From Sphingobium subterraneum (GTDB taxonomy: Bacteria > Pseudomonadota > Alphaproteobacteria > Sphingomonadales > Sphingomonadaceae), in contig NZ_JACIJP010000002.1 of assembly GCF_014199435.1 (NCBI RefSeq), forward strand, positions 186,001 through 250,000: DNA of 64,000 nucleotides, written 5' to 3'. Under the pieces are notes generated by a model that worked only from the letters and a program-made list of their open reading frames with translations, was not told the DNA's origin and ran no database searches. Each line of letters starts with the position of its first letter. Within the stretch, counting starts at the first letter, position 1. Positions 1 through 64,000 of this stretch are shown one piece after another. Position numbers and translations under genes: made by a program.

Positions 1-186
1 ACCGAGTAACAGAATTCGCCATTTCATCTGGACCATTGCCCGCCAAATCCCCCGCATCCGCTCTGCCGTGACCGGCTTTCGAGCACACTCCACGCCCCTG
101 TATGACAGAGTCTTATCAAAAAAATGCGGCAAATATGAGGGCAAAAGCGGACCCGCATCTGTCCCATTCAGGCGCACGGAACACGC

Positions 187-1095
187 CTATTGCGTGAGGC
201 TCGCCAATGAGACCGGGAAAATGCGGGAGCAAAAGGCGCAGTCGACATTGATGTTGCCCGCCTCATCCGCCATGTCGGTCCGCTCGTCGGCGGGAAAGCG
301 GCCCAGCACGTCGCGGATATGCGTAAGGTCGCACCGGCACCCCCGCGTCAGCACATGGTCGTCGTTGACGCGCACTTCCTCTTCCTCGTGGAACAGGCGC
401 CACACGATGTCGGACAGGCCGAGCTCCGGGTTGGTCAGTTCGTCCGACTTTACCGTACTCGCCAGCGCCTGCACATGCTCCCACTCGGGATGGTCATGGC
501 GCACATGCAGCCGTTCGCGCCCGACTTCGCCCTCGGGAAGATGCTGGATAAGGACGCCGCCCGCAATGCAGCCTCCATTGGGGCCATGGCGCACATCGAT
601 CTGCACGAAGCTCGGGATCTGTTCGGACTGGCTGAAATAATATTCCGCCGCCTTGCCCAGCGACTCGCCCTCCAGCGGGACGATGCCTTGATAACGCGTG
701 GCCTCCGCTCCTGCGCTCGCCGCCTGGTCGAAGGTAATCGCCAGATAGCCCTTGCCGAACAGGCCGAAGAGGCTGGGATCGCTGCCCATTTCCGCCAGCC
801 GGTCCGCGTCGAACTGCACATAGCCGCGCACCGCACCGGCCTTATAGTCCGCGACAAGCAGGCTGACGACGCCCGCCTCGGTCTGCGCCTGCAGCGTCAT
901 CTGCCCGGCATCATCCTTGAGCGTCGTCCCCAGCAGGGCGGCAAGCATCAACGCTTCGGCCAGCAGGCGTTCGATCGCCGGTGGATAGGCATGGGCGGAG
1001 AGCACCTCGTCGAGCACCGGGCCGAGCCGCGCGACCCGCCCCCGCACATGGCGGGACGGGATCGTAAAGCCCTGTACCCGGTCGATTTCGCTCAT
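187..1095 (-). CDS. hslO: Hsp33 redox-regulated chaperonin
   Basis: Cytosolic holdase chaperone switched on by oxidation; zinc leaves a four-cysteine centre and disulfides form. The 302-residue protein has the N-terminal Hsp33 fold and, at its C-terminus, the CxC (about residues 253/255) and CxxC (about 286/289) pairs that form the redox switch, so it should be functional. The start at 1095 (MSEIDR) is preferred: a GAAGGA stretch lies 12 nt upstream, whereas an in-frame ATG at 1122 has no ribosome site. It follows argF on the same strand with a gap of under 100 nt and is probably the last gene of an argD-argF-hslO operon, an arrangement common in alphaproteobacteria (recollection). Confidence 0.95.
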   Translation of the reverse strand: MSEIDRVQGFTIPSRHVRGRVARLGPVLDEVLSAHAYPPAIERLLAEALMLAALLGTTLKDDAGQMTLQAQTEAGVVSLLVADYKAGAVRGYVQFDADRLAEMGSDPSLFGLFGKGYLAITFDQAASAGAEATRYQGIVPLEGESLGKAAEYYFSQSEQIPSFVQIDVRHGPNGGCIAGGVLIQHLPEGEVGRERLHVRHDHPEWEHVQALASTVKSDELTNPELGLSDIVWRLFHEEEEVRVNDDHVLTRGCRCDLTHIRDVLGRFPADERTDMADEAGNINVDCAFCSRIFPVSLASLTQ

Positions 1096-1182
1096 GGTCA
1101 CGGATTGTCCTTCATTCTGCATGACCGGAAGATGGGGATGCCCACCATCACTTCCAACCCGCCGCCGGTCCCGCCGTGCGCG

Positions 1183-2112
1183 TCACCCCAATTTGCCGAG
1201 CGCCCATAGCAGCACCGATTTCTGGGCGTGAAGGCGGTTTTCCGCCTCGTCCCACACCAGCGATTGCGACCCGTCGATCACCGCGTCCACCACTTCCTCA
1301 CCGCGATGGGCGGGCAGGCAGTGGAGGAACTTCGCGGTCGGTTTGGCGAGCGCCATCAGGCGTTCGGTCACCTGATAGGGCGCCATCGCCGCTAGCTTCT
1401 CTTCGGCATGGTCCTGCCCCATCGACACCCAGGTGTCGGTCACCACCACATCCGCATCCCGCACCGCTTCTTCCGGGTCCTGCGTCAGACCGATGTCGAC
1501 GCCGAACTTCATCGCTTCGGCCGCAAACAGGGGGTTGGGTTCGAACCCTTCCGGGCACGCGACGGCGACATGGAAGCGCATCAGCCCCGCCGCCTCGATG
1601 ATCGAGTGCAGGACATTATTCCCGTCGCCCAGCCACGCCCATTTCGATCCCGGCAGCGCCAGCCCATGCTCGATCACCGTCATCAGGTCCGCCATGATCT
1701 GACAGGGGTGCGACAGGTCGGTCAGGCCGTTGATGACCGGTACGCTCGAATGTGCAGCCATTTCCTCGACTTTGGCATGGTCGTCCGTCCGCACCATGAC
1801 GGCGTCGCACATGCGCGCAAGGACGCGGGCGGTGTCCGCCACCGTTTCCCCACGCCCGAGCTGTGTGGTCCCGGCGTCAAGGATGACGCTGCTCCCGCCC
1901 AGCTGCCGGATCGCCATATCGAAGCTGACACGCGTGCGGGTCGAGTTCTTCTCGAACACCAGGGCGAGTGTGTGACCCGCCAGCGGCGCATCGGCGTCGA
2001 CCGCACCCTTGGGCTTGCCCGCACGCGCTGCCTTCCGGTCCATCGCATCGTTCAGCATCGCCGCGATGGCATCGCCGCCCGCATCGGAGAGATTGAGAAA
2101 ATGTCTCGTCAT
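1183..2112 (-). CDS. argF: ornithine carbamoyltransferase
   Basis: Condenses ornithine and carbamoyl phosphate to citrulline in arginine biosynthesis. The 309-residue protein has the carbamoyl-phosphate loop STRTR (about 57-61), the HPCQ motif (about 130) and the ornithine-side HCLP loop (about 265), all intact, and the length is normal for the family. The ATG at 2112 is chosen because family homology begins there (MTRHFLNL); the upstream in-frame stretch is not conserved-looking and would run into argD. Only 14 nt separate it from the argD stop, so the two are co-transcribed and catalyse adjacent steps. Confidence 0.97.
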
Positions 2113-2126
2113 GGGCGCGCCTCCCG

Positions 2127-3326
2127 TCAGGCAGCAGCGGGCGGAACATAGTCCCGCGCGCCCGCCGACAGCTTTTCGATGCACTCCGCGATATGGCTCT
2201 CGTTGATGACGAGCGGCGGAAGGATGCGCACGACATTATCGCCCGCCGCCACAGTCAGCAGCCCATGCCGGTCGCGCAGATGGGCGACGAAGCCGCGGCT
2301 GTCGCTCTTGAGCTTGATACCGAGCATCAGACCCATGCCACGCACGCTCTCGAACAAGGCGTCATGATTGGGGATCATCTGCTCCAGAGCACCCCGCAGC
2401 CGTTCACCCATGGCACGCACATGCTCCAGAAACGCGGGCTCGGAAATGATACCCCACACCGTGCTGCCGACTGCCATCGCCAGCGGATTGCCACCATAGG
2501 TCGACCCGTGCGTGCCCGCGACCATGCCCTTGGCCGCTTCCTCGGTCGCGAGGCATGCGCCGAGCGGGAAACCCGCGCCGATGCCCTTGGCCACCGCCAT
2601 GATGTCCGGCGTCACGCCATATTGCTCATGCGCGAACAGCGTTCCCGTCCGCCCGACGCCGCATTGTACCTCGTCGAGGATCAGCAGCAGGCCGTGCGCA
2701 TCGCACAGCGCCCGGATACCCTGCAGGAACTCCTGCGTGGCGGGCAGGATACCGCCCTCACCCTGCACCGGCTCCAGCATGAAACCCGCCGTGTTCTCGT
2801 CGATCGCCGCTTCCGCCGCCGCAAGGTCGTTGAAAGCAAGCACTTCGAAGCCGGGCAAGAGGGGTTCGAACCCGTCGCGCATCTTGGGCTGATTGGTGGC
2901 CGAGATCGTGCCCAGCGTCCGCCCGTGAAAGGCGTTGGCGAACGTGATGATCTTGTGCCGATGGGCCTCGCCGTTGGCATAATGATAGCGCCGGGCGGTC
3001 TTGATCGCGCATTCGACCGCTTCCGCGCCCGAATTGGTGAAGAACACCGTATCGGCGAAGGTCGTATCGACGATCGTCTGCGCCAACTTCTCGCCCTGCG
3101 GACTGCCGTACAGGTTGGACACATGCATCAGCGTTGCCGCCTGGTCGGCGATCGCCTTGACCAGCCGCGCATCGCCATGGCCCAGCGCATTCACGGCAAT
3201 GCCGCTCGCGAAGTCGAGATAGCGCTCGCCGCGCTCACCGAACAGATAGCACCCCTCGCCTCGCACCGGACGCACATCGCACCGGGGGTAAACGGGCATG
3301 AGCGGCGTGATCGAAGTCGACGACAT
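2127..3326 (-). CDS. argD: acetylornithine aminotransferase (class III)
   Basis: PLP enzyme of arginine biosynthesis that converts N-acetylglutamate semialdehyde to acetylornithine with glutamate as donor; it often also serves in lysine synthesis. The 399 residues include the FTNSGAEA phosphate-binding segment (about 96-103), the cofactor aspartate in ILDEVQ (about 216-221) and the PLP lysine at about K247 in [11 protein letters not shown]. First gene of the argD-argF(-hslO) group. The 137-nt gap upstream carries a terminator for the converging-in transcript of fliS and probably the arg promoter. Confidence 0.96.
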
Positions 3327-3374
3327 GGGGCCTTCCCTTTCTGCTGTGCTGGATACGCTGATCCGGTCAAACGC

Positions 3375-3400
3375 AAAAAGGCGACCCCCGCCGGGCCGCC
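3375..3400 (-). terminator. rho-independent terminator after fliS
   Basis: Read on the minus strand this is a GC-rich hairpin (GGCGGCCC pairing with GGGGTCGCC, one G-U pair) followed by five T. It lies just past the fliS stop and before argD, so it should separate the fliD-fliS transcript from arginine genes. Confidence 0.75.
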
Positions 3401-3463
3401 CTTCGCGAAGCGAGCCTATAGATTGGCCGCCTTCTTACGTCAACTCCGTGAGGGGACCGTCCC

Positions 3464-3886
3464 TTAGCCGATCTTCGCCCATGCGTCGGCGATTTCCCCA
3501 ACGATCGCGCGCGCCTTGCGCGTTTCAGCCGAGGTGCGGTTCTGGACCGACAGCAGCATCAAACGCCGCGCTTCGCGGTAGATCTGCGCCAAGCCGATGG
3601 CGATATCCCCGCCCCGCTCAAAGTCCAGGCTGGTTTCGAGAGCGTGCACGATGGCCATGGCGCGCGCATGCTTGTCGTTGGCCTTCGCCTGATCCTGCTG
3701 GTCCTGCGCCAGCGCGGAAGCATCCATCGCCAGCAGCAGCTCGTCAAACAGGATCTTGACCAGTCCATGCGGAGTGGCGCTTTCGATCCGGCTTCCGGCA
3801 TGAACGGCGGCGTAGCGGCGCCCTGCGGCCCCGGCGAATCCCTGTTGTGAATAGTACATAGGTCCTCTGGTCCTGTTTGGGGTCAT
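3464..3886 (-). CDS. fliS: flagellin export chaperone FliS
   Basis: Cytosolic chaperone that binds the C-terminal D0 helix of flagellin and keeps it unfolded until export. About 140 helical residues with the family's typical YxxV-type N-terminus followed by a SATPHGLVKILFDELL segment and a DFERGGDIAIGLAQIY segment. The ATG at 3886 overlaps the fliD stop as ATGA, implying translational coupling; an internal ATG at 3859 (MYYSQQ) has its own GAGGA and is a credible alternative that matches the usual family N-terminus. Last gene of the fliD-fliS unit. Confidence 0.92.
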   Translation of the reverse strand: MTPNRTRGPMYYSQQGFAGAAGRRYAAVHAGSRIESATPHGLVKILFDELLLAMDASALAQDQQDQAKANDKHARAMAIVHALETSLDFERGGDIAIGLAQIYREARRLMLLSVQNRTSAETRKARAIVGEIADAWAKIG

Positions 3887-5283
3887 TCTTTGCTGTTGGT
3901 CCACATCTTGACCTGCTGCTCAAGATAGCTCTGGGTTGCCTTGAAGGCCGAGAGCTGCGCGTCCATCTTGGTGTAGACGGTGTTCAGGCGCTCTTCGTAA
4001 TCGGTCATGTCGGTGTTGAGCTTGTCGAGCTGCTTGGACAATTCGGTCTTCAGAGCCTCATATTTTGCCTGATCGGCCTTCAGTACGCCGCCGTCCTGTT
4101 CCAGATTGTCGACCACGGCTTTCACCGCACCGGCGATGCCGGGGTTGCTCGCCGTAGGTGCGGACGGGTTGAGAAGCTGCGTAACGGCAGTCGGATCAGC
4201 GGCGATCGCGGCGTCGAGCTTGGTGGTATCGACGAGCAGCGTGCCGTCCTGATAGGTCTTGATGCCCAGATCGCCAAGCGTCCGATAGGGGCCGCTTGTG
4301 GCAAGCGTCGTCGTTGTCAGGCGCGACAGCTGGTTCAGCATGGCCCGCGCTGCCGGATCGCCGGCGAGTGCCCCCGATTCAGACGGCGTCTTGCCGACTG
4401 CCGTCGCGCTGTTGAGCGCGCTGCGCAGCGTGTTGTAGGCGCTCACGAATTCGGTAACGAGGTCCTTCATCGTGCTGGTCGGCTCATTGCTGGCCAGTGT
4501 GACCAGCGTTCCGGGCGCCGCCTTGTTAAGGTCGATGCGGACATAGGGGATCGCGGTCTTCAGGACATTGCTGTCGTTCTGCATCTCGACATTGTCGATC
4601 ATGACAATGCTGTCCAGCGCATCCTGCTTCTTCGTCATGCCGCCGGTCGTGCCGTCAAATGTAAAGCGCTGCAGGTCGACATCTGCCGTGCCGCTGTTGG
4701 TCAAGGTGAACGCGTTGGCGTCGCCTGTCTCCCCCTTCAGCACCAGCCGCGAGCCCCGGTTGTCGGTCACAACGGTGGCGGTTACGCCCGCTCCCGCATT
4801 ATTGATCTCCGCGGCGAGACCGCTCAACGAATTGTTCAGGCCGGTGATGGTGATGGCATGCGGCCCCGACGCGGTCGTCAGCGTCAGCGTGCCCAGGCCA
4901 ACCGCCGTCGCGGCATTGACCAGGGACGCGGACTCCAGCGTCTGCCCGGCCGCCAGCTGCTTCACTTCGATCTGCGCGGGAAGGCCCTTGGGCACACCAC
5001 CCGCGATAAGGCTGACAGCGACAATGCTGGGATCGTTCGACACCGGCTGACCCGAAAAATCGCTTTGCTTGAGGGTATCGGTCAGCGTGGTCGAGAAGGC
5101 ATCCAGCGCGCTCTTCGCCGACGCCAGCGCGGAAATCCGCGTGTCGTTGAGGGTGATGCGGTTGTTGAGGACCTTTTGCTTGGGATCGCGCGCCGCGCTG
5201 ACCAGGCTGCTCACCAGCGCGGTAGTATCAATACCCGATCCAAACCCCAGAAGGTTGGAAATATTGCCACCAATGCTCGTCAT
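3883..5283 (-). CDS. fliD: flagellar hook-associated protein 2 (filament cap)
   Basis: Secreted filament-capping protein that folds each arriving flagellin subunit at the tip. The 466 residues have the FliD N-terminal signature (GSGIDTTALVSSLVSA, about 15-30) with the D0/D1 heptads and the C-terminal coiled region ending in LEQQVKMWTNSKE, close to the usual family size. The ATG at 5283 is preceded by AAAGGG at good spacing; an in-frame TTG at 5298 is less likely. Overlaps fliS by ATGA and follows the unknown gene at 5373-5816. Its promoter was not identified. Confidence 0.95.
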   Translation of the reverse strand: MTSIGGNISNLLGFGSGIDTTALVSSLVSAARDPKQKVLNNRITLNDTRISALASAKSALDAFSTTLTDTLKQSDFSGQPVSNDPSIVAVSLIAGGVPKGLPAQIEVKQLAAGQTLESASLVNAATAVGLGTLTLTTASGPHAITITGLNNSLSGLAAEINNAGAGVTATVVTDNRGSRLVLKGETGDANAFTLTNSGTADVDLQRFTFDGTTGGMTKKQDALDSIVMIDNVEMQNDSNVLKTAIPYVRIDLNKAAPGTLVTLASNEPTSTMKDLVTEFVSAYNTLRSALNSATAVGKTPSESGALAGDPAARAMLNQLSRLTTTTLATSGPYRTLGDLGIKTYQDGTLLVDTTKLDAAIAADPTAVTQLLNPSAPTASNPGIAGAVKAVVDNLEQDGGVLKADQAKYEALKTELSKQLDKLNTDMTDYEERLNTVYTKMDAQLSAFKATQSYLEQQVKMWTNSKE

Positions 5284-5372
5284 GCGTGTCCCTTTCAAAG
5301 CAGGAGAACGGCGGCATGTGGGGAAAGTTTAGGGTGTCGGCGGTGTATTTTTTCGTGCCGAACGGATTAATG

Positions 5373-5816
5373 CTAGGCCAGTACCTGCTCGACGGTGCCG
5401 ACGTTGACGTTGGCCTGCGCCGCCTGCGCGAGCATCGCCTGCTCAGCAATGTCGTGCGCGACCGCAAGGGCATGTTCGATCATTTCCCGGCTCGCCGGGA
5501 ACAACGGCACAACCACCACCGGCGGAGGAATCATCGATCCGATCTGGGCGTCGGCCCGTTCGACGGACTCCGCAGAGGGCACCTTGTCCGCGTTCAGCCG
5601 CGACAGGATGTCGGCGACGCGCGCCTGGACCTTCGCATAGTCGGATGCGCTCGCCATATGTTCCTGGCGGGCCTGCTCGTTGCGCGCTTCGGTGTCCAGA
5701 TCCTGTCCGGACTGGGCCGAGGCGCCACCCGCCTGCACAGATACAACCGGCGCGACAGTGCGCACGGCGCCGCGATCCGGCGCGATGGAATCGATTCGAG
5801 GCACGAAATCATTCAT
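5373..5816 (-). CDS. uncharacterised protein upstream of fliD
   Basis: A 147-residue protein I do not recognise. It is rich in Ala, Gln and Glu, has no signal peptide or membrane segment, and its middle (about 45-80) looks helical with RxxAR.. heptads; a PPPVVVVPLF stretch precedes a C-terminal helix. It lies 89 nt before fliD on the same strand with no terminator between, so it is probably co-transcribed with fliD-fliS and may serve filament assembly or be a FlaG substitute; FlaG's conserved C-terminal strand motif was not seen. Start ATG at 5816 has only a weak GGTGG ahead. Confidence 0.6.
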   Translation of the reverse strand: MNDFVPRIDSIAPDRGAVRTVAPVVSVQAGGASAQSGQDLDTEARNEQARQEHMASASDYAKVQARVADILSRLNADKVPSAESVERADAQIGSMIPPPVVVVPLFPASREMIEHALAVAHDIAEQAMLAQAAQANVNVGTVEQVLA

Positions 5817-6018
5817 GGCACCACCATTAGACGGTGGACGTAAAGGGAGTGCGGACAGAGAGGATTAAAGAAAAATTCAGGATATTTGGGGCGGCGACGT
5901 CACTCAGCTGTTCCAAGCCCCGGCATAGCGTGGACAAATTTAGCCCTGAATGATGCCCGCTTTTGAAGAACATTCAGAGCCAGTTGCGTGTCGGAAGCGT
6001 TGTGGGAAACGGAAATTT

Positions 6019-6492
6019 CTACCATTGCCCAGCCCCGGTCAGGCCGGCCCGGTATTCGGCAATACGACGAGCAGTTGCTGGCGATAGCGAACTGGGAACC
6101 TGATCTAAAGCGAACCAACGTGCTTCTTCGATTTCGTTGACATCGACATTTGGAATGAGCTCATCACCATTTGACAGGACTCGTACGACAAAAATGATGA
6201 TATGATCGTCTTTTGCTTCATTGCGGCTGTGATAAGCTCCTAGCACACGCTCAATGTGTGGATCTCGAAGCGCCAATTCTTCACTCAGCTCGCGCGTCAA
6301 TGCAGCCGAAATACTTTCGCCTCGGTTCACCCCTCCACCAGGAAGATACCATTGGTCAATGTAGGTGTGGCGAACCAGCGCGATGCGATCCATGTGATCA
6401 AGAACTACGGCACGAACGCCGATTGTGCGCGGTCGCGTTATACGGAATGCTAAACGCATCACTGTGCCGATAAGGCGATGCCGCAAGGCCAT
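6019..6492 (-). CDS. Nudix hydrolase
   Basis: A 157-residue hydrolase of nucleoside-diphosphate-linked substrates; the exact substrate cannot be read from the sequence. The Nudix box sits at about residues 52-74: G, five residues, E, seven residues, then REL-SEE-L, with the family's penultimate Gly replaced by Ala; the metal-binding REx2EE core is intact. A hydrophobic N-terminus precedes the fold. It stands alone between two flagellar units, has no flagellar role known to me, and its DNA is visibly less GC-rich than both neighbours, suggesting an insertion. Start ATG at 6492; a TTG lies one codon upstream. Confidence 0.88.
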   Translation of the reverse strand: MALRHRLIGTVMRLAFRITRPRTIGVRAVVLDHMDRIALVRHTYIDQWYLPGGGVNRGESISAALTRELSEELALRDPHIERVLGAYHSRNEAKDDHIIIFVVRVLSNGDELIPNVDVNEIEEARWFALDQVPSSLSPATARRIAEYRAGLTGAGQW

Positions 6493-6645
6493 CAATGCCG
6501 CTCACTTTTTAAAGCAACAGTATATTTTCACGATAGCAGAGATATGAGATTTGTCTGCAACGTTGTCGTGTCCCGAACAGCAACTTGGGGACGGAAACTC
6601 GCGGATAGCAGACATAAGGAGCGCAGTGGAATTTGGCCGCGCCGA

Positions 6646-7791
6646 TTAAGCGCCCTCGACCTTGCCATCTGCGTTGAACCGCATTTCCGGCGGCAGCTCG
6701 ATATGCGGGCGGTCCATCTCGCTCGCCATGCGGTTTTCGACGCGGAACAGGAAGGCCAGCACGGTCGCGACCGCCATATACAGCGCCTCGTTGACCACCT
6801 GTCCGTTACGTGATGTGAAGTAGACCGCGCGCGCCAGTTCCGGATATTGCAGCACCGGCACCTGGTTCTGGTCGGCCAGCTCGCGGATCGCGGCGGCGAT
6901 CGCGTCGCAGCCCCGCGCCACCACCACCGGCGCCATGTCGCGGCCCGGCTGATAGCGCAGCGCGACGGCAAAATGGGTCGGGTTGGTCAGCACGACGGTC
7001 GCTTCCGCTACAGCCTTGCGCGCGCTGCCCTGCAACGTCTCATATTGCCGACGCCGCATCTGTCCCTTGACCTCGGGCGAGCCTTCGCTTTCCTTGTGCT
7101 CGTCCTTGATGTCCTGCTTGCTCATGCCGAGGCGCTTGGCGCGCTGGAAAAGCTGCGCGGGCACGTCGACACCAGCGATCAGCAGCAACGCGCCGCCCAT
7201 CACGAGGCAGGCGAGCACGAACAGGCTGCCCAGCTCAGCGGTCGCGGTCTCCAGTCCGCGCGTGCCCATGACGGTGATTTCGGTGAGGCGGCTCCAGACC
7301 AGCCACACCCCGATCGCGCCCATCAGCGCCACCTTGGCCAGGGATTTGCCCAGCTCGATGAGCCCCTGCATCCCGAACATCCGCTTGAGGCCATTGGCGG
7401 GATTGATCTTCGACGCCTTGGGCATGAAGGCGTTCGAACGGAACCCCAGGGAGCCGAGCAGCGCGGGGGCGGCGATTGCCGCCACCACCGTCGCCAGCAT
7501 CAGCCCCCCGACGGGCAGGAGCAACCCGGAGGCAAGGCCTGCGCCGCGCAGCGCCGGATCAAATTCCACCACGTCACGCTGATCGAACCGCAGGCCTTCC
7601 ACCAGCATGGTGCGCAAGGCGTCAACCAGCATCGGTCCGGCAATCGCCAGCCATACCGCGCCCGCCATCACAACCAGACCCGTGCCCAGCTCACGCGACT
7701 GGAGGATATCGCCTTCCTTGGCGGCATCGGCCAGCTTCTTGGCTGTTGGCTTCTCGGTCTTTTCACCACCGCCGTTGCTCTGCTGCGCCAT
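6646..7791 (-). CDS. flhB: flagellar export apparatus protein FlhB
   Basis: Inner-membrane component of the flagellar type III export gate and the substrate-specificity switch from rod/hook to filament. The 381 residues show the usual EKTEKPTAKKL N-terminus, four membrane segments (within about 40-210) and a cytosolic domain with the self-cleavage motif NPTH at about 270-273, so autocleavage should occur. Last gene of the long fliE-to-flhB run; its start is 3 nt after the fliR stop. The stretch after its stop shows no obvious terminator. Confidence 0.97.
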   Translation of the reverse strand: MAQQSNGGGEKTEKPTAKKLADAAKEGDILQSRELGTGLVVMAGAVWLAIAGPMLVDALRTMLVEGLRFDQRDVVEFDPALRGAGLASGLLLPVGGLMLATVVAAIAAPALLGSLGFRSNAFMPKASKINPANGLKRMFGMQGLIELGKSLAKVALMGAIGVWLVWSRLTEITVMGTRGLETATAELGSLFVLACLVMGGALLLIAGVDVPAQLFQRAKRLGMSKQDIKDEHKESEGSPEVKGQMRRRQYETLQGSARKAVAEATVVLTNPTHFAVALRYQPGRDMAPVVVARGCDAIAAAIRELADQNQVPVLQYPELARAVYFTSRNGQVVNEALYMAVATVLAFLFRVENRMASEMDRPHIELPPEMRFNADGKVEGA

Positions 7792-7794
7792 CGT

Positions 7795-8577
7795 CTAGTG
7801 CCCTTCCGCGATCAGCTGGACATGGTCCAGCCCCTGACGCAGCGCATCGGCGATGCCCTGCCCCATGACCGGCGCGGTCAGCGCGAGCAGCAGCAGCCCG
7901 GCGAACAGCGCGACCGGAATGCCTACGGAAAAGAGATTGAGCGCAGGTGCCGACCGGGCCAGCATCCCCATCACAAGCTGGATGAGGATCAGCGCGAAGC
8001 CGACCGGCAGCGCGATCGTCAGCCCCGCGCCCAGCAGCGCTCCGCCGAACAGCACGAGATTGTAGATCGCGTCGTTGGACAGCATCGCCCCGCCGGGCGG
8101 CAGCGCGGTATAGCTCTGGATGATATAGCGGATGAGCAGCAGATGCCCGTCCATGCCGAGCAGCAGAAAGGTCGACATAATGGACAAGAACTGTCCCACG
8201 ACCTGCGTGGACTGTCCCGATTGCGGATCGACCATCGACGCGAAGCCCAGGCCCATCGCGTTGCCGATGGTTTCGCCCGCGACGAAGGTCGCCGAATAGG
8301 CGATCTGCAATGCGAACCCCATGGCGAGGCCAGCGAGCACTTCACCCGCCACCAGCGCGATCCCCGCGATGCTCGCCACGCCGTCAGGCGGCAGGGTAAA
8401 CGTAACGCTGTTCATCGCGCCCATGCCCACGGCCAGCGACAGGATCAGCCGCAACTGGATCGGCACGGCGCGTGCACCGAAGATCGGCGCAGCGAGGAGA
8501 GCCGCGCCCGGGCGGATCATCGCCACGAGCCAGATCCACAGCTGCGCCTCGATGCCGTTGAAGCCGGGTGCAAACAT
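7795..8577 (-). CDS. fliR: flagellar export apparatus protein FliR
   Basis: Multi-pass inner-membrane protein of the FliP5Q4R1 export pore. 260 residues, with about six hydrophobic helices and the conserved GEVLAGLAMGFALQ segment near residues 80-93, typical length for the family. It lies 17 nt after fliQ and 3 nt before flhB within the fliO-P-Q-R-flhB export block, all presumably on one mRNA. Confidence 0.96.
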   Translation of the reverse strand: MFAPGFNGIEAQLWIWLVAMIRPGAALLAAPIFGARAVPIQLRLILSLAVGMGAMNSVTFTLPPDGVASIAGIALVAGEVLAGLAMGFALQIAYSATFVAGETIGNAMGLGFASMVDPQSGQSTQVVGQFLSIMSTFLLLGMDGHLLLIRYIIQSYTALPPGGAMLSNDAIYNLVLFGGALLGAGLTIALPVGFALILIQLVMGMLARSAPALNLFSVGIPVALFAGLLLLALTAPVMGQGIADALRQGLDHVQLIAEGH

Positions 8578-8594
8578 CGCGCCGCCGCCCGCCG

Positions 8595-8870
8595 CTAGTT
8601 GCCGAGCATCTGGGGAATGCGGTCGAAAATCTCACGCGTGAAGTCGGCGATCAGCAGCATGATCGATCCGCCGAACAGCGCCAGCATTCCCGCCACGACG
8701 ATCAGCTTGGGGACGAAGCTCAATGTCTGTTCGTTGATCGAGGTCGCTGCCTGAATCATGCCGAGTACCAGCCCCGCGATCAGCGCCGGCACCAGGATCG
8801 GTGTTGCGGCGAGCGCGGTAATCCACAAAGCCTGCTGCGCGATGCCGAGGAAGAAATCGGAGTTTTCCAT
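8595..8870 (-). CDS. fliQ: flagellar export apparatus protein FliQ
   Basis: Small two-helix membrane subunit of the export pore (four copies in the family complex). 91 residues with hydrophobic helices at about 15-38 and 54-78 and the typical intervening QAATSINEQTL-type loop. Standard size. It is 10 nt downstream of fliP and 17 nt upstream of fliR. Confidence 0.96.
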   Translation of the reverse strand: MENSDFFLGIAQQALWITALAATPILVPALIAGLVLGMIQAATSINEQTLSFVPKLIVVAGMLALFGGSIMLLIADFTREIFDRIPQMLGN

Positions 8871-8880
8871 ATCCGGCCGC

Positions 8881-9675
8881 CTAGGTCGCGAAGGAGCCGG
8901 CGAGTGACCCCATGGTCAACGCCCAGCCGTCCACCATCACGAACAGCAACAGCTTGAACGGCATCGAGATGATCGTCGGGGACAGCATCATCATGCCCAG
9001 CGACATCAGCGTCGATGCCACCACAAGATCGATGATAAGGAACGGCAGGAAGATCATGAAGCCGATCTGGAACGCGGTCTTCAATTCGCTCGTCACGAAG
9101 GCGGGCAGCAGAATGGTGAAGGGAACGTCGTCCGGCGTGCGGAAGGCAGGCGCTTCGGCCAGTCCCGCAAACATCTTGAGATCGCTCTCGCGCGTCTGCT
9201 TCGCCATGAAGCTATGGAAGCTCTTGGCTGAGCGGCCGATCGCCTCCTCGATGGTGATCTGTCCGGCACCATATGGGGTAAAGGCCTGCGTGTTGATCTG
9301 GTCGATCGTCGGACGCATCACGAACAGGGAGAGGAACAGCGCCAGACCCACCAGCACCTGATTGGGCGGGGTCTGTTGCAATCCCAGCGCCTGCCGCAGC
9401 AGCGACAGCACGATGATGATGCGCGTGAAACTGGTCATCATCAGCACCAGCGACGGCAGCACCGTCAGCAGGCTCATGAGAATCAGGATCTGAAGGCTGA
9501 GCGACATCGGCGCGCCGTTGCCGGACACATCGCCCAGCGCGCGGGTCAATGCGCCGCCGGTATCGACCGGGGCGGGTGGTGTCGGCGGCACGACCGCTTG
9601 CGCAAAGGCCGGGTGGGCCAGCGCCAGCGTCGCGACCACGCCCAGTCCGGTTAGCAGGACGAACTTAGCGCGCAC
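8881..9675 (-). CDS. fliP: flagellar export apparatus protein FliP
   Basis: Core subunit of the flagellar export pore. Starting from GTG at 9675 the protein has 264 residues: a cleavable signal peptide ending near AHPAFA, then four membrane segments with the family signature [18 protein letters not shown] in the first half. The GTG is chosen because GAGGGGG lies six nt upstream; an in-frame TTG at 9693 has none. It overlaps the fliO end by 11 nt, indicating coupling within the operon. Confidence 0.95.
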
Positions 9676-9925
9676 GCTGGTCCCCCTCGGCAATCTTGTC
9701 GATCCGTCCGCGCGTCACCGAGACGAGCAGGCGCTTGCCATCGAATTCCACCACGGCGAGCTTGCCGAACGTGCCCATCGGCAGCATCTCGACGACCTTC
9801 AATGCGCGATCGTTCTGCGCACCGATCATGCCGGGCTGATATTTCCGCCACATCCACAAGGCGCCATAAGCCATCGCGCCGACCATCGGCAGCAGCACGA
9901 TCAGCTTGACGAAATACCACAGCAT
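9665..9925 (-). CDS. fliO: flagellar biosynthesis protein FliO
   Basis: Small membrane protein needed to assemble the FliP ring. 86 residues: one N-terminal transmembrane helix (about 4-26) and a short cytosolic domain with the [25 protein letters not shown] strand pattern of the FliO/MopB family (shown here in pieces: [20 protein letters not shown]). Short compared with enterobacterial FliO but normal for alphaproteobacteria. Its ATG overlaps the fliN stop as TGATG, a coupling arrangement. Confidence 0.9.
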
Positions 9926-10251
9926 CAGGCGCGCCTCTCCAAGCCCGCCATGCGGGCTTCGGCGTTCGCGACCTCGACCACGCGGATGCCATAGCGCCCG
10001 TTGACCGTGACGACTTCACCGCGGGCGATGAGTGCGCCGTTAACCATGATATCGAGCAGGTCGTCGGCCTGCCGGTCAAGTTCCACCACGCTGCCTTCGG
10101 CCAGATCCATGATCTCCTGCAGGCGCAGGCTGGTCGATCCCACTTCCACCGTCAGGCGGACCGGAATGTTCGACAGCAACTGATATTGCGGGCTGTTGGT
10201 CAGACGGTTGACCGTGCTTTCCATTTTGGGTGCTTCTGTCATGTCGCTCAT
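9925..10251 (-). CDS. fliN: flagellar motor switch protein FliN
   Basis: Forms the lower C-ring of the rotor with FliM and docks the export ATPase complex via FliH. 108 residues comprising a short linker and one SpoA domain with the typical IPVRLTVEVGSTSLRLQEIM and GEVVTVNGRYGIRV elements. Usual size. It follows fliM by 10 nt and is coupled to fliO. Confidence 0.96.
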   Translation of the reverse strand: MSDMTEAPKMESTVNRLTNSPQYQLLSNIPVRLTVEVGSTSLRLQEIMDLAEGSVVELDRQADDLLDIMVNGALIARGEVVTVNGRYGIRVVEVANAEARMAGLERRA

Positions 10252-10261
10252 GTGTCTGGTC

Positions 10262-11131
10262 CTAACTCATTTTCTCGATCATGAAGGCCGCGTGGCCGTT
10301 CTGCTCACCGATCGTGCCTTGGGCGATGACCCGGTCGCCGACGATCAGCGGCAGATAACGGGCAATATTGACGGGGATGACATCGCCGGGCTTGAGGCTC
10401 AGCAATTCGGTAAGGGTCAGGTTGGGGCGCGCCAGCACCGATTTCGCGGGCAGGCGGATCGCGCCCATCTGCTGCGCGATGCGCGACTGCCACAGCGGGT
10501 CGCTCTTGCGCACGTCCTCGGCGGTATTGCCCGCCAGCAGCGGTTCCAGCTGGCGCAGCGCAACCAGCGGAATCAGCAGTTCGATCGTCCAGTTTTCGTT
10601 GCGTCCGGCATCGATGGTGAAACCCTGCATCAGCAACTGGTCGGTCGCGTCGGCGAAGGTCAGCGCCTGGGGATCATGCTCGCGGCCGATCAGGTGCGCT
10701 TCCAGGGGCAGTATATCGCCCCACAAACGGGCCAGCGCCTGCATGATCGCATCGGACAGGCGACCGATGACGCGGTTCTCGCTGGGCGTGAATTCGATGC
10801 GCGCGGCACCCGGCCGGTTGCCCGACCCGCCATAAAAGCGTTCGACGATGCCCGATATCATGGCGGGATCGACGCGTAGCAGCATCGCGCCTTTCAGCGG
10901 ATGCAGGCGATAGGTGCTGAGCGCGGAAAAATTCGGCGCCATCGCCGCCCACAGGTCGTAATTGACCGTTTCGGCGGGCTGCACCACGATCTCGGGTTTG
11001 GTGCCCAGCATCGATTCCAGGATAGGGCGCACATGGCGCACGAGGCGCTCCCCCAGCCTGTCCACTCCGGACAGGTTGACGGGCACCTGCTGTTCGGATC
11101 GGCCGAACTGATAACTTTGTACATTGTCCAT
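10262..11131 (-). CDS. fliM: flagellar motor switch protein FliM (no EIDALL motif)
   Basis: C-ring protein that normally receives CheY-P and sets rotation direction. 289 residues: a middle CheC-like domain (about 30-190, including the conserved ERFYGGSGNRP turn at about 95-105) and a C-terminal SpoA domain (about 210-285). The family's N-terminal CheY-binding peptide (LSQxEIDALL) is absent: the protein starts MDNVQSYQFG and goes straight into the middle domain, and reading upstream in frame to the stop does not recover it. Family identity is secure; how direction is signalled is open. Between fliL and fliN. Confidence 0.93.
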   Translation of the reverse strand: MDNVQSYQFGRSEQQVPVNLSGVDRLGERLVRHVRPILESMLGTKPEIVVQPAETVNYDLWAAMAPNFSALSTYRLHPLKGAMLLRVDPAMISGIVERFYGGSGNRPGAARIEFTPSENRVIGRLSDAIMQALARLWGDILPLEAHLIGREHDPQALTFADATDQLLMQGFTIDAGRNENWTIELLIPLVALRQLEPLLAGNTAEDVRKSDPLWQSRIAQQMGAIRLPAKSVLARPNLTLTELLSLKPGDVIPVNIARYLPLIVGDRVIAQGTIGEQNGHAAFMIEKMS

Positions 11132-11185
11132 AAACCGGTCAGTCCCCAGCCCAAGGCCAGGGGACGTACCCGGCTTTGGACGTCC

Positions 11186-11830
11186 CTACTGAATAACGAA
11201 ATTGGTAAAATAAACGTTATCAACCCCGCTGTAGCCCGTCTTTTCCCGCAGAACTCGGTTAATTATTTTTACAAGTTGCTTCTGAAGGGCTTCCTTGCCT
11301 TCCGGCGTGGAAAGCACCAGCTGCTGCTCCTGCGCGAGCATCATCAGGATTTCGGACCGGATGGGAAGGTCGTGCGCCTTCACCGCATCGATCACGCGGC
11401 CGTCATAATAGGTCGAGACGGCGATCGAGACCTGCACGAACGCATCGGTGTCAGCAAGGTTCGACGTGAACGGATTGGGCAACTGGAAATAGGTTGCCTG
11501 ATAGTCCTCCGCGCGCTTGGGCCGGGGCAGATCGATGCCGCCCGCGGGCAGGCGGAAGCTGTGCCCGGCGGGCACGGCTTTCTCCGCACTCGCGCCTTCG
11601 CCCGCCTTCGTCGTGAACTCCTCGGCAATGGCGACCGGATCTTCGCCTTTCAGCACCAGGCGGGGCTTGTTAGGGTCTTCCTCGATTTTCTTGATTTCAT
11701 GCGTGAACGCGCCAGCGGCATACAGACCACCGGCCGCACCCGCGCCGCACATCACGAGCACAATCATGATGATGAGAATGAGCTTGCTCTTCCCGCCCTT
11801 CTTTTTGGTTGGTTCGGCTTCTTCACTCAT
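11186..11830 (-). CDS. fliL: flagellar basal body-associated protein FliL
   Basis: Single-pass inner-membrane protein that rings the stator and stabilises torque generation. 214 residues: a Lys-rich cytoplasmic tail, one membrane helix (about 15-40), a variable acidic linker, then the periplasmic stomatin-like FliL domain (about 110-214) ending in the family's typical VYFTNFVIQ strand. Longer linker than in enterobacteria. Placed between fliK (31 nt upstream) and fliM. Confidence 0.95.
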   Translation of the reverse strand: MSEEAEPTKKKGGKSKLILIIMIVLVMCGAGAAGGLYAAGAFTHEIKKIEEDPNKPRLVLKGEDPVAIAEEFTTKAGEGASAEKAVPAGHSFRLPAGGIDLPRPKRAEDYQATYFQLPNPFTSNLADTDAFVQVSIAVSTYYDGRVIDAVKAHDLPIRSEILMMLAQEQQLVLSTPEGKEALQKQLVKIINRVLREKTGYSGVDNVYFTNFVIQ

Positions 11831-11860
11831 CCGACATGATCCCCATCATCCGTGCCATAC

Positions 11861-13549
11861 TTAGGCGTAGCGTGCCTGCGGTCCGTTCATCTGGTCAGCG
11901 CGCGCGGAAACGTCCCCCCGGGCACTGTCACTAGAAACGGCACGAACCGGCGCGGATTTAGGCTGTGCGCCGTTGCCGCCGCCATTTTGTCCGAACGCGG
12001 CTTCCGCATTCTGGCGCGCGGACTGGCCATTGCCCTGCCCGGCGTTCTGCTGGGTCGCCGATTGCCCGCCGGTTTGGCTGCCACCGTTGCTGCCCTGCCC
12101 CTGCGATCCGTTGCCCAGATTGCCGCCCTGCGGTTCGCCAATGTGTGCGACACGGTCGATCCGGACCTCGCCGATACGGACAGCGGCGAGCTGCGCGTCC
12201 TGCACCAGCCGCCCGCGATCGGCATTGAGCGCCGCTTCCGCTGCCGCGTTGTCGACGGTCAGATGGATGTCCGTGCCGGACGTCCCGGGCGTCAGCTCGA
12301 CCCGCATCTGGCCCAGCGTAATGCTGGCAAGCTGAAAACTGCCATGTCCATTGGATGTGCTGACACTAGCGATTTCGCGCGCGATGTCATCGATCCACTG
12401 GCCGCTGGTGCCTATGGCGATCGACTGCTGGCTGAGAGCGGAGCCGATGTCGCCCACGCCGGGCGTACCGGTCAGCGCGGCATTGACGATAATGTCGGAC
12501 CGCAGACCGAACGGCGCAGCGCTCTCGGACGGGGCACGCACGGATTGCGGGGCGGATCGTCCGGACTCATCTCTGTCCTTCGGTTGATCGCCGTCACGGG
12601 TGTCGGATTTTGCAGGCATTGCCGTGGTCGTTGCCGCAGCCGGTGCCGACGCGGGGGCCGTTGCTGCGTCAGCGGTCGCAGCCGCTTTGCCCGTTGCCTT
12701 CTGTGCCGCGTTCGCCTGCGTCGCCGCGGCATTCGGGGCGATCGTGACGTCCCCGGCATCGGTCGTTTCCTTCGTCTCGACGGAAACGGCTTTGCCGGGC
12801 GTTTTGGCTACGGCGTCGAGAGCGACACTGGTGGCGGGGGCGTTGGCCGCGAGCCGAAGCAGCGCCGTCGCCTCACCGGGCGCGACAGGCGTGTCGGATG
12901 CTTTAACGGCGACCTGGCGATCCGGTTCGGGTGCGTCCGGGCGCACGGTTGCCGGATTGGCGCCATCAGCTGTCTTGCTATCGCTGCGCACATCGCGCCC
13001 TTGATGACCGATGGCCTGTCCGGGCGCAGCCATGGCCTGCGCGGGCAACGCGCCCTTGTTTTCCGGCTTGGCCGTGCCGGACGCTCCGGTTTCGGAAGAG
13101 GGTTCTACGGGTTGCACGCCTGCGGGTGCCGGAGCCTGGGCGGCGGCAACCTTTCCGGTCTTTCCACTCACGACCGCAAGATCCGGCGCTTTGTCCGATG
13201 CAGGGACTTCGCGGACAGGCGCGTCTGCAACGGCCGCGACTGCCGCGTTGGCATCCACGCTTTCGCTCTTTCGAATCTTCTTCTCCGGCTCGGCTTTTGC
13301 CGCCGCCTTCTTGTCCTTGGGTGCTTTCGCGACGCCAGCCGCCTCGGCTTCCGGGGCTGGCGCGACGGCTTCCGCCCCGGCTGTGGGGGCAGGCTTGGGC
13401 GCCTTGGCGTCCGCTGCCGCATCCGGCTGGACCGGCGCCTCTTTCAGCATTGCGGCGAAATCGGCGCCGCTCTTCTGTTCCCCCTTCACCGATGCCGCCC
13501 CACTCGGCGTAGGCGTCTGCACGGTCGTCAGGCTGTCGATGACACTCAT
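11861..13549 (-). CDS. fliK: flagellar hook-length control protein FliK
   Basis: Secreted molecular ruler that stops hook growth and signals FlhB to switch substrates. 562 residues: a long low-complexity Ala/Pro/Lys-rich N-terminal and central region (about 1-380) and a C-terminal FliK domain (about 390-490) with the family-type LELxPxxLGxxxVxLxxxxxxxxIxL pattern (here LASITLGQMRVELTPG then IHLTVDN), followed by a Gly/Gln/Asn-rich tail. Its ATG overlaps the fliJ stop as ATGA. Composition makes the ruler region uninformative for homology; assignment rests on the C-domain and position. Confidence 0.92.
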   Translation of the reverse strand: MSVIDSLTTVQTPTPSGAASVKGEQKSGADFAAMLKEAPVQPDAAADAKAPKPAPTAGAEAVAPAPEAEAAGVAKAPKDKKAAAKAEPEKKIRKSESVDANAAVAAVADAPVREVPASDKAPDLAVVSGKTGKVAAAQAPAPAGVQPVEPSSETGASGTAKPENKGALPAQAMAAPGQAIGHQGRDVRSDSKTADGANPATVRPDAPEPDRQVAVKASDTPVAPGEATALLRLAANAPATSVALDAVAKTPGKAVSVETKETTDAGDVTIAPNAAATQANAAQKATGKAAATADAATAPASAPAAATTTAMPAKSDTRDGDQPKDRDESGRSAPQSVRAPSESAAPFGLRSDIIVNAALTGTPGVGDIGSALSQQSIAIGTSGQWIDDIAREIASVSTSNGHGSFQLASITLGQMRVELTPGTSGTDIHLTVDNAAAEAALNADRGRLVQDAQLAAVRIGEVRIDRVAHIGEPQGGNLGNGSQGQGSNGGSQTGGQSATQQNAGQGNGQSARQNAEAAFGQNGGGNGAQPKSAPVRAVSSDSARGDVSARADQMNGPQARYA

Positions 13550-13974
13550 GACTGGTCCCCCTTCATCTGCATGGTCCGATAGCGCGGCAGGGCGGCAAGC
13601 CGCGCCTCGCGCTGTTCTTCGACAACGGCCTTCGCGCGCTCCTTGAGGCGCTCGGCAATTTCCTTGTCGCGATTGGTTTCGATACGGACGCCGTGCGCCT
13701 CCTCGACGCGGCGCTGCGCATCGTAGAGCGCGCCATCAAGCTGCCGCCCTGCGCGCTCCAGCCGATCCGCCAGTTCGCGGTAAGCCGCAAAGCTCGCCCC
13801 GGTCGACACCGGCGGCGCGAGGAACAGTTCGCCCCGCACGCGCCGCAGACGCTCCGCGTTGTGGGCAATGGCTTTGGCTTCCTCCTGAACACGCACGCTC
13901 TCCGCGACGGCAAGCGCATGCTGCGCGCCGCGGACCCGGGCGATACGCTGGCGGCGGGCGACAAGCTTGCTCAT
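13546..13974 (-). CDS. fliJ: flagellar export chaperone FliJ
   Basis: Coiled-coil central stalk of the flagellar export ATPase that also escorts chaperones. 142 residues, almost wholly helical and highly charged (RQRIARVRGAQ near the start, AERLKERAKAVVEEQREAR near the end), as expected for FliJ. Identity is supported mainly by coiled-coil character, size and position: ATG overlaps the fliI stop and its own stop overlaps the fliK start, both as ATGA. Confidence 0.88.
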   Translation of the reverse strand: MSKLVARRQRIARVRGAQHALAVAESVRVQEEAKAIAHNAERLRRVRGELFLAPPVSTGASFAAYRELADRLERAGRQLDGALYDAQRRVEEAHGVRIETNRDKEIAERLKERAKAVVEEQREARLAALPRYRTMQMKGDQS

Positions 13975-15299
13975 GTGCCAAACTCCGCGACAAGCGCCGC
14001 AACGCTGCTACCGAGGCTGATCTGACTGCGCGCGTCCTGCCGCAGGAAATCGAGCACTTCCTGCCGCCGCGCCACAGCCTCATCGATCATCGGGTCGTTG
14101 CCGGGGCGATAGGCGCCCATCAGGATGAGATCGCGGTTCTCTTCATAGGCCGCCCACAGCGCGCGATAGGTCGCGGCGGTGCGCAGATGCTCGTCATCGA
14201 CGATGTCGGCCATCACGCGCGACAAGGATTTGCCGATGTCGATGGCCGGAAAGATCGATTGTTCGGACAGGTGCCGAGACAGGATGATATGCCCGTCAAC
14301 GATGGCGCGTGCCGCATCGACAATCGGATCGTCGGTGTCGTCGCCGTCCGCAAGTACCGTATAGAGCGCGGTGATCGATCCTCCCGAGCGCAAATCCACC
14401 CCCGCCCGCTCGACCAGACGCGGGATCAGCGACAGCGCGGAGGGCGGATAGCCCTTCATCGCCGGTGGTTCGCCCAGCGCCAGTCCGATCTCGCGCTGTG
14501 CATGGGCGCACCGCGTCAGGCTGTCGATCAGCAGCAGCACCTTCTTGCCGCGTGCCCGGAAATATTCAGCGATCGCCGTCGCCCGCGCCGCCGCACGCAG
14601 GCGCAGCACCGGGGGATGGTCGGCGGGAACGGCGACGACGATGCTTTTGCGCATCATCCCGCCTGCCAGCTTGGTTTCGATGAAATCGGTGACTTCGCGC
14701 CCGCGCTCGCCGATCAGGCCGGCGACAACAATGTCCGCCTCTGCACCCGCGATCATCTGTCCCATCAGGACGGATTTACCCACGCCGGACCCCGCGACGA
14801 TGGCGATGCGCTGGCCGCGTCCGGCGGTCAGCAGCGCGTTGACCGCGCGCACGCCCAGATCGAACGGCTCGGTCACCCGGCCCCGGTCGAGCACGTTGCC
14901 GCGCACACCGTTGATCGGCCAGCTTCCCTGCGCGAGGATCGGTCCCTTGCGGTCTAGCGGCTGGCCCATCGCGTCGATGACCCGGCCGATCAGCCCTTCG
15001 CCGACCTGCACCATATTGGCGGCGCTGTCCGGTTCGACCCGCGCACCGCTTTCCAGCGGCGAGTCCACGTCAAGCGGTACGAGAATGGCATGATTGCCGC
15101 GAAAGCCGATGACCTCGGCCCGCGCGAAGCTGCCGTCCGACGCCGCGACGCGTGCGCCGGTGCCGATCGGGCGGTTGAAACCGGTGACTTCGAGCATCCC
15201 GCCATCATGGCTGACAAGGCGGCCGACATGACGCGGCACATCGTGCAGGGCGACATGATCGAAGAGGTTCCGGGCCTGCGTCAGGGTGGCGGAGATCAT
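13971..15299 (-). CDS. fliI: flagellum-specific ATPase FliI
   Basis: Hexameric F1-beta-like ATPase that energises unloading of export substrates. 442 residues with Walker A GSGVGKS (about 170-176), Walker B in VLLLIDSLTR (about 251-260), and the FliI/YscN-type SxTxxYTVL active-site strand (GGSITALYTVLADGDD). Full length. It overlaps fliH upstream and fliJ downstream by 4 nt each, so fliH-I-J-K are tightly coupled. Confidence 0.97.
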   Translation of the reverse strand: MISATLTQARNLFDHVALHDVPRHVGRLVSHDGGMLEVTGFNRPIGTGARVAASDGSFARAEVIGFRGNHAILVPLDVDSPLESGARVEPDSAANMVQVGEGLIGRVIDAMGQPLDRKGPILAQGSWPINGVRGNVLDRGRVTEPFDLGVRAVNALLTAGRGQRIAIVAGSGVGKSVLMGQMIAGAEADIVVAGLIGERGREVTDFIETKLAGGMMRKSIVVAVPADHPPVLRLRAAARATAIAEYFRARGKKVLLLIDSLTRCAHAQREIGLALGEPPAMKGYPPSALSLIPRLVERAGVDLRSGGSITALYTVLADGDDTDDPIVDAARAIVDGHIILSRHLSEQSIFPAIDIGKSLSRVMADIVDDEHLRTAATYRALWAAYEENRDLILMGAYRPGNDPMIDEAVARRQEVLDFLRQDARSQISLGSSVAALVAEFGT

Positions 15300-15931
15300 G
15301 GCCGCCCCTCCATATCGTCCAGCATCGCGCGCAGGCGGGAAAGCTGCATATCCGGCCCGTCCTCGATCCAGCCGTCAGCGGTGTCGAGACGGATGCACCC
15401 GCGCGACAGGCTGGCATCGTGAACCAGCGGCACGCCGAGCGTGAACCCTTCGATCAGCGGCGCATCATCGGGATGGATGGCAAGGCTGTTGCGCGCCTGG
15501 CTCTCGTCAATGAACGCCGCCACGCTCTCGCAGCGCTGGCGCAGCAGATCCGCGTCGACCGGTACATTGCCGACGATCTGGCTGACGAGCCGCATTACCG
15601 CGGCAGACAGCAGAGACGACAGTTCGCCATTGCTTGCCGGGGCAAGCTGTTCGAGCGCATGAACCAGCCGCTCGCGCGCATCGGCGTCCGCCGACAGGCT
15701 CTCGCTTGCCACCCGCACGCCCTCGTCGAACCCTTGTGCAAAGCCATCGGCCCGCGCCTGCTCGACCGGATCGGCACGCGCCGTTTCCTCCCGCGTGGCG
15801 GGGCGATAGCCCCCCGCATCGACCGCGCCGACGAAGCGGGCGCGAAACCCGGAGGCGGCCGGAGCATGAGCGAGCGAGCCGACCGTGACGGTCTGAAATT
15901 CCACGTTGTCGCCGGAAAGAAGGTTAGACAA
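15296..15931 (-). CDS. fliH: flagellar assembly protein FliH
   Basis: Regulator and stator of the FliI ATPase, linking it to the C-ring through FliN. The 211-residue reading begins at TTG 15931 (MSNLLSGDNVEF); this start is chosen because GGAAAGGG lies 8 nt upstream, and it overlaps the fliG stop by 8 nt. The in-frame stretch further upstream is antisense-like Arg/Ser junk that runs inside fliG. Middle part carries the QARADGFAQGFDEGV segment resembling FliH GxxxG repeats; the C-terminal FliH/V-ATPase E-like domain spans about 100-211. Confidence 0.88.
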   Translation of the reverse strand: MSNLLSGDNVEFQTVTVGSLAHAPAASGFRARFVGAVDAGGYRPATREETARADPVEQARADGFAQGFDEGVRVASESLSADADARERLVHALEQLAPASNGELSSLLSAAVMRLVSQIVGNVPVDADLLRQRCESVAAFIDESQARNSLAIHPDDAPLIEGFTLGVPLVHDASLSRGCIRLDTADGWIEDGPDMQLSRLRAMLDDMEGRP

Positions 15932-16946
15932 AATCGTCGCCCTTTCCGCCCAGCATGATCGTGCCCTGCTCGGCCAGACGGCGCGCCTGCGCCACCACCT
16001 GCTTCTGCGCGTCGACCACTTCGGCGAGGCGCATCGGGCCTCGTTCTTCCATTTCGTCGACGATCGACTGCGCCGCGCGTTGCGACATGCAACCGAGCAT
16101 CTTCGCCTTGAGCATTTCGTTCGCACCCTTGAGCGCCACGATGAGCAGTTCATTGTCGACGCCCCGCAGCAGCGCACCGAGGTTCTTCTCGTCGAGGTCG
16201 ATGAGGTTGTCGAAGATGAACATCTCCTCCTCGATCGTCTGCGCGATAATCTTGTCCCGCTTCGTCAGCGCCTTGATGATGCGCTGCTCCATGTCCTTGC
16301 GGACGTTGTTCATGATCGCTGCTGCCTCGCTGGTGCCGCCGCGCTGCGACGTGGTGCCCTTCGTGGCGGTCGGCGACGAGGTCGAGAGCATCACCTCCAG
16401 CTCATCGAGCGCCTCGTTCGACACGGGGCCGAGCGTCGCCACGCGGTAGATCACGTCTTCCTGATATTCATTGGGGATCAGCCCCAGCACATCGGCGGCC
16501 ACCGCCGGTTCCAGATGCGCGAGCACGATCGCCATGACCTGCGGATGTTCCTGCTGGATGATCCCGGCGATTTCCTTCGCCTCCATCCATTTAAGCATCT
16601 GCAGTTTGTTCGAGCGCGTTGGCGGGGTGATCCGCGCGAGCATGTTGTCGGCGCGTTCCGGCCCCAGCGCCTTGTGCATTGCGCCGCGGATGTGGCGGGT
16701 GGCGCCATAGCCGATGGTCGTGCGACGCTTTGCCTTCGACACGAACTGGTCGAGCGCCTGATTGACTTCCTCGATCGCCACGTCGGCGACGTCGTACATC
16801 GCGTAGCCGAGCTGGCGCACTTCGTCCGGTTCGAGGCGCGAGAGGATCTGCGCGGCCTCGTCCTCGTCGAACAGCATCAACAGGACAGCGGCCGCCGCGC
16901 TGCCGTGCAGCGGATTGGCGCTATCGGATTCCATCAGCTCGTCCAT
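15924..16946 (-). CDS. fliG: flagellar motor switch protein FliG
   Basis: Rotor protein that couples stator ion flow to torque. 340 residues with N-terminal FliF-binding, middle and C-terminal domains; the middle domain has an EHPQ motif (about 175-178) and the C-terminal torque helix with alternating charges (KDMEQRI.., NELLIVALKGANEMLKAK). Normal length. Its ATG is a single base after the fliF stop, and its end overlaps fliH. Confidence 0.97.
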   Translation of the reverse strand: MDELMESDSANPLHGSAAAAVLLMLFDEDEAAQILSRLEPDEVRQLGYAMYDVADVAIEEVNQALDQFVSKAKRRTTIGYGATRHIRGAMHKALGPERADNMLARITPPTRSNKLQMLKWMEAKEIAGIIQQEHPQVMAIVLAHLEPAVAADVLGLIPNEYQEDVIYRVATLGPVSNEALDELEVMLSTSSPTATKGTTSQRGGTSEAAAIMNNVRKDMEQRIIKALTKRDKIIAQTIEEEMFIFDNLIDLDEKNLGALLRGVDNELLIVALKGANEMLKAKMLGCMSQRAAQSIVDEMEERGPMRLAEVVDAQKQVVAQARRLAEQGTIMLGGKGDDFV

Positions 16947-16947
16947 G

Positions 16948-18723
16948 TCAGGCGGCTTCCTTCGACTTGCTGTTTTCCTTCAGCAGATCGCGCACCACCA
17001 GGGCGGCACGGTCAGGGTCCTGCTTGACGAAGTTGCGGATGAGGTCAGCGCGCTGCGCGTAATCGGGCGTCGAGCTGATCATGTCGAGCGTCACCGTCTG
17101 GCCGGGATTGGCCATCGCCGTGCGGGCGAGTTCGGCGGACATTTCTCGGCCCAGACGCTGCCGCTTGGCGGCCAATTCAGCGGCAGATGCGGCGGATGAA
17201 GCGCCCGACGCGCCACCCTCAGCCCGCCTTTTGAGCAACGGACGACCGATGCCGAAGATCAGGATCGCGACGACGGCCAGTGCTGAGAGATTGCGTCCCA
17301 CGCTCGACAGCCAGGCGGCTTCATACCATGGGGCGGCGGCCGCGTCCTCGACCTTGACGAAGCTGCGCGAGGACAGGGCGACAGTGTCGCCACGGGTCTG
17401 ATCATAACCGACCGCGCCCTTCACCAGCGCTTCAAGCGCGGCGATTTCCTGCGGCGTACGTGGCTTGCCTCCGGGGCCGTTGTCGAGCGCCACCGCAACC
17501 GACACGCGCTTCACGGTGCCGACGGCATCGCGGGTCACGGAGATTTCACGGCCCAGCTCGAAACTGCGGTTGAAGCTTTCCTGCGTGCGCAGCGGAGCGA
17601 GCGCAGGCAAGCCCTGACCATTGGAGGCGGTGCCACCAGCAAGTTGCTGGCCCGGAGCGGGTGCGGCATTGGGATTGGTCGCGCTGCTGGTCGGCGGAGC
17701 CGGGGCCTGGTTGGACAGCGCGCCGGGGATGCCACCGGGTTCGTTGACGCCGGGGCCGCCATTTGGGTTGCCCGCCTGCCAGCTGCCCTGTTCGACGCGC
17801 AGCCGTGCTTCATCCTGCGGATAGGTTTCACGTGTGGCCTGCCGCTCGGCGAAATTCACCTCGGCATGGACTTCGGCGGAGAATTTGTCGGAGCCCAGGA
17901 TCGGCGTCAGAAGAGCGACAACCGACTGGCGATAGCGTTCCTCGATCCGGGCCTGTACGGAAAGTTGACGATCGGCCTCGCCCTGCGCGCCATCCGGATT
18001 AGACAGCAGCCGCCCGTTCTGGTCGACGACCGAAATCGCTTCGGGGCTGAGATCGGAGACCGATGAGGCAACCAGATGGACGATCGCCTGCACCTGCGCA
18101 TCGGACAAGGAGCGGCCCGGAGCGAGGCGCAGCATGACCGAAGCACCCGGCTTGCTGCGTTCGCGCAGGAAAATGCTGGGCGGTTCGATGGCGAGATGAA
18201 CGCGCGCGGATTCAACCGCATCGATCGCCTCGATCGTGCGGGCCATGTCCATTTCCCGTGCGGAGCGGAGCTTTTCACCCTCCACCGCGCGGCTGGCGCC
18301 CATGGGCAGGCTGTCGATCATGCTGTTGCCGTCGGGCGCACTCTTGGGCAGCCCCTGCGACGCCAGCGTCATCTTCGCCTTGAAATAATCGTTTTCGCCG
18401 ACCGTGATCGATCCCGTATCGCGATCGAACGCGTAAGGGACGCCGCTTTTTTCCAGCGCCTCGACCACCGCCGCCTTTTCGGCGTCCGGCAAACCACGAA
18501 ACAGATCCCGTTGCGGATCAGTGCGCAGCGTCATCCACATAAGGGCGGCTGCGCCCACGACGCCGAGCAGGCCGAGCATCGGCAGGCTGCGCGCTATCGC
18601 AGGCTGGCCGAGTGCTTCGGCCAGACGATATTTGATCATCTCGAACCCGCTCGGGCGCGACGCTGTCTGCCCCGCCACGGCGGGAAGTGCAGCCGCGCTG
18701 CCAGTGGAACTGAAATCGTTCAT
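16948..18723 (-). CDS. fliF: flagellar MS-ring protein FliF
   Basis: Inner-membrane ring on which the flagellum is built. About 591 residues: first transmembrane helix near 40-60, periplasmic YscJ/FliF domain (GVPYAFDRDTGSITV region) and ring-building domain, a Pro/Asn/Ala-rich insert, second transmembrane helix near 445-465 (LSALAVVAILIFGIG) and the FliG-binding C-terminal tail. Start choice: ATG 18723 has GAGG five nt upstream; the in-frame ATG 18738 is possible. It follows fliE closely. Confidence 0.95.
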   Translation of the reverse strand: MNDFSSTGSAAALPAVAGQTASRPSGFEMIKYRLAEALGQPAIARSLPMLGLLGVVGAAALMWMTLRTDPQRDLFRGLPDAEKAAVVEALEKSGVPYAFDRDTGSITVGENDYFKAKMTLASQGLPKSAPDGNSMIDSLPMGASRAVEGEKLRSAREMDMARTIEAIDAVESARVHLAIEPPSIFLRERSKPGASVMLRLAPGRSLSDAQVQAIVHLVASSVSDLSPEAISVVDQNGRLLSNPDGAQGEADRQLSVQARIEERYRQSVVALLTPILGSDKFSAEVHAEVNFAERQATRETYPQDEARLRVEQGSWQAGNPNGGPGVNEPGGIPGALSNQAPAPPTSSATNPNAAPAPGQQLAGGTASNGQGLPALAPLRTQESFNRSFELGREISVTRDAVGTVKRVSVAVALDNGPGGKPRTPQEIAALEALVKGAVGYDQTRGDTVALSSRSFVKVEDAAAAPWYEAAWLSSVGRNLSALAVVAILIFGIGRPLLKRRAEGGASGASSAASAAELAAKRQRLGREMSAELARTAMANPGQTVTLDMISSTPDYAQRADLIRNFVKQDPDRAALVVRDLLKENSKSKEAA

Positions 18724-18744
18724 GTTCGCCTCATTCATCGCTCA

Positions 18745-19107
18745 TCACACCGGCATGCTCATGATGTCCTTGTATGCGGACAACAGCTTGTTGCGGACTT
18801 GCAGGGTTGCCTCGAACCCGATCGAGGCCTTTTGTTTCGCCAGCATCACGGCGGCGATATCGGTCGTTTCGCCGCGCTCGAATGCGGTCGCGGCGGCGCT
18901 GCTGTCGTTCTGAAGCTGGTTGACCTTCTCCAGCGCGCCTTTCAGCGCCTGTGTAAAATCGCCCGGTCGCGCACCACCGGGGCCGCTGACGCTGGGTGCT
19001 TCGGCACCGCTCGGCGTTGATGTGACATCGCGCAACGCCACATTCTTTTGCAGGATGGCGTTGCGAAGAGCCATCACGCTGTCGGGGGAAATGCCATTCA
19101 CGGCCAT
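18745..19107 (-). CDS. fliE: flagellar hook-basal body complex protein FliE
   Basis: Joins the MS ring/export gate to the proximal rod. 120 residues with the family's C-terminal segment containing MLAKQKASIGFEATLQVRNKL (in pieces: ASIGFEATLQVRNKL, AYKDIMSMPV). A strong AGGAGGG precedes the ATG. First structural gene after the sigma-54 activator, 19 nt away on the same strand; no promoter of its own was found in that gap. Confidence 0.95.
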   Translation of the reverse strand: MAVNGISPDSVMALRNAILQKNVALRDVTSTPSGAEAPSVSGPGGARPGDFTQALKGALEKVNQLQNDSSAAATAFERGETTDIAAVMLAKQKASIGFEATLQVRNKLLSAYKDIMSMPV

Positions 19108-19126
19108 GCTGCCCTCCTACTTCTGC

Positions 19127-20395
19127 TTACGCGACTGCCATCTCGCGCAACTCGGCAAGCCGGTAGCGCAAGGTGCGTTCGGAAATGCCGAGCTTGCGCG
19201 CGGCGAGGGCGCGGTGGCCGTCGGTCTCACGCAGGGCATGGCGGATCGCGTCGAGCTTGGACGCTTTCGCGATATCCTGAAGCCGGATCGGAGCCGACCG
19301 GTTGGCCGGGGCGGGAGCCGGTGCCGGAACGGGCGCGGTAACAGCGGCAATCGACAGGTCGTCCGCTTCAATCCGCTCGCCTTCCCGCAACACGATCGCG
19401 CGGTGCAGGACATTACCCAGCTCGCGTGCATTGCCCGGCCAGCGATGCGCGACCAGCCGGTCGAGCGCGCTTTTGGTCGGCCACGGGAACGCACCCATCG
19501 CCGGAGCCTTTTCGTGCAGGCCAATAAGCATCGCCGCGCTGATCGCCAGCACGTCACCCTTGCGGGTCGCGAGAGGATTAAGCGCCAGCGGCATGACGTT
19601 CAGCCGCCAGTAGAGGTCGGAGCGGAACCGCCCCCCATCACATTCGGCGGCCAGGTCGCGGTTGCATGCGGCGATCACGCGGACATTGACAGGCACCGGG
19701 TGGGTCGCGCCGACGGGAAGCACTTCACCTTCCTGCAAGGCACGCAGCAGCTTTGCCTGCAGGTTCAGGGGCAGCTCGGCAATCTCGTCGAGGAACAGGG
19801 TTCCGCCGTCCGCCGCGAGGAACAGGCCGTCCGAAGCGTTGGCCGCACCGGTAAAGCTGCCCTTCTTGTGACCGAACAGCATCGCTTCCATCATCGTTTC
19901 GGGCAGCGCGGCGCAGTTGACCGCGATAAAATCCTTTCCCGCCCGGCCGGACCGCGCGTGGAGGAACCGCGCCATGCCTTCCTTGCCGGTACCGGTGTCT
20001 CCCTGGATAAGGACGGTGGCGTCGCTCGCTGCGATCCGGCCCGCTAGCAACATCAACCGCGCGCTGCTCTCGTCACCAACGGCGGGCAAACCCGACGGCC
20101 GCAGCAGTTCGGCGATCAGCGCACAGGCGAAGTCGATATCCGCCGCGCCGAAGCCGACCCGCGCGGGCAGGCCGCTGGCGGCGCGTTCAAAACAGGGGGC
20201 GCCGTCACGATAGTCGACAAGAATGTCGCGATAGGTCGCGTGGGCGATCTCGCTTGCCAGCAGCACATGGACGCTGCCCCGATCCCGTGGCGCATCGGCC
20301 GCGACCGGGGCGATATCCAGGAACGCACGCTCCAGCCATTGTTGCAGCATTGGAACGCGGGCGCACAGCCCGTCGCTCATGCCAAAAGTCGACAT
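19127..20395 (-). CDS. sigma-54-dependent flagellar activator (FlbD/FleQ type)
   Basis: AAA+ enhancer-binding protein that opens sigma-54 promoters; probably the master regulator of flagellar class II genes here. The 422 residues hold a short N-terminal domain without the receiver signature (about 1-105), Walker A GDTGTGKE (about 132-139), the sigma-54 contact loop as GSFTGA (about 179-184, canonical GAFTGA), Walker B GGTLFLDEI (about 197-205) and a C-terminal Fis-type HTH (about 395-418). ATG 20395 has GGGGACC upstream. It heads the fli run. No phosphorylation site is visible, so control may be by partner binding or by autoregulation. Confidence 0.9.
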   Translation of the reverse strand: MSTFGMSDGLCARVPMLQQWLERAFLDIAPVAADAPRDRGSVHVLLASEIAHATYRDILVDYRDGAPCFERAASGLPARVGFGAADIDFACALIAELLRPSGLPAVGDESSARLMLLAGRIAASDATVLIQGDTGTGKEGMARFLHARSGRAGKDFIAVNCAALPETMMEAMLFGHKKGSFTGAANASDGLFLAADGGTLFLDEIAELPLNLQAKLLRALQEGEVLPVGATHPVPVNVRVIAACNRDLAAECDGGRFRSDLYWRLNVMPLALNPLATRKGDVLAISAAMLIGLHEKAPAMGAFPWPTKSALDRLVAHRWPGNARELGNVLHRAIVLREGERIEADDLSIAAVTAPVPAPAPAPANRSAPIRLQDIAKASKLDAIRHALRETDGHRALAARKLGISERTLRYRLAELREMAVA

Positions 20396-20675
20396 ATTTG
20401 GTCCCCAGTCCCATTCGCAGAGCCGGTGCCCCCGCACCAACCCAGCCTTTCGATGGGGATAAAATGCGCGTGAACGCTTAGGATATGGTTAATATCGCGT
20501 ACCCCGGCAGAAAAACCGGCAATTTTTTTCCGCCTTGATGAAATCGGTTTAAGTCTTTGATTTCTTAGGGATTTCGTCGGTTAATATGGCGAAAATTCGA
20601 CGTCACTCCTGCCGCAGGCTTCTTATAACGCACGCGCACGCCCCCGCGCGAGGAAGAAAAAAATCGTTCCGGCGC

Positions 20676-20702
20676 TTAAGGTTCCGGATGATCCGCCGTT
20701 CT
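20676..20702 (+). promoter_or_regulatory. candidate sigma-28 (FliA) promoter of flagellin
   Basis: TTAAGGTT, exactly 11 bases, then GCCGTTCT, against the enterobacterial FliA consensus TAAAGTTT-N11-GCCGATAA: six of eight and five of eight bases match with perfect spacing. It would start transcription about 60 nt before the flagellin ATG. fliA and flgM are present in the window. The rest of the 327-nt gap 20441-20767 shows no gene; no sigma-54 site of good quality faces flagellin. Confidence 0.5.
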
Positions 20703-20767
20703 CCTGCTTCGAGGCCGCAAGCACAGTTAGGCAAGCGACCTGATATTAGCGGGAAAGGAATTTTCAC

Positions 20768-21643
20768 ATGACTGTTATCGGAACCAACGTCGCCGCCATG
20801 CGCGCTCAGGCTGCTTCTTCTTCGGCCTCGAACCAGCTGCAGGCTTCCATGGAGCGTCTGTCTTCGGGCAAGCGCATCAACAGCGCGAAGGACGACGCTG
20901 CCGGCCTCGCCATCGCCACCAAGATGACTGCCCAGATCCGTGGCCTGAACGCCGCGGCTCGCAACGCCAACGACGGCATCTCCCTGGCGCAGACCGCGGA
21001 AGGCGCACTTGGCCAGATCAGCAACATCGTCCAGCGCGTTCGTGAACTGGCCGTCCAGTCGGCGAACGGCACCGTCACCAACGCAGACCGTCTGGGCCTC
21101 GACAACGAAAGCCGCGCGCTGCTCGACCAGATCGACCAGATCGCGACGAAGACCAACTTCAATGGCGTGAACCTGCTCGACGGTTCGGCGGCCAGCGTCA
21201 GCATCCAGACCGGGACCGGCGCGAGCGACACCGTCGCCATCAACCTCGCCGATGCCCGCGTCAATACGCTGAACATCAAGAAGGCTGCTACCCAAGCAGG
21301 CACGCCTGCTGCGGCCGCCGGTACACCCCCGGTCGGTGGTGAAATCGACCTTGCGACGGCCGCCAACGCTTCTGCGGCGCTCACGCAGATCGACACGGCT
21401 CTGTCCACCGTTGCTGCTGCCCGTGCGTCGCTCGGCGCCAGCCAGAACCGTCTGGCGGTCACTGTCGACAACATCACGTCGACCGTCACCAACCTGTCGG
21501 ATGCCCGTTCGCGGATCGAAGACGTCGATTTCTCGGCGGAAACGACGAACCTCGCCAAGGCGCAGATCCTGAGCCAGGCTTCCACCGCGATGATCGCTCA
21601 GGCGAACCAGGCTCAGCAGGGTGTTCTCTCGCTGATCCGCTAA
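20768..21643 (+). CDS. fliC: flagellin
   Basis: Filament subunit, exported by the flagellar type III system. 291 residues consisting almost entirely of the conserved D0/D1 parts: N-terminal helices with [18 protein letters not shown] (about 38-55), and the C-terminal [20 protein letters not shown] block in pieces ([17 protein letters not shown]-like [15 protein letters not shown] end). The surface region is reduced to a short linker with a duplicated AGTP tetrapeptide (about 178-190). GGAAAGGAA precedes the ATG. Monocistronic: own promoter candidate upstream and a strong terminator downstream. Confidence 0.97.
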
Positions 21644-21762
21644 GCGGAAATGAATTGAACGGCTGAGGTACTGGTCCACCGACAGCCGCTCATAAGACCC
21701 CCGGCATCTAAAGGTCCCCACCGTGCCGGGGGTCCTCCCTTTCGATCAAACGGCCAATCTCG

Positions 21763-21794
21763 AAACCCTCGTCCCCCCGGGCGAGGGTTTTTTT
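21763..21794 (+). terminator. rho-independent terminator after flagellin
   Basis: AAACCCTCG pairs with CGAGGGTTT around a C/G-rich loop, followed by a run of seven T. A second GC hairpin without a T run (CCCCGGCA/TGCCGGGG, about 21699-21732) lies just before it. Confidence 0.85.
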
Positions 21795-21807
21795 GGTATG
21801 AGAAGTC

Positions 21808-21912
21808 ACCCGTTCATCCTGAGTAGCGCTGAGCTTGCCGAAGACCCGTATCGAAGGATACTTCGATACGCCGCTTCGACTGGCTCAGCGGCTACTCAGC
21901 ACGAACGGGGTA
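21808..21912. repeat. palindromic intergenic repeat
   Basis: A long imperfect inverted repeat: CCCGTTC at the left end pairs with GAACGGG at the right, CTGAGTAGC with GCTACTCAG, and an inner ATCGAAG/CTTCGAT hairpin. The arm words (GAGCTTGCCGAAG, CTTCGAC..GCTCAGC, CGAACGG) match a dispersed palindrome I recall from many sphingomonad intergenic regions. A decayed second copy lies at 35225-35318. No gene within. Confidence 0.7.
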
Positions 21913-21940
21913 ACTGTGACGGAATCCGCCAGACCCCCAT

Positions 21941-21954
21941 TTGATCGAGATCAA
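21941..21954 (+). promoter_or_regulatory. FNR/Anr-type box
   Basis: TTGATCGAGATCAA is a perfect TTGAT-N4-ATCAA palindrome, the consensus for FNR-family oxygen regulators. It is about 53 nt before the start of the 35-residue ORF at 22007; if centred at -41.5, transcription would begin near 21989. Confidence 0.7.
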
Positions 21955-22006
21955 TGCGCCCAGCGCGCGTTACCGTCAGATCGTCCCACAATCTGAGGAG
22001 ACGATC

Positions 22007-22114
22007 ATGACCTACCTGACCCAGCCTTATGTGGTGATGGCTATTGTTGCCATCGCCATCTTTTCCGCCGTGTTGCTCGCGGTGTCCATTTCCGACGCCC
22101 GCCTGAACCGCTAG
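22007..22114 (+). CDS. 35-residue single-pass membrane protein
   Basis: A micro-ORF encoding 35 residues: a short N-terminus MTYLTQPYVV, one membrane helix rich in Ala/Ile/Val (about 9-28) and a polar tail SDARLNR. It has a textbook GAGGAG six nt before the ATG and an FNR-type box upstream, which together argue that it is real and induced at low oxygen. Size and topology resemble small accessory subunits of respiratory oxidases, but there is no family match I can name and no oxidase gene nearby. It is convergent with the ferredoxin gene. Confidence 0.7.
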   Translation: MTYLTQPYVVMAIVAIAIFSAVLLAVSISDARLNR

Positions 22115-22133
22115 TTCCCCTATGCGGGGCGTT

Positions 22134-22469
22134 TCACACGCCCTGCATATTACGGCTTTCCGGCGGGATTTGCACGGTCAGGGTGTCCATATCCGCGGGT
22201 ATGTCAATCTGACAGGAGAGGCGGCTGGTGCGCGTCGCGGCAGCGGCGAGATCGAGCATGTCTTCCTCGTCTTCGCTCGCGCGCGGTAATCGGGCAAAAT
22301 CCTCGGCCGCTACGATGACGTGGCAGGTCGAACAGGCCATCTGTCCCTCGCACGTCCCTTCCAGCGGCTGGCCGCAGCCCTGCGCAATGTCGAGAAGATT
22401 GTCCCCCGCGCCCGCCCGCACCTCGCGAATCTGCTTCCCATCGGCGCTGATGAAACGGACCAGGGTCAT
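22134..22469 (-). CDS. 2Fe-2S ferredoxin (adrenodoxin type)
   Basis: Small cytosolic electron carrier. 111 residues with the adrenodoxin/ISC-ferredoxin cluster pattern C-x5-C-x2-C (CEGQMACSTC, about 40-49) and a fourth Cys in RLSCQI (about 84-88), the usual spacing. Last of three same-strand genes after two cysteine desulfurases, so it may feed electrons into Fe-S cluster assembly, or serve a P450; the operon favours the former. It begins 28 nt after the second desulfurase. Confidence 0.93.
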   Translation of the reverse strand: MTLVRFISADGKQIREVRAGAGDNLLDIAQGCGQPLEGTCEGQMACSTCHVIVAAEDFARLPRASEDEEDMLDLAAAATRTSRLSCQIDIPADMDTLTVQIPPESRNMQGV

Positions 22470-22496
22470 GTCGTCGTCATCCTCTCTCCCCCCGCG

Positions 22497-23606
22497 TCAC
22501 TGCTGTGACGCGGCGTGATTGATCGCCTCGGCCGCCTTCTCCAGTTCCTCGCACGTTGTATATCGACCGAATCCCAGCCGGACCGCGCTTTGTGCCTCTT
22601 TCTTCGACAATCCAATCGCGTGCAAGACATGACTGGGTCGGCCGGACCCGCTGGCGCATGCAGACCCCAGAGAAAAGGCGACGTTGCGACATTCTGACAA
22701 CAGTCGGGCAGCATCGATCCCGTCGCGACGGATGTTGAGATTGCCGCAATAGCGCGCCTCGACGCTCCCGTTGATTGTCCAGTCCGCGAACAGATCCCGC
22801 GCGCGGTCCCATAAGGCTTGGACATGCCCGGCATCATCCGCCGCCCGCTCCGCCATCAGTGCGGCCGCCACTCCGAAACCCACACACAGCGCGGGCGATA
22901 GCGTGCCGGGTCGCAAGCCCGCCTCCTGCCCCCCGCCATGCAGCAGCGGCGGCAAATCCAGCCCATCGCGCAGCCACAGTCCGCCGATGCCTTTGGGACC
23001 ATGAACCTTGTGGGCGCTCACCGCGATCAGGTCCGCGTTGCGGGGCAGCGGGACCCGTCCAAAGGCCTGCACCGCGTCGCACAGAAACAGCGCGCCCGCC
23101 GCCTGCGCCTGCGCCGCCAGCGCCTCGACCGGCTGGATCACGCCGATTTCGTTGTTGACCAGCATGACGGCGACGAGCGCCGTCCGGTCGTCCATCGCTG
23201 CTGCCGCCTCGGGCAGGTCCAGCAGTCCGTTAGCCCCCACCGGCAGCAGGATCGGTTCAAATCCCTCGCTCTCCAGCGCCAGTACCGTGTCACGCACAGC
23301 GGCATGTTCGGTCGCGACCGTCAGCACGCGGATCCGGCGCGGGTCTGCCCGGCGCATCCTTCGCGCCGCGCCGACGATGGCGATGTTGAGCGCCTCGGTC
23401 GCGCCCGATGTGAAGATCAGGCGGCCCGGCGGCAGATCGAGCGCCGCCATGACCCGCTCTCGCGCTACCTCCACCGCCGCCGCCGCCGCGCGCCCCGGCT
23501 TATGGGCACTGTGCGGGTTTGCGAAATGGTCGCGCAGCCACGGCACCATCGCCTCGAACACCTGCGGAGCGAGCGGGGTCGTCGCCTGATAGTCGAGGTA
23601 GATCAC
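22497..23606 (-). CDS. cysteine desulfurase, second of a tandem pair
   Basis: PLP enzyme that takes sulfur from cysteine for Fe-S clusters or thiolation. 369 residues from GTG 23606 (VIYLDYQATTPLAP); this start overlaps the upstream desulfurase stop as GTGA and gives the canonical NifS/IscS N-terminus, while an ATG at 23633 would add nine unconserved residues. The PLP lysine is in SAHKVHGPKG (about 185), and the catalytic Cys is in SACASGSGRPSHVL (about 305), the class I loop. Which of the pair is IscS-like cannot be decided from sequence alone. Confidence 0.9.
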   Translation of the reverse strand: MIYLDYQATTPLAPQVFEAMVPWLRDHFANPHSAHKPGRAAAAAVEVARERVMAALDLPPGRLIFTSGATEALNIAIVGAARRMRRADPRRIRVLTVATEHAAVRDTVLALESEGFEPILLPVGANGLLDLPEAAAAMDDRTALVAVMLVNNEIGVIQPVEALAAQAQAAGALFLCDAVQAFGRVPLPRNADLIAVSAHKVHGPKGIGGLWLRDGLDLPPLLHGGGQEAGLRPGTLSPALCVGFGVAAALMAERAADDAGHVQALWDRARDLFADWTINGSVEARYCGNLNIRRDGIDAARLLSECRNVAFSLGSACASGSGRPSHVLHAIGLSKKEAQSAVRLGFGRYTTCEELEKAAEAINHAASQQ

Positions 23607-24655
23607 GCCGCGCCGCCCGCGAGGCTTTGCCATAGGTGAAGAAAGCGGTCGATGTCGCCCGCACTCGTCTGCGGACCGAAGCTGACGCGGATCACCTCGT
23701 CCGCATCCTCCGCGCGCCAGCCGATGGCGGAGAGCACCGGGCTGGTCTTGAGCGTGCCGGAGGAACAGGCCGCCCCCGCCGATACCGAGACGCCCGCCAT
23801 GTCGAAGCGGATCAGCTGCACGCGCGCCGACACACCGGGCATGCGATAGCTGGCGATAGTCGCAATCCGCTCCGCCGCGTCGGCAACGACAATGCCGCCC
23901 GCCTCACGGATGCCGCTGTCGAGCAGGGTGCGCAGGCCCGCCACGCCCGCCATCCAGTCGCGGTTTTCTTCAAGCGCCGCAGCCATGCCGAGCACGCCCG
24001 GCACATTTTCCGTTCCCCCGCGATAGCCCCGTTCCTGCCCACCGACCGGGGAAAGCACGGCAAGATCCTTCACCAGCAGCGCACCCACACCCGGCGGTCC
24101 GCCGAATTTATGAGCGCTCAGCGCGATCATGTCCGCGTCCATCGGCAGCGCGATCTTGCCCGCACTCTGCGCGCAGTCGACGAACAGCGTACCGCCGGTG
24201 CCATGAATCTCCGCCGCCAGCGTGGCGACCGGCTGGATGACCCCCGTCTCGTTGTTCACATGCTGGATCGCGTGGAGCGCCCCCGCGACGGTTTCCCGCA
24301 CGACGCCGTCGCCATCGACAGCGAGGCGCGTCGCGTCCGCCGTCATCCGCAGCACCGCGTCGTGCTCCACCGGCGACGTCACCACCCGCTCCGCGCGGGC
24401 GCGGCCCAGCCCCAGCGCGATCGCCTCGCTTGCACCAGACGTGAAGATGACCGCGCCGTCCCAGTCCAGCGCCCGGCATATCCGCGCCCGCGCATCTTCC
24501 AGCATCGCGCGCGCTGCCCGCCCGTCGGCATGCGGCGAAGATGGATTGGCCCAATGCTGAAATCCCTCTGCAACCGCCAGACGCGCTCCCTCGCACACGG
24601 GCGTGGTCGCCGCATGATCGAGATATAATCGTGGCAGGGGAACGGCTTCGGTCAC
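23603..24655 (-). CDS. cysteine desulfurase, first of a tandem pair
   Basis: 350-residue class V aminotransferase-fold desulfurase. Visible: YLDHAATTP start, FTSGASEA phosphate loop (about 71-78), HVNNETG, the PLP lysine at about K183 in SAHKFGGPPG, and the active Cys in GAACSSGT (about 298). All catalytic elements are present. It is followed by a second desulfurase with a different Cys loop and then a ferredoxin; the head-to-tail pair probably arose by duplication and divergence, and both may be active. Divergent from the alpha/beta hydrolase. Confidence 0.92.
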   Translation of the reverse strand: MTEAVPLPRLYLDHAATTPVCEGARLAVAEGFQHWANPSSPHADGRAARAMLEDARARICRALDWDGAVIFTSGASEAIALGLGRARAERVVTSPVEHDAVLRMTADATRLAVDGDGVVRETVAGALHAIQHVNNETGVIQPVATLAAEIHGTGGTLFVDCAQSAGKIALPMDADMIALSAHKFGGPPGVGALLVKDLAVLSPVGGQERGYRGGTENVPGVLGMAAALEENRDWMAGVAGLRTLLDSGIREAGGIVVADAAERIATIASYRMPGVSARVQLIRFDMAGVSVSAGAACSSGTLKTSPVLSAIGWRAEDADEVIRVSFGPQTSAGDIDRFLHLWQSLAGGAA

Positions 24656-24670
24656 AAACGACTCAATTGA

Positions 24671-24698
24671 TTGCGAAAGGGACGCGATTTCCTATATA
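24671..24698 (+). promoter_or_regulatory. candidate sigma-70 promoter of the alpha/beta hydrolase
   Basis: TTGCGA, 16 bases, then TATATA, about 72 nt before the hydrolase ATG. The AT-rich CCTATATAGG core is itself palindromic and could also serve the divergent desulfurase operon. Confidence 0.4.
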
Positions 24699-24770
24699 GG
24701 CGGCGTTTCTCCTGCAACCGGCCCTTATGCCGGAGCAGTTCCTTGTTCTTATGCCAGTCAGCCAGGTGCT

Positions 24771-25427
24771 ATGCCAGACGTCATTTTCCCAGGGCCGGAA
24801 GGCCGCCTCGAGGGCCGTTTCAGCCCGCCCCCCCGCCCCCGCGCTCCCGTCGCGATGATCCTGCATCCCCACCCGCAGGGTGGCGGTACGATGAACGACC
24901 GGATTACGCAGGCGCTGTACAAGACCTTCGTGAAGCGCGGCTTCGCGGTACTCCGGTTCAACTTCCGGGGCGTAGGCCGCAGCCAGGGCACGTTCGACAA
25001 TGGCGTGGGCGAACTGTCCGATGCCGCGGCCGCGCTCGACTGGGTGCAGAGTTTCCATCCCGAAGCGCAGACCACGTGGATCGCCGGATTCTCGTTCGGC
25101 GCATGGATCGCGATGCAGCTGCTGATGCGCCGACCGGAAGTGCGCGGGTTCATCTCCGTCGCGCCGCCCGCCAACATGTATGATTTCAGCTTCCTCGCGC
25201 CCTGTCCCGCATCCGGAATCATCGTGCAGGGCACCGCTGACGAAGTGGTGACCGCAGGCGCGGTGCAGAAGCTTGTCGACAAGCTGCGCACGCAAAAGGG
25301 CATCACCATCCATCACGACGAAATCCGTGGGGCCAACCACTTCTTCGAGCATGAGCTGGACCAGTTGATGATGTCCGTCGACAATTATCTCGACATGCGC
25401 CTCGCCCCGGATTCGCCCATCCGCTGA
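24771..25427 (+). CDS. alpha/beta hydrolase
   Basis: 218-residue cytosolic serine hydrolase of unknown substrate. The HPHPQGGG segment near residues 32-39 forms the oxyanion region, the nucleophile elbow is GFSFG with Ser at about 108, the acid is likely in GTADEVV (about 157), and the His in RGANHFFEHEL (about 188). No signal peptide. This compact family with HPHP..GG is widespread in alphaproteobacteria; its adjacency to cysteine desulfurases suggests, but does not prove, a functional link. Confidence 0.88.
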   Translation: MPDVIFPGPEGRLEGRFSPPPRPRAPVAMILHPHPQGGGTMNDRITQALYKTFVKRGFAVLRFNFRGVGRSQGTFDNGVGELSDAAAALDWVQSFHPEAQTTWIAGFSFGAWIAMQLLMRRPEVRGFISVAPPANMYDFSFLAPCPASGIIVQGTADEVVTAGAVQKLVDKLRTQKGITIHHDEIRGANHFFEHELDQLMMSVDNYLDMRLAPDSPIR

Positions 25428-25518
25428 GCGGGGTGCGCGACATCCGATCGGAAGCATAGGGAGTTCCTGAAGGGCCGTTGGCCCATGCGGGCGGTGCGCA
25501 CGCCTCCGGAATGTCCGG

Positions 25519-27162
25519 TCAATCGCCGCGCAATTCCTTTTTCGACAGCTTGCCGATCAGGGTCTTGGGCAGTTCGTCGCGAAATTCAATGTCGCGCGGC
25601 ATTTCGATCTTGCTGATACGCGACGTGAGGAACGCGCGCAGATCATCGGCGGTCGCAGCGGAGCCGGGTCGCTTCCGGACGAACGCCTTGGGCGCCTCCC
25701 CGCGATAGGGGTCGGGCACGCCGATCACGGTCACCTCCAGCACGTCCTCATGCTCATAGAGCGCGTCCTCGATGACGCGCGGATAGACATTATATCCACC
25801 GCACAGGATCAGGTCCTTGATCCGGTCGACCAGAAAGAGGAAGCCGTCCGCGTCAAACCTGCCGACATCTCCGGTGCGCAGGAACCCGTCGCGAAGAACC
25901 TCGGCGCTCTCCTCCGGCCGGTTCCAGTACCCCCTCATCACTTGGGGACCCGACACCCACACCTCACCCGCCGCCCCGGCGGGAACCGTTCGTGACAAAT
26001 CGTCGAGGTCACGCAGCTCGATGGTGGTGCGGGGGAAGGGTCTGCCGACGCTGCCTACACGACCCTTCTCCGTCAGCGAATTGGACGCCACGATCGGCGA
26101 CGCCTCCGACAGACCATAGCCCTCACTGAGGACAATGCCCGTATGTCTCTCGAATTGCGCGAGCATCTCCGGCGGCAGGGGCGCACCCCCACTGATGCAA
26201 CAGCGTAGCCGCTTGAAGCCGGGCGTATGGGGACCGATATGCTCGTTAAGCTTGCCGATCAGGGTCGGCACGGCGAACAATCGATGCGGCCGGGTACGCG
26301 CCATCGTTTTGAGGAAGCTGTCCAGTTCGAATCGGGGGAGCAGGACGATCTCCGCACCGGTCAGGATCGAATAATTGAGCACCGTGGTCAGCGCGAAGAC
26401 ATGGAACATCGGCAGCACGCCGATCACCCGTTCCGGCGTGGATGGCAGGCCCCTGTCATGGTCTCGCATCTGCAGCGCGTTGGCGATCAGGCTCGCGTGC
26501 GTCAGCATCGCACCCTTGGGCACGCCGGTCGTCCCGCCGGTATATTGCAGGACCGCGACATCACCCGGATCTCTGGCACGATCGGCGGGCCGCCCGGTCG
26601 CACGCTCCAGCATCCGGTAGGGAAGATGAAATTCGTCGTTCGGAACACGCAGGATGCTCCGGCGAGCCAGAAACCGGTAGGCGATGCCCTTGATGGGCGG
26701 CAGCGCGGCGGCAATCGGGCAGACGATGATGCGCCGCACACCTGCCGCACCCGCGGCGGCGCTGGCCTTGGCATGGATATCGCGATCGTCGGGGACGGCC
26801 AGCAGGCGCGCACCGGAGTCGGCCAGCACATGGCCCATTTCCCGCTCCGTGTAGAGCGGGTTCATCGCCACCACGATCCCGCCAGCGCGCAGCACGGCAA
26901 AATACAGGATCACGAAATAGGACGTGTTAGGTAGACAGAGGCACATGCGATCGCCCGGCGCGAGGCCGAGATCCTGCAGCGCGCGCGCCACCCGTTCCAC
27001 CCTGGCCGCCAGACCAGCATAGGACATCGACCGGCCCATGAAATCAAGCGCAACGGACTCCGGGCTGCGACGGGCGGACTGCGCGAGAAGATCGGGCAGC
27101 AGGCGCGGCTCGCCCGGTTCCCGGGGATCGGAAACAGGGGCCGAGCGCTCAGACCTCGACAT
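25519..27162 (-). CDS. AMP-forming acyl-CoA synthetase
   Basis: 547-residue ANL-superfamily ligase that adenylates a carboxylate and transfers it to CoA. Visible: phosphate loop YTGGTTGVPKGA (about 214-225), the A5-type GYGLSEASP, the hinge in DRIKDLILCGGYNVYP, and the catalytic C-terminal lysine in PKTLIGKLSKKEL. The sequence resembles long-chain fatty-acid ligases (FadD-like), but the operon (carrier, AtuA-like, DUF4387) suggests a specialised acid. It overlaps the DUF4387 gene by 14 nt and is the last gene of the operon. Confidence 0.9.
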   Translation of the reverse strand: MSRSERSAPVSDPREPGEPRLLPDLLAQSARRSPESVALDFMGRSMSYAGLAARVERVARALQDLGLAPGDRMCLCLPNTSYFVILYFAVLRAGGIVVAMNPLYTEREMGHVLADSGARLLAVPDDRDIHAKASAAAGAAGVRRIIVCPIAAALPPIKGIAYRFLARRSILRVPNDEFHLPYRMLERATGRPADRARDPGDVAVLQYTGGTTGVPKGAMLTHASLIANALQMRDHDRGLPSTPERVIGVLPMFHVFALTTVLNYSILTGAEIVLLPRFELDSFLKTMARTRPHRLFAVPTLIGKLNEHIGPHTPGFKRLRCCISGGAPLPPEMLAQFERHTGIVLSEGYGLSEASPIVASNSLTEKGRVGSVGRPFPRTTIELRDLDDLSRTVPAGAAGEVWVSGPQVMRGYWNRPEESAEVLRDGFLRTGDVGRFDADGFLFLVDRIKDLILCGGYNVYPRVIEDALYEHEDVLEVTVIGVPDPYRGEAPKAFVRKRPGSAATADDLRAFLTSRISKIEMPRDIEFRDELPKTLIGKLSKKELRGD

Positions 27163-27454
27163 GGCACAGCCTTACATATTGCTGGCCGCCGTGCATGTCG
27201 CGCTCGTCCGGCCCACCTTGTGCAACCGCGCGGGGATAAGAGAATTTGACGACCGCCAGTTCGGGCACCACGAATTTGCGGACGCTCTCCGACGGCACGC
27301 CGTACAGGCGCGCAATGGCCTCGCTTGCCAGCGCAGGCGTGTGGGCATAACGCGCAAAGCGCTCCGCATCGGCGAAGAACAGGTCGATCGTGATCCAGAA
27401 CGGTCCTGCATTTTTCGACCGGATGTGGCGGCAGACGTCGCTGAGTTTAGCCAT
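27149..27454 (-). CDS. DUF4387 family protein
   Basis: 101 residues with the family's IRSKNAGPFWITIDLFF N-terminal block and a GGQQYVRL ending; cytosolic, no membrane segment. DUF4387 genes regularly follow AtuA/DUF1446 genes, and an equivalent small domain is fused to the C-terminus of some AtuA proteins (recollection), so the two probably form one enzyme. Here the start overlaps the AtuA-like stop by 8 nt and the end overlaps the ligase start by 14 nt, which implies coupled translation. Chemistry is unknown. Confidence 0.85.
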   Translation of the reverse strand: MAKLSDVCRHIRSKNAGPFWITIDLFFADAERFARYAHTPALASEAIARLYGVPSESVRKFVVPELAVVKFSYPRAVAQGGPDERDMHGGQQYVRLCHVEV

Positions 27455-28829
27455 GGGCCGCCTCCGGCATGCGCAATTCCATCCGCACCCGCTCCATGGG
27501 GTCGTCTACGCGAACCCGGTGATTGAGCCGGAAGGAATAGACCTCGCCCCGTTCGATTTCGGCGGGCGAGAAGGGAAACGCATAGCTTGGCAGCTCCATG
27601 TCGAGATCAAGCGGCATGTGAAAGAAATAGGGATTGCAGTTCTTGGCGATCTGTGTGGCAATCTCCTGCGTCTGCGCCGTTGCGACGAAGAGCAGGCCGA
27701 TTTCCTGCGGCGGCGTCGCCGAAAGCGGCACGCCCGAAACCCCGCTCCAGCCATAAGGGCGCAGCGAGATCGTGAACGCCCCCGCCCGCTCGCCCATCGT
27801 CGCGTGGACCCGCTGTTCCAGGAGCATCTGCATCTGTCCGAGAAACCGTGGGAGCTCTGCCAGCACCTTCGGGTCCTGAATGCCGATGAGCATCAATGTC
27901 TGGAACCCGTCGCCCGACGCGCCCTCCAGCTTCATCGTATAGGGAGCGGGTTCGAAGAGCGATCCGGACACCTGAACCCGGCGATCGTCAAGCGCCCGAT
28001 AGCGCGCGCTGCGCACGTCCAGAACGCCGCCCGGCTCATGCAGGAGATAGGGATCGCTGTTCTCATAGAGCATATGCGCCGATACCGACTCGACCGAACA
28101 CCGGTTGGGGGACGCAAGCGGCTCCACGATGAAGCCATTGTCCCCCACCCGGATCATCACTCCGCCCTCGCGCGGGTTCACCGTGCACTGGCCGCCGCAT
28201 TCGGAAATCTTGCCCGCGTGCCACGCCGCACCGGCATCACGTCCCCGCATCAAAGGTACAGCGGCGATCACAGCGGTATCGGTTGTTCGCCCGCCCAGCA
28301 CGATATCGGCCCCCGCCTCCAGCGCAGCAATATAGGGCTCCGGCCCCATCAGTGCGACGATGTGACGGCAGTCGCGGAACACCGCCTTGTCGACCCCGGA
28401 CATGGGGGCCAGGGGCTCGATCCGGTTCTCGTCCGCCGCGCGCTCCAGCGAGTCCGGGGTCTGCTCGGAATAGAGAAGCGCGATCCGCGGAGACAATTTC
28501 TCTTCGCGCGCGATTTCCAGCGCGATTGCGTGGGTCCAGTCGAGCGCCCCGTCGCAGCCCGATGTTCCGCAGGAGCCGATCAGCAGCGGAATGCCTGCGG
28601 CGGCCTGCGCGCGCATCAGAATTGCAAGATCCGCCTTCACCGAATCCCGCCCATATTTGGAAACACCCGTGGCGAGATAGGCGGGTCCGCTGTCCGTCGA
28701 TCCTGCGTCGCAGGCTATGGCATGTGCGCCCGCGGCAATTCCCGCCGCGACATCGCTTTCCCGGATGCCGCCGCCAAGCGCGCCCACCGGCACCAGAACG
28801 TTCGTCGTGTCTTCACTATGCTCAGGCAT
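27447..28829 (-). CDS. AtuA-like (DUF1446) protein
   Basis: 460-residue protein of the acyclic-terpene-utilisation AtuA family, named from the citronellol/geraniol pathway of Pseudomonas; the reaction is not established. Characteristic blocks: GALGGGIRESDV near the N-terminus, CDAGSTDSGP (about 40-49), GSCGTSGCDGALDWTH (about 84-99), ADIVLGGRTTDTA and ECGGQCTVNPREGG. These Gly/Cys/Asp-rich loops look like a substrate or cofactor site. It is paired with DUF4387 and sits behind a CitMHS carrier, which favours a polar carboxylic acid substrate over a terpene. Confidence 0.85.
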   Translation of the reverse strand: MPEHSEDTTNVLVPVGALGGGIRESDVAAGIAAGAHAIACDAGSTDSGPAYLATGVSKYGRDSVKADLAILMRAQAAAGIPLLIGSCGTSGCDGALDWTHAIALEIAREEKLSPRIALLYSEQTPDSLERAADENRIEPLAPMSGVDKAVFRDCRHIVALMGPEPYIAALEAGADIVLGGRTTDTAVIAAVPLMRGRDAGAAWHAGKISECGGQCTVNPREGGVMIRVGDNGFIVEPLASPNRCSVESVSAHMLYENSDPYLLHEPGGVLDVRSARYRALDDRRVQVSGSLFEPAPYTMKLEGASGDGFQTLMLIGIQDPKVLAELPRFLGQMQMLLEQRVHATMGERAGAFTISLRPYGWSGVSGVPLSATPPQEIGLLFVATAQTQEIATQIAKNCNPYFFHMPLDLDMELPSYAFPFSPAEIERGEVYSFRLNHRVRVDDPMERVRMELRMPEAAHG

Positions 28830-28836
28830 GGTCTTC

Positions 28837-30120
28837 CTAGTATATGGCGCCAGAGAGGATCGCCGCGGCGATCATGACGAGGGTCAGCAATGCGGCCCAT
28901 TTCAGGCCGAAACGCTGGAGCTCGCCCACGTCGCGATCCAGGAGACCCGCCACGAGATACACGGCGGGAACGAGCGGGCTCATGGCATGAATGGGCGCGC
29001 CCAGCAGGGATGCGCGGGCGATGTCCACCACGGGCACGCCATGTTCCGCGGCGGTGCGTGCGATGATCGGCACCACCCCAAAAAAATAGGCATCGGTCGA
29101 CAGGATGAAGCTGAGCGGTGCAGCGGCCAACGCCGTCAGCGGCCCCATCCACGCGCCCGCCCCCTCCGGTATGGCCCGGAGCGGAAGCTGAGCCATCGCG
29201 TCAAGCATTCCGGTGCCGGAGAGGATACCGGTAAAAATGCCTGCCGCCAGAATCAGCAGGACGATCGGCAACGCATTTTCGGCGTGGCTGGCAAGGCGCG
29301 CCCGTTGATCGGTGAGACGCGGATAGTTGATCATCACAGCGAGCGCGAGCGCGATCATGAACAGCAGCGGCAAGGGCATCGCGTGCACGACTGCTCCCCC
29401 CACCACCGCAAGGGTGAGCGCGAGATTGACAGGCAGCATCCGGGGTCGCTTCAGGCTGTCATCCTGATCGGGACCACTCGGTGAACCCTGAGGCTCCAGC
29501 GCGACCACGCCAAGCCGACGACGTTCTTGGCTGCCCAGATACCAGGCAAAGGCCATGGTGGTCGCCAGCCCGGCCGCTATGGTGGGCAGGAGCGGGAGAA
29601 AAATGTCGGACGGGTCGACGCGCAGCGCGGCGGCAACCCGTCCGACCGGCCCGCCCCACGGAAACAGATTGAGGATGCTGTTCGCGCTGCCCAGCAGCAC
29701 CGCGATGATAAGGGGGTTCATGCCCAGCCGCCGGTAGACGGGAAGGAAAGCGGTGATCGTCACCAGGGCGGTCGTGGTCCCGTCGCCATCCAGCGAAACG
29801 ATGGTCGCAACCACCGCCGTGCCCATAGCCACTTTCAGGGGGTCGCCGCCCGCAAAGCGCATGACCCGTGTAACCAGCGGATCGAAAAGGCCCGCATCGA
29901 TCATGATGCCGAAATACAGGATGGCGAAAAGCAGGAGGATGGCGGTCGGCGCAAGTTGCGTCACACCCTCGAGCGCCATCGGGCCAAGATCCGCGCCATG
30001 CCCGGCCAGCAGCCCGAAGAGGATCGGCAGGAGGATCAGCGCCACCAAAGCGGACAGCCGCCGCGTCATGATAAGCACCATGAACGCGACGACCATCGTG
30101 TAACCAAGCACCGTCAGCAT
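28837..30120 (-). CDS. CitMHS-family metal-citrate:proton symporter
   Basis: 427-residue inner-membrane carrier with about eleven hydrophobic helices. Family-type elements: a VSLDGDGTTT loop near residue 108 and an NLFPWGGP re-entrant loop near 155, both typical of CitMHS transporters, which import citrate or a related acid with a divalent metal. Actual substrate is not fixed by sequence. Between the TonB receptor (34 nt) and the AtuA-like gene (7 nt) in one operon, so a plausible route is outer-membrane receptor, then this carrier, then cytosolic processing. Confidence 0.9.
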   Translation of the reverse strand: MLTVLGYTMVVAFMVLIMTRRLSALVALILLPILFGLLAGHGADLGPMALEGVTQLAPTAILLLFAILYFGIMIDAGLFDPLVTRVMRFAGGDPLKVAMGTAVVATIVSLDGDGTTTALVTITAFLPVYRRLGMNPLIIAVLLGSANSILNLFPWGGPVGRVAAALRVDPSDIFLPLLPTIAAGLATTMAFAWYLGSQERRRLGVVALEPQGSPSGPDQDDSLKRPRMLPVNLALTLAVVGGAVVHAMPLPLLFMIALALAVMINYPRLTDQRARLASHAENALPIVLLILAAGIFTGILSGTGMLDAMAQLPLRAIPEGAGAWMGPLTALAAAPLSFILSTDAYFFGVVPIIARTAAEHGVPVVDIARASLLGAPIHAMSPLVPAVYLVAGLLDRDVGELQRFGLKWAALLTLVMIAAAILSGAIY

Positions 30121-30154
30121 CGAAGCGGCATCCCTCGCTGCGTCTTGCTGCCCA

Positions 30155-32320
30155 TCAATAGCGCCATGTCAGCGTCGCGCCATAGGTGCGCGGCGGACCA
30201 TAGGTGGCGAAATGCCCGCCCAGCAGCAGGAACTGGTGCGTAATATAGGTTTTGTCTCCTAGATTCTGCCCCCAGATCGAGAGGCTGAGCCCCTTGTCTG
30301 CATGGTCAATCACGATACGGGCATCCACCAGCGTCTTGGACGGCCGTATCGTCAGCGGATTGTTGTTGAAGTCGTCGTAGATCTTGCTTTCATATTGATA
30401 GTCCAACGTGGTCGTCACGGACAGGGCATCGCTGACATCGAACCGGAAGGACGGCGAGAGCACCAGCTTGTCGTGCGGCGAACGGGTCAACCGGTTGCCG
30501 GAATAATTCTGGCCGTTGTCGATAAGCTCGCGAAATTTGCCGTCGGTGAGGGCATAGCTGCCCGAAAGCGTAAAGCCACCAAATGGCCCAGCTGTCGCCT
30601 CGACCTCCAGTCCCTTGATGCGCGCGGACCCGGCATTGACCGTGAAGGTATCGAGACCGATCGTCCGGCGGACCTGAAGATCGGAATAGTCGATGCGGTA
30701 CACACTGGTGTTGAGCAGCAGCTTCCGGTCGAACAGGCGGGTCTTGGCGCCAATCTCGAAGTTGGTGGCCGCTTCGGGCGAAAAGGGCGTTCGCGCCGAT
30801 GTCGCACTGGCGGGCGTATCCTGAAACCCACCGCTCTTGAAGCCGCTCGACACCAGCGCGTAGACCATAATGTCCTTCGCTGGCCGATATTGCACGCCCG
30901 CGCGGTACGTCAGCTTGTCCCAGCCCTTGTCGGCTTCGATCGTGTAGCGTGCACCTGCCCGCAGCAACGCGGTGGAGTTCGCGTTGGTGAGGTCATAGTC
31001 CTTGTGGTCATAGGAATAGCGCACACCGCCGAAGACGGACACCGCATCGATCAGTGGCACCGTAACATCCGCAAAAACGGCATAGCTGTCGATCTTCGCG
31101 CGCTGGTCGAACTGGTCCCGCGCCAGGAACGTGCCGCTGGGCGCGGGCGGCGCATCGACGATCAGCGAGTCGGTACGGCGGGTGTTCTGGTGGTAATAAT
31201 ATGCACCGAGCACCCACTTCACCGCGCTGGAGGACGGAGCCGCAACCCGCAGTTCCTGGCTCCAAAAGCGGGATGTTTCAAAATTCCCGCCGCGCGCGTT
31301 GATCCGGTTGGTGGTGGGATTGCCGCCGTCGGCATCCTCGAATGCGGCATAATCGAGCCAGCGATAGGACGTGATCGACGAAATCGTGAACGGATCGAGT
31401 TCCCAGTCGATGCTGCCGCGCACACCATAGCTTTCGCGGTTCTGATAGCCGTTGGTATCCTGCCGGACATGGTCGGGAACGGTATCGATGGCGTTGGCCC
31501 ACACCGGCGCGCGCGAACTGCTCGGGTCCACACCGACCGTATGCCGGTTGCTGCCCGCCATATGGTCCCGGCGATAATCGCCCGCCACGAGAACGGAGAG
31601 ACGCTCGGTCGGCTCGACCAGCGCCTGCGCCCGGACGAACCGCGCATCCTCGTCGTCCACGCGGCCGCCGATCGCGATGTTGCGCGCAAAACCATCCCGG
31701 TTGCGCAATCCGCCCGTCACCCGCAGCGCCGCCGTGCCGGACAAGGGCACATTCACGAACGCGGCGACATCCTTCCGGTCGTAATTGCCGAGCGTCGTTT
31801 GGACGGATGCGCCGAAGTCACCCAGCGTCGGCCGCTGGTTGACGATGTGAATGAGGCCGCCGACGACATTCTTGCCCCACAGCGTCCCCTGCGGCCCCTT
31901 CAGTACCTCGATCCGCGCCACATCGAAGGCATCGAACGCAATGGCGCCCGGTCGTCCATAATAGACTTCGTCGACATAGACCGCGGTCGAGGGATCGCCC
32001 GCCGCGCCCCGGTCCGACGATCCAATGCCACGAATGGCCGGTCGGGGCTGGGTAACGGGGAAATTGTCAAACCCAAGACCGGGAACCCGGTTGGCGAGAT
32101 CGCCGACCCGGTCGACCCGCGCCTCTTCGACCTGCCCGCCGCTAAGCACGCTGAGCGTCATCGGCACGTCCTGCACATTCTGAGCGCGCTTCTGCGCCGT
32201 AACGACGATCTCCTGGATCGCGCCGGTGTCGGATCCGGCATCCGGAGCCGGTACCGTCGTCTGCGCATGCGCACTGGCTGCAAGCCAAAGGCACGGGGCC
32301 ACCATGTAATTCCTGTTCAT
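30155..32320 (-). CDS. TonB-dependent outer-membrane receptor
   Basis: 721-residue gated beta-barrel for energised uptake. A signal peptide ends near SAHAQ, followed by the TonB box/plug start EIVVTAQKRAQNVQDVP, the plug motif RGIGSSDRGAAGDPS, VYVDEVYYGRPG and VLKGPQGTLWGKN, and a barrel ending in the aromatic TWRY. ATG 32320 is chosen for GGGAGGG four nt upstream and for the signal peptide; 53 upstream in-frame residues run into the divergent promoter. First gene of the operon through to the ligase. The ligand may be a metal chelate or the acid imported by the CitMHS carrier. Confidence 0.95.
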   Translation of the reverse strand: MNRNYMVAPCLWLAASAHAQTTVPAPDAGSDTGAIQEIVVTAQKRAQNVQDVPMTLSVLSGGQVEEARVDRVGDLANRVPGLGFDNFPVTQPRPAIRGIGSSDRGAAGDPSTAVYVDEVYYGRPGAIAFDAFDVARIEVLKGPQGTLWGKNVVGGLIHIVNQRPTLGDFGASVQTTLGNYDRKDVAAFVNVPLSGTAALRVTGGLRNRDGFARNIAIGGRVDDEDARFVRAQALVEPTERLSVLVAGDYRRDHMAGSNRHTVGVDPSSSRAPVWANAIDTVPDHVRQDTNGYQNRESYGVRGSIDWELDPFTISSITSYRWLDYAAFEDADGGNPTTNRINARGGNFETSRFWSQELRVAAPSSSAVKWVLGAYYYHQNTRRTDSLIVDAPPAPSGTFLARDQFDQRAKIDSYAVFADVTVPLIDAVSVFGGVRYSYDHKDYDLTNANSTALLRAGARYTIEADKGWDKLTYRAGVQYRPAKDIMVYALVSSGFKSGGFQDTPASATSARTPFSPEAATNFEIGAKTRLFDRKLLLNTSVYRIDYSDLQVRRTIGLDTFTVNAGSARIKGLEVEATAGPFGGFTLSGSYALTDGKFRELIDNGQNYSGNRLTRSPHDKLVLSPSFRFDVSDALSVTTTLDYQYESKIYDDFNNNPLTIRPSKTLVDARIVIDHADKGLSLSIWGQNLGDKTYITHQFLLLGGHFATYGPPRTYGATLTWRY

Positions 32321-32377
32321 CACACCCTCCCTACCGCCTTGATGGCGATTTATGAGCGCAACTTGACAACGCGACTC

Positions 32378-32412
32378 CATACATGTCAATCTTGATTGAT
32401 TTTGTACATATG
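32378..32412. promoter_or_regulatory. candidate operator between divergent regulator and TonB receptor
   Basis: CATACATGTCAA and TTTTGTACATATG form an imperfect inverted repeat around TCTTGATTGA, immediately before the regulator start and within the divergent 103-nt promoter region. It is the AT-richest stretch of the neighbourhood and a plausible site for the adjacent HTH protein. Symmetry is imperfect. Confidence 0.4.
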
Positions 32413-32423
32413 AAGCACTGTTG

Positions 32424-33620
32424 ATGACTGACACGGATCTGTATATCGATGCCGCCGGGGCCGCGGACCTTCTCGGCATTTCTACCGCGACTCTCTACGC
32501 GTATGTGAGCCGCAAGGGCCTACGGTCTTTCCCCGTCCCCGGCACCAAAAAGCGCCGCTATTGGCGCGCGGATATAGAGGCGCTTCGCCACCCCTCCACC
32601 GCCACGGATCCGGTGACAACCCAGATGCTGGTCAAGTCGACAAGCCTGACCCTCCTGACGGAAACCGGGCTGTTTTATCGAGGCCAGAGCGCCATCGCTC
32701 TGGCCGACAGCGTGACACTCGAAGACGTCGCGATGCTCCTGTGGGGTGCATCAAGCGATAACTTCGGAGCTGTCCCGCCCGGCATTTTCAGCGACCTTCC
32801 CGATGTACACCATCCCGATGAACGGCTCCCGAAGATCGACCGCGCGCTTTCGATTCTGCCGATCATGGAATACGCCTATCCACAGGGCGCCGACCTGTCG
32901 CCGGAAGGCTTTTCGGCAACCAGCGCCCGGCTGGTCCGCTGGTTCGCATGCTTCATCAGCGACGCCGCGCCGCGCCATTCCGATCAGCCGGTGCACGTCA
33001 CGATCAGCGGGCTTTCGCCGGCTCCCGCTCTCTTCGGGGACCTGATCCGCCGCGCCCTGGTGCTCGCGGCGGATCATGAGCTGGACCCCACGACTTACGC
33101 CGTGCGCGCGGCAGCCAACACCGGCATCACCCCGTTCGGCGCAGCTCTCGTCGGCCTGGTGGCGGCCCGGGGCCAACGGCTGCGCCGCGCAAGGGCGCTC
33201 ACCACGGCGCGTTTCGTACAGCATCTCGTCAACAGCCGCGATCCGGCGGGGGAGATGGTGCGGCTGGTCCGGGCAGGCGAACCTATTCCCGGCTTCGTGT
33301 CGCGGGACGCGCCGGAGGGCCATGACCCGCGCGCCGCCGCGCTCACCGGTGCAATGCGTGAGCAACTGGCCGACGACAGCGATTTCCGCAGGCTCGATCA
33401 CGCCATTACGGCTGCGATGGACCTGCGGCAGGCCACACCGGAATTCATTCTGCCGGTTGCATTCCTGGGGCTGAAGCTGGGATTTGAAGAAGAGCCGCTG
33501 CTGTTCTCCACTCCTGGCCGTCTCGTCGGCTGGCTGGCGCACGCGCAGGAACAATATACGGCCAGCGAATTCATCCGGCCCCGCGCCGCCTATACCGGGA
33601 TATTGCCTGTCCGCGCGTAA
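32424..33620 (+). CDS. HTH plus citrate-synthase-fold protein, probable ligand-sensing regulator
   Basis: 398 residues in two parts: a MerR/excisionase-like HTH (about 6-54, with AADLLGISTATLYAYVSRKGLR) and a citrate-synthase-fold domain (about 75-398). In the enzyme part only the first catalytic His is retained (ADHELDPTTYA, H218). The HGGAN-type His loop is replaced by AARGQRLRRA (about 247-256), the IPGFGHPLYP loop by IPGFVSRDAPEG (about 288-299), and the catalytic Asp appears to be Glu (E340 in TPEF). It may therefore bind an acyl-CoA or tricarboxylate without catalysis and control the divergent uptake/CoA-ligase operon. HTH-citrate synthase fusions exist elsewhere; their role is poorly known. 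Confidence 0.85.
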   Translation: MTDTDLYIDAAGAADLLGISTATLYAYVSRKGLRSFPVPGTKKRRYWRADIEALRHPSTATDPVTTQMLVKSTSLTLLTETGLFYRGQSAIALADSVTLEDVAMLLWGASSDNFGAVPPGIFSDLPDVHHPDERLPKIDRALSILPIMEYAYPQGADLSPEGFSATSARLVRWFACFISDAAPRHSDQPVHVTISGLSPAPALFGDLIRRALVLAADHELDPTTYAVRAAANTGITPFGAALVGLVAARGQRLRRARALTTARFVQHLVNSRDPAGEMVRLVRAGEPIPGFVSRDAPEGHDPRAAALTGAMREQLADDSDFRRLDHAITAAMDLRQATPEFILPVAFLGLKLGFEEEPLLFSTPGRLVGWLAHAQEQYTASEFIRPRAAYTGILPVRA

Positions 33621-33719
33621 GGCGCACCAGCCCGCCGCCATGTGACGATTGCGTTTCATGCAACTCCTCGCGTCGCAAATCGTTAACGCCTGACCCCCAA
33701 CAAAAGAAGGTTCAGGCCC

Positions 33720-34064
33720 ATGCGTACTCCCATCATTCTTGCCGCTTTGGCATCCATTCCCCTTGCCGCCTGCTCGTCCTATGACAACGGCCCTCGCTAC
33801 GCGTCCGATGGACCGCGCCAATATCGACCGGGGGATAATTATTATCTGTCCGACAATGATCCCATCTATCGCGACAATGACGGACGCTATTATTGCAAGA
33901 AGCCCGATGGCACGACCGGCGCCATCGTCGGCGGCGTAGCGGGTGGCGTCCTCGGCAACATCATCGCGCCGGGCGGAAGCAAGACGCTTGGCACCATCCT
34001 TGGCGCTGCAGGCGGTGCGCTCGCCGGACAGGCGATCGATCGCAAAAACGTCCGCTGCGAATAA
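33720..34064 (+). CDS. glycine-zipper lipoprotein
   Basis: 114-residue lipoprotein: signal peptide with lipobox LAAC (Cys at about 18), a Tyr/Asp/Asn-rich polar stretch (about 20-60), then a glycine-zipper 2TM domain (GAIVGGVAGGVLGNIIAPGG... and TILGAAGGALAG), the class of the 17 kDa surface antigens. Probably anchored in the outer membrane with an envelope-integrity or stress role. Monocistronic between the regulator gene and a converging cupredoxin. Confidence 0.88.
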   Translation: MRTPIILAALASIPLAACSSYDNGPRYASDGPRQYRPGDNYYLSDNDPIYRDNDGRYYCKKPDGTTGAIVGGVAGGVLGNIIAPGGSKTLGTILGAAGGALAGQAIDRKNVRCE

Positions 34065-34073
34065 AACGGTTCC

Positions 34074-34101
34074 CCGCCGCCCGCATCCTGCCGGGCGGCG
34101 G
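34074..34101. terminator. hairpin between convergent genes
   Basis: CCGCCGCCCG and CGGGCGGCGG form a perfect ten-pair stem with an eight-base loop between the two convergent stops. No T run follows on either strand, so termination is plausible rather than certain. Confidence 0.45.
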
Positions 34102-34103
34102 AT

Positions 34104-34493
34104 TCACCGGACGGCGATATCACCTTTCATGCCCAGGCCGCTGTGCAGAAAATGCGTGCAGCGCACCGGGTAATCCCCTCGCACCGGCGTCAGCACGACA
34201 TCCGTGCTTTCGCCCTTGCGCAGTTCGACCTTCCCGTCCTTCAGCTTCCCCGGAGCATCGATCTGGGCTGCCGCGAAAAATTCCGGCGCCGCGAAATTGT
34301 GGCCGCCCGATCCCGCATTGACGAAATGCAGGTCGACCTTCTCCCCGGCCTTGAGCTGCACATGGTCTGGCGCGAACCGGAAATTGGAAAGCGTGATATC
34401 CACGCGCCGTTCGGGACCGGTCGCTCCCAGCACCCCGGGGACAATCATAGCGAAGATCGCGATCCCAAGACCTAAACGTCCTGTACGGGTCAT
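34104..34493 (-). CDS. secreted cupredoxin-like copper protein
   Basis: 129 residues: an N-terminal signal/anchor helix (about 5-25) and one cupredoxin domain. Type-1 copper ligands are all visible: His in GGHNF (about 65), then Cys, His and Met in the C-terminal loop CTHFLHSGLGM (about 112, 117, 122). Periplasmic electron carrier or copper handler; partner unknown. ATG 34493 is chosen over an upstream in-frame start because GAGGAG lies seven nt ahead and the signal peptide then begins correctly. Confidence 0.85.
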   Translation of the reverse strand: MTRTGRLGLGIAIFAMIVPGVLGATGPERRVDITLSNFRFAPDHVQLKAGEKVDLHFVNAGSGGHNFAAPEFFAAAQIDAPGKLKDGKVELRKGESTDVVLTPVRGDYPVRCTHFLHSGLGMKGDIAVR

Positions 34494-34564
34494 ACGGCAT
34501 CTCCTCACAAGCGTTGCGGCCCGTGATAGCACTCTTGGCCCTCCACAGCCATCACCCTATGCCT

Positions 34565-34592
34565 CTTGAAATGCCTTTTTCCTGACATATCT
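34565..34592 (+). promoter_or_regulatory. candidate RpoH (sigma-32) promoter of hsp20
   Basis: CTTG, 17 bases, then CATATCT, close to the alphaproteobacterial heat-shock consensus CTTG-N17/18-CYTATNT. Transcription would start near 34599, giving an 88-nt leader. Confidence 0.65.
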
Positions 34593-34598
34593 CGATGC

Positions 34599-34689
34599 TG
34601 TCCGGGGACATGATGTGCCGGACAGCATATGTCCGGGCGCCGATGATCGGGTCCGGAGTTCAACTTGCTCTGATGAGGATTTGACCATG
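34599..34689 (+). promoter_or_regulatory. ROSE-like RNA thermometer in the hsp20 leader
   Basis: The leader has a strong upstream stem (ATGCTGTCCGG with CCGGACAGCAT) and a start-proximal short hairpin in which TTGCTC faces the Shine-Dalgarno GAGGA across a TGAT loop. That UUGCU/AGGA pairing with an opposed G is the hallmark of ROSE elements controlling rhizobial and other alphaproteobacterial small heat-shock genes. The structure should melt at high temperature and free the ribosome site. Confidence 0.65.
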
Positions 34690-35151
34690 CGTAACTTTGA
34701 CCTGACCCCCTATCGCCGTTCCACCGTCGGTTTCGATCGGCTGTTTGACCTGATCGAAAACAACGCCCGTGTGGCGCAGAGCGATAACTACCCCCCCTTC
34801 AACATCGAACGACTGAGCGAGGATCGCTACCGCGTGACGCTCGCCGTCGCCGGTTTCCGCGAGGATGAGCTGGATATCACCGCGCAACAGAATCTGTTGC
34901 AGGTCTCCGGCCGCAAGGCGGAACTCGCCAATGACGAGCGCGCCAAGTTCGTCCATGTCGGGATCGCCAACCGCAGTTTCGAGCGCCGCTTCGAGCTCGC
35001 CGATTTCGTGCGTGTGGACAATGCCGCGCTTGCTGACGGCCTGCTCGTGATAGAGCTGGTACGCGAAGTCCCCGAAGCCATGAAGCCCAAGAAGATCGCC
35101 ATCAACGGTGGCCAGCTTGTGGAAATCAAGGGTGACCGCAACGCCGCATAA
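34687..35151 (+). CDS. small heat-shock protein (Hsp20/IbpA family)
   Basis: 154-residue ATP-independent holdase: N-terminal arm starting MRNFDLTPYRRSTVGFDRLF (typical of IbpA-type proteins), alpha-crystallin domain (about 35-130) with the AGF..DELDI strand and IANRSFERRFELADFV, and a C-terminal tail. ATG 34687 is chosen: GAGGA seven nt upstream and the family N-terminus. Heat control is indicated by the RpoH-type promoter and ROSE-like leader, and a strong terminator follows. Confidence 0.95.
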   Translation: MRNFDLTPYRRSTVGFDRLFDLIENNARVAQSDNYPPFNIERLSEDRYRVTLAVAGFREDELDITAQQNLLQVSGRKAELANDERAKFVHVGIANRSFERRFELADFVRVDNAALADGLLVIELVREVPEAMKPKKIAINGGQLVEIKGDRNAA

Positions 35152-35176
35152 TCGCGGAATGAATGATGAAACGCAG

Positions 35177-35206
35177 GGGAGCCGTGGCAACGCGGCTCCC
35201 TTTTTT
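35177..35206 (+). terminator. rho-independent terminator after hsp20
   Basis: GGGAGCCG pairs perfectly with CGGCTCCC around an eight-base loop, followed by six T. Confidence 0.92.
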
Positions 35207-35224
35207 ACGCGCCAGAATGCCATT

Positions 35225-35318
35225 CATGGTGAGCTTGTCTGGCCGAAGGCGACCGAGGATCAACCCCAGTCCTTTTTCATAAGAGCGGCCGTTCGACAGG
35301 CCTAGCGAACGGATGGAG
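35225..35318. repeat. decayed copy of the palindromic intergenic repeat
   Basis: GAGCTTGTC...CCGAAGGC on the left and GTTCGACAGGC...GCGAACGGATG on the right echo the arm words of the repeat at 21808-21912, with an internal insertion and a degenerate centre. It occupies the gap between the hsp20 terminator and the fliA stop; no gene is seen there. Confidence 0.45.
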
Positions 35319-35326
35319 CGAAGTGT

Positions 35327-36067
35327 TTACCCGTCCCACTGCCCTAGCATGCCGCGCAATTTATCGAGCGCGGATTTCTTGATCTGGCACACCCGCGCCG
35401 CACCGATGTCCAGCGTTGCGCCAATTTCCTCCAGGTTCATTTCCTCGACGAAATAGAGTTGCAGCACGATCGCTTCCCTCTCGGGCAGCTTGGTGATGCA
35501 TCCGGCCAGCGCCTTTTTCAGCGATTCCTTTTCCAGCACCGTGTCCGCACGGTCCTCGACATCGGCGAACCACATCGACTGGTCGGAATAGACCTCCTCG
35601 ATGCTCTGTTCCTGCACCATTTCCGCGCTGTCGGCGAACTCGCGATAGTCGGACGGCGACAGGTTCATCTCGGCGCCCATCTCGGCTTCGGTAGGCGGCC
35701 GACCGAAGCGCTGTTCCAGCCGCTTGCGCACCGCGCCCAGTTCCTTGCGGCGGCCCATGGCCGACCGGCAGAGCGTCGCGTGGCGGCGGAGCGTGTCGAT
35801 CATCGCTCCGCGAATGCGCATCTGCGCGTAGCTCGCAAAGCCGAAGCCACGATCCTCATAGCCATTGGCAGCTTCGACCAGCGCAACCATGCCGATCTGG
35901 AGCAGGTCCTCGATTTCGATGGCGCTCGACACCCGGCCGTGCACATGCCAGGCGACCTTGCGCACCAGCGGCATATATTGCCGCGCCAGTTGCTCGGGAC
36001 GGAGGGCACCCGCCTTCTTGCCGTAGGTCAGGCTCTCGGAGCCGGGTTCCAGCTTGCTCATATACAT
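35327..36067 (-). CDS. fliA: flagellar sigma factor FliA (sigma-28)
   Basis: Directs RNA polymerase to late flagellar promoters. 246 residues with sigma regions 2 (QYMPLVRKVAWHVHG, EIEDLLQIGMVALVEA, FASYAQMRIRGAMIDTLRR), 3 and 4 (LPEREAIVLQLYFVEEMNLEEIGATL with the HTH to AARVCQIKKSALDKLR). Full length. Two in-frame ATGs (36067, 36061) compete. It lies 15 nt after flhA and is therefore co-transcribed from the sigma-54 promoter ahead of the transglycosylase gene; its antagonist FlgM is encoded 3.4 kb away. Confidence 0.96.
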   Translation of the reverse strand: MYMSKLEPGSESLTYGKKAGALRPEQLARQYMPLVRKVAWHVHGRVSSAIEIEDLLQIGMVALVEAANGYEDRGFGFASYAQMRIRGAMIDTLRRHATLCRSAMGRRKELGAVRKRLEQRFGRPPTEAEMGAEMNLSPSDYREFADSAEMVQEQSIEEVYSDQSMWFADVEDRADTVLEKESLKKALAGCITKLPEREAIVLQLYFVEEMNLEEIGATLDIGAARVCQIKKSALDKLRGMLGQWDG

Positions 36068-36082
36068 TGCCTATGCGTCCCC

Positions 36083-38239
36083 TCAGCCGATACGCTCGCG
36101 CGATCCGCCGGAAATCTGGCCGTTGGGGATCTGTGCGGGAATCGGGTCATGGCGCGGCTGCGGCTTCTCGCCGCCAACGACCGCGACCACCTCGACAGGC
36201 TTGCCGTCGGGAATTTCCAGAAAGGACAGCACCGGCGTTTCCGGCAGATGCGGCTTGAACAGACGTGCGAGCGCACGGCGCGCGAGCGGCGACGTGACAA
36301 TCGCGAAATTGCGCGCTTCGCCCATGATTGGCCGGGCGGCCTGCACCACCGTATCGACAATGCGGTTGGCAAGCGCGGGCTCGATCGGGTGCTTGGCGTC
36401 GCCCGCCACCCGCATCGCCTGCGCCAGCAATCCTTCGAGATCCCCGTCGAGCGTGATGACGGGCAGCGGCATTTTCACCGGCACCAAAGTCTGGATGATC
36501 AGCGAACCGATCCGCTGGCGCACCGCCTCGACCAGTTGCTCGTGGCTGAGATCCGGCTTCCACGCGTCGATCATCGCTTCGCACAGGCGACGGAAGTCCT
36601 TCAGGGGTACACCCTCGGCGAGTAGCGCGCGGGAGATCGCGGCGATCTGCGCCAGGCTCAGCATCGCAGGGGTCAGCCCGTCGACCAGTTGCGGCGAGGC
36701 TTCCTTCAGCGCGTCGAGCAACTTGCGTGCTTCGTCGAGGCCGAACATCTCGCTGGCGTTCATGGCGATCAGCTGGTTGAGGTGCGTCGCGACCACCGTC
36801 GCCGGGTCGACCACCGTATAGCCCGCGACCACCGCTTCGCTGCGTTTGTCGGGCGTGATCCACACCGCGTCCAACCCGAATGTTGGATCCTTTGCCGCGC
36901 GACCGTCCACAACACCGTCCAGCGCGCCGCTGTCGAGCGCCAGCAAATCGTCGGGCCAGATCTCGTCCTCGCCAACGATCACGCCACCGATGGTAATGCG
37001 ATAGCAATTGGGTTCGAGAGCGAGATTGTCCTTTACGCGCACCAGCGGCACGACAAAGCCCAGCTCACGCGACAATTGACGACGGATACCCGTGATGCGC
37101 CCCATGAGCGGAGCGCCCTTGCGCTCATCGACCATCGCGATGAGGCCATAGCCGATTTCGAGGCCAAGCACCGCGCCATCGGACACATCGCCCCATTCGA
37201 TGTTCGCCGGATTGGCGGGTTCTTCCGGAGCGGGAGCCGCAGCGGCCGTCGCCGCGTCTTTGGCGGATTGGCGTAACTTCCACGCGATAAACCCAGCAAG
37301 ACCGGCAGCGGGCAGCACGATGAAATGCGGCATACCAGGCAGGAGCCCAAGAATGCCGAGAATCGCCGCGACCGGTACCCATGCCTTGCCAGCACCGAAT
37401 TGCGACGCGATCTGGCCGGAAAGGTCATGCTCGCTGCTGACGCGCGTAACGATGCTCGCAGCAGCAATCGACAGCAGCAAGGCCGGAACCTGCGCGACTA
37501 GCGCATCGCCGATCGCGAGAATAATATATGTCTGCGCGGCCTGCGAGAGGCTTAGGCCGTGGCTGACCACGCCCAATATGATGCCACCCAGAATGTTGAT
37601 GACGAGGATCAGCACGCCGGCAACAGCATCGCCCTTCACAAACTTCGACGCACCGTCCATCGACCCGTAGAAATCTGCCTCGGTGGCGACTTCCTGCCGC
37701 CGCGCCTTGGCTTCTTCCGGCGTCAGCAAACCCGCATTAAGGTCCGCGTCGATTGCCATCTGCTTGCCCGGCAATGCGTCGAGAGTAAAGCGCGCCGACA
37801 CTTCGGACACGCGGCCCGCGCCCTTGGTGATGACGACGAGGTTGATGATCATCAGGATCGCGAACACGAACAGGCCAACGACATAATCGCCGCCGATCAG
37901 GAAATGACCGAAGGCTTCGATAACATGGCCTGCAGCGTCCGCGCCTTCATGCCCGTCGACCAGCACCACGCGCGTGGATGCAACGTTCAGCGCCAGCCGC
38001 AGCAACGTTGCAAACAGCAACACCGTCGGGAAGCTGGAAAAATCGAGCGGCTTGGCCGCGTTCAGCGCCACCATAAGTACCGCGAGGCTGATCATGATGT
38101 TTGTAATGAACCCGATATCGAGCATGATCGCAGGAACCGGCACGATCATGAACAGCACGAGCATCAGCGTCGCCATCGGCAGCACCGCGCCCTTCGCCGC
38201 GCTCATCCAGAGTTTACCGGTCACTTCCTGACGAGTCAT
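36083..38239 (-). CDS. flhA: flagellar export gate protein FlhA
   Basis: Nonameric export-gate protein that uses the proton-motive force and docks chaperone-substrate complexes. 718 residues: about eight transmembrane helices in the first 330, the FHIPEP-type cytoplasmic loop with ARFTLDALPGKQMAIDADLN (in pieces: RFTLDALPGKQ, AIDADLNAG), and a four-subdomain cytosolic ring domain (about 350-700). Full length. It lies 9 nt after the transglycosylase gene and 15 nt before fliA. Confidence 0.97.
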   Translation of the reverse strand: MTRQEVTGKLWMSAAKGAVLPMATLMLVLFMIVPVPAIMLDIGFITNIMISLAVLMVALNAAKPLDFSSFPTVLLFATLLRLALNVASTRVVLVDGHEGADAAGHVIEAFGHFLIGGDYVVGLFVFAILMIINLVVITKGAGRVSEVSARFTLDALPGKQMAIDADLNAGLLTPEEAKARRQEVATEADFYGSMDGASKFVKGDAVAGVLILVINILGGIILGVVSHGLSLSQAAQTYIILAIGDALVAQVPALLLSIAAASIVTRVSSEHDLSGQIASQFGAGKAWVPVAAILGILGLLPGMPHFIVLPAAGLAGFIAWKLRQSAKDAATAAAAPAPEEPANPANIEWGDVSDGAVLGLEIGYGLIAMVDERKGAPLMGRITGIRRQLSRELGFVVPLVRVKDNLALEPNCYRITIGGVIVGEDEIWPDDLLALDSGALDGVVDGRAAKDPTFGLDAVWITPDKRSEAVVAGYTVVDPATVVATHLNQLIAMNASEMFGLDEARKLLDALKEASPQLVDGLTPAMLSLAQIAAISRALLAEGVPLKDFRRLCEAMIDAWKPDLSHEQLVEAVRQRIGSLIIQTLVPVKMPLPVITLDGDLEGLLAQAMRVAGDAKHPIEPALANRIVDTVVQAARPIMGEARNFAIVTSPLARRALARLFKPHLPETPVLSFLEIPDGKPVEVVAVVGGEKPQPRHDPIPAQIPNGQISGGSRERIG

Positions 38240-38248
38240 CGCTGCGGT

Positions 38249-39070
38249 TTACCTTCCGAAGGTGGCGAGCATGAGATAGGCGAGACGCGCGGTCTCCGGC
38301 TGCGGCCGAATCATTGCGTCGGAGGATGTCTGCTGAGCGAGGCGAGCGGTTTCGACGCGCACATAATCGGCGGGCTGTACCGCCTGCGCAGGCGCGGGAA
38401 GATCGGGCGCAGACCTGTCGTTCATCGCCCATTGCGTGCCACGCGCCAACTTGTTCTGGAACCGGTCTCGAATATCCGCAAAGCTGCGGGCATTGCCCTG
38501 CTTGTCATAGAAAATGGAATGGTTTGCACGCGCCGCCGCCGGAAACAGCGCCGCCGCGTTTGCATCGGGCGACTGGTCGTAGGCGCGCAAAAACTTGCTC
38601 GCGCCGCCCACGCCCAGGAAGTGCGCGAGGTAGAGATCGACCGATTCGACCGGTCGGCCGAGCCGCTGCTCCAGATAGTTTTTGTTGTCGGCGGCGTGTT
38701 CTGCCGCCATGACAGAAGCGGTCTCGGGATGATTGCGCAGGTCGAGAATTTGCTGCCGCAATTCCGGGTCGGCGACATAATAGCGCCCATTCGCGCCCTG
38801 CCCGATCGCATCGGCAGCCCAACCCAACCCATATTCCGAGCCATGGTCGTGAACGACCGCAAGCCAGCTCTGGTCGACAAACTGATACAATCCGGTCGCT
38901 GACGACGTGCCCGCGCGCGCCGTGGGGTTGAGGCTGCTTTCGATCTTCGCCTGGCCGAGCAGATAACCGAAATCCATTCCGGTCCTGCGACTGGCAAGCG
39001 CAATGGCGTTGGTAACGCGATCGCGTCCCGCCGTGCTTCCCGAAATGAGCATGTCCGCGAACGCCGACAT
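38249..39070 (-). CDS. flagellar lytic transglycosylase (SLT domain)
   Basis: 273-residue peptidoglycan-cleaving enzyme with the catalytic Glu in QAKIESSLNP (about E44) and the SATGLYQFVDQSW block of the SLT family. No classic signal peptide is visible, as for flagellar lysozymes that leave through the type III path. The C-terminal 90 residues are Ala/Pro-rich and unknown. FlgJ in this genome lacks a muramidase domain, so this protein probably opens the wall for the rod, like SltF of Rhodobacter. First gene of a transglycosylase-flhA-fliA operon under a sigma-54 promoter. Confidence 0.88.
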   Translation of the reverse strand: MSAFADMLISGSTAGRDRVTNAIALASRRTGMDFGYLLGQAKIESSLNPTARAGTSSATGLYQFVDQSWLAVVHDHGSEYGLGWAADAIGQGANGRYYVADPELRQQILDLRNHPETASVMAAEHAADNKNYLEQRLGRPVESVDLYLAHFLGVGGASKFLRAYDQSPDANAAALFPAAARANHSIFYDKQGNARSFADIRDRFQNKLARGTQWAMNDRSAPDLPAPAQAVQPADYVRVETARLAQQTSSDAMIRPQPETARLAYLMLATFGR

Positions 39071-39102
39071 TGAAATTCCCTGTTTTTATGCAGGGTCATT
39101 TA

Positions 39103-39118
39103 AGCAAGCAGCATGCCA
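39103..39118 (-). promoter_or_regulatory. sigma-54 promoter of transglycosylase-flhA-fliA
   Basis: On the minus strand TGGCATGCTGCTTGCT, matching TGGCACG-N4-TTGCT at all but one base with exact spacing. Transcription would begin about 22 nt before the transglycosylase ATG. The remaining part of the 119-nt gap shows nothing else. Confidence 0.92.
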
Positions 39119-39189
39119 ATATTTGGTTAACGCAGGAGAAGGAAATGTGATGTTCTGCAAAAAAGATCCGGAATGAACCCGATCTGCGT

Positions 39190-39498
39190 TCAACGGCCGT
39201 AAGTGAGTTTGGCGCCGTCGCTGCCATAATCAGCCAGCAGGGATATCCTCTGGCGGACATGGTCGGACGCCATGTTGACGCGCAACCGCGCCGAATCGAT
39301 CATCGGCAGCAACGACTGGATCTTTTCGTGCAGTGCCGGATCCTGGCGCCATGCGCCCTGTGCGCGGATGTCACTGGTGATCGCGCGTACCTCGCTCGAC
39401 GCGGCGAGAATCGCCGCCGGATCATTGGCATCAAGCGCGCTGCGCAACGTGCCAAACGCCCTGTGCAGACTGTCAATCGCGGCAGACCCAGTGGGCAT
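39190..39498 (-). CDS. flgN: FlgN-like flagellar export chaperone
   Basis: 102-residue helical protein. Directly follows flgM (its ATG overlaps the flgM stop as TAATG), which is the usual place for FlgN, the chaperone for hook-filament junction proteins FlgK and FlgL. Helical heptads (SLHRAFGTLRSALDAND, LLPMIDSARLRVNMASDHVRQRI) fit the fold. Sequence similarity to canonical FlgN is low, so the name rests partly on position. Confidence 0.7.
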   Translation of the reverse strand: MPTGSAAIDSLHRAFGTLRSALDANDPAAILAASSEVRAITSDIRAQGAWRQDPALHEKIQSLLPMIDSARLRVNMASDHVRQRISLLADYGSDGAKLTYGR

Positions 39499-39791
39499 TA
39501 GTGCGGTTCCCCGCTCTCGTCGGGCAGGTCGAGTGCGATCATGCGCTCGGCGATTTTCTCGGCATTGACCGGGTAATTGCCAGAAGCGATAGCTGACTTG
39601 ATCGCCGCCACCCGGTCCATGTCGACCGGAGCGCCTTCCGCCGCCATCCGCGCGGCCGGTGTCGCAGATGCGCCGCTCGATGCCTCGGACAGGCTCGATC
39701 CCGCCGTGGAAGCGGCGCGGGCCTTGCTGCCCTCGCGCGACTTGGCAAGCTCTATCGGAGAGCTGATTGCCTGGCCTATCGACTTGATCAT
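39498..39791 (-). CDS. flgM: anti-sigma-28 factor FlgM
   Basis: Binds FliA until the hook is finished, then is exported. 97 residues: a disordered Ser/Ala-rich N-half and the conserved C-terminal sigma-binding part VDMDRVAAIKSAIASGNYPVN followed by AEKIAERMIALD (about 56-90), which is diagnostic. Second gene of flgA-flgM-flgN under a sigma-54 promoter. Confidence 0.93.
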   Translation of the reverse strand: MIKSIGQAISSPIELAKSREGSKARAASTAGSSLSEASSGASATPAARMAAEGAPVDMDRVAAIKSAIASGNYPVNAEKIAERMIALDLPDESGEPH

Positions 39792-39835
39792 GAAACCGTC
39801 CTTTTCGTCATCTGCGCATCTATATACGGCAGCCC

Positions 39836-40393
39836 TCAGAAATCTTTAAATCCCGGCGCACGTACGATACCGATTTCCACGACCTGCGCCAGCACAGGGT
39901 CGCTTTTGCGGTCTTCACGAACGCGGATCATCTGTCCGGCGGCGCCGTCTTCATCGGCGATCATCATGCGCGACACCTGAAACGCGGCGCCGCCTGCCAC
40001 CAATTGCACTGGATCGCCCTTTTTGACGACAATTTCGCGGCTGGCCGGAGCCACGGTGCGAGGCCGCATGTAGGAAGCCGGGGCGGCAGACGGCGTACCC
40101 GACCCCTGCAGACTCACACTCAGCGGCACACGAATACGCCAGCCCAGCGTTTTGCACTGCACGATGGCTGCACCGAATACAGGCCCCTGCACATCGGGTA
40201 CTTCTGGGCAAGCCGCCAACCGCAGCCGACGATCGACAGGAGAGACAGGGCCACCCGGCTCCCCGAGATTGGCGCCGACGGTCATCGCCACCAAACCATC
40301 GATCCGGTCGAGATTCTCGAATTTTTGCTGGGCGAACACCGGGCTGGCACTCATTCCGACCAGCAGCACAGCGATCATCGTCACTTCGCGCAC
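39836..40393 (-). CDS. flgA: flagellar P-ring assembly chaperone FlgA
   Basis: Periplasmic chaperone for the P-ring protein FlgI. 185 residues from GTG 40393 with AGGAGA seven nt upstream; a signal peptide ends near SPVFAQ. The C-terminal SAF-like domain shows the family blocks REIVVKKGDPVQLVAGGAAF and GAAGQMIRVRE. First gene of the flgA-M-N operon. Confidence 0.92.
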   Translation of the reverse strand: MREVTMIAVLLVGMSASPVFAQQKFENLDRIDGLVAMTVGANLGEPGGPVSPVDRRLRLAACPEVPDVQGPVFGAAIVQCKTLGWRIRVPLSVSLQGSGTPSAAPASYMRPRTVAPASREIVVKKGDPVQLVAGGAAFQVSRMMIADEDGAAGQMIRVREDRKSDPVLAQVVEIGIVRAPGFKDF

Positions 40394-40441
40394 GTCGCAT
40401 TCTCCTGTTTTGGGCCATCACGCACCCATCAGGATTATATA

Positions 40442-40457
40442 AGCAAGAACTGTGCCA
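40442..40457 (-). promoter_or_regulatory. sigma-54 promoter of flgA-flgM-flgN
   Basis: On the minus strand TGGCACAGTTCTTGCT, matching the TGGCACG-N4-TTGCT consensus except at one base, spacing exact. Predicted start about 40 nt before the flgA GTG. Confidence 0.93.
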
Positions 40458-40466
40458 ATATGGGAA

Positions 40467-40949
40467 TTAATGCGCGGGGCGGTAGCGGAAGGTAAATGTC
40501 TGCCCCTTGGCTGCGCTCGCCTGACTCTGGTCCAGCCCCCGGATCACGATACGGCGGGGCTCGATACCCGCATGGGTCAACGCGCGAGCCACCGAGCCAA
40601 GGCGCGCTGCCGAAAGATCCCAGCTATCGAAGCGCAACGTCGTTCCACCCTGCCCGACTGAATGGATCTCCACGATGTCGCTCGACCCCCTCATTTTTTG
40701 GGCGACCTTGACGATTTCCCCGTTGCCCTGCGGACCAATCATCGCCTCGCCCGGCGCGAACAGAGCATCGGCGCGCAGTACGTCAGATCCGGCGGTGGGC
40801 GCGCCGAACTCCCTCGCGATCTGGCCGACGATTTCCTGCTGCCGTCCCGCGTTGGCGTGTAGCAGCACGAAAAAGCCGAGCAGAAGCAGCGCCAAATCAG
40901 CAAAGCTGATCGCCCAGCGGTTACGCCGTGTGAGAGCGATTGCCTTCAT
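40467..40949 (-). CDS. small MotB-like stator protein
   Basis: 160 residues: one N-terminal membrane helix with the ion-binding Asp in SFADLALLLLGFFVLL (about D18), then a short OmpA-like peptidoglycan-binding domain (about 75-155; DLSAARLGSVARAL and RIVIRGLDQSQ). Much shorter than the conventional MotB at 51196-52263, lacking its long linker. ATG 40949 overlaps the MotA-like stop as ATGA. With its partner it forms a second, minimal stator-type pair; alternatives are an ExbBD/TolQR-like energiser. Confidence 0.82.
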   Translation of the reverse strand: MKAIALTRRNRWAISFADLALLLLGFFVLLHANAGRQQEIVGQIAREFGAPTAGSDVLRADALFAPGEAMIGPQGNGEIVKVAQKMRGSSDIVEIHSVGQGGTTLRFDSWDLSAARLGSVARALTHAGIEPRRIVIRGLDQSQASAAKGQTFTFRYRPAH

Positions 40950-41614
40950 GCGACTTCGCGGATCGAGGCGCGGCGCACTGGCGCGGTTTCCCGCCGCGCG
41001 ACTACCAGCATGCGGCGGCACAGTTCGTGCTGCCACATCAGCTCGCGCTCGGACAGGTCAGTGAGGCGCGCGGCAATCGGGGCCGCCACGAAATTGGCAA
41101 GGATTACGCCGTACAGCGTCGTCAACAACGCCAGCGCCATCGACGGACCGATCTTCGCGGCGTCATCCATCCCGGCGAACATGCCGACGAGGCCGATGAT
41201 CGTCCCAGCCATGCCCAATGCAGGCGCTGCGTCCGCCACAGCGTTCCAGAATTTGTGTGCCTGCCCATGGCGCGCGGTCCGGTCCGCGAGCGCCTGTTCC
41301 GCCCACATCTCGAACCGGTCGACATTCTCGGTATCGGCAAGCTTGCGCACCGCGAGCGCGAGAAAGGGATTGGCTGCCTTCACCCGGTCCGTGCAGGATA
41401 GGCCGCGCAGGTTGGCGAGGTGATCCACCTTGGTCATGGTCGCGCGCGCCAGCAGCATGTCGCGGTCCGGGTCGGCGCGCCAGAGGGCGCTCAGCGCGCG
41501 GAATGCCCGGCCCGCGCCCCGCGCGCCGTTCTGCATCGTCGCGACGGCGAAGCAGCCGCCCAGCATCACCGAAAATGTCACGGGGTTCAGCAGATTCCCC
41601 AGCATTGCGAGCAT
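40946..41614 (-). CDS. MotA/TolQ/ExbB-family proton channel protein
   Basis: 222 residues from ATG 41614, which has GGGGAG six nt upstream; in-frame upstream sequence is unlikely to be coding because it contains the enhancer palindromes. Hydrophobic segments at about 4-25, 150-172 and 185-205, with the MotA-type ALGMAGTIIGLVGMFAGMDD and SMALALLTTLYGVILANFVAAP blocks (given in pieces: GMAGTIIGLVGMF, LALLTTLYGVILAN). Coupled to the MotB-like gene and divergent from flgB, hence probably flagellar. Confidence 0.85.
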   Translation of the reverse strand: MLAMLGNLLNPVTFSVMLGGCFAVATMQNGARGAGRAFRALSALWRADPDRDMLLARATMTKVDHLANLRGLSCTDRVKAANPFLALAVRKLADTENVDRFEMWAEQALADRTARHGQAHKFWNAVADAAPALGMAGTIIGLVGMFAGMDDAAKIGPSMALALLTTLYGVILANFVAAPIAARLTDLSERELMWQHELCRRMLVVARRETAPVRRASIREVA

Positions 41615-41687
41615 CACCATCTCCCCGGTGGCTTCGCGCCACGAATTCCGTTCCCCGGCCCCAGCCGAACCGCCCGCAGAGCGCATC

Positions 41688-41722
41688 GGCAAAGAATTGC
41701 CGCACACCGGCAACAAATTGCC
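41688..41722. promoter_or_regulatory. twin palindromes, probable enhancer for the sigma-54 activator
   Basis: Two 14-bp inverted repeats, GGCAAAGAATTGCC (41688-41701) and GGCAACAAATTGCC (41709-41722), each GGCAA-N4-TTGCC, with centres 21 bp apart, two helical turns. They lie about 80-110 bp upstream of the flgB -24/-12 site, the classical place for an enhancer-binding protein, and between divergent operons. Confidence 0.7.
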
Positions 41723-41797
41723 GCGCGCGATCTGCCGCATACGGAAAGCCGCACGAATGCGCGGTTTTCGGAATATGTCATACAGCCACCGCACAAT

Positions 41798-41813
41798 TGG
41801 CACGGCCCTTGCT
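41798..41813 (+). promoter_or_regulatory. sigma-54 promoter of the flgB operon
   Basis: TGGCACGGCCCTTGCT is a perfect match to TGGCACG-N4-TTGCT. Transcription would start near 41824, about 76 nt before the flgB ATG. Confidence 0.96.
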
Positions 41814-41899
41814 AGATACAGATCGGATGATCCGCCCGCATGGTCCGCAAGGGTTATAACGGCGCCGGGTTCAAACATTTTAGGACGGTCGGAAGAAAA

Positions 41900-42256
41900 A
41901 TGGCTTTGGAAGACAGTTTGTTCGGAGTGCACGGAAAGGCGCTGGAGCTTCGCTCGCAGCGACTGAACCTGCTTGCCTCCAACATCGCCAACGCTTCGAC
42001 GCCGGGATACAAGGCCCGCGACCTCGATTTTGACGCCGCGCTCAAGACCGCCACGCAGGGTCAGACTTCAGTCGACAACGCCGCACAGGGCGCGATGGGT
42101 TATCGCATCCCGCTGCAGCCCAGCGTGGACGGCAACACGGTAGAGCTTTCGACCGAACAGACGTTGTTCGCAGAAAACGCCGTCAAATACCGCACCACGC
42201 TCTCCTTTCTGGAAAGCCGCATCAACACCATCAACCGCGCCTTGCGAGGAGAATGA
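41900..42256 (+). CDS. flgB: proximal rod protein FlgB
   Basis: Rod subunit exported early. 118 residues with the axial-protein N-terminal motif LASNIANASTPGYKARDLDF (in pieces: SNIANASTPGYKARD) and the C-terminal KYRTTLSFLESRINTINRAL helix. ATG 41900 has GGAAGAAAA ahead; upstream in-frame codons carry no homology. First gene of flgBCDEFGHIJKL under the sigma-54 promoter at 41798. Confidence 0.96.
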   Translation: MALEDSLFGVHGKALELRSQRLNLLASNIANASTPGYKARDLDFDAALKTATQGQTSVDNAAQGAMGYRIPLQPSVDGNTVELSTEQTLFAENAVKYRTTLSFLESRINTINRALRGE

Positions 42257-42258
42257 GC

Positions 42259-42666
42259 ATGGCCAACAACCCCATGAGCGTCTTCGACATCGCGGGCAGG
42301 GCAATGTCGGCCCAGCTCGTCCGCCTGAACGCCACAGCCTCCAATATGGCCAATGCCGGTAATGTCAGCGGCAGCGAGGCACAGGCCTACCGCGCAATCC
42401 GTCCGGTGTTCCGTTCCTCGACCGAGCGCCCCGGCGTCTCCACGGTCGATGTCGAGCAGGTCGTCACCACCAACGCCAAGCCCGTGAAGCGCCACGACCC
42501 GGCCCACCCGCTCGCCGACAAGAACGGCGATGTGTGGGAAGCCGCCGTCGATAGCAGCGCCGAGCTGGTCGATATGATCGAATCCTCCCGCAACTATCAG
42601 AACAATGTGCAGGTCCTCCAGACCGCAAAATCGCTGATGCTCGACACCATAAGGATGGGCAAATGA
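42259..42666 (+). CDS. flgC: proximal rod protein FlgC
   Basis: Rod subunit. 135 residues with AGRAMSAQLVRLNATASNMANAG near the N-terminus (rod signature, given here in part) and SSAELVDMIESSRNYQNNVQVL at the C-terminus. ATG 42259 is favoured by GAGGAG seven nt upstream; an ATG at 42253 overlapping the flgB stop is also possible. It overlaps flgD by ATGA. Confidence 0.96.
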   Translation: MANNPMSVFDIAGRAMSAQLVRLNATASNMANAGNVSGSEAQAYRAIRPVFRSSTERPGVSTVDVEQVVTTNAKPVKRHDPAHPLADKNGDVWEAAVDSSAELVDMIESSRNYQNNVQVLQTAKSLMLDTIRMGK

Positions 42667-43301
42667 CCACCATTGATACCAGCCTGACGACCGGCGGAAC
42701 CGCCAGCACCCTCAAGCAGCAACAGCTTGGCCAGATGGATTTCCTCAAGCTGCTCACGGCGCAGCTCCAGACGCAAGATCCCTTCGAACCGATGGATAAC
42801 TCTCAGATGGTCGCCCAGATGGCGACAATCACCAACGCCAGCGGCGTGGCGGAGATGAACCAGACGCTGTCCTCGATCAAGGATCAGCTCGCGGGCAATC
42901 GCCTTGGCGATGCGGCGAGCTGGATCGGCCGGTCGATGCTGGTCAAGAGCAATATCGCGGCTCCCGATGCATCGGGCCAGTATATCGGCCAGATCACCCT
43001 GCCAGAAGCCGCCGAAAATGTGAGCATCGAGCTGGTCGACGGCAGCGGCGGCGTGGTCCACACAATCGAGATGGGCGCGCGCGGCAAGGGCGACACGTCC
43101 TTCTACTGGGACGGCAAGGACGCCGACGGCAACCAGATCGGCACCCAGCCGCTGCAGGTCCGCGTCAAGGGCGTCACTCCCACGAGTGTCGCCACTTGGA
43201 CACCGATCGCAGCGGTCCAATCACCCGGCGACGGCACCAACGCTAAACTCATTACTCCCTTGGGCAGCTACAGCCCGACCGACGCGCTGCGTCTTGCCTA
43301 A
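42663..43301 (+). CDS. flgD: hook scaffold protein FlgD
   Basis: Hook cap that is discarded after hook completion. 212 residues: N-terminal FlgD export/cap segment with QMDFLKLLTAQLQTQDPFEP (split: MDFLKLLTAQL, QDPFEPMDNSQMVAQMA), then FLN-like and Tudor-like domains with the FYWDGKDADGNQ turn. ATGA overlap with flgC. Confidence 0.96.
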   Translation: MTTIDTSLTTGGTASTLKQQQLGQMDFLKLLTAQLQTQDPFEPMDNSQMVAQMATITNASGVAEMNQTLSSIKDQLAGNRLGDAASWIGRSMLVKSNIAAPDASGQYIGQITLPEAAENVSIELVDGSGGVVHTIEMGARGKGDTSFYWDGKDADGNQIGTQPLQVRVKGVTPTSVATWTPIAAVQSPGDGTNAKLITPLGSYSPTDALRLA

Positions 43302-43329
43302 TCCACAGATCACCACGAGGAGTTAGTCC

Positions 43330-44160
43330 ATGTCCTTCTATATCTCGCTTTCCGGCCTCAAGGCGGCGCAGGCCGATCTTTCGACCATTTCGAACAACGT
43401 CGCCAACGTGAACGCGACCGCCTTCAAGAAGAGCCGCTCGAACTTCGGTGACATCTTCGCAGCCGCGCCGATGCAGACGACGACGCAGGTCGCCGGCCAG
43501 GGTACACGCATCAACGGCATCCAGCAGCAATTTACGCAGGGCACGATCGAAACGACCGACAAGACGCTCGACCTCGCGATCACCGGCGAATCGTTCTTCA
43601 CCGTCCGCACGCCTCCGCCGACCGCGCAGATCAGCTACACGCGCAATGGCGCGTTCGAGCTGGACGAGAACCGCTATGTCGTCGACACCGTAGGCGGTCG
43701 TTTGCAAGTTCTACCGGTCGACGCAAACGGCGTGCCGACCAGCACCGCCGCAGGATCGCTGAGCGATCTCCAGATTCCCGTTTCCAAGCCTGGCGCACCC
43801 ACGGTGCAGCTGTCGAGCGTCGGCGTATCGGTCGCCGGTCTGGTGACCGCCACGTTCGCGGACGGCACGACCCAGATGCTTGGTACGGTCGCCATGGCAG
43901 CCTTCCCCTCGCAGGAAGGCCTGCGTCAGCAGGGCGATGCGCACTGGCAGGCGACGTTGCAGAGCGGCGATGCCGTGTACGGTCAGGGCAATGCCGGTCT
44001 CTATGGCGCAGTTCGCTCGGGTGCGCTCGAACGTTCCAACGTCGACATTACGGAAGAACTCGTGGCGCTGATCTCCGCCCAGCGGAATTTCCAGGCGAAC
44101 GCCAAGGCGATCGAATCCGCGTCGAACATGACGCAGGCGATCGTCAACCTGCGCTCTTAA
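43330..44160 (+). CDS. flgE: flagellar hook protein FlgE, short form
   Basis: Hook subunit by position (between flgD and flgF) and by N-terminus MSFYISLSGLKAAQADLSTI plus the flagellar basal-body C-terminal motif NFQANAKAIESASNMTQAIV. It has 276 residues, whereas well-studied FlgE proteins have about 400 or more; the outer D2-type domain appears strongly reduced, leaving a FlgG-like size. FlgF and FlgG are also present, so this is not a misnamed rod gene. A possible functional consequence is a thinner or stiffer hook. Confidence 0.88.
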   Translation: MSFYISLSGLKAAQADLSTISNNVANVNATAFKKSRSNFGDIFAAAPMQTTTQVAGQGTRINGIQQQFTQGTIETTDKTLDLAITGESFFTVRTPPPTAQISYTRNGAFELDENRYVVDTVGGRLQVLPVDANGVPTSTAAGSLSDLQIPVSKPGAPTVQLSSVGVSVAGLVTATFADGTTQMLGTVAMAAFPSQEGLRQQGDAHWQATLQSGDAVYGQGNAGLYGAVRSGALERSNVDITEELVALISAQRNFQANAKAIESASNMTQAIVNLRS

Positions 44161-44203
44161 CGCGGGCTCCTATCTCGATTTGGGCACTTAACGGGGTTTC
44201 ATC

Positions 44204-44947
44204 ATGGATCGGTTGGTCATTACATCGCTTACGGCCATGCGGGGCGCGATGGCGCGTCAGGCAGCCATTGCGAACAATCTCGCCAATGTGAACACCACCG
44301 GCTTCCGCGCCGAAATCGCCAACGCCTCCACCCGTTGGGTCGATGGGCAGACGTTCAAGTCGCGCGCCCAGTCAGCCGAACAGGTGGTCGGCGCCAGCAT
44401 GGCGCAGGGGTCGATCGTCCACACCGGCAATCCGCTGGATGTTGCGATCGATGGGGACTCTCTGCTGGCGGTACAAGCCACCGATGGCAGCGAAGCCTAT
44501 ACACGGCGCGGTGACTTCAAGTTAACCGACAGCGGACTGCTGACGACCGGCGATGGACTGCCGGTCATCGGCGAGGGCGGACCGATCACCCTGCCCGCAG
44601 CCGATAGCATCTCGATTGCCAAGGACGGCGGGATCTGGATCGTTCCGGCGGGCGGCGACGCCAACAACCCGCAGCGGATCGACGGCCTCAAGATCGCTAG
44701 CGCCACGGGGTCGGAAATCGCCAAGGGCCTCGACGGGCTGTTCCGCGAAAAGAACGGTGGCGTCCTTCCCAACGATCCATCTGGCGCGGTGATCGCCGGA
44801 TCGATCGAAGGATCCAACGTCAATGCGACCGAAGCGCTCGTCCAGATGATCGAGGCGAGCCGCGCGTGGGAAACACAGATCAAGATGATTAACACCGCCA
44901 AGGATCTCGACGACAGCGGCGCCAGCCTGATGCGGATGCCGGATTAA
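44204..44947 (+). CDS. flgF: proximal rod protein FlgF
   Basis: Rod subunit of 247 residues: N-terminal rod signature IANNLANVNTTGFRAEIAN, a FlgF-typical DRLVITSLTAMRGAM start, and the C-terminal ALVQMIEASRAWETQIKMINTA helix. 43 nt after flgE, 25 nt before flgG. Normal length. Confidence 0.95.
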   Translation: MDRLVITSLTAMRGAMARQAAIANNLANVNTTGFRAEIANASTRWVDGQTFKSRAQSAEQVVGASMAQGSIVHTGNPLDVAIDGDSLLAVQATDGSEAYTRRGDFKLTDSGLLTTGDGLPVIGEGGPITLPAADSISIAKDGGIWIVPAGGDANNPQRIDGLKIASATGSEIAKGLDGLFREKNGGVLPNDPSGAVIAGSIEGSNVNATEALVQMIEASRAWETQIKMINTAKDLDDSGASLMRMPD

Positions 44948-44972
44948 TACAAATACCTCAGGGGACTGAATC

Positions 44973-45761
44973 ATGACCAACGCAGCCTTGCATGTCGCCC
45001 GCTCCGGGCTCGATGCGCAGAATACCAAGATGCAGGTGATCGCCAACAACCTGGCGAATGTGAACACGACCGGGTTCAAGAAGGACCGGGCCGATTTTCA
45101 GACCCTTGCCTATCAGCAGCTCATCGCCGCAGGCGCCGCTTCGGACGCAGAAAGCAAATTCGCCACCGGCCTCTCGCTGGGTACCGGCGTCATGCTCGCA
45201 GGCACCAGCCGCCAAGACAGTCAGGGCACACTCAACGTGACGGGCAACGCGCTCGATCTCGCGATCGAGGGCAATGGCTATTTCCAGATTCAGCGTTCGG
45301 ATGGCACGACCGCCTATACCCGCGCTGGCAATTTCCAGCGCAGCGCTGAAGGAACTGTCGTCACCTCAGACGGGCTTCAGGTGCTGCCGCAAATCACCGT
45401 CCCCGATGGCGCGACATCCATCACCGTCGGCAATGACGGCACGGTGTCCGCAACCCTGCAGGGCCAGACCGCACCGGTCGAGGTCGGCAAGATCGAACTG
45501 GCGAGCTTTATGAACCCCGCCGGGCTGCAGTCGATCGGCAACAATCTGCTCGTCGAAACCGCCGCCAGTGGCGCGCCGCAGGTCGGGGCCGCCGGGCTCG
45601 ACGGCCGCGGCGCCCTGCGTCAGGGTTCGCTCGAATCGTCGAACGTCAACGTGGTCGAGGAGCTGGTCGACATGATCGAGACCCAGCGCGCCTATGAGGT
45701 CAATTCCAAGATGATCAAGGCGACTGACGAAATGCTGCAATATGCGAACCAGCAGCTTTGA
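44973..45761 (+). CDS. flgG: distal rod protein FlgG
   Basis: Forms the distal rod through the P and L rings. 262 residues with ALHVARSGLDAQNTKMQVIANNL at the N-terminus (given partly) and the highly conserved LESSNVNVVEELVDMIETQR and AYEVNSKMIKATDEML C-terminal blocks. Typical length of about 260. Confidence 0.97.
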   Translation: MTNAALHVARSGLDAQNTKMQVIANNLANVNTTGFKKDRADFQTLAYQQLIAAGAASDAESKFATGLSLGTGVMLAGTSRQDSQGTLNVTGNALDLAIEGNGYFQIQRSDGTTAYTRAGNFQRSAEGTVVTSDGLQVLPQITVPDGATSITVGNDGTVSATLQGQTAPVEVGKIELASFMNPAGLQSIGNNLLVETAASGAPQVGAAGLDGRGALRQGSLESSNVNVVEELVDMIETQRAYEVNSKMIKATDEMLQYANQQL

Positions 45762-45769
45762 GGGGCCTG

Positions 45770-46447
45770 ATGCGTAGCACCCTTCTCCTCGCCACCGGGG
45801 TTGTCGCGCTGGGCTTCGGCGCACCGCAGGCCGAAGCGCGCTCGCGCAAGGCTGATGCCATCACCTATGCGCCGACTTATGCGCCGTCGCCTGCCGAGCA
45901 GGTGCAGGCGAACGGCAGCATCTTTCAGCCTGCGTCGGGCTATGCCCCACTGACCAGCGGCGCACGTGCAGCTATGGTCGGCGACATCATCACGATTTCG
46001 CTTATCGAAAGCACTCAGGCCTCCAAGAGCAACGCCGCCGACACCAAGCGCGACGGCAGCATCGGCCTGACCCCACCGTCTACCGGTCCCCTGTCCAAGA
46101 TTCTCAAGTCGACCGATGTCGCCGCAAGTGGCACGAACAGCTTCAAGGGTGCGGGCAACGCGACCCAATCCAACAGCCTTTCGGGCGAGATCACAGTCAC
46201 TGTGGCACAGGTCTACCCCAACGGCACGATGCTCGTACGCGGACAGAAGGCACTGACGCTCAATCGCGGTGACGAGTTTATCCAGATCTCCGGACTTGTC
46301 CGTCCCGCCGACATCACACCCGATAACCGGGTTGCATCGACGCGCGTAGCCGACGCTCGCATTACCTACACCGGCAAGGGTGAAATCGCCCGCGCCAGCC
46401 GCCAAGGCTGGTTGCAGCGCTTCTTCACCATGGTCAGCCCATTCTGA
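45770..46447 (+). CDS. flgH: L-ring protein FlgH without lipobox
   Basis: Outer-membrane bushing of the flagellar rod. 225 residues from ATG 45770 (GAGGGG four nt upstream). The N-terminus is a signal peptide ending near PQAEA and contains no cysteine; in fact no Cys is seen in the whole protein, so the usual lipid anchor of FlgH is missing. Core FlgH blocks are present: GDIITISLIESTQASKSNAA, GSIGL, NSFKGAG, LSGEITVTVAQVYPNGTMLV in pieces, and RVADARITYTGKGEI. Stop overlaps the flgI start as TGATG. Confidence 0.93.
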   Translation: MRSTLLLATGVVALGFGAPQAEARSRKADAITYAPTYAPSPAEQVQANGSIFQPASGYAPLTSGARAAMVGDIITISLIESTQASKSNAADTKRDGSIGLTPPSTGPLSKILKSTDVAASGTNSFKGAGNATQSNSLSGEITVTVAQVYPNGTMLVRGQKALTLNRGDEFIQISGLVRPADITPDNRVASTRVADARITYTGKGEIARASRQGWLQRFFTMVSPF

Positions 46448-47583
46448 TGGAATTATTCCCAATGATCCGCATGTTCACATCGATTTTCGCGCGAGCTCTG
46501 GTTGCGCTGGCCCTCACGCTGTGCGTCGTCGCAGCGCCCGCCCACGCGGAGCGGATCAAGGATCTCGGGACGTTTCAAGGCGTGCGCCCGAACCAACTCA
46601 CCGGATATGGTCTGGTCGTAGGCCTTGCCGGAACGGGTGACGACAGCCTCGATTATTCGACGCAGGGGATGAAGGGGGTCGTTTCCCGCTTCGGCCTTAC
46701 GCTGCCTGCAGGCGTAAATCCGGCGCTCAAGAACGCAGCGGCCGTGCTGGTGACGGCGGATCTTCCTGCCTTCGCCAAGCCGGGCCAGCGTCTCGACGTG
46801 ACCGTATCGGCGCTGGGCAAGGCCAAGTCGTTACGTGGCGGCACGCTCATCCTCACGCCGTTGCGCGGCGCGGACGGCCAGATTTACGGCATGGCGCAGG
46901 GCAACCTCGCTGTCGGCGGCCTGGGCGTATCCGGCGCGGACGGCAGCCAGGTTTCGGTCAACATCCCCTCCGCCGGGCGCATTCCGGGTGGGGCAACGGT
47001 CGAGCGAGCGGTTATCACCGGCTTCGACACCGCCCCCCAACTCACCTTTAACCTCGCCGAAGCGGACCTTACCACCGCCCTGCGCGTAGCCGATGGCATA
47101 AACCAGGCCTTCGGCGATCGCCGCGCCCGCGCGATGGATGCAGTCTCCGTCACCATCGACGCGCAGCAGGGCGCAGAACAGCGCATTCTGATGATGGGCC
47201 TTATCGAGAATATCGAGGTCCGGCCCGCCGACGCCCCCGCCAAGGTCATCGTCAACGCACGTACCGGCACGGTCGTCATCAACGGCGCAGTACGCATCGC
47301 TCCGGCGGCCATTGCCCACGGCAAGCTGACCGTCAGTGTGCAGGAAAGCCCGCGTGTTGTGCAGCCGCTTCCCTTCTCGAAGGGGGAGACGGCGGTCGAG
47401 CCCTCCAGCTCGATTTCGGTGCAGGAGGAAAAGAAGCCGGTAATAAATTTTAAAGGTGGGGCATCTTTGGCCGATATAGTCAAAGCGGTGAACGCGATTG
47501 GCGCGTCGCCAGCGGACATGGTCGCGATCCTCGAAGCGCTCAAGCAGGCGGGCGCGATGAAGGCGGAGCTGGTGGTATTATGA
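46447..47583 (+). CDS. flgI: P-ring protein FlgI
   Basis: Periplasmic ring around the rod at the peptidoglycan. 378 residues: signal peptide ending near APAHA, then RIKDLGTFQGVRPNQLTGYG and LVVGLAGTGD, both diagnostic. The C-terminal SLADIVKAVNAIGASPADMVAIL helix is intact. The first ATG (46447) overlaps flgH; ATG 46462 is an alternative that shortens the signal peptide's n-region. Ends with ATGA overlap to flgJ. Confidence 0.96.
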   Translation: MELFPMIRMFTSIFARALVALALTLCVVAAPAHAERIKDLGTFQGVRPNQLTGYGLVVGLAGTGDDSLDYSTQGMKGVVSRFGLTLPAGVNPALKNAAAVLVTADLPAFAKPGQRLDVTVSALGKAKSLRGGTLILTPLRGADGQIYGMAQGNLAVGGLGVSGADGSQVSVNIPSAGRIPGGATVERAVITGFDTAPQLTFNLAEADLTTALRVADGINQAFGDRRARAMDAVSVTIDAQQGAEQRILMMGLIENIEVRPADAPAKVIVNARTGTVVINGAVRIAPAAIAHGKLTVSVQESPRVVQPLPFSKGETAVEPSSSISVQEEKKPVINFKGGASLADIVKAVNAIGASPADMVAILEALKQAGAMKAELVVL

Positions 47584-47933
47584 CGCAGGTTTCCTCTCCT
47601 CTCTCCCCTTCGGCAACCGTCGCAGCCACCGCCGCGCCCGACCCGTCGCTGGTTAAGGCGGCCAAGGCGTTTGAGGCGATCTTCCTGCGCCAGATGATCA
47701 GCGCAATGCGCTCGTCGAGCCTGTCCGAAGGCCTAAACGACAGCAGCGCGGGCGAGCAGTTCCGCGACATGTCGGACGCCCGCACTGCGGATAACATGGC
47801 GGAAACCGGCAGCTTTGGCGTCGCCAACATGCTCATCCGCCAACTTTCTCGCCCACCCGCCACTCCGGGAACCGCAGCGGCGGGCTATGCGGCGGCCAAT
47901 CCCGCGCCAGCAACTGAAAGCACCACGCCATGA
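47580..47933 (+). CDS. flgJ: rod-binding protein FlgJ, N-terminal domain only
   Basis: 117 residues covering only the rod-cap domain: KAAKAFEAIFLRQMISAM and GEQFRDMSDARTADNMAETG are the family motifs. The C-terminal muramidase domain of enterobacterial FlgJ is absent and replaced by a short Ala/Pro tail, so wall opening must be done by another protein, probably the SLT enzyme at 38249-39070. ATGA overlaps on both sides (flgI, flgK). Confidence 0.93.
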   Translation: MTQVSSPLSPSATVAATAAPDPSLVKAAKAFEAIFLRQMISAMRSSSLSEGLNDSSAGEQFRDMSDARTADNMAETGSFGVANMLIRQLSRPPATPGTAAAGYAAANPAPATESTTP

Positions 47934-49267
47934 GCAGCGCCGATCTCTTCGTCATCGGGTCGAGCGGCCTCAAGGGCTATCGCGCGCAGATGGGCGCGGT
48001 GTCGGAGAATATCGCTAACAGCGGCACACCCAACTACAACCGGCGTTCCGTCACGCTGGCGGAATCGTCGCTGGCCGCTTCGACCGAGCCGTTTTATGTT
48101 CCGCGCGCGAACTTTGGTGGTTCGGTAATCGTTGGGGTGCAACGCGCGAACGATCCCTATCTTGACGCCGCGGCACGGATGACGGGCATGTCCTTCGCGG
48201 GCGCCGATTCACGCCTACGCTGGCTCAGCGACACCGAAACCGCTCTAAACGATGATGCTTTGGGTGTCGGTTCCTCACTTGGCTACATGTACAGCGCGGT
48301 GGAAAAGCTCGCCGCCAGCCCGAGCGACACTTCGCTGCGGACCAACGTGCTTTACGGCGTTGAGCAGGTCGTTACCGCGTTCCAGCAAAGCTCCGCCGCG
48401 CTCAAATCGACACTCGACGGAACCTACGCCACCGCACAGGGCGATGTGAAGTTGCTCAACGACTCGCTGACCGAACTGGCACGGGTGAACGCAAGTCTGC
48501 TGCAGTCCGCGAACAATACCGCAAATCAGGCGCAATTGCTGGACAGCCGCGACGCGGAACTGTCGAAGATCACGCAGAAGCTGAACGTCACGATCACCTT
48601 CGGGCCGGGCGGAAGCGCCAGCGTGGCCTATGACGGCCAGAACGTGGTTCAGGGCAATGCCGCCGGAACTTTCTCCGTCACGCAGAACACTAACGGCACG
48701 ATGAACCTGCTGCTTAACAACGCCGCTGTGGCCGGCGCGGCAGATGGCTCGCTAGGCGGCGCCTTCACGAGTGCATCCATCGTCAAGGACCGGATCGCGA
48801 GCCTGGATACGCTCGCGGTACAGTTCGCCACGGATATGAATGCCTGGCACGCGCAGGGTCTGACCGACACCGGTGCGGCGGGCGGCCCGCTGGTCAGCGT
48901 TGGAACCACCGCATCGAGCCTCTCCGTCGTCCTGACCGACATCACGAAGATCGCCGCGCGCTCGTCGGACGGGCGTCTCAACGGCAATCTCCTCAACATC
49001 TCGACGACGCGCAGCACGTCGGGTGTGGAACAGGGCTGGACTGCTCTCGTGGTCGCCCATGGCAACGTGCTCAACACCGTCAAACAGGAACAAGCTGCCT
49101 CGCAGACGCGCGATCAGAACGCCCGTTCGGCGCGGGAAAAGGTTAGCGGCGTCGACCTCGACATGGAAGCGGCCGATTTGTTGCGAATCCAGCAAGCCTA
49201 TCAGGCGTGCGCCAAGGTCATTCAGGCTGCGCGCGAAACCATCGATTCCGTCCTGCGGATCACGTGA
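47930..49267 (+). CDS. flgK: hook-associated protein 1 FlgK
   Basis: First hook-filament junction protein. 445 residues, somewhat short for the family. N-terminal SGLKGYRAQMGAVSENIANSG-type motif (in part) with NYNRRSVTL, and the C-terminal SGVDLDMEAADLLRIQQAYQ block characteristic of HAP1. Exported, probably with the FlgN-like chaperone. Followed 17 nt later by flgL. Confidence 0.95.
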   Translation: MSSADLFVIGSSGLKGYRAQMGAVSENIANSGTPNYNRRSVTLAESSLAASTEPFYVPRANFGGSVIVGVQRANDPYLDAAARMTGMSFAGADSRLRWLSDTETALNDDALGVGSSLGYMYSAVEKLAASPSDTSLRTNVLYGVEQVVTAFQQSSAALKSTLDGTYATAQGDVKLLNDSLTELARVNASLLQSANNTANQAQLLDSRDAELSKITQKLNVTITFGPGGSASVAYDGQNVVQGNAAGTFSVTQNTNGTMNLLLNNAAVAGAADGSLGGAFTSASIVKDRIASLDTLAVQFATDMNAWHAQGLTDTGAAGGPLVSVGTTASSLSVVLTDITKIAARSSDGRLNGNLLNISTTRSTSGVEQGWTALVVAHGNVLNTVKQEQAASQTRDQNARSAREKVSGVDLDMEAADLLRIQQAYQACAKVIQAARETIDSVLRIT

Positions 49268-49284
49268 AGATGAGGAACTGAGAC

Positions 49285-50130
49285 ATGGTAGCAATCACTT
49301 CACAGACGATGGCCGATGAAATCGCGCGCCAGCAGCGTCTCGCGCGCAGCATCGCCGACGACCAGGCCTCGATATCGAGTGGTAAGAAGCTCAGCACACC
49401 ATCACAGGATCCGCAGGCTTGGGTGCAGGTATCCGAGATTGGCCGGTCGCAGGCTCAGCAGGCAGCATGGACGGCCAACGCCAACTATGGTCAGGCCCGC
49501 GCTAACAAGGCATCGAGCAACCTGAACGAAATGAACACCCTGTTCTCGCGCGCGCGCGAACTGATGGTCAACGCATCATCCAATTCGATGGACCCGGCGG
49601 GCAAGGCTGCGACCATCGCCGATCTACAGGGCATCCGCGCCTCCCTTTCCGACCTTCTCAATGAGAAGGACTATCAAGGCACGCCCGTGTTCGACGACAC
49701 GAACCCGACACAAGTGCCTGTCTCACGCGGACTGGCTCTCGATGTGGTAGGTACACGCCAAAGCATTGAAAGCGGCGTGACCGTCGGCGCGACGACAACC
49801 TCGCTCGACGCGATCCTAGTCGGCGCGATCAACGCAGTGACATCCGGCGTTCCCGCCGATATCCAGAATTCACTGACGGCTGTCGAGGCGGGCCTCAATC
49901 ATGTGATCATCAATCAGTCGGTTCAGGGCATTCGCAGCGACCGTCTTTCGGCCGCCACCGATCGCTTGTCTGACACCAGTCTCAGCTTGTCGGAGCGGCG
50001 TTCCAAGCTGGAAGACACCGATCTGACGACGACGCTCGCCGGGTTGCAGTCCAAGCTGCTCACGCTCGAAGCTGCGCAATCGGCCTTTGCGCGGATAAAC
50101 CGCCAGAGCCTGTGGGATCTGATCAGCTGA
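49285..50130 (+). CDS. flgL: hook-associated protein 3 FlgL
   Basis: Second junction protein, flagellin-like. 281 residues with SSGKKLSTPSQDPQAWVQVS near the N-terminus and KLEDTDLTTTLAGLQSKLLT near the C-terminus, the usual D0/D1 organisation. Last gene of the flgB operon; a possible terminator lies about 60 nt after the stop. Confidence 0.95.
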   Translation: MVAITSQTMADEIARQQRLARSIADDQASISSGKKLSTPSQDPQAWVQVSEIGRSQAQQAAWTANANYGQARANKASSNLNEMNTLFSRARELMVNASSNSMDPAGKAATIADLQGIRASLSDLLNEKDYQGTPVFDDTNPTQVPVSRGLALDVVGTRQSIESGVTVGATTTSLDAILVGAINAVTSGVPADIQNSLTAVEAGLNHVIINQSVQGIRSDRLSAATDRLSDTSLSLSERRSKLEDTDLTTTLAGLQSKLLTLEAAQSAFARINRQSLWDLIS

Positions 50131-50190
50131 TCTACCCCTGCCTTGGCCAATATGGGCGAAGCTGTTCTTCATTATCATATTTGGAGCCGA

Positions 50191-50214
50191 CCCGGGCTTC
50201 TCCCCTGGTTTTTT
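50191..50214 (+). terminator. possible terminator after flgL
   Basis: CCCGGG and CCCTGG form a short imperfect stem around CTTCTC, followed by six T. The rest of the 198-nt flgL-motA gap shows no gene and no clear sigma-28 or sigma-54 motif. Confidence 0.4.
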
Positions 50215-50328
50215 GATCTGGTAAACAACGCGGTAACCATCACGTTAAACCATATCTGAAAGCCGTCGTTATAGGGAAAGGACAGACGCCGAAAACGCGT
50301 CCTACCGGATCAGCTTGCGGGGATTTTC

Positions 50329-51192
50329 ATGTTTGCCATTATCGGCCTCGTTGTCCTGATCGCCATGGTGTTTGGCGGCTTCGTGTTCACCGGTGGCGAC
50401 ATCGAGCCGGTGCTCCACGCGCTCCCCCATGAAATGCTTATCATCGGCGGCGCAGCCGTCGGCGCGCTGATCATCGGCAACAGCGGCGCGGACCTTAAGG
50501 GGCTGGGCACCGGCCTGGGGAAGGTATTCAAGGGCACTCGCTACAAGAAACAGGATTTCCTCGACTGTATCTTTCTCGTCAGCCGGCTGATGAAGATGCT
50601 GCGCGTCGAAGGTCCGGTCGCGCTCGAACCACATATCGAGGATCCCAAGTCTTCCTCTGTCTTTGCGGAATATCCCCGTCTGGCAAGCGACCACACACTC
50701 ATCAACCTGATCTGCGACACGCTGCGCCTAGTCGTGGTGTCGTCGGGCACGCTCGATCCGCATGCAGTGGAGGAGGTCATGGACAATGGCCTCAAGACCC
50801 ACCACCATGAAGCGATTCGTCCCGCCGACACACTGCAGGGTCTGGCCGATGCCTTACCCGCGCTCGGCATCGTTGCCGCAGTTTTGGGCGTGGTGAAGAC
50901 CATGGGCTCGATTGACCAGCCCCCCGCCATCCTTGGCGCGATGATCGGCTCGGCGCTGGTCGGAACCTTCCTTGGCGTTTTGCTGGCTTATGGTATGGTC
51001 GGCCCGTTCGCGACCCGCTGTCGCTCGGTGATCGAGGCAGACGGTGCGATTTATCACGTCGTCAAGCAGATCATCGTCGCCTCGCTCCACGGCCACCCGC
51101 AGCCTCTGGTGATCGAGGCCGCCCGTTCCAGCCTCACCCACGCCAACCAGCCGGCGTTCGCCGAAGTGTTCGACGGCATGAGGGGCAAATAA
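50329..51192 (+). CDS. motA: flagellar stator protein MotA
   Basis: Four-helix stator subunit that transmits torque to FliG. 287 residues; membrane helices at about 3-22, 33-50, 170-190 and 200-222, with the cytoplasmic loop carrying the FliG-contacting charged residues and the conserved PALGIVAAVLGVVKTMG block. Conventional MotA, followed 3 nt later by motB. Confidence 0.96.
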   Translation: MFAIIGLVVLIAMVFGGFVFTGGDIEPVLHALPHEMLIIGGAAVGALIIGNSGADLKGLGTGLGKVFKGTRYKKQDFLDCIFLVSRLMKMLRVEGPVALEPHIEDPKSSSVFAEYPRLASDHTLINLICDTLRLVVVSSGTLDPHAVEEVMDNGLKTHHHEAIRPADTLQGLADALPALGIVAAVLGVVKTMGSIDQPPAILGAMIGSALVGTFLGVLLAYGMVGPFATRCRSVIEADGAIYHVVKQIIVASLHGHPQPLVIEAARSSLTHANQPAFAEVFDGMRGK

Positions 51193-51195
51193 CCC

Positions 51196-52263
51196 ATGGC
51201 GGGCAACAGTAAGCGGTCGGCGAACGAGCCCGAACCGCGGCCTATCATCGTAAAGAAAATCATCGTCGAGGGTCATGGCGGCCATCACGGCGGCGCGTGG
51301 AAGGTTGCCTATGCCGACTTCGTGACCGCCATGATGGCATTTTTCCTGCTGATGTGGCTGCTCGGCGCAACCACGGAAAAGCAACGCAAGGGCTTGGCAG
51401 ACTATTTCACGCCGACGCTGGTCGAGATGAAGCAGGGCAGTGCCGGATCCAACGGCATGTTCGGCGGCGACAGTTTTGACAAGAAGGAAAACTACCCGAC
51501 AAGCGGCGGTCAAGGCAACCTTGCCATCACAATCCCGCGTGACGCCAAGGGCACGAAAGACGATGGCGCACGCGACCGCAAGAGCCGCGACAAGCAGAAA
51601 TTCGACGAGATCAAGAAGAAGCTTGAAGCCAAGCTGAAGATGACGGCCGCGCTGCGCAAGCTGGCCCGCAACGTGCGCTTCTCCGAAACGCGCGAGGGGC
51701 TGCGCATCGACCTCGTCGATGAGGCGGATTTCGCGATGTTCGGCATGGGTACCGACCGGCTCGTACCTGCCGCCCGCACGCTTGTGGGCGAAGTGGCAAA
51801 GGTCGTCGCGGGCGTGCCCAACGACATCATTGTGCGCGGCCACACGGACGGTCTGCCCTATTCGTCGGGACGGACGATGAACAACTGGCTGCTCTCCTCT
51901 TCTCGCGCCGACGCGACACGGGAAGCCTTGGCGCAGTTCGGCACGCCTAATTCGCGCTTTGCCAAGATTGAGGGCGTGGCCGACCGTGAACCGTTTATCC
52001 CCGGCGACATCTACGATCCTCGCAACCGGCGCATGTCGATCATCCTTGCATGGAGCCATGGCGGGGAAAAGGCTTTGGCAGATGCGCCCGTTGTAGACCC
52101 GGCCACTAAGCAGGCCATCCGCGAACGCGATGATCCCAAACGCACGATCATGGCGGAAATCCGGGCGCGCGACATGGGCACCACTGGGCTACCCGCCGGG
52201 GCCGTGCTCATTAACGCGCAGCCTGCCGCGGCAAAATCGAAAGAGCATAAGCCCGGCAAGTAA
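51196..52263 (+). CDS. motB: flagellar stator protein MotB
   Basis: Stator subunit anchored to peptidoglycan. 355 residues: basic N-tail, membrane helix with the ion-channel Asp in WKVAYADFVTAMMAFFLLMW (about D41), a plug/linker region (about 60-190) and the OmpA-like domain with VRGHTDGLPYS and NWLLSSSRADATREAL. The plain YADF context suggests proton rather than sodium coupling (inference). Confidence 0.96.
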   Translation: MAGNSKRSANEPEPRPIIVKKIIVEGHGGHHGGAWKVAYADFVTAMMAFFLLMWLLGATTEKQRKGLADYFTPTLVEMKQGSAGSNGMFGGDSFDKKENYPTSGGQGNLAITIPRDAKGTKDDGARDRKSRDKQKFDEIKKKLEAKLKMTAALRKLARNVRFSETREGLRIDLVDEADFAMFGMGTDRLVPAARTLVGEVAKVVAGVPNDIIVRGHTDGLPYSSGRTMNNWLLSSSRADATREALAQFGTPNSRFAKIEGVADREPFIPGDIYDPRNRRMSIILAWSHGGEKALADAPVVDPATKQAIRERDDPKRTIMAEIRARDMGTTGLPAGAVLINAQPAAAKSKEHKPGK

Positions 52264-52359
52264 GGCTATACCGGAACCTGACAGTCGACAAGGCTGCGGG
52301 GATGCGGTAATATCCTGCTATTGCTCACGCTTTTTGATCGTTGGATCCAAAGCCTACTC

Positions 52360-52974
52360 ATGCATTTATCAAGACGACAGGCGTTGCTGGGACTGGGAGG
52401 AGCATTGGCGCTGCCCCGCGCAGTGTTTGCCGCATCCGGGACAACCGAAACGGCGGGACTCAATCCTGCACTGCACTCCCGCGCCATGGCCGCGCTGGCT
52501 GTGCACCGGTCGCGGGTCTCGTCTGGCAACCTGATCGGTATCGTCGATTTCGCAAAGACGTCACGCCTGCCACGTTTCCATTTGCTCAATGTCGAAACCG
52601 GAGCAAGCGAATCGCTTCTTGTCGCGCACGGCAAGGGATCTGACCCAGCTCACAGCGGATGGTTACACCGCTTTTCCAATGATCCGGGATCGGAAGCATC
52701 TTCGTCCGGGGCATATCTGGCAGGCGCGCTCTACGAAGGCCAGCATGGACGCTCGCGGCGCCTTATTGGGCTGGATACGAGCAACAGCAATGCCGAAGGT
52801 CGCGCCATCGTCATCCATGGCGCCGCCTATGTTAGTCCGCAAATCGCTCAGATACAGGGCAAGGTCGGCCGCAGCCAGGGGTGCCTCGCGGTGTCGCTGG
52901 ACGACATTGATCGGGTGCTGCGCCGCCTCGCCCCCGGCACACTGATCTACGCCGACCGCATCACATCCAGCTGA
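52360..52974 (+). CDS. murein L,D-transpeptidase catalytic-domain-like protein
   Basis: 204 residues from ATG 52360 with a twin-arginine-type leader (LSRRQALLGLGGALALP). The mature part matches the L,D-transpeptidase-like family found in many Gram-negatives: AHGKGSD, NAEGRAIVIHGAAYVS with the catalytic-site His, and GRSQGCLAVSLDD with the nucleophilic Cys at about 175. Periplasmic peptidoglycan cross-linking or trimming is likely; exact activity is unproven. An in-frame TTG at 52321 is rejected because it would bury the Tat signal. Confidence 0.85.
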   Translation: MHLSRRQALLGLGGALALPRAVFAASGTTETAGLNPALHSRAMAALAVHRSRVSSGNLIGIVDFAKTSRLPRFHLLNVETGASESLLVAHGKGSDPAHSGWLHRFSNDPGSEASSSGAYLAGALYEGQHGRSRRLIGLDTSNSNAEGRAIVIHGAAYVSPQIAQIQGKVGRSQGCLAVSLDDIDRVLRRLAPGTLIYADRITSS

Positions 52975-52983
52975 CCACCAGGT

Positions 52984-54099
52984 TCAGTTCACGATATCTG
53001 CCAACGGCACAAAGGGAAGGCCGAGCGCCTCGCCGACTTCAGGTTTAGTCAGCTTGCCTTCCGCAATGTTGAGGCCCTCACGCAAATTGGGATCATCACT
53101 CAGGGCGGCGCGCCACCCTTTATCCGCCAGTGCCAGCGCGAACGGCAAAGTCGCGTTGTTGAGCGCAAAGGTCGATGTGCGCGCTACTGCGCCCGGCATG
53201 TTCGCCACACAATAGTGGACCACGTCATCTACCATATAGGTCGGGTCGGCATGGGTGGTGGCGCGCGACGTTTCCGCGCAGCCGCCCTGGTCGATGGCGA
53301 CGTCCACAATCACCGATCCCCGTTTCATGCGGGATACCAGGTCGCGCGTGATCAGCTTGGGTGCCGCGGCACCGGGCACCAGCACGCCGCAGATGACCAG
53401 ATCTGCACCCAGCACATGCTCCTCGATCGATCCCACAGTGGAAAACACGGTGTTGATACGCGATCCGAACTGTAAATCGAGTTCCTGCAACCGCCTCAGC
53501 GACTTGTCGATGACGGTCACATTGGCTTCCAGGCCCATGGCCATGCGCGCGGCGTTGGTGCCAACAACGCCGCCGCCCAACACGACAACTTTTGCCGCCG
53601 CCACGCCCGGCACGCCGCCCAGCAGCATGCCCCGACCGCCCTGATTCATCTCCAGGCAATGAGCCCCCGCCTGGATAGACATCCGTCCGGCCACTTCGGA
53701 CATCGGGGCGAGCAGCGGCAGACAGCCAAAGCGGTCGGTCACCGTTTCGTAGGCCACCGCAACGCAGCCCGACGCCAGCAGCGCCTTCGTCTGTTCCAGG
53801 TCAGGTGCAAGATGCAAATAGGTGAAGAGCAATTGGCCGGGGCGCAGCATTGCGCACTCCTGCGGCTGCGGCTCCTTGACCTTCACGATCATGTCGGCGC
53901 GGGCAAAAATTTCGACGGCGTCAACAGCAACCTCCGCGCCCACTGCTCGGTAATCCTCGTCCTCCAGACCAATCGCGTGTCCTGCCGCTGCCTGCACAAT
54001 CACGGCATGACCATGATGTGTCATTTCCCGCACGGAGGCGGGCGTCAATCCCACCCGATATTCGTGTGTCTTGATCTCTTTGGGAACACCTACCAGCAT
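52984..54099 (-). CDS. ald: alanine dehydrogenase
   Basis: NAD-dependent enzyme interconverting alanine and pyruvate plus ammonia. 371 residues beginning [20 protein letters not shown]; catalytic His in TYLHLAPD (about 96) and NAD fold glycines in [12 protein letters not shown] (about 172-183). Normal length, all elements present. Divergent from an Lrp-family gene across a 137-nt gap, the arrangement seen for ald/aldR, so alanine-responsive control is likely. Confidence 0.97.
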
Positions 54100-54236
54100 G
54101 ATTTATCCTCGCTCTTTACGACTACATCCTATTGGAACGTGGCTGACACGTCCTTGCAAACATGCTGGATGCTGCGTACGTAAATGGTACATTCGTGCAT
54201 ATGCCATTGCACGACTGCAACTTTGTGCCGGATTTT

Positions 54237-54719
54237 ATGATAGACTCAAAAGATACCGCCATCCTTCGCGTTCTTCAGCGGAACGGTCGGCTTACTAACG
54301 TTGAATTGGCGGCAGAGGTATATCTTTCTCCGTCCTCGTGCCTGAGACGTGTCCAGAAGCTCGAACACGATGGACTGATCGAGGGCTATGTCGCCATTCT
54401 CAACCAAACGGTTATCGGCAAGCCGGGTACCGTTTTTGTGCAAGTGACCCTCGATAGCCAACAACAGGAATATCTCCATGAGTTCGAGGAAGGCGTCCGC
54501 GCCCTCGACGACGTGATGGATTGTCACCTGATGGCGGGCGACGCGGACTATATCCTTCGCGTCATCGTCGCCGACGCCAGCGATTATGAACGCATCCACG
54601 AACAGCTCACCCGTTTGCCCGGTGTCTCCCGGGTAAAATCCGCCTTTGCGCTGCGTACAGTGAAACGGACGACGCAATTGCCACTTAACGGTCCTGCCGT
54701 GCCTGACCGCCGCGCCTAA
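54237..54719 (+). CDS. Lrp/AsnC-family regulator, probable ald regulator
   Basis: 160 residues from ATG 54237 (MIDSKDTAILRVLQRNGRL), the standard Lrp N-terminus; upstream in-frame ATGs add sequence without homology. HTH at about 18-40 (NVELAAEVYLSPSSCLRRVQKL) shown here in part as LSPSSCLRRVQ, and the C-terminal RAM ligand domain (about 65-145) with CHLMAGDADYILRVIVAD. Divergence from ald argues that it activates or represses it in response to alanine or another amino acid. Confidence 0.9.
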   Translation: MIDSKDTAILRVLQRNGRLTNVELAAEVYLSPSSCLRRVQKLEHDGLIEGYVAILNQTVIGKPGTVFVQVTLDSQQQEYLHEFEEGVRALDDVMDCHLMAGDADYILRVIVADASDYERIHEQLTRLPGVSRVKSAFALRTVKRTTQLPLNGPAVPDRRA

Positions 54720-54767
54720 GACGAGCATTGGACAAGGGCATGTTCCAGAGCTAGGCCTGCATCCCCG

Positions 54768-55964
54768 ATGACTGCGCACTCTCCCCCTCTTCTTCTCGAT
54801 GTCAGCCGCCTGATCTGGCGAGGCTGGTCGGGTCGTCTGCCGACCGGCATCGACCGGACCTGCCTGGCCTATGCCGCGCATTATCGCGATCGCGCGTTGG
54901 CAGTGGTACAAAGGGGCGGGGCAACGGTAGTGCTTGACCGTGCGGCGTCCTCTGCTCTTTTCTATATTCTGCTTACTGATGGACCGTTGCAGCGCGCGCG
55001 CCTGTTGCGGCTGCTTCCCCGCGCGCTCCTCTCCCGCGTCCCGGCGCGGCGTCTGCACGGGGCGCTCTACCTCAACGTTGGGCATACCGGGCTCAACACA
55101 GCGGGGCACACACGGTGGATCGGAACGACCGGAGTAAAGCCGGTCTATTTCGTCCACGACCTTATCCCGCTTTCACATCCCGAATATTGTCGCCCCGGTG
55201 AGCCGGAAAAGCACAACCAGCGGATGCGCACGCTGCTCTCGCTCGGCACAGGGGTCATCGGCAACAGCGCGGAAACAATTTCCGTCCTCACCGGTCATGC
55301 GCAGTCCCAACGCCTGCCCATCCCCGCGACAGTGGTGGCGCCCCTTGGTGTTCCTCCTGTCGTGCCGGGTGCCTTTGCCAGCCTGCCGGAAAGTATTGGC
55401 ACTCCTCCGCTCTCCCGCCCCTATTTCGTCATGCTGGGGACCATCGAGGGGCGCAAGAACCACGTCCTCATTCTCAATATCTGGCGCGAACTGGCGGAGC
55501 GCCACGGCATGGCAGCACCCCAACTTGTTATCATTGGCCAGCGCGGGTGGGAAAGCGAGCAGGCCGTCGACATGCTCGATCGATGCGAACCTCTGCGCCA
55601 CCATGTGATCGAGCTCGGCCGATGCAATGACGCATTACTTGCCCGGTACATGCGCCATGCCCGCGCATTGCTGTTCCCTTCGTTCGTCGAAGGCTATGGA
55701 CTGCCACTGGTCGAGGCGCTGGCGCTTGGTACGCCCGTCATCGCCAGCCGCCTCAGCGTATTCCAAGAGCTCGTCAAGGACATCCCCGATTATCTCAGCC
55801 CAATTGACGGATTGGGATGGATGGAACGGATCAAGGCGTACGCGGAGCCGGGCAGCTCCGCCCGCGCCGGGCAAATTGCACGCATGGAGGGTTATGCCGC
55901 ACCCGGCTGGAACCAGCATTTCGTCAATGTCGATGGCTGGCTGGAAACCCTCGCCAAAAGTTAG
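54768..55964 (+). CDS. glycosyltransferase, family 4 type
   Basis: 398 residues, GT-B fold. C-terminal GT1-type donor site: VMLGTIEGRKNH (about 222-233) and FVEGYGLPLVEALALGTPVIAS (about 305-326, the E-x7-E motif). The N-terminal acceptor domain begins LLLDVSRLIWRGWSGRLPTGIDR. Probably transfers a hexose in capsule, exopolysaccharide or lipopolysaccharide synthesis, but no polysaccharide genes are nearby. Stop overlaps that of a small convergent ORF. Confidence 0.88.
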   Translation: MTAHSPPLLLDVSRLIWRGWSGRLPTGIDRTCLAYAAHYRDRALAVVQRGGATVVLDRAASSALFYILLTDGPLQRARLLRLLPRALLSRVPARRLHGALYLNVGHTGLNTAGHTRWIGTTGVKPVYFVHDLIPLSHPEYCRPGEPEKHNQRMRTLLSLGTGVIGNSAETISVLTGHAQSQRLPIPATVVAPLGVPPVVPGAFASLPESIGTPPLSRPYFVMLGTIEGRKNHVLILNIWRELAERHGMAAPQLVIIGQRGWESEQAVDMLDRCEPLRHHVIELGRCNDALLARYMRHARALLFPSFVEGYGLPLVEALALGTPVIASRLSVFQELVKDIPDYLSPIDGLGWMERIKAYAEPGSSARAGQIARMEGYAAPGWNQHFVNVDGWLETLAKS

Positions 55965-56125
55965 AGCGCGTGGGCGATGAGCGCCGCCTGCTGGTTCGAT
56001 GCGGCGTCCGCTTCTCCCTCGCCAGGTGCGTCACCGGCAAAGGAATAAGCCATCCACACAATACCCGCCGCCCACAATAGGGCAGCCCAGCGACTTTTGA
56101 ACAGGCGGGGACCAATTCCGAACAT
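55961..56125 (-). CDS. 54-residue small membrane protein
   Basis: Short ORF: MFGIGPRLFKSRW, then a hydrophobic helix (about 13-29, WAALLWAAGIVWMAYSF) and an acidic/polar tail ending IAHAL. The pattern, basic N-terminus plus single helix, is typical of bacterial small membrane proteins. It overlaps the stop of the glycosyltransferase by 3-4 nt tail to tail. No clear Shine-Dalgarno precedes the ATG, which lowers confidence. Confidence 0.5.
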   Translation of the reverse strand: MFGIGPRLFKSRWAALLWAAGIVWMAYSFAGDAPGEGEADAASNQQAALIAHAL

Positions 56126-56205
56126 GGGGGCATTGTGAGCGTACGGCCTTAAATATTTCTCAATGCCACCGTTGCGCGTACCCGATCTCGCGATACTGTT
56201 ACGCC

Positions 56206-56553
56206 ATGCCGACTATTGCCCTGCTCATCCTTTCGAACCTGTTCATGACCACGGCCTGGTACTGGCACCTGAAAGGTGGCCCCGCCGTGGCGGCGTCACG
56301 TCCCCTCCTCACAGTCATCGCGATCAGCTGGGGCTTGGCACTGTTCGAATATTGCCTTGCCGTGCCCGCTAACCGCATCGGGTTCGCGAGCGGATGGAGC
56401 GCGGGACAGCTCAAGATCGCGCAGGAGGCCATTGCCCTCATCATCTTCGGCGCGTTCATGGTCACCGTCCTTGGTGAGCCGCTGCACTGGCGTCACTTCG
56501 CCGCTTTTGGATGTATCATGGCAGCGGTCGGCTTCCTGTTCGTCGGGAAATAG
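56206..56553 (+). CDS. DUF486 (DMT-superfamily-like) membrane protein
   Basis: 115 residues, four hydrophobic helices, with the DUF486 hallmarks LLILSNLFMTTAWYWHLK at the N-terminus and FEYCLAVPANRIG in the middle, ending GEPLHWRHFAAFGCIMAAVGFLF. Half-size relative of drug/metabolite transporters, likely acting as a dimer. Substrate unknown. Stands alone. Confidence 0.9.
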   Translation: MPTIALLILSNLFMTTAWYWHLKGGPAVAASRPLLTVIAISWGLALFEYCLAVPANRIGFASGWSAGQLKIAQEAIALIIFGAFMVTVLGEPLHWRHFAAFGCIMAAVGFLFVGK

Positions 56554-56731
56554 CCGTATTCTCGGCGGAGCGGGGCGCGCATGCGCCCGGCCGTTATGAG
56601 TACCGCATCCTCTGGTTGAGCTGCCCGTTGATGGAGAGCGGACGGAGAGTGCCGATCCCCGGGCGATCTCCTTCCGCGCTTTTCCGGCCCAGCCGCACAA
56701 CGGCTCCCCGGTTCCAACCAAGGACAGTGCG

Positions 56732-57130
56732 ATGAACATGACAAGCAATGACGGCGATACCGCCTATGCCGACCAGAACATCGGCAGCGGAAACAACCTG
56801 ATCGAGTCGGATCGCGTCGAAGGTACGGCGGTCTATAACCGGCAGGGTGACAGGCTGGGTACGGTCCGGCGCTTTCTCGTCGAGAAACAATCCGGCAAGG
56901 CGCGCTATGCCGAAATGGTGTTTGGCGGCTTTCTTGGCATCGGCGAAGATGTGCATCCCCTGCCGTGGGATGTGCTGACCTATGACGTCGACAAGAATGG
57001 CTATGTCGTCGATTTGACCAAGGAGCAGCTTGAGGGCGCGCCGCGCTACGGCATGCATGAAGATCGGCAGTTCGACGACGCCTATGACCGGGAAGTACGC
57101 GGCTATTACGGCCTTCCCGTTCTCGTATAA
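56732..57130 (+). CDS. PRC-barrel domain protein
   Basis: 132 residues. The PRC barrel spans about 22-95 (SDRVEGTAVYNRQGDRLGTV, then VFGGFLGIGEDVHPLPWDVL, given in parts), a small beta-barrel often binding RNA or proteins and common in general-stress clusters of alphaproteobacteria. The tail has Asp/Tyr/Arg-rich segments. A weak terminator follows at 57135-57175. Confidence 0.88.
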   Translation: MNMTSNDGDTAYADQNIGSGNNLIESDRVEGTAVYNRQGDRLGTVRRFLVEKQSGKARYAEMVFGGFLGIGEDVHPLPWDVLTYDVDKNGYVVDLTKEQLEGAPRYGMHEDRQFDDAYDREVRGYYGLPVLV

Positions 57131-57134
57131 TCCC

Positions 57135-57175
57135 AAGGGGCGGGGTGGTGGAGCGATCCGCCGCCCCGCTTGTTT
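57135..57175 (+). terminator. possible terminator after the PRC-barrel gene
   Basis: GGGGCGG pairs with CCGCCCC around a long loop, followed by GCTTGTTTT. Confidence 0.5.
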
Positions 57176-57202
57176 TACCAGCCCTCTCATCGGGACATCA
57201 CC

Positions 57203-57541
57203 ATGATCGACGACACAGACGCGCGCCCGAACGACCTTCCCGATGTGGTGGAGGACAATGACGAGCAGCGCGACGAGGACAGCCAGGCGCAAACCGTTGC
57301 GGATGAGGTTATCGAACAGCGAAGCGGGACCAGCGGTGAGAGCGAGCGCGTGCCGGGCGACCGAACGCAGATTATTCCTGACGACGTGCCGGATCTGGTC
57401 GACACCATGGAACAGATGGTGTCGAGCGGCCGCATCGATACCGATGCCTTTGCGGGTGAGCCGGATGACGATGACGAGGAAGGGCGGCTTGGCCCGACGG
57501 AAACGACAGACGACGACCTCGACCAGCTGACGGAGCAATGA
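57203..57541 (+). CDS. acidic uncharacterised protein
   Basis: 112 residues, strongly acidic (runs of Asp and Glu, PDDDDEEG near the C-terminus), predicted disordered, no membrane segment. I do not recognise a family. It overlaps the downstream PfpI-type gene by ATGA if that gene starts at 57538, so the two are coupled, and it follows a PRC-barrel gene; the trio looks like a small stress locus. Confidence 0.65.
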   Translation: MIDDTDARPNDLPDVVEDNDEQRDEDSQAQTVADEVIEQRSGTSGESERVPGDRTQIIPDDVPDLVDTMEQMVSSGRIDTDAFAGEPDDDDEEGRLGPTETTDDDLDQLTEQ

Positions 57542-57543
57542 CC

Positions 57544-58146
57544 ATGGCACTCGACCCATCCAACGAAACGCGGCAGGACGACAGCGAACGCCGCATCGAA
57601 GGCGCGCGCATCCTTATCATCGCTACCCATGGCTTCGAGCAGTCGGAGCTGATGGTGCCGCTGCGCGCCCTGCGCGAACGGGGCGCGCGGGTGGACGTGG
57701 CAACACCCGATGCGGAGACGATCCGCGGGTGGAAGGACAAGAACTGGGGCGACCCGATCGACGCGGACCTCGCCATCGCGGATGCGCGCATGGCGGACTA
57801 TGACGCGCTCGTCATTCCCGGCGGCCAGATGAACCCGGATATGCTGCGCATGAACACGCAGGCGGTCGAACTCGTGCGGGCGTGCGAGCGGGGCGGCAAG
57901 GTGCTCGCCGCGATCTGCCATGGCCCGTGGATGTTGGCCGAGGCCGATGTCATCGACGGCGTGCAGGTGACGAGCTGGCCGTCGCTGACGGTCGACCTGG
58001 AAAATGCCGGGGCGATCTGGACCGACGAGACGGTGGTGGTGGACGACAACATCATTACCAGCCGCAATCCGGGCGACCTCGATGCCTTTGTCGATGCGAT
58101 CACCACGCTGGTGGCCGAGCAGCGCGCCGAATTGCCGGTCGCCTGA
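57544..58146 (+). CDS. DJ-1/PfpI-family (type 1 glutamine amidotransferase-like) protein
   Basis: 200 residues with the PfpI fold: ILIIATHGFEQSELMVPLRAL at the N-terminus (in part), ALVIPGGQMNPDMLR, the nucleophile elbow AAICHGPW (Cys at about 126) and the VTSWPSL.. DNIITSRNPGDL region. Members act as proteases, deglycases or chaperones under stress; activity here is unproven. ATG 57544 has GGAG at eight nt; ATG 57538 overlaps the upstream stop and is an alternative. Confidence 0.9.
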   Translation: MALDPSNETRQDDSERRIEGARILIIATHGFEQSELMVPLRALRERGARVDVATPDAETIRGWKDKNWGDPIDADLAIADARMADYDALVIPGGQMNPDMLRMNTQAVELVRACERGGKVLAAICHGPWMLAEADVIDGVQVTSWPSLTVDLENAGAIWTDETVVVDDNIITSRNPGDLDAFVDAITTLVAEQRAELPVA

Positions 58147-58164
58147 CGCCGAACCATCCGCCCG

Positions 58165-58485
58165 TCAGCGGGCGCGATCGATGCTGCTGCTGACGGCCTG
58201 AAACTGCTGGTTGAGGTCGCGGCGTTCATCGACGGTCAGGACGTTGTCGGCGCGATAGCGGTCGAGCAGGCGACGCAGCCCGTCGATATTGGCCTTCACC
58301 CCGATGCGCCGCGCGTCGTTGAGCGCGCGGCCGGACCCGGAATTGGCGCGCTGGTCGAGGGTCGATAGGCGCGAGACATAATCCGGGATCCCCTCCCCCG
58401 CTCGGGGCGGCAGGGGGCGGGTTTCCGCCCAGGCGCTGGCGGACAGCATCAGGGCACCCAGGGCAATCAGGCGTGTCGCACTCAT
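58165..58485 (-). CDS. secreted uncharacterised protein
   Basis: 106 residues: signal peptide (MSATRLIALGALMLSASAWAE), then about 85 mainly helical, Arg/Asp-rich residues (RRIGVKANIDGLRRLLDRYRADNVLTVDERRDLN). No family recognised; periplasmic by the leader. Convergent with the PfpI gene. Confidence 0.75.
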   Translation of the reverse strand: MSATRLIALGALMLSASAWAETRPLPPRAGEGIPDYVSRLSTLDQRANSGSGRALNDARRIGVKANIDGLRRLLDRYRADNVLTVDERRDLNQQFQAVSSSIDRAR

Positions 58486-58623
58486 GAAACTTACAATCCT
58501 TCAGGCACCCTGCGGTTCCGATCCGGCTCCGCTTAGCCGATGCGCAGCGAAAGTACGGGTGCCCACCCCTTTTATGGCGTAGGCTGGCTGCGCGGTCGAT
58601 CCGTCCGCGCGAAAGGAACAATC

Positions 58624-58755
58624 ATGGCGAAGAGCCAGAAGAAATCCGGCAAGGAAATCCGCAAGCCCAAGGCCGAAAAACCGCCCAAGCAGAACGCGTC
58701 GCAGCCCAGCCAGAAGACAGGCGTCGTCAAGGGGCTGGACAATATGAAGAACTAG
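58624..58755 (+). CDS. 43-residue Lys-rich small protein
   Basis: Very basic, 43 residues (MAKSQKKSGKEIRKPKAEKP followed by a Gln/Ser-rich part and GVVKGLDNMKN), likely disordered and nucleic-acid or ribosome binding. AAAGGAA sits at good distance before the ATG. Similar short MAKSQK-type proteins occur in many alpha- and betaproteobacteria (recollection); function unknown. Confidence 0.75.
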   Translation: MAKSQKKSGKEIRKPKAEKPPKQNASQPSQKTGVVKGLDNMKN

Positions 58756-58782
58756 GCCGTCGGGCGCGGAAGGTCGCAAAGG

Positions 58783-59379
58783 TCACGCCCCGGGGGCGGG
58801 ACTTTCGTCCGTGTCGTCGAGGGCGTCCGTCTCATCGAGGGCATCCGCACCGCCGAAGGCATCCGCATCGTCGAACGCGTCCGCGCCGTCCCGCTCCATC
58901 GACAGGATCGCGCGGGCGAGCGCGATGGCGTATTGGTGCGATTGGACGGGAATGGCGACGGCCTCGGCCGCGCGGCCGAAATAGGCGGGCTGGCGGGTGC
59001 GCAGCAGGAACTGCGCGAGCCGCTCGTCATAGCGGCGATGCTCGCCGACCTTCTTGCCCTGATAATAATGCGGGATCGGCACGCCCTTGATCGCGCGGGC
59101 AAAAACGGCGTCCTGCAACTGGAGGATCGCAAATTCGAGCGCATTGTCCCAGGCCAGCCTGAAGCTCCCCGCCTCGGGATGCGCACGCAGCCGATAGGCG
59201 CTGCGCGCCGACAGGCCCACCGCACGGGCCGCGTCGGTGACGCAGCCGCTCGCCGCCAGAGCATCGATAAAGGCAATCTGCCGATCGGCTGTCCACCCGT
59301 CATGCCGCTCGCGCAGCGGAATGGGGTTGAAGGGAAGATCCGGCATGGCCTTCGAAGCAGGGCGCTTGCGTTTGGGCAT
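58783..59379 (-). CDS. HTH protein of unknown function
   Basis: 198 residues: basic N-terminus (MPKRKRPASKA), then a homeodomain-like HTH (about 26-58: GWTADRQIAFIDALAASG, CVTDAARAVGLSARSAYRLR), a helical middle, and an acidic C-terminus made of repeated DAFDDADAFGGADALDETDAL-type units (about 165-190, ADA/DDA/DET variants). The HTH layout resembles phage terminase small subunits, but no phage genes surround it; such stand-alone genes are frequent in sphingomonads. The start could be ATG 59346. Confidence 0.75.
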   Translation of the reverse strand: MPKRKRPASKAMPDLPFNPIPLRERHDGWTADRQIAFIDALAASGCVTDAARAVGLSARSAYRLRAHPEAGSFRLAWDNALEFAILQLQDAVFARAIKGVPIPHYYQGKKVGEHRRYDERLAQFLLRTRQPAYFGRAAEAVAIPVQSHQYAIALARAILSMERDGADAFDDADAFGGADALDETDALDDTDESPAPGA

Positions 59380-59464
59380 GGCGGGAGGTGTAGCGGACGG
59401 GAGGGGGTGTAGGACAGGGTGTTGGAAGGACAACGAGAGCGATCAGAGATAAGCAGCGGACACT

Positions 59465-60103
59465 CTATAACGTAACTTGGTCGCGCACCATTTTTAGCAC
59501 TCTAATAAGTTCGAGCAGATCTTTGCGCCGGACGTCTGTTTGTAACTCGCCATGCACAATACGGTTGCGCTTAGAAATTAATTCTCTCATCTCATCCGCT
59601 TCAGAAGGGGACAGGACGCCCCGCGATGCGATATGTTCTATAAGCCTTGCTGGAGATTGTGGACGCGCCAGCGCTGTGGGAATTAAATTCCGACCTAGCG
59701 CCTCCAACGCCGCCCATCCAAGCATTAATGCTGGCCTATAATACCTAGACGACACTAATTTTTCTACTTCTTCGATAGTGTTATCTATGGAATCGGTCGA
59801 AGCTCTCTGAAGCGCGCGTGCATGTGCGCCGGGGGAAGACCATACTAACCGTAGACCCCATTCCGTTTGGTGAGCCATCTTTTCCCGCAAATCGCGTAGC
59901 CTCCGTTCAGTTGACGGACTCTGCGTTGCAATTTCCACCACAAGATTTTTATCGCTTCTGAATGCAAGCGCATCTGGACGAAAGGACCCCAAAAACGGCG
60001 GAACAAGTAATTTATTAGGATATATGACAACTTCATACCCTTCAGATATGAGGTTTTTCTGCACCTCTTCCAATATGGCCCGCTCACGATCTTGAGGACT
60101 CAT
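59465..60103 (-). CDS. restriction-like nuclease plus HEPN-like protein
   Basis: 212 residues in two parts. The N-terminal part (about 1-95) has the layout of an archaeal-Holliday-junction-resolvase-like/PD-(D/E)xK fold: GYEVVIYPN, FRPDALAF (PD at 43-44) and LVVEIATQ (E57), although the expected Lys after the Glu is not at its usual place. The C-terminal helical part (about 105-212) ends with SKRNRIVHGE, an Rx4H motif as in HEPN ribonucleases. ATGA overlap with the RusA-like gene. AT-richer than neighbours, so probably acquired. Confidence 0.72.
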   Translation of the reverse strand: MSPQDRERAILEEVQKNLISEGYEVVIYPNKLLVPPFLGSFRPDALAFRSDKNLVVEIATQSPSTERRLRDLREKMAHQTEWGLRLVWSSPGAHARALQRASTDSIDNTIEEVEKLVSSRYYRPALMLGWAALEALGRNLIPTALARPQSPARLIEHIASRGVLSPSEADEMRELISKRNRIVHGELQTDVRRKDLLELIRVLKMVRDQVTL

Positions 60104-60516
60104 TGGATTTCTCCGAACGGGTTGTCCGAGATGTGGATGTAGGTAACCGGCCTTATAGCTGTAAGAGCTGTCGTAAGCACTTCGCTAGGATCTGAAAATG
60201 AGGCCGGCTGGCCCTCTTCAAATTTTTGTGCGGTTACTCGGACCACTTGGTTATCGTCCTTTATTATATGTTCGCTTAAGGAATCGATTATAGGTTTAAT
60301 AATATTATCGATATCCCCTATCATCTGACCTGGTGGAAAGTAAAAAATCTTTATTGCTACCGGGCCTTCGTACCAGATGTGCATTTGTGGTAATCCGCTG
60401 TAACTTGCTTCTTTTACTCGGAGCTTCCAGTCCTCTCGGGATTTTCCTCCCGCCTGTAGTGATACGGGCGTCCCTTGCACCACAAACTCAACGGGAAACT
60501 CTGGTTCCATCCGCAA
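60100..60516 (-). CDS. RusA-like Holliday junction endonuclease family protein
   Basis: 138 residues matching the RusA fold: FVVQGTPVSLQAGG at the N-terminus, IKIFYFPPG strand, the acidic GDIDNIIKPIIDSL motif (D68, D70, K74, D78 about) and KDDNQVVRV (D87, D88). These aspartates are the RusA catalytic set. RusA genes are normally prophage-borne; here it pairs with a nuclease/HEPN-like gene and no phage genes are seen. Lies 37 nt after the thiC stop on the same strand, in lower-GC DNA. Confidence 0.82.
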   Translation of the reverse strand: MRMEPEFPVEFVVQGTPVSLQAGGKSREDWKLRVKEASYSGLPQMHIWYEGPVAIKIFYFPPGQMIGDIDNIIKPIIDSLSEHIIKDDNQVVRVTAQKFEEGQPASFSDPSEVLTTALTAIRPVTYIHISDNPFGEIQ

Positions 60517-60553
60517 TCGCTCTTCAATATACCACGACTACTGCGTGAAGCTA

Positions 60554-62572
<2,019 letters not shown>

Positions 62573-62622
62573 CGGGACGATAGGCGCGCGCGTCGTGCAG
62601 GTCCAGCGCCAATGTCGCGGGA

Positions 62623-63468
62623 TCAGACAAGGCGTTCCGCGTGCCAGCGGATGTGATCGTCCATGAAGGTGGAGATGAAATAATAGCTGTGGTCATAGCC
62701 GGGCTGCATGCGCAGCATGAGCGGGATCCCGGCCTTCGCGCAGGCATCCACCAGCAACTGCGGGCGGAGCTGCTCTTCAAGGAAATTGTCGGCCGCGCCC
62801 TGATCGACGAGGATCTCGGGCACGCGTGCGCCATCCTCGATCAGCGCGCAGGCGTCATAGCGGCGCCCGGCCTGCTGCCAGTCGTTTCCCAGATATCCGG
62901 CGAGCGCCTTGTGCCCCCAGGGGCATTGCAGCGGCGCGACGATCGGGGCGAAGGCGGAGACCGACCGGAACAGTTCGGGATGCTTGAGGGCGAGCGTGAG
63001 CGCCCCATGCCCGCCCATCGAATGGCCGGTGATCCCCATACGCGACCGGTCCACCGGGAAGTGGTCGGCGATCAGGCCCGGCAATTCGTGCGCAACATAG
63101 CTGCCCATGCGGTAATGCCGGTCGAACGGGGCGTTTGTCGCGTCACAATAGAAGCCCGCGCCCAGCCCGAAATCATAGGCTCCGTCCGCATCGTCCGGGA
63201 CGCCTTCGCCGCGCGGAGAGGTGTCCGGGCAGACGATGATCAGGCCGTGCTCGGCCGCAGCGCGACGGAATTCGCCCTTCTCCGTCACATTGGCGTGCGT
63301 GCAGGTCAGACCCGAGAGATAAAAGAGCACCGGCAGACGCGCGCCGTCGGCGTGGTCGGGCACGAAGACCGAAAAGGTCATGTCGGTGCCGGTCTCCCGG
63401 GACCGGTGCCGGTAGACGCCCTGGGTGCCGCCATGCGAGCGGTTAGCGGAAACGGTTTCCAGTGCCAT
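62623..63468 (-). CDS. fghA: S-formylglutathione hydrolase
   Basis: Esterase-D-type hydrolase that finishes glutathione-dependent formaldehyde oxidation, releasing formate. 281 residues with GLTCTHAN near residue 55, the nucleophile elbow GHSMGGHGAL (Ser at about 150), DQGAADNF (acid) and GYDHSYYF (His at about 260). Complete. The usual partner formaldehyde dehydrogenase is not adjacent; only a VOC-protein relic lies 3 nt upstream. Confidence 0.95.
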   Translation of the reverse strand: MALETVSANRSHGGTQGVYRHRSRETGTDMTFSVFVPDHADGARLPVLFYLSGLTCTHANVTEKGEFRRAAAEHGLIIVCPDTSPRGEGVPDDADGAYDFGLGAGFYCDATNAPFDRHYRMGSYVAHELPGLIADHFPVDRSRMGITGHSMGGHGALTLALKHPELFRSVSAFAPIVAPLQCPWGHKALAGYLGNDWQQAGRRYDACALIEDGARVPEILVDQGAADNFLEEQLRPQLLVDACAKAGIPLMLRMQPGYDHSYYFISTFMDDHIRWHAERLV

Positions 63469-63471
63469 CGG

Positions 63472-63591
63472 TCAGCCCATCATGCCCGTAAAGGCGCAGA
63501 TCTTGTTCCCGGTCGGATCGCGCAGATAGGCGCCATAGGCGTTGTTCGGTGCAGCAACATCGTCGCACTCGAACAGGATATGGGTCAGCAT
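63472..63591 (-). pseudogene. C-terminal relic of a VOC/glyoxalase-fold gene
   Basis: 39 codons whose C-terminal half, AYGAYLRDPTGNKICAF, is the terminal strand block of VOC-superfamily proteins; the preceding residues MLTHILFECDDVAAPNN do not form the rest of the fold. Such a VOC gene commonly precedes fghA, so a deletion probably removed its 5' part. A short genuine gene is the alternative. Confidence 0.45.
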
Positions 63592-63698
63592 GTCAGTCTC
63601 CGTGGAAAGGATCAATGCCGAACCATAAGGGCGTTTCTTCCCCGGCGAAAGAGGATCGACGCCCGATTGCCACAGATCCCCAGCGCCGTCCCCCATGC

Positions 63699-63726
63699 AA
63701 AAAGCGCGGGCGTTACCCCGCGCTTT
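63699..63726 (-). terminator. rho-independent terminator after cytochrome c1
   Basis: On the minus strand AAAGCGCGGG pairs perfectly with CCCGCGCTTT around a GTAACG-type loop and continues into a T run. About 40 nt after the cytochrome c1 stop. Confidence 0.93.
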
Positions 63727-63765
63727 CGCATTTTCCGATGGGGCATCAGCCCGTTTAGGCGTCGA

Positions 63766-64000
63766 TCAGTGCTTCGTGTTCGCCCAGATGTTGCGATAGG
63801 ACATATAGGCAAGGCCCGTCGCGATCAGCAGGAAGAACAGCGCCGCAACACCGGCCCGCTTGCGGTTTTCGAGCTTGGGTTCGGCCGTCCAGGTCAGGAA
63901 CGCCGAAACGTCCTTCGCCATCTGGTCGACCGTCGGCTTGGTGCCATCGCCATAGGTCACCTGACCTTCGGCGGTCAGCGGAGGTGCCATCGCCAGGTTG
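63766..64000 (-). CDS. petC: cytochrome c1 of the bc1 complex, C-terminal part
   Basis: Only the last 78 or so codons are inside the window; the gene runs off the right edge. Visible: the haem axial-ligand segment NLAMAPPL (Met), GDGTKPTVDQMAKDVSAFLTW in pieces, ending TAEPKLENRKRAGV, and the single C-terminal membrane anchor (about 25 residues, VAALFFLLIATGLAYMSY) with a short cytosolic tail. This is the standard C-terminus of alphaproteobacterial cytochrome c1. In other genomes the Rieske and cytochrome b genes precede it. Confidence 0.92.
   Translation of the reverse strand, partial: NLAMAPPLTAEGQVTYGDGTKPTVDQMAKDVSAFLTWTAEPKLENRKRAGVAALFFLLIATGLAYMSYRNIWANTKH

Follow-up and report, generated by a model that had tools for sequence, protein, structure and literature searches.

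A CmlA/CmlB-type lyase pair and a citrate-synthase-like regulator in a candidate uptake-and-cleavage operon for hydroxy acids in Sphingobium subterraneum

In the 64,000-nucleotide stretch of the Sphingobium subterraneum genome analysed here (the window), we describe a six-gene locus in which adjacent AtuA and DUF4387 proteins belong, by sequence and fold, to the CmlA/CmlB family. Our newest result concerns the regulator that faces them, a citrate-synthase-like protein which has lost catalytic residues and has a conserved site, TCAATCTTGA, upstream of its gene. With about even confidence, we propose an inducible operon that takes up and cleaves a citrate-headed hydroxy acid, most likely an alkyl-bearing one, and then CoA-activates the released fatty acid. 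The run of genes facing a regulator gene that had been described in the first-pass annotation was confirmed in its families, coordinates, overlaps and gaps by the window's list of open reading frames and by domain searches; the six open frames and the elements between two of them are as follows.

25519 to 27162, minus strand: AMP-forming acyl-CoA ligase, FadD-like (open frame; AMP-binding domain, 3.9e-90)
27149 to 27454, minus strand: DUF4387 protein matching CmlB (open frame; DUF4387 domain, 7.9e-32)
27447 to 28829, minus strand: AtuA/DUF1446 protein matching CmlA (open frame; AtuA domain, 1e-25)
28837 to 30120, minus strand: CitMHS-type carrier (open frame; above the cut-off of TIGR00784, citrate:proton symporter)
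30155 to 32320, minus strand: TonB-dependent outer-membrane receptor (open frame 30155-32479; likely start 32320)
32321 to 32423, no strand: promoter region shared by the divergent receptor and regulator genes (103 bases)
32386 to 32395, plus strand: putative operator TCAATCTTGA (TCAA-TC-TTGA), a conserved upstream site of the HTH-citrate-synthase family
32424 to 33620, plus strand: HTH/citrate-synthase-fold regulator (frame 32421-33620; TTG at 32421, ATG at 32424)

The ligase and DUF4387 genes overlap by 14 nt and the DUF4387 and AtuA genes by 8 nt, while 7 nt separate AtuA from CitMHS and 34 nt separate CitMHS from the receptor frame. Judged by eye, the receptor more likely starts at the ATG at 32320, which is preceded by AGGGAGGG and followed by a signal-peptide-like stretch, and hence the divergent region is 103 bases long. 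Scans for sigma-70 promoters (1 hit, shuffle mean 1.9) and terminators (6 hits, shuffle mean 4.9, sd 2.1) both gave counts within the shuffle range.

The AtuA protein matched chain A of PDB 9erq (CmlA, the large subunit) over residues 8-446 of 460 at 1.2e-76, and the DUF4387 protein matched chain B (CmlB, the small subunit) over residues 4-100 of 101 at 8.6e-12 (phmmer). Moreover, the sole PDB match of the AtuA AlphaFold model at E <= 0.001 was 9evf_A (E 2.2e-46, TM 0.87/0.88). The likeness thus extends over nearly the full length of both subunits, the fold and the adjacency of the genes, which establishes membership in the CmlA/CmlB family. Both 9erq and 9evf were deposited under the name citramalate lyase CmlA/CmlB, so that AtuA ("terpene utilisation") and DUF4387, long unknown or misnamed domains which the first-pass annotation still took to lack an assigned chemistry, are now tied to a lyase with a structure. 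The window pair would most likely act as a C-C lyase for 2-hydroxy-2-substituted succinates and not as an acyl-CoA enzyme. Since the AtuA protein is only 34-36% identical to CmlA, substrate specificity is not transferable; of the 87 alignment columns that do not vary among 38 AtuA sequences, CmlA is identical at 57 and differs at 30. The alignment comprised the window copy and those of 37 of the 80 AtuA loci compared below, after L047 and ten more had been dropped from 48, and in the AtuA tree the forks near the window copy are poorly resolved. The AtuA locus of L047 holds a stop.

The setting of the window pair differs from that of CmlA/CmlB in its TonB receptor, CitMHS carrier, HTH-citrate-synthase regulator and FadD-like ligase. 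The clostridial citramalate lyase is of the citrate-lyase (CitDEF) type, distinct from CmlA/CmlB, according to PMC4682846, which also places a DUF1446 gene after methylaspartate ammonia-lyase in enterobacteria and gives the fate of citramalate as unknown in 2015. For the window, thioester chemistry of the citrate-lyase type was considered and rejected, as Pfam and NCBIfam searches gave no CoA-transferase or acyl-carrier subunit among the six genes. Our literature search, which mostly lay outside subscription journals, returned no paper on an AtuA/DUF4387 enzyme and no match for DUF4387.

The first-pass annotation had placed the ligase first, with AtuA/DUF4387 transforming the CoA thioester of the imported acid. 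The overlap of the ligase and DUF4387 genes would suit this order, but the solved homologue is deposited as a citramalate lyase, the deposition title of 9evf names ADP and pyruvate and not CoA, and an ANL ligase was not found within the fetched stretch of 71 of the 80 related loci (20 of the 80 stretches being shorter than 17 kb). Hence, a CoA ester is not generally made beside the lyase, the ligase is better placed after it, and we regard the ligase-first order as very improbable. This reading leaves the ADP in 9evf out of account; if the lyase product were an acyl phosphate, the role of the ligase would change.

Gene neighbourhoods were compared between 80 AtuA loci, the best of at least 571, which share genera and are thus not independent, and 38 loci (L174-L211) picked, non-randomly, for the regulator family without AtuA. 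Neighbour families were named from representatives, and presence was counted within the fetched stretch, which was shorter than 17 kb for 20 of the 80 AtuA loci. CitMHS carriers occurred in 31/80 AtuA loci against 0/38 comparison loci, TonB receptors in 30/80 against 1/38, and HTH-citrate-synthase proteins in 16/80 against 36/38. All three recur near the lyase pair in other genera, and their co-occurrence, set against the comparison loci, suggests an association above chance. The association of the ligase was weak, ANL ligases of any kind showing no clear enrichment (9/80 against 2/38). The refuting condition set in the first-pass annotation, a neighbourhood confined to this strain, does not apply to the receptor, carrier, lyase pair and regulator, but nearly applies to the ligase, whose type was seen next to AtuA in just two genomes, that of the window and one other. 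TctC (16/80 against 0/38) and MmgE/PrpD proteins of the 2-methylcitrate dehydratase type (12/80 against 0/38) were enriched together with CitMHS, which supports a citrate-type acid and, with it, the earlier view of a single locus for uptake of such acids. The suggestion of a terpenoid acid fell away, as only a family name points there and neither the locus nor its annotated neighbours hold anything of the kind; in this setting free of terpene genes, it is the neighbours that give substrate leads.

Some of these leads point to other 2-hydroxy-2-substituted succinates, depending on the lineage. Itatartarate would be cleaved to hydroxypyruvate and acetate, and D-2-hydroxyacid dehydrogenase (33/80), tartrate dehydrogenase (15/80) and glycerate kinase (12/80), as needed for hydroxypyruvate disposal, lie near AtuA loci; a 2-benzylmalate such as eucomic acid would yield 4-hydroxyphenylpyruvate and acetate, and a 4-hydroxyphenylpyruvate dioxygenase gene adjoins one AtuA locus (L018). 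However, none of these genes is present in the window locus, two flanking genes included, and they may be lineage-specific neighbours, so we consider such substrates unlikely here.

The carrier exceeds the curated cut-off of TIGR00784 (522.5 bits against 259.7) and thus belongs to the CitMHS citrate:proton symporters, its substrate being suggested by the family; phmmer gave it no solved relative at E <= 0.01. The receptor has clear barrel (2.5e-43) and plug (8.2e-16) domains, and its closest solved relatives are siderophore receptors (pesticin receptor, CntO, FoxA, Fiu). CitMHS carriers take up metal-citrate, and together with these relatives this might indicate that receptor and carrier import a metal-hydroxy acid complex, whose ligand the lyase destroys to free the metal. 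Nevertheless, none of the six genes encodes a metal-handling enzyme or a metal-type regulator (Pfam/NCBIfam), and metal-chelate uptake seems to us the remotest of the readings considered.

The main rival of an alkylcitrate substrate is plain citramalate, or citramalate derived from mesaconate or itaconate, which would be split into pyruvate and acetate, and the ligase would then activate the acetate or serve elsewhere; we hold this to be rather unlikely, though a serious contender. It would agree with the name of the solved homologue and its bound pyruvate, and with loci annotated with a transporter and the lyase pair in which a ligase is absent. On a Klebsiella plasmid, AtuA-DUF4387 run together with two aldehyde dehydrogenases, an SDR, an alcohol dehydrogenase and fumarate hydratase, a gene set expected if mesaconate were hydrated to citramalate and then cleaved, which also speaks for the lyase function as such. 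The ligases that immediately precede AtuA in L039 and L042 are acetate or short-acid types (MbcS/acetate-CoA-ligase-like). By contrast, the window ligase groups with FadD-like proteins of beta-oxidation clusters and not with acetate ligases, and a small acid scarcely needs a TonB receptor of its own.

The window ligase is an ANL-family protein whose highest-scoring NCBIfam models are those for long-chain fatty acids, yet it scores below the cut-off of every model listed (25 of 105), including the best, PRK05605 (465 against 766), the FadD equivalog PRK08974 (368.9 against 884) and the dicarboxylate-CoA ligase PimA, TIGR03205 (400 against 705.6). It forms its own clade (support 96/95) with one other ligase beside AtuA/DUF4387, that of G057, and this clade is sister to the FadD-like proteins from beta-oxidation clusters; the AtuA partners of the two ligases fall in different clades. 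Among relatives 52-58% identical to the window ligase, thiolase and 3HCDH/ECH genes were nearby in 10 of the 11 loci inspected and a FadL-type porin in 7 of the 11. The position of the ligase pair hints that the activated compound may be a released fatty acid. Ligases of other types share a run with AtuA in L039, L042, L077 and L079. The ligase is an add-on, as L051 and L082, the two loci that share the window's gene order, lack one.

For the alkylcitrate reading we envisage that the TonB receptor and CitMHS carrier, as their families suggest, import an alkylcitrate-like compound of the kind made by fungi. AtuA/DUF4387 would break the C-C bond beside the tertiary alcohol, so that a 2-oxo acid of the oxaloacetate/pyruvate type and a carboxylic acid result, and the ligase would convert the released fatty acid to its CoA ester for beta-oxidation. 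According to PMC7338620, the akc cluster of A. niger makes alkylcitric acids, which have a saturated alkyl tail and a citrate-derived head, through citrate synthase and 2-methylcitrate dehydratase. These acids are candidate natural substrates, akc being a biosynthetic cluster and the window locus a proposed route of breakdown, and the term alkylcitrate lyase was absent from the literature matches listed in a search mostly outside subscription journals. If true, this would be a bacterial route for consuming fungal citrate-headed compounds.

The regulator has a Citrate_synt domain (3.5e-22) and an HTH_17 domain scoring slightly under the cut-off (25.4 bits against 27), and its fold is best matched by PrpC 3o8j and by 6s87 (TM about 0.6). 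It shares with citrate and 2-methylcitrate synthases the fold, the DHE histidine and two ligand arginines, but differs in its N-terminal HTH and in the conserved DNA site upstream. We take H264, H305 and D362 (E. coli numbers and roles) to be the catalytic residues of citrate synthase; the window copy lacks this set, as it keeps H264 but has Leu at the H305 column and Ile, beside a gap, at that of D362. In the subset compared, H305 and D362 are lost in 9/9 AtuA-linked regulators and kept in 12/12 other family members. R387 and R407 are kept in all 21, the window copy included, and R314 (R of GHR) is lost in most of both groups, so the pocket for the ligand cannot be equated with the enzyme's own. 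These features support the earlier suggestion of a citrate-synthase-fold sensor: the protein would be non-catalytic, bind the substrate, or an acid related to it, within the old active site, and act at TCAATCTTGA in the promoter region common to both directions. More tentatively, and with less than even confidence, we speculate that a branch of citrate synthase became one-component regulators reading TCAATCTTGA, and that a sub-branch lost catalysis and moved to CmlAB-type operons, where it senses citrate-headed acids; in the window such an operon would serve alkylcitrate catabolism, its lyase freeing a fatty acid for a dedicated ligase. If the regulator reading is right, an enzyme of central metabolism has clearly been turned into a transcription factor; no report of HTH/citrate synthase regulators was found in a literature search mostly outside subscription journals.

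The window copy has all three features of the HTH-citrate-synthase group (N-terminal HTH, citrate-synthase fold, TCAATCTTGA upstream), and its candidate DNA site is open to direct test. Across the group, the site lies upstream of the regulator in 44 of 57 loci (56 different, one being counted twice); it was present in 13/17 AtuA-linked and 31/38 other regulator loci. The 57 comprise 17 plus 40 loci, the latter fetched from 46 regulator matches, with the window copy and five more omitted; survey locus L172 coincides with L098, and both lack the site. It was missing from the Pseudomonas loci L097, L098, L100 and L173 and from L071, and it occurred zero times in the 956,248 bases that make up 64 AtuA loci lacking the regulator. 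An inverted repeat in the window's promoter region, TTGACA-N15-TGTCAA, was present in 1 of 12 upstream regions and was discarded as the site. TCAATCTTGA was seen in 25 of 31 genus labels after two pairs were merged (a few more labels may coincide) and in 10 of 14 survey families. It usually stands about 24-41 bases upstream of the regulator, and 222-232 bases upstream in L044 and L046. The window's whole own genome contains 9 copies, against 0 for the reversed control.

Open-frame reading placed five genes in one run on the minus strand of the window, encoding a TonB receptor, a CitMHS carrier, AtuA, DUF4387 and an acyl-CoA ligase, with the HTH/citrate-synthase gene oriented opposite to them; the intergenic gaps and overlaps given in the first-pass annotation were borne out. 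For the receptor, 32320 is a more probable start than 32479, which would leave a 103-base promoter region common to the receptor and regulator genes. Judged from homology searches, the locus is accessory in its genome (G000, 3.75 Mb); AtuA was found at E <= 1e-100 in 1 of 100 relatives searched, namely its own genome, and DUF4387 in 10 of 298 family genomes. By eye, two neighbouring frames at 22497-24655 of the window resemble class V aminotransferase/cysteine desulfurase and are followed by a ferredoxin-like frame (22134-22469).

AtuA and DUF4387 had been considered to lack assigned chemistry, a view that is not supported here: both match the two chains of PDB entries 9erq and 9evf, which are deposited as citramalate lyase subunits; the window AtuA matches CmlA (1.2e-76 over 8-446 of 460 residues) and DUF4387 matches CmlB (8.6e-12 over 4-100 of 101 residues). 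The AlphaFold model of AtuA, computed from the window sequence and 37 related ones (pLDDT 90.2), had 9evf_A as its sole PDB match at E <= 0.001 (E 2.2e-46, TM 0.87/0.88, 34% identity), an entry titled 'Citramalate lyase - ADP - pyruvate complex'. CmlA is identical at 57 of the 87 columns invariant across the 38 AtuA sequences and different at 30. The CmlA/CmlB reaction was taken from PDB molecule names and titles alone; a passage on the clostridial CitDEF-type enzyme describes lyase cleavage of citramalate (2-hydroxy-2-methylsuccinate) to pyruvate and acetate (PMC4682846). One fetched AtuA gene (L047:8001-9362) has an in-frame stop, a sequencing error or decay.

Models for long-chain fatty acid ligases head the NCBIfam matches of the window ligase, and PimA ranks fifth; of the 105 models matched, 25 were listed, and the ligase scored below the cut-off in all 25. 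Relatives at E <= 1e-140 occur in 46 of 296 family genomes, its own counted. Eleven such loci were fetched, all without adjoining AtuA, and their neighbour families were named from representatives; a thiolase and a 3-hydroxyacyl-CoA dehydrogenase/enoyl-CoA hydratase gene occur in 10/11, a MerR-type gene in 9/11 and a FadL-type porin in 7/11, and by this content they are fatty-acid degradation clusters. None of these four gene types was found in the eleventh stretch (L128). In the ligase tree, the window enzyme and that of another genome (G057), also encoded beside AtuA/DUF4387, form one group (support 96/95) next to the degradation-cluster set, while their AtuA partners fall in different clades, that of G057 in a 48-row clade (99/98) without the window's. 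Because the ligases group and the AtuA partners do not, two AtuA lineages have the same type of ligase at their side, and this suggests a common product. Elsewhere, other ANL ligases stand in one run with AtuA: MbcS/acetate-CoA-ligase-like (L039, L042), PRK06018-type (L077) and, after CitMHS, PRK07529-type (L079). Read simply, the lyase would release a carboxylic acid that differs between lineages, and the ligase would be matched to that acid. For the window, the ligase relationships point to a fatty acid, which would therefore imply that the CH2 carbon of the substrate bears an alkyl chain, as in an alkylcitrate; its cleavage would presumably yield oxaloacetate and the fatty acid. Alkylcitrate-like compounds are made by fungi, A. 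niger with its akc cluster among them, according to a passage in PMC7338620.

The C-terminal part of the regulator is modelled with a citrate-synthase fold (pLDDT 81.3), its best matches being the 2-methylcitrate synthase PrpC structures 3o8j and 6s87 (TM about 0.6). At its N-terminus lies a helix-turn-helix, with an HTH_17 score of 25.4 bits (cut-off 27). Residues were read by alignment with the genome's own citrate synthase in nine AtuA-linked and twelve other copies; numbering follows the E. coli enzyme, in which His264, His305 and Asp362 are catalytic and R387 and R407 bind the ligand. Counterparts of His305 and Asp362 are missing in 9/9 AtuA-linked regulators, His264 is retained in eight and arginines 387 and 407 in all nine; all five are present in 12/12 members without the AtuA link. 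R314, the arginine of the GHR motif, is not retained in most regulators of either set. Given the loss of His305/Asp362 and the retained arginines, regulators of the AtuA-linked branch resemble sensors without catalysis in which part of the carboxylate-binding groups survives. One regulator gene (L066:6713-7896) is split across two frames, by sequencing error or decay.

A phylum survey found the wider HTH-citrate-synthase family in 46 of 398 genomes. The two best-scoring of 40 fetched survey loci (L172, L173) adjoin AtuA, DUF4387 and CitMHS, and in at least 30 of the 40 the regulator lies beside a separate citrate-synthase-like gene. Proteins of the other loci (L174-L211) have the catalytic counterparts (12/12 checked), often a second citrate-synthase-like gene adjoining, and TCAATCTTGA near their start; they are perhaps DNA-binding, possibly still catalytic citrate synthases controlling the partner gene. 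Nothing was found in the literature searched on regulators of the HTH/citrate-synthase type. Upstream of the window regulator lies:

32386-32395, predicted operator TCAATCTTGA, near-palindrome TCAA-TC-TTGA, at -38 from the regulator ATG

This 10-mer occurs in 13/17 regulator loci linked to AtuA, the exceptions being L071, L097, L098 and L100, and in 31/40 survey loci, or 31/38 without the two AtuA-linked ones. The 64 AtuA loci that lack the regulator, 956,248 bases in all, contain no copy, though two of them match the relaxed form TCAATNTTGA (seventh position). With one upstream region per genus label, it is the most widely common 10-mer (26/33 labels, or 25/31 once possibly coinciding labels are merged); Markov-shuffled upstream regions (n=52) gave a mean of 0.028 hits and a maximum of 1. 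Most AtuA-linked copies lie at -24 to -41, with outliers at -6 (L025) and -222 to -232 (L044 and L046). Three Nitrospirillum loci carry a second copy before a D-2-hydroxyacid dehydrogenase gene, as a target gene would show. We take this distribution as good support for a DNA-binding role of the family, which would control itself and its divergent neighbour. Outside the window, G000 has eight more exact copies, which could be other targets or chance; a reversed control gave 0 in the whole genome.

We establish here the gene content, the lyase family and fold, the ligase clade, the residue losses and the conserved site. In the most likely mechanism, a citrate-headed acid would enter via the TonB receptor in the outer membrane and the CitMHS carrier in the inner one; AtuA/DUF4387 would cleave it, with a possible part for ATP or ADP, to yield a carboxylic acid and an oxo acid, and the ligase would convert the fatty acid to its CoA ester. 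The regulator would sense the acid or its products and govern transcription both ways. The CmlAB lyase family is already known as PDB entries; the variation here lies in its combination with uptake by TonB receptor and CitMHS carrier, with a ligase of FadD-like type and with a regulator derived from an enzyme. The regulator family and its DNA site are the most surprising part for a specialist, and directly testable.

Among named genomes, scanning turned up 80 AtuA loci of the window's subfamily, 79 of them with DUF4387.

Neighbour families (tblastn E <= 1e-15 inside fetched stretches) in AtuA loci and in comparison loci (L174-L211); the loci have common ancestry, so the counts express repeated association, not probability.
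D-2-hydroxyacid dehydrogenase: 33/80; 0/38
CitMHS: 31/80; 0/38
TonB receptor: 30/80; 1/38
GntR regulator: 26/80; 0/38
Class II aldolase: 19/80; 0/38
TctC: 16/80; 0/38
HTH-citrate synthase: 16/80; 36/38 (chosen for having it)
Tartrate dehydrogenase: 15/80; 0/38
MmgE/PrpD: 12/80; 0/38
Glycerate kinase: 12/80; 0/38
LeuC-type: 10/80; 3/38
Any ANL ligase: 9/80; 2/38
TauD: 7/80; 0/38
Amidohydrolase: 4/80; 0/38

The window's order of regulator, receptor, carrier, AtuA and DUF4387 recurs in a Brevundimonas MAG (L051) and Caulobacter sp. 602-1 (L082), in neither of which the ligase was found. In many AtuA/DUF4387 loci (L052, L053, L057, L064, L074, L085, L086 and others), genes for D-2-hydroxyacid dehydrogenase, glycerate 2-kinase, tartrate dehydrogenase and class II aldolase hint at hydroxypyruvate or glycerate as a product, and itatartarate would be a fitting substrate. 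In L018, a 4-hydroxyphenylpyruvate dioxygenase gene (9883-10998) is convergent to a TonB-AtuA-DUF4387-CitMHS run, and lyase cleavage of a 2-(4-hydroxybenzyl)malate (eucomic acid) would supply the dioxygenase with substrate. A PF04909 amidohydrolase directly upstream of CitMHS-AtuA-DUF4387 (L044:5697-6662, L046:5592-6656, L048:3-947) is perhaps a lactonase opening the substrate's lactone form.

AtuA matches also occur on plasmids, 12 of the 40 plasmid records found being from Klebsiella. On one conjugative Klebsiella plasmid (L137, NZ_CP055107.1), an AtuA-DUF4387 pair, its AtuA 36% identical to the window's, is followed by genes for aldehyde dehydrogenase, SDR, alcohol dehydrogenase, aldehyde dehydrogenase and fumarate hydratase. 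Passages of PMC4682846 state that mesaconate hydration to (S)-citramalate is within the capacity of class I fumarases, that in enterobacteria the methylaspartate ammonia-lyase gene has one for DUF1446 downstream of it, and that citramalate lyase activity was not found in the E. coli strain studied there under the conditions tried; in these passages the fate of citramalate was left open. A CmlAB-type lyase would fill this enterobacterial gap.
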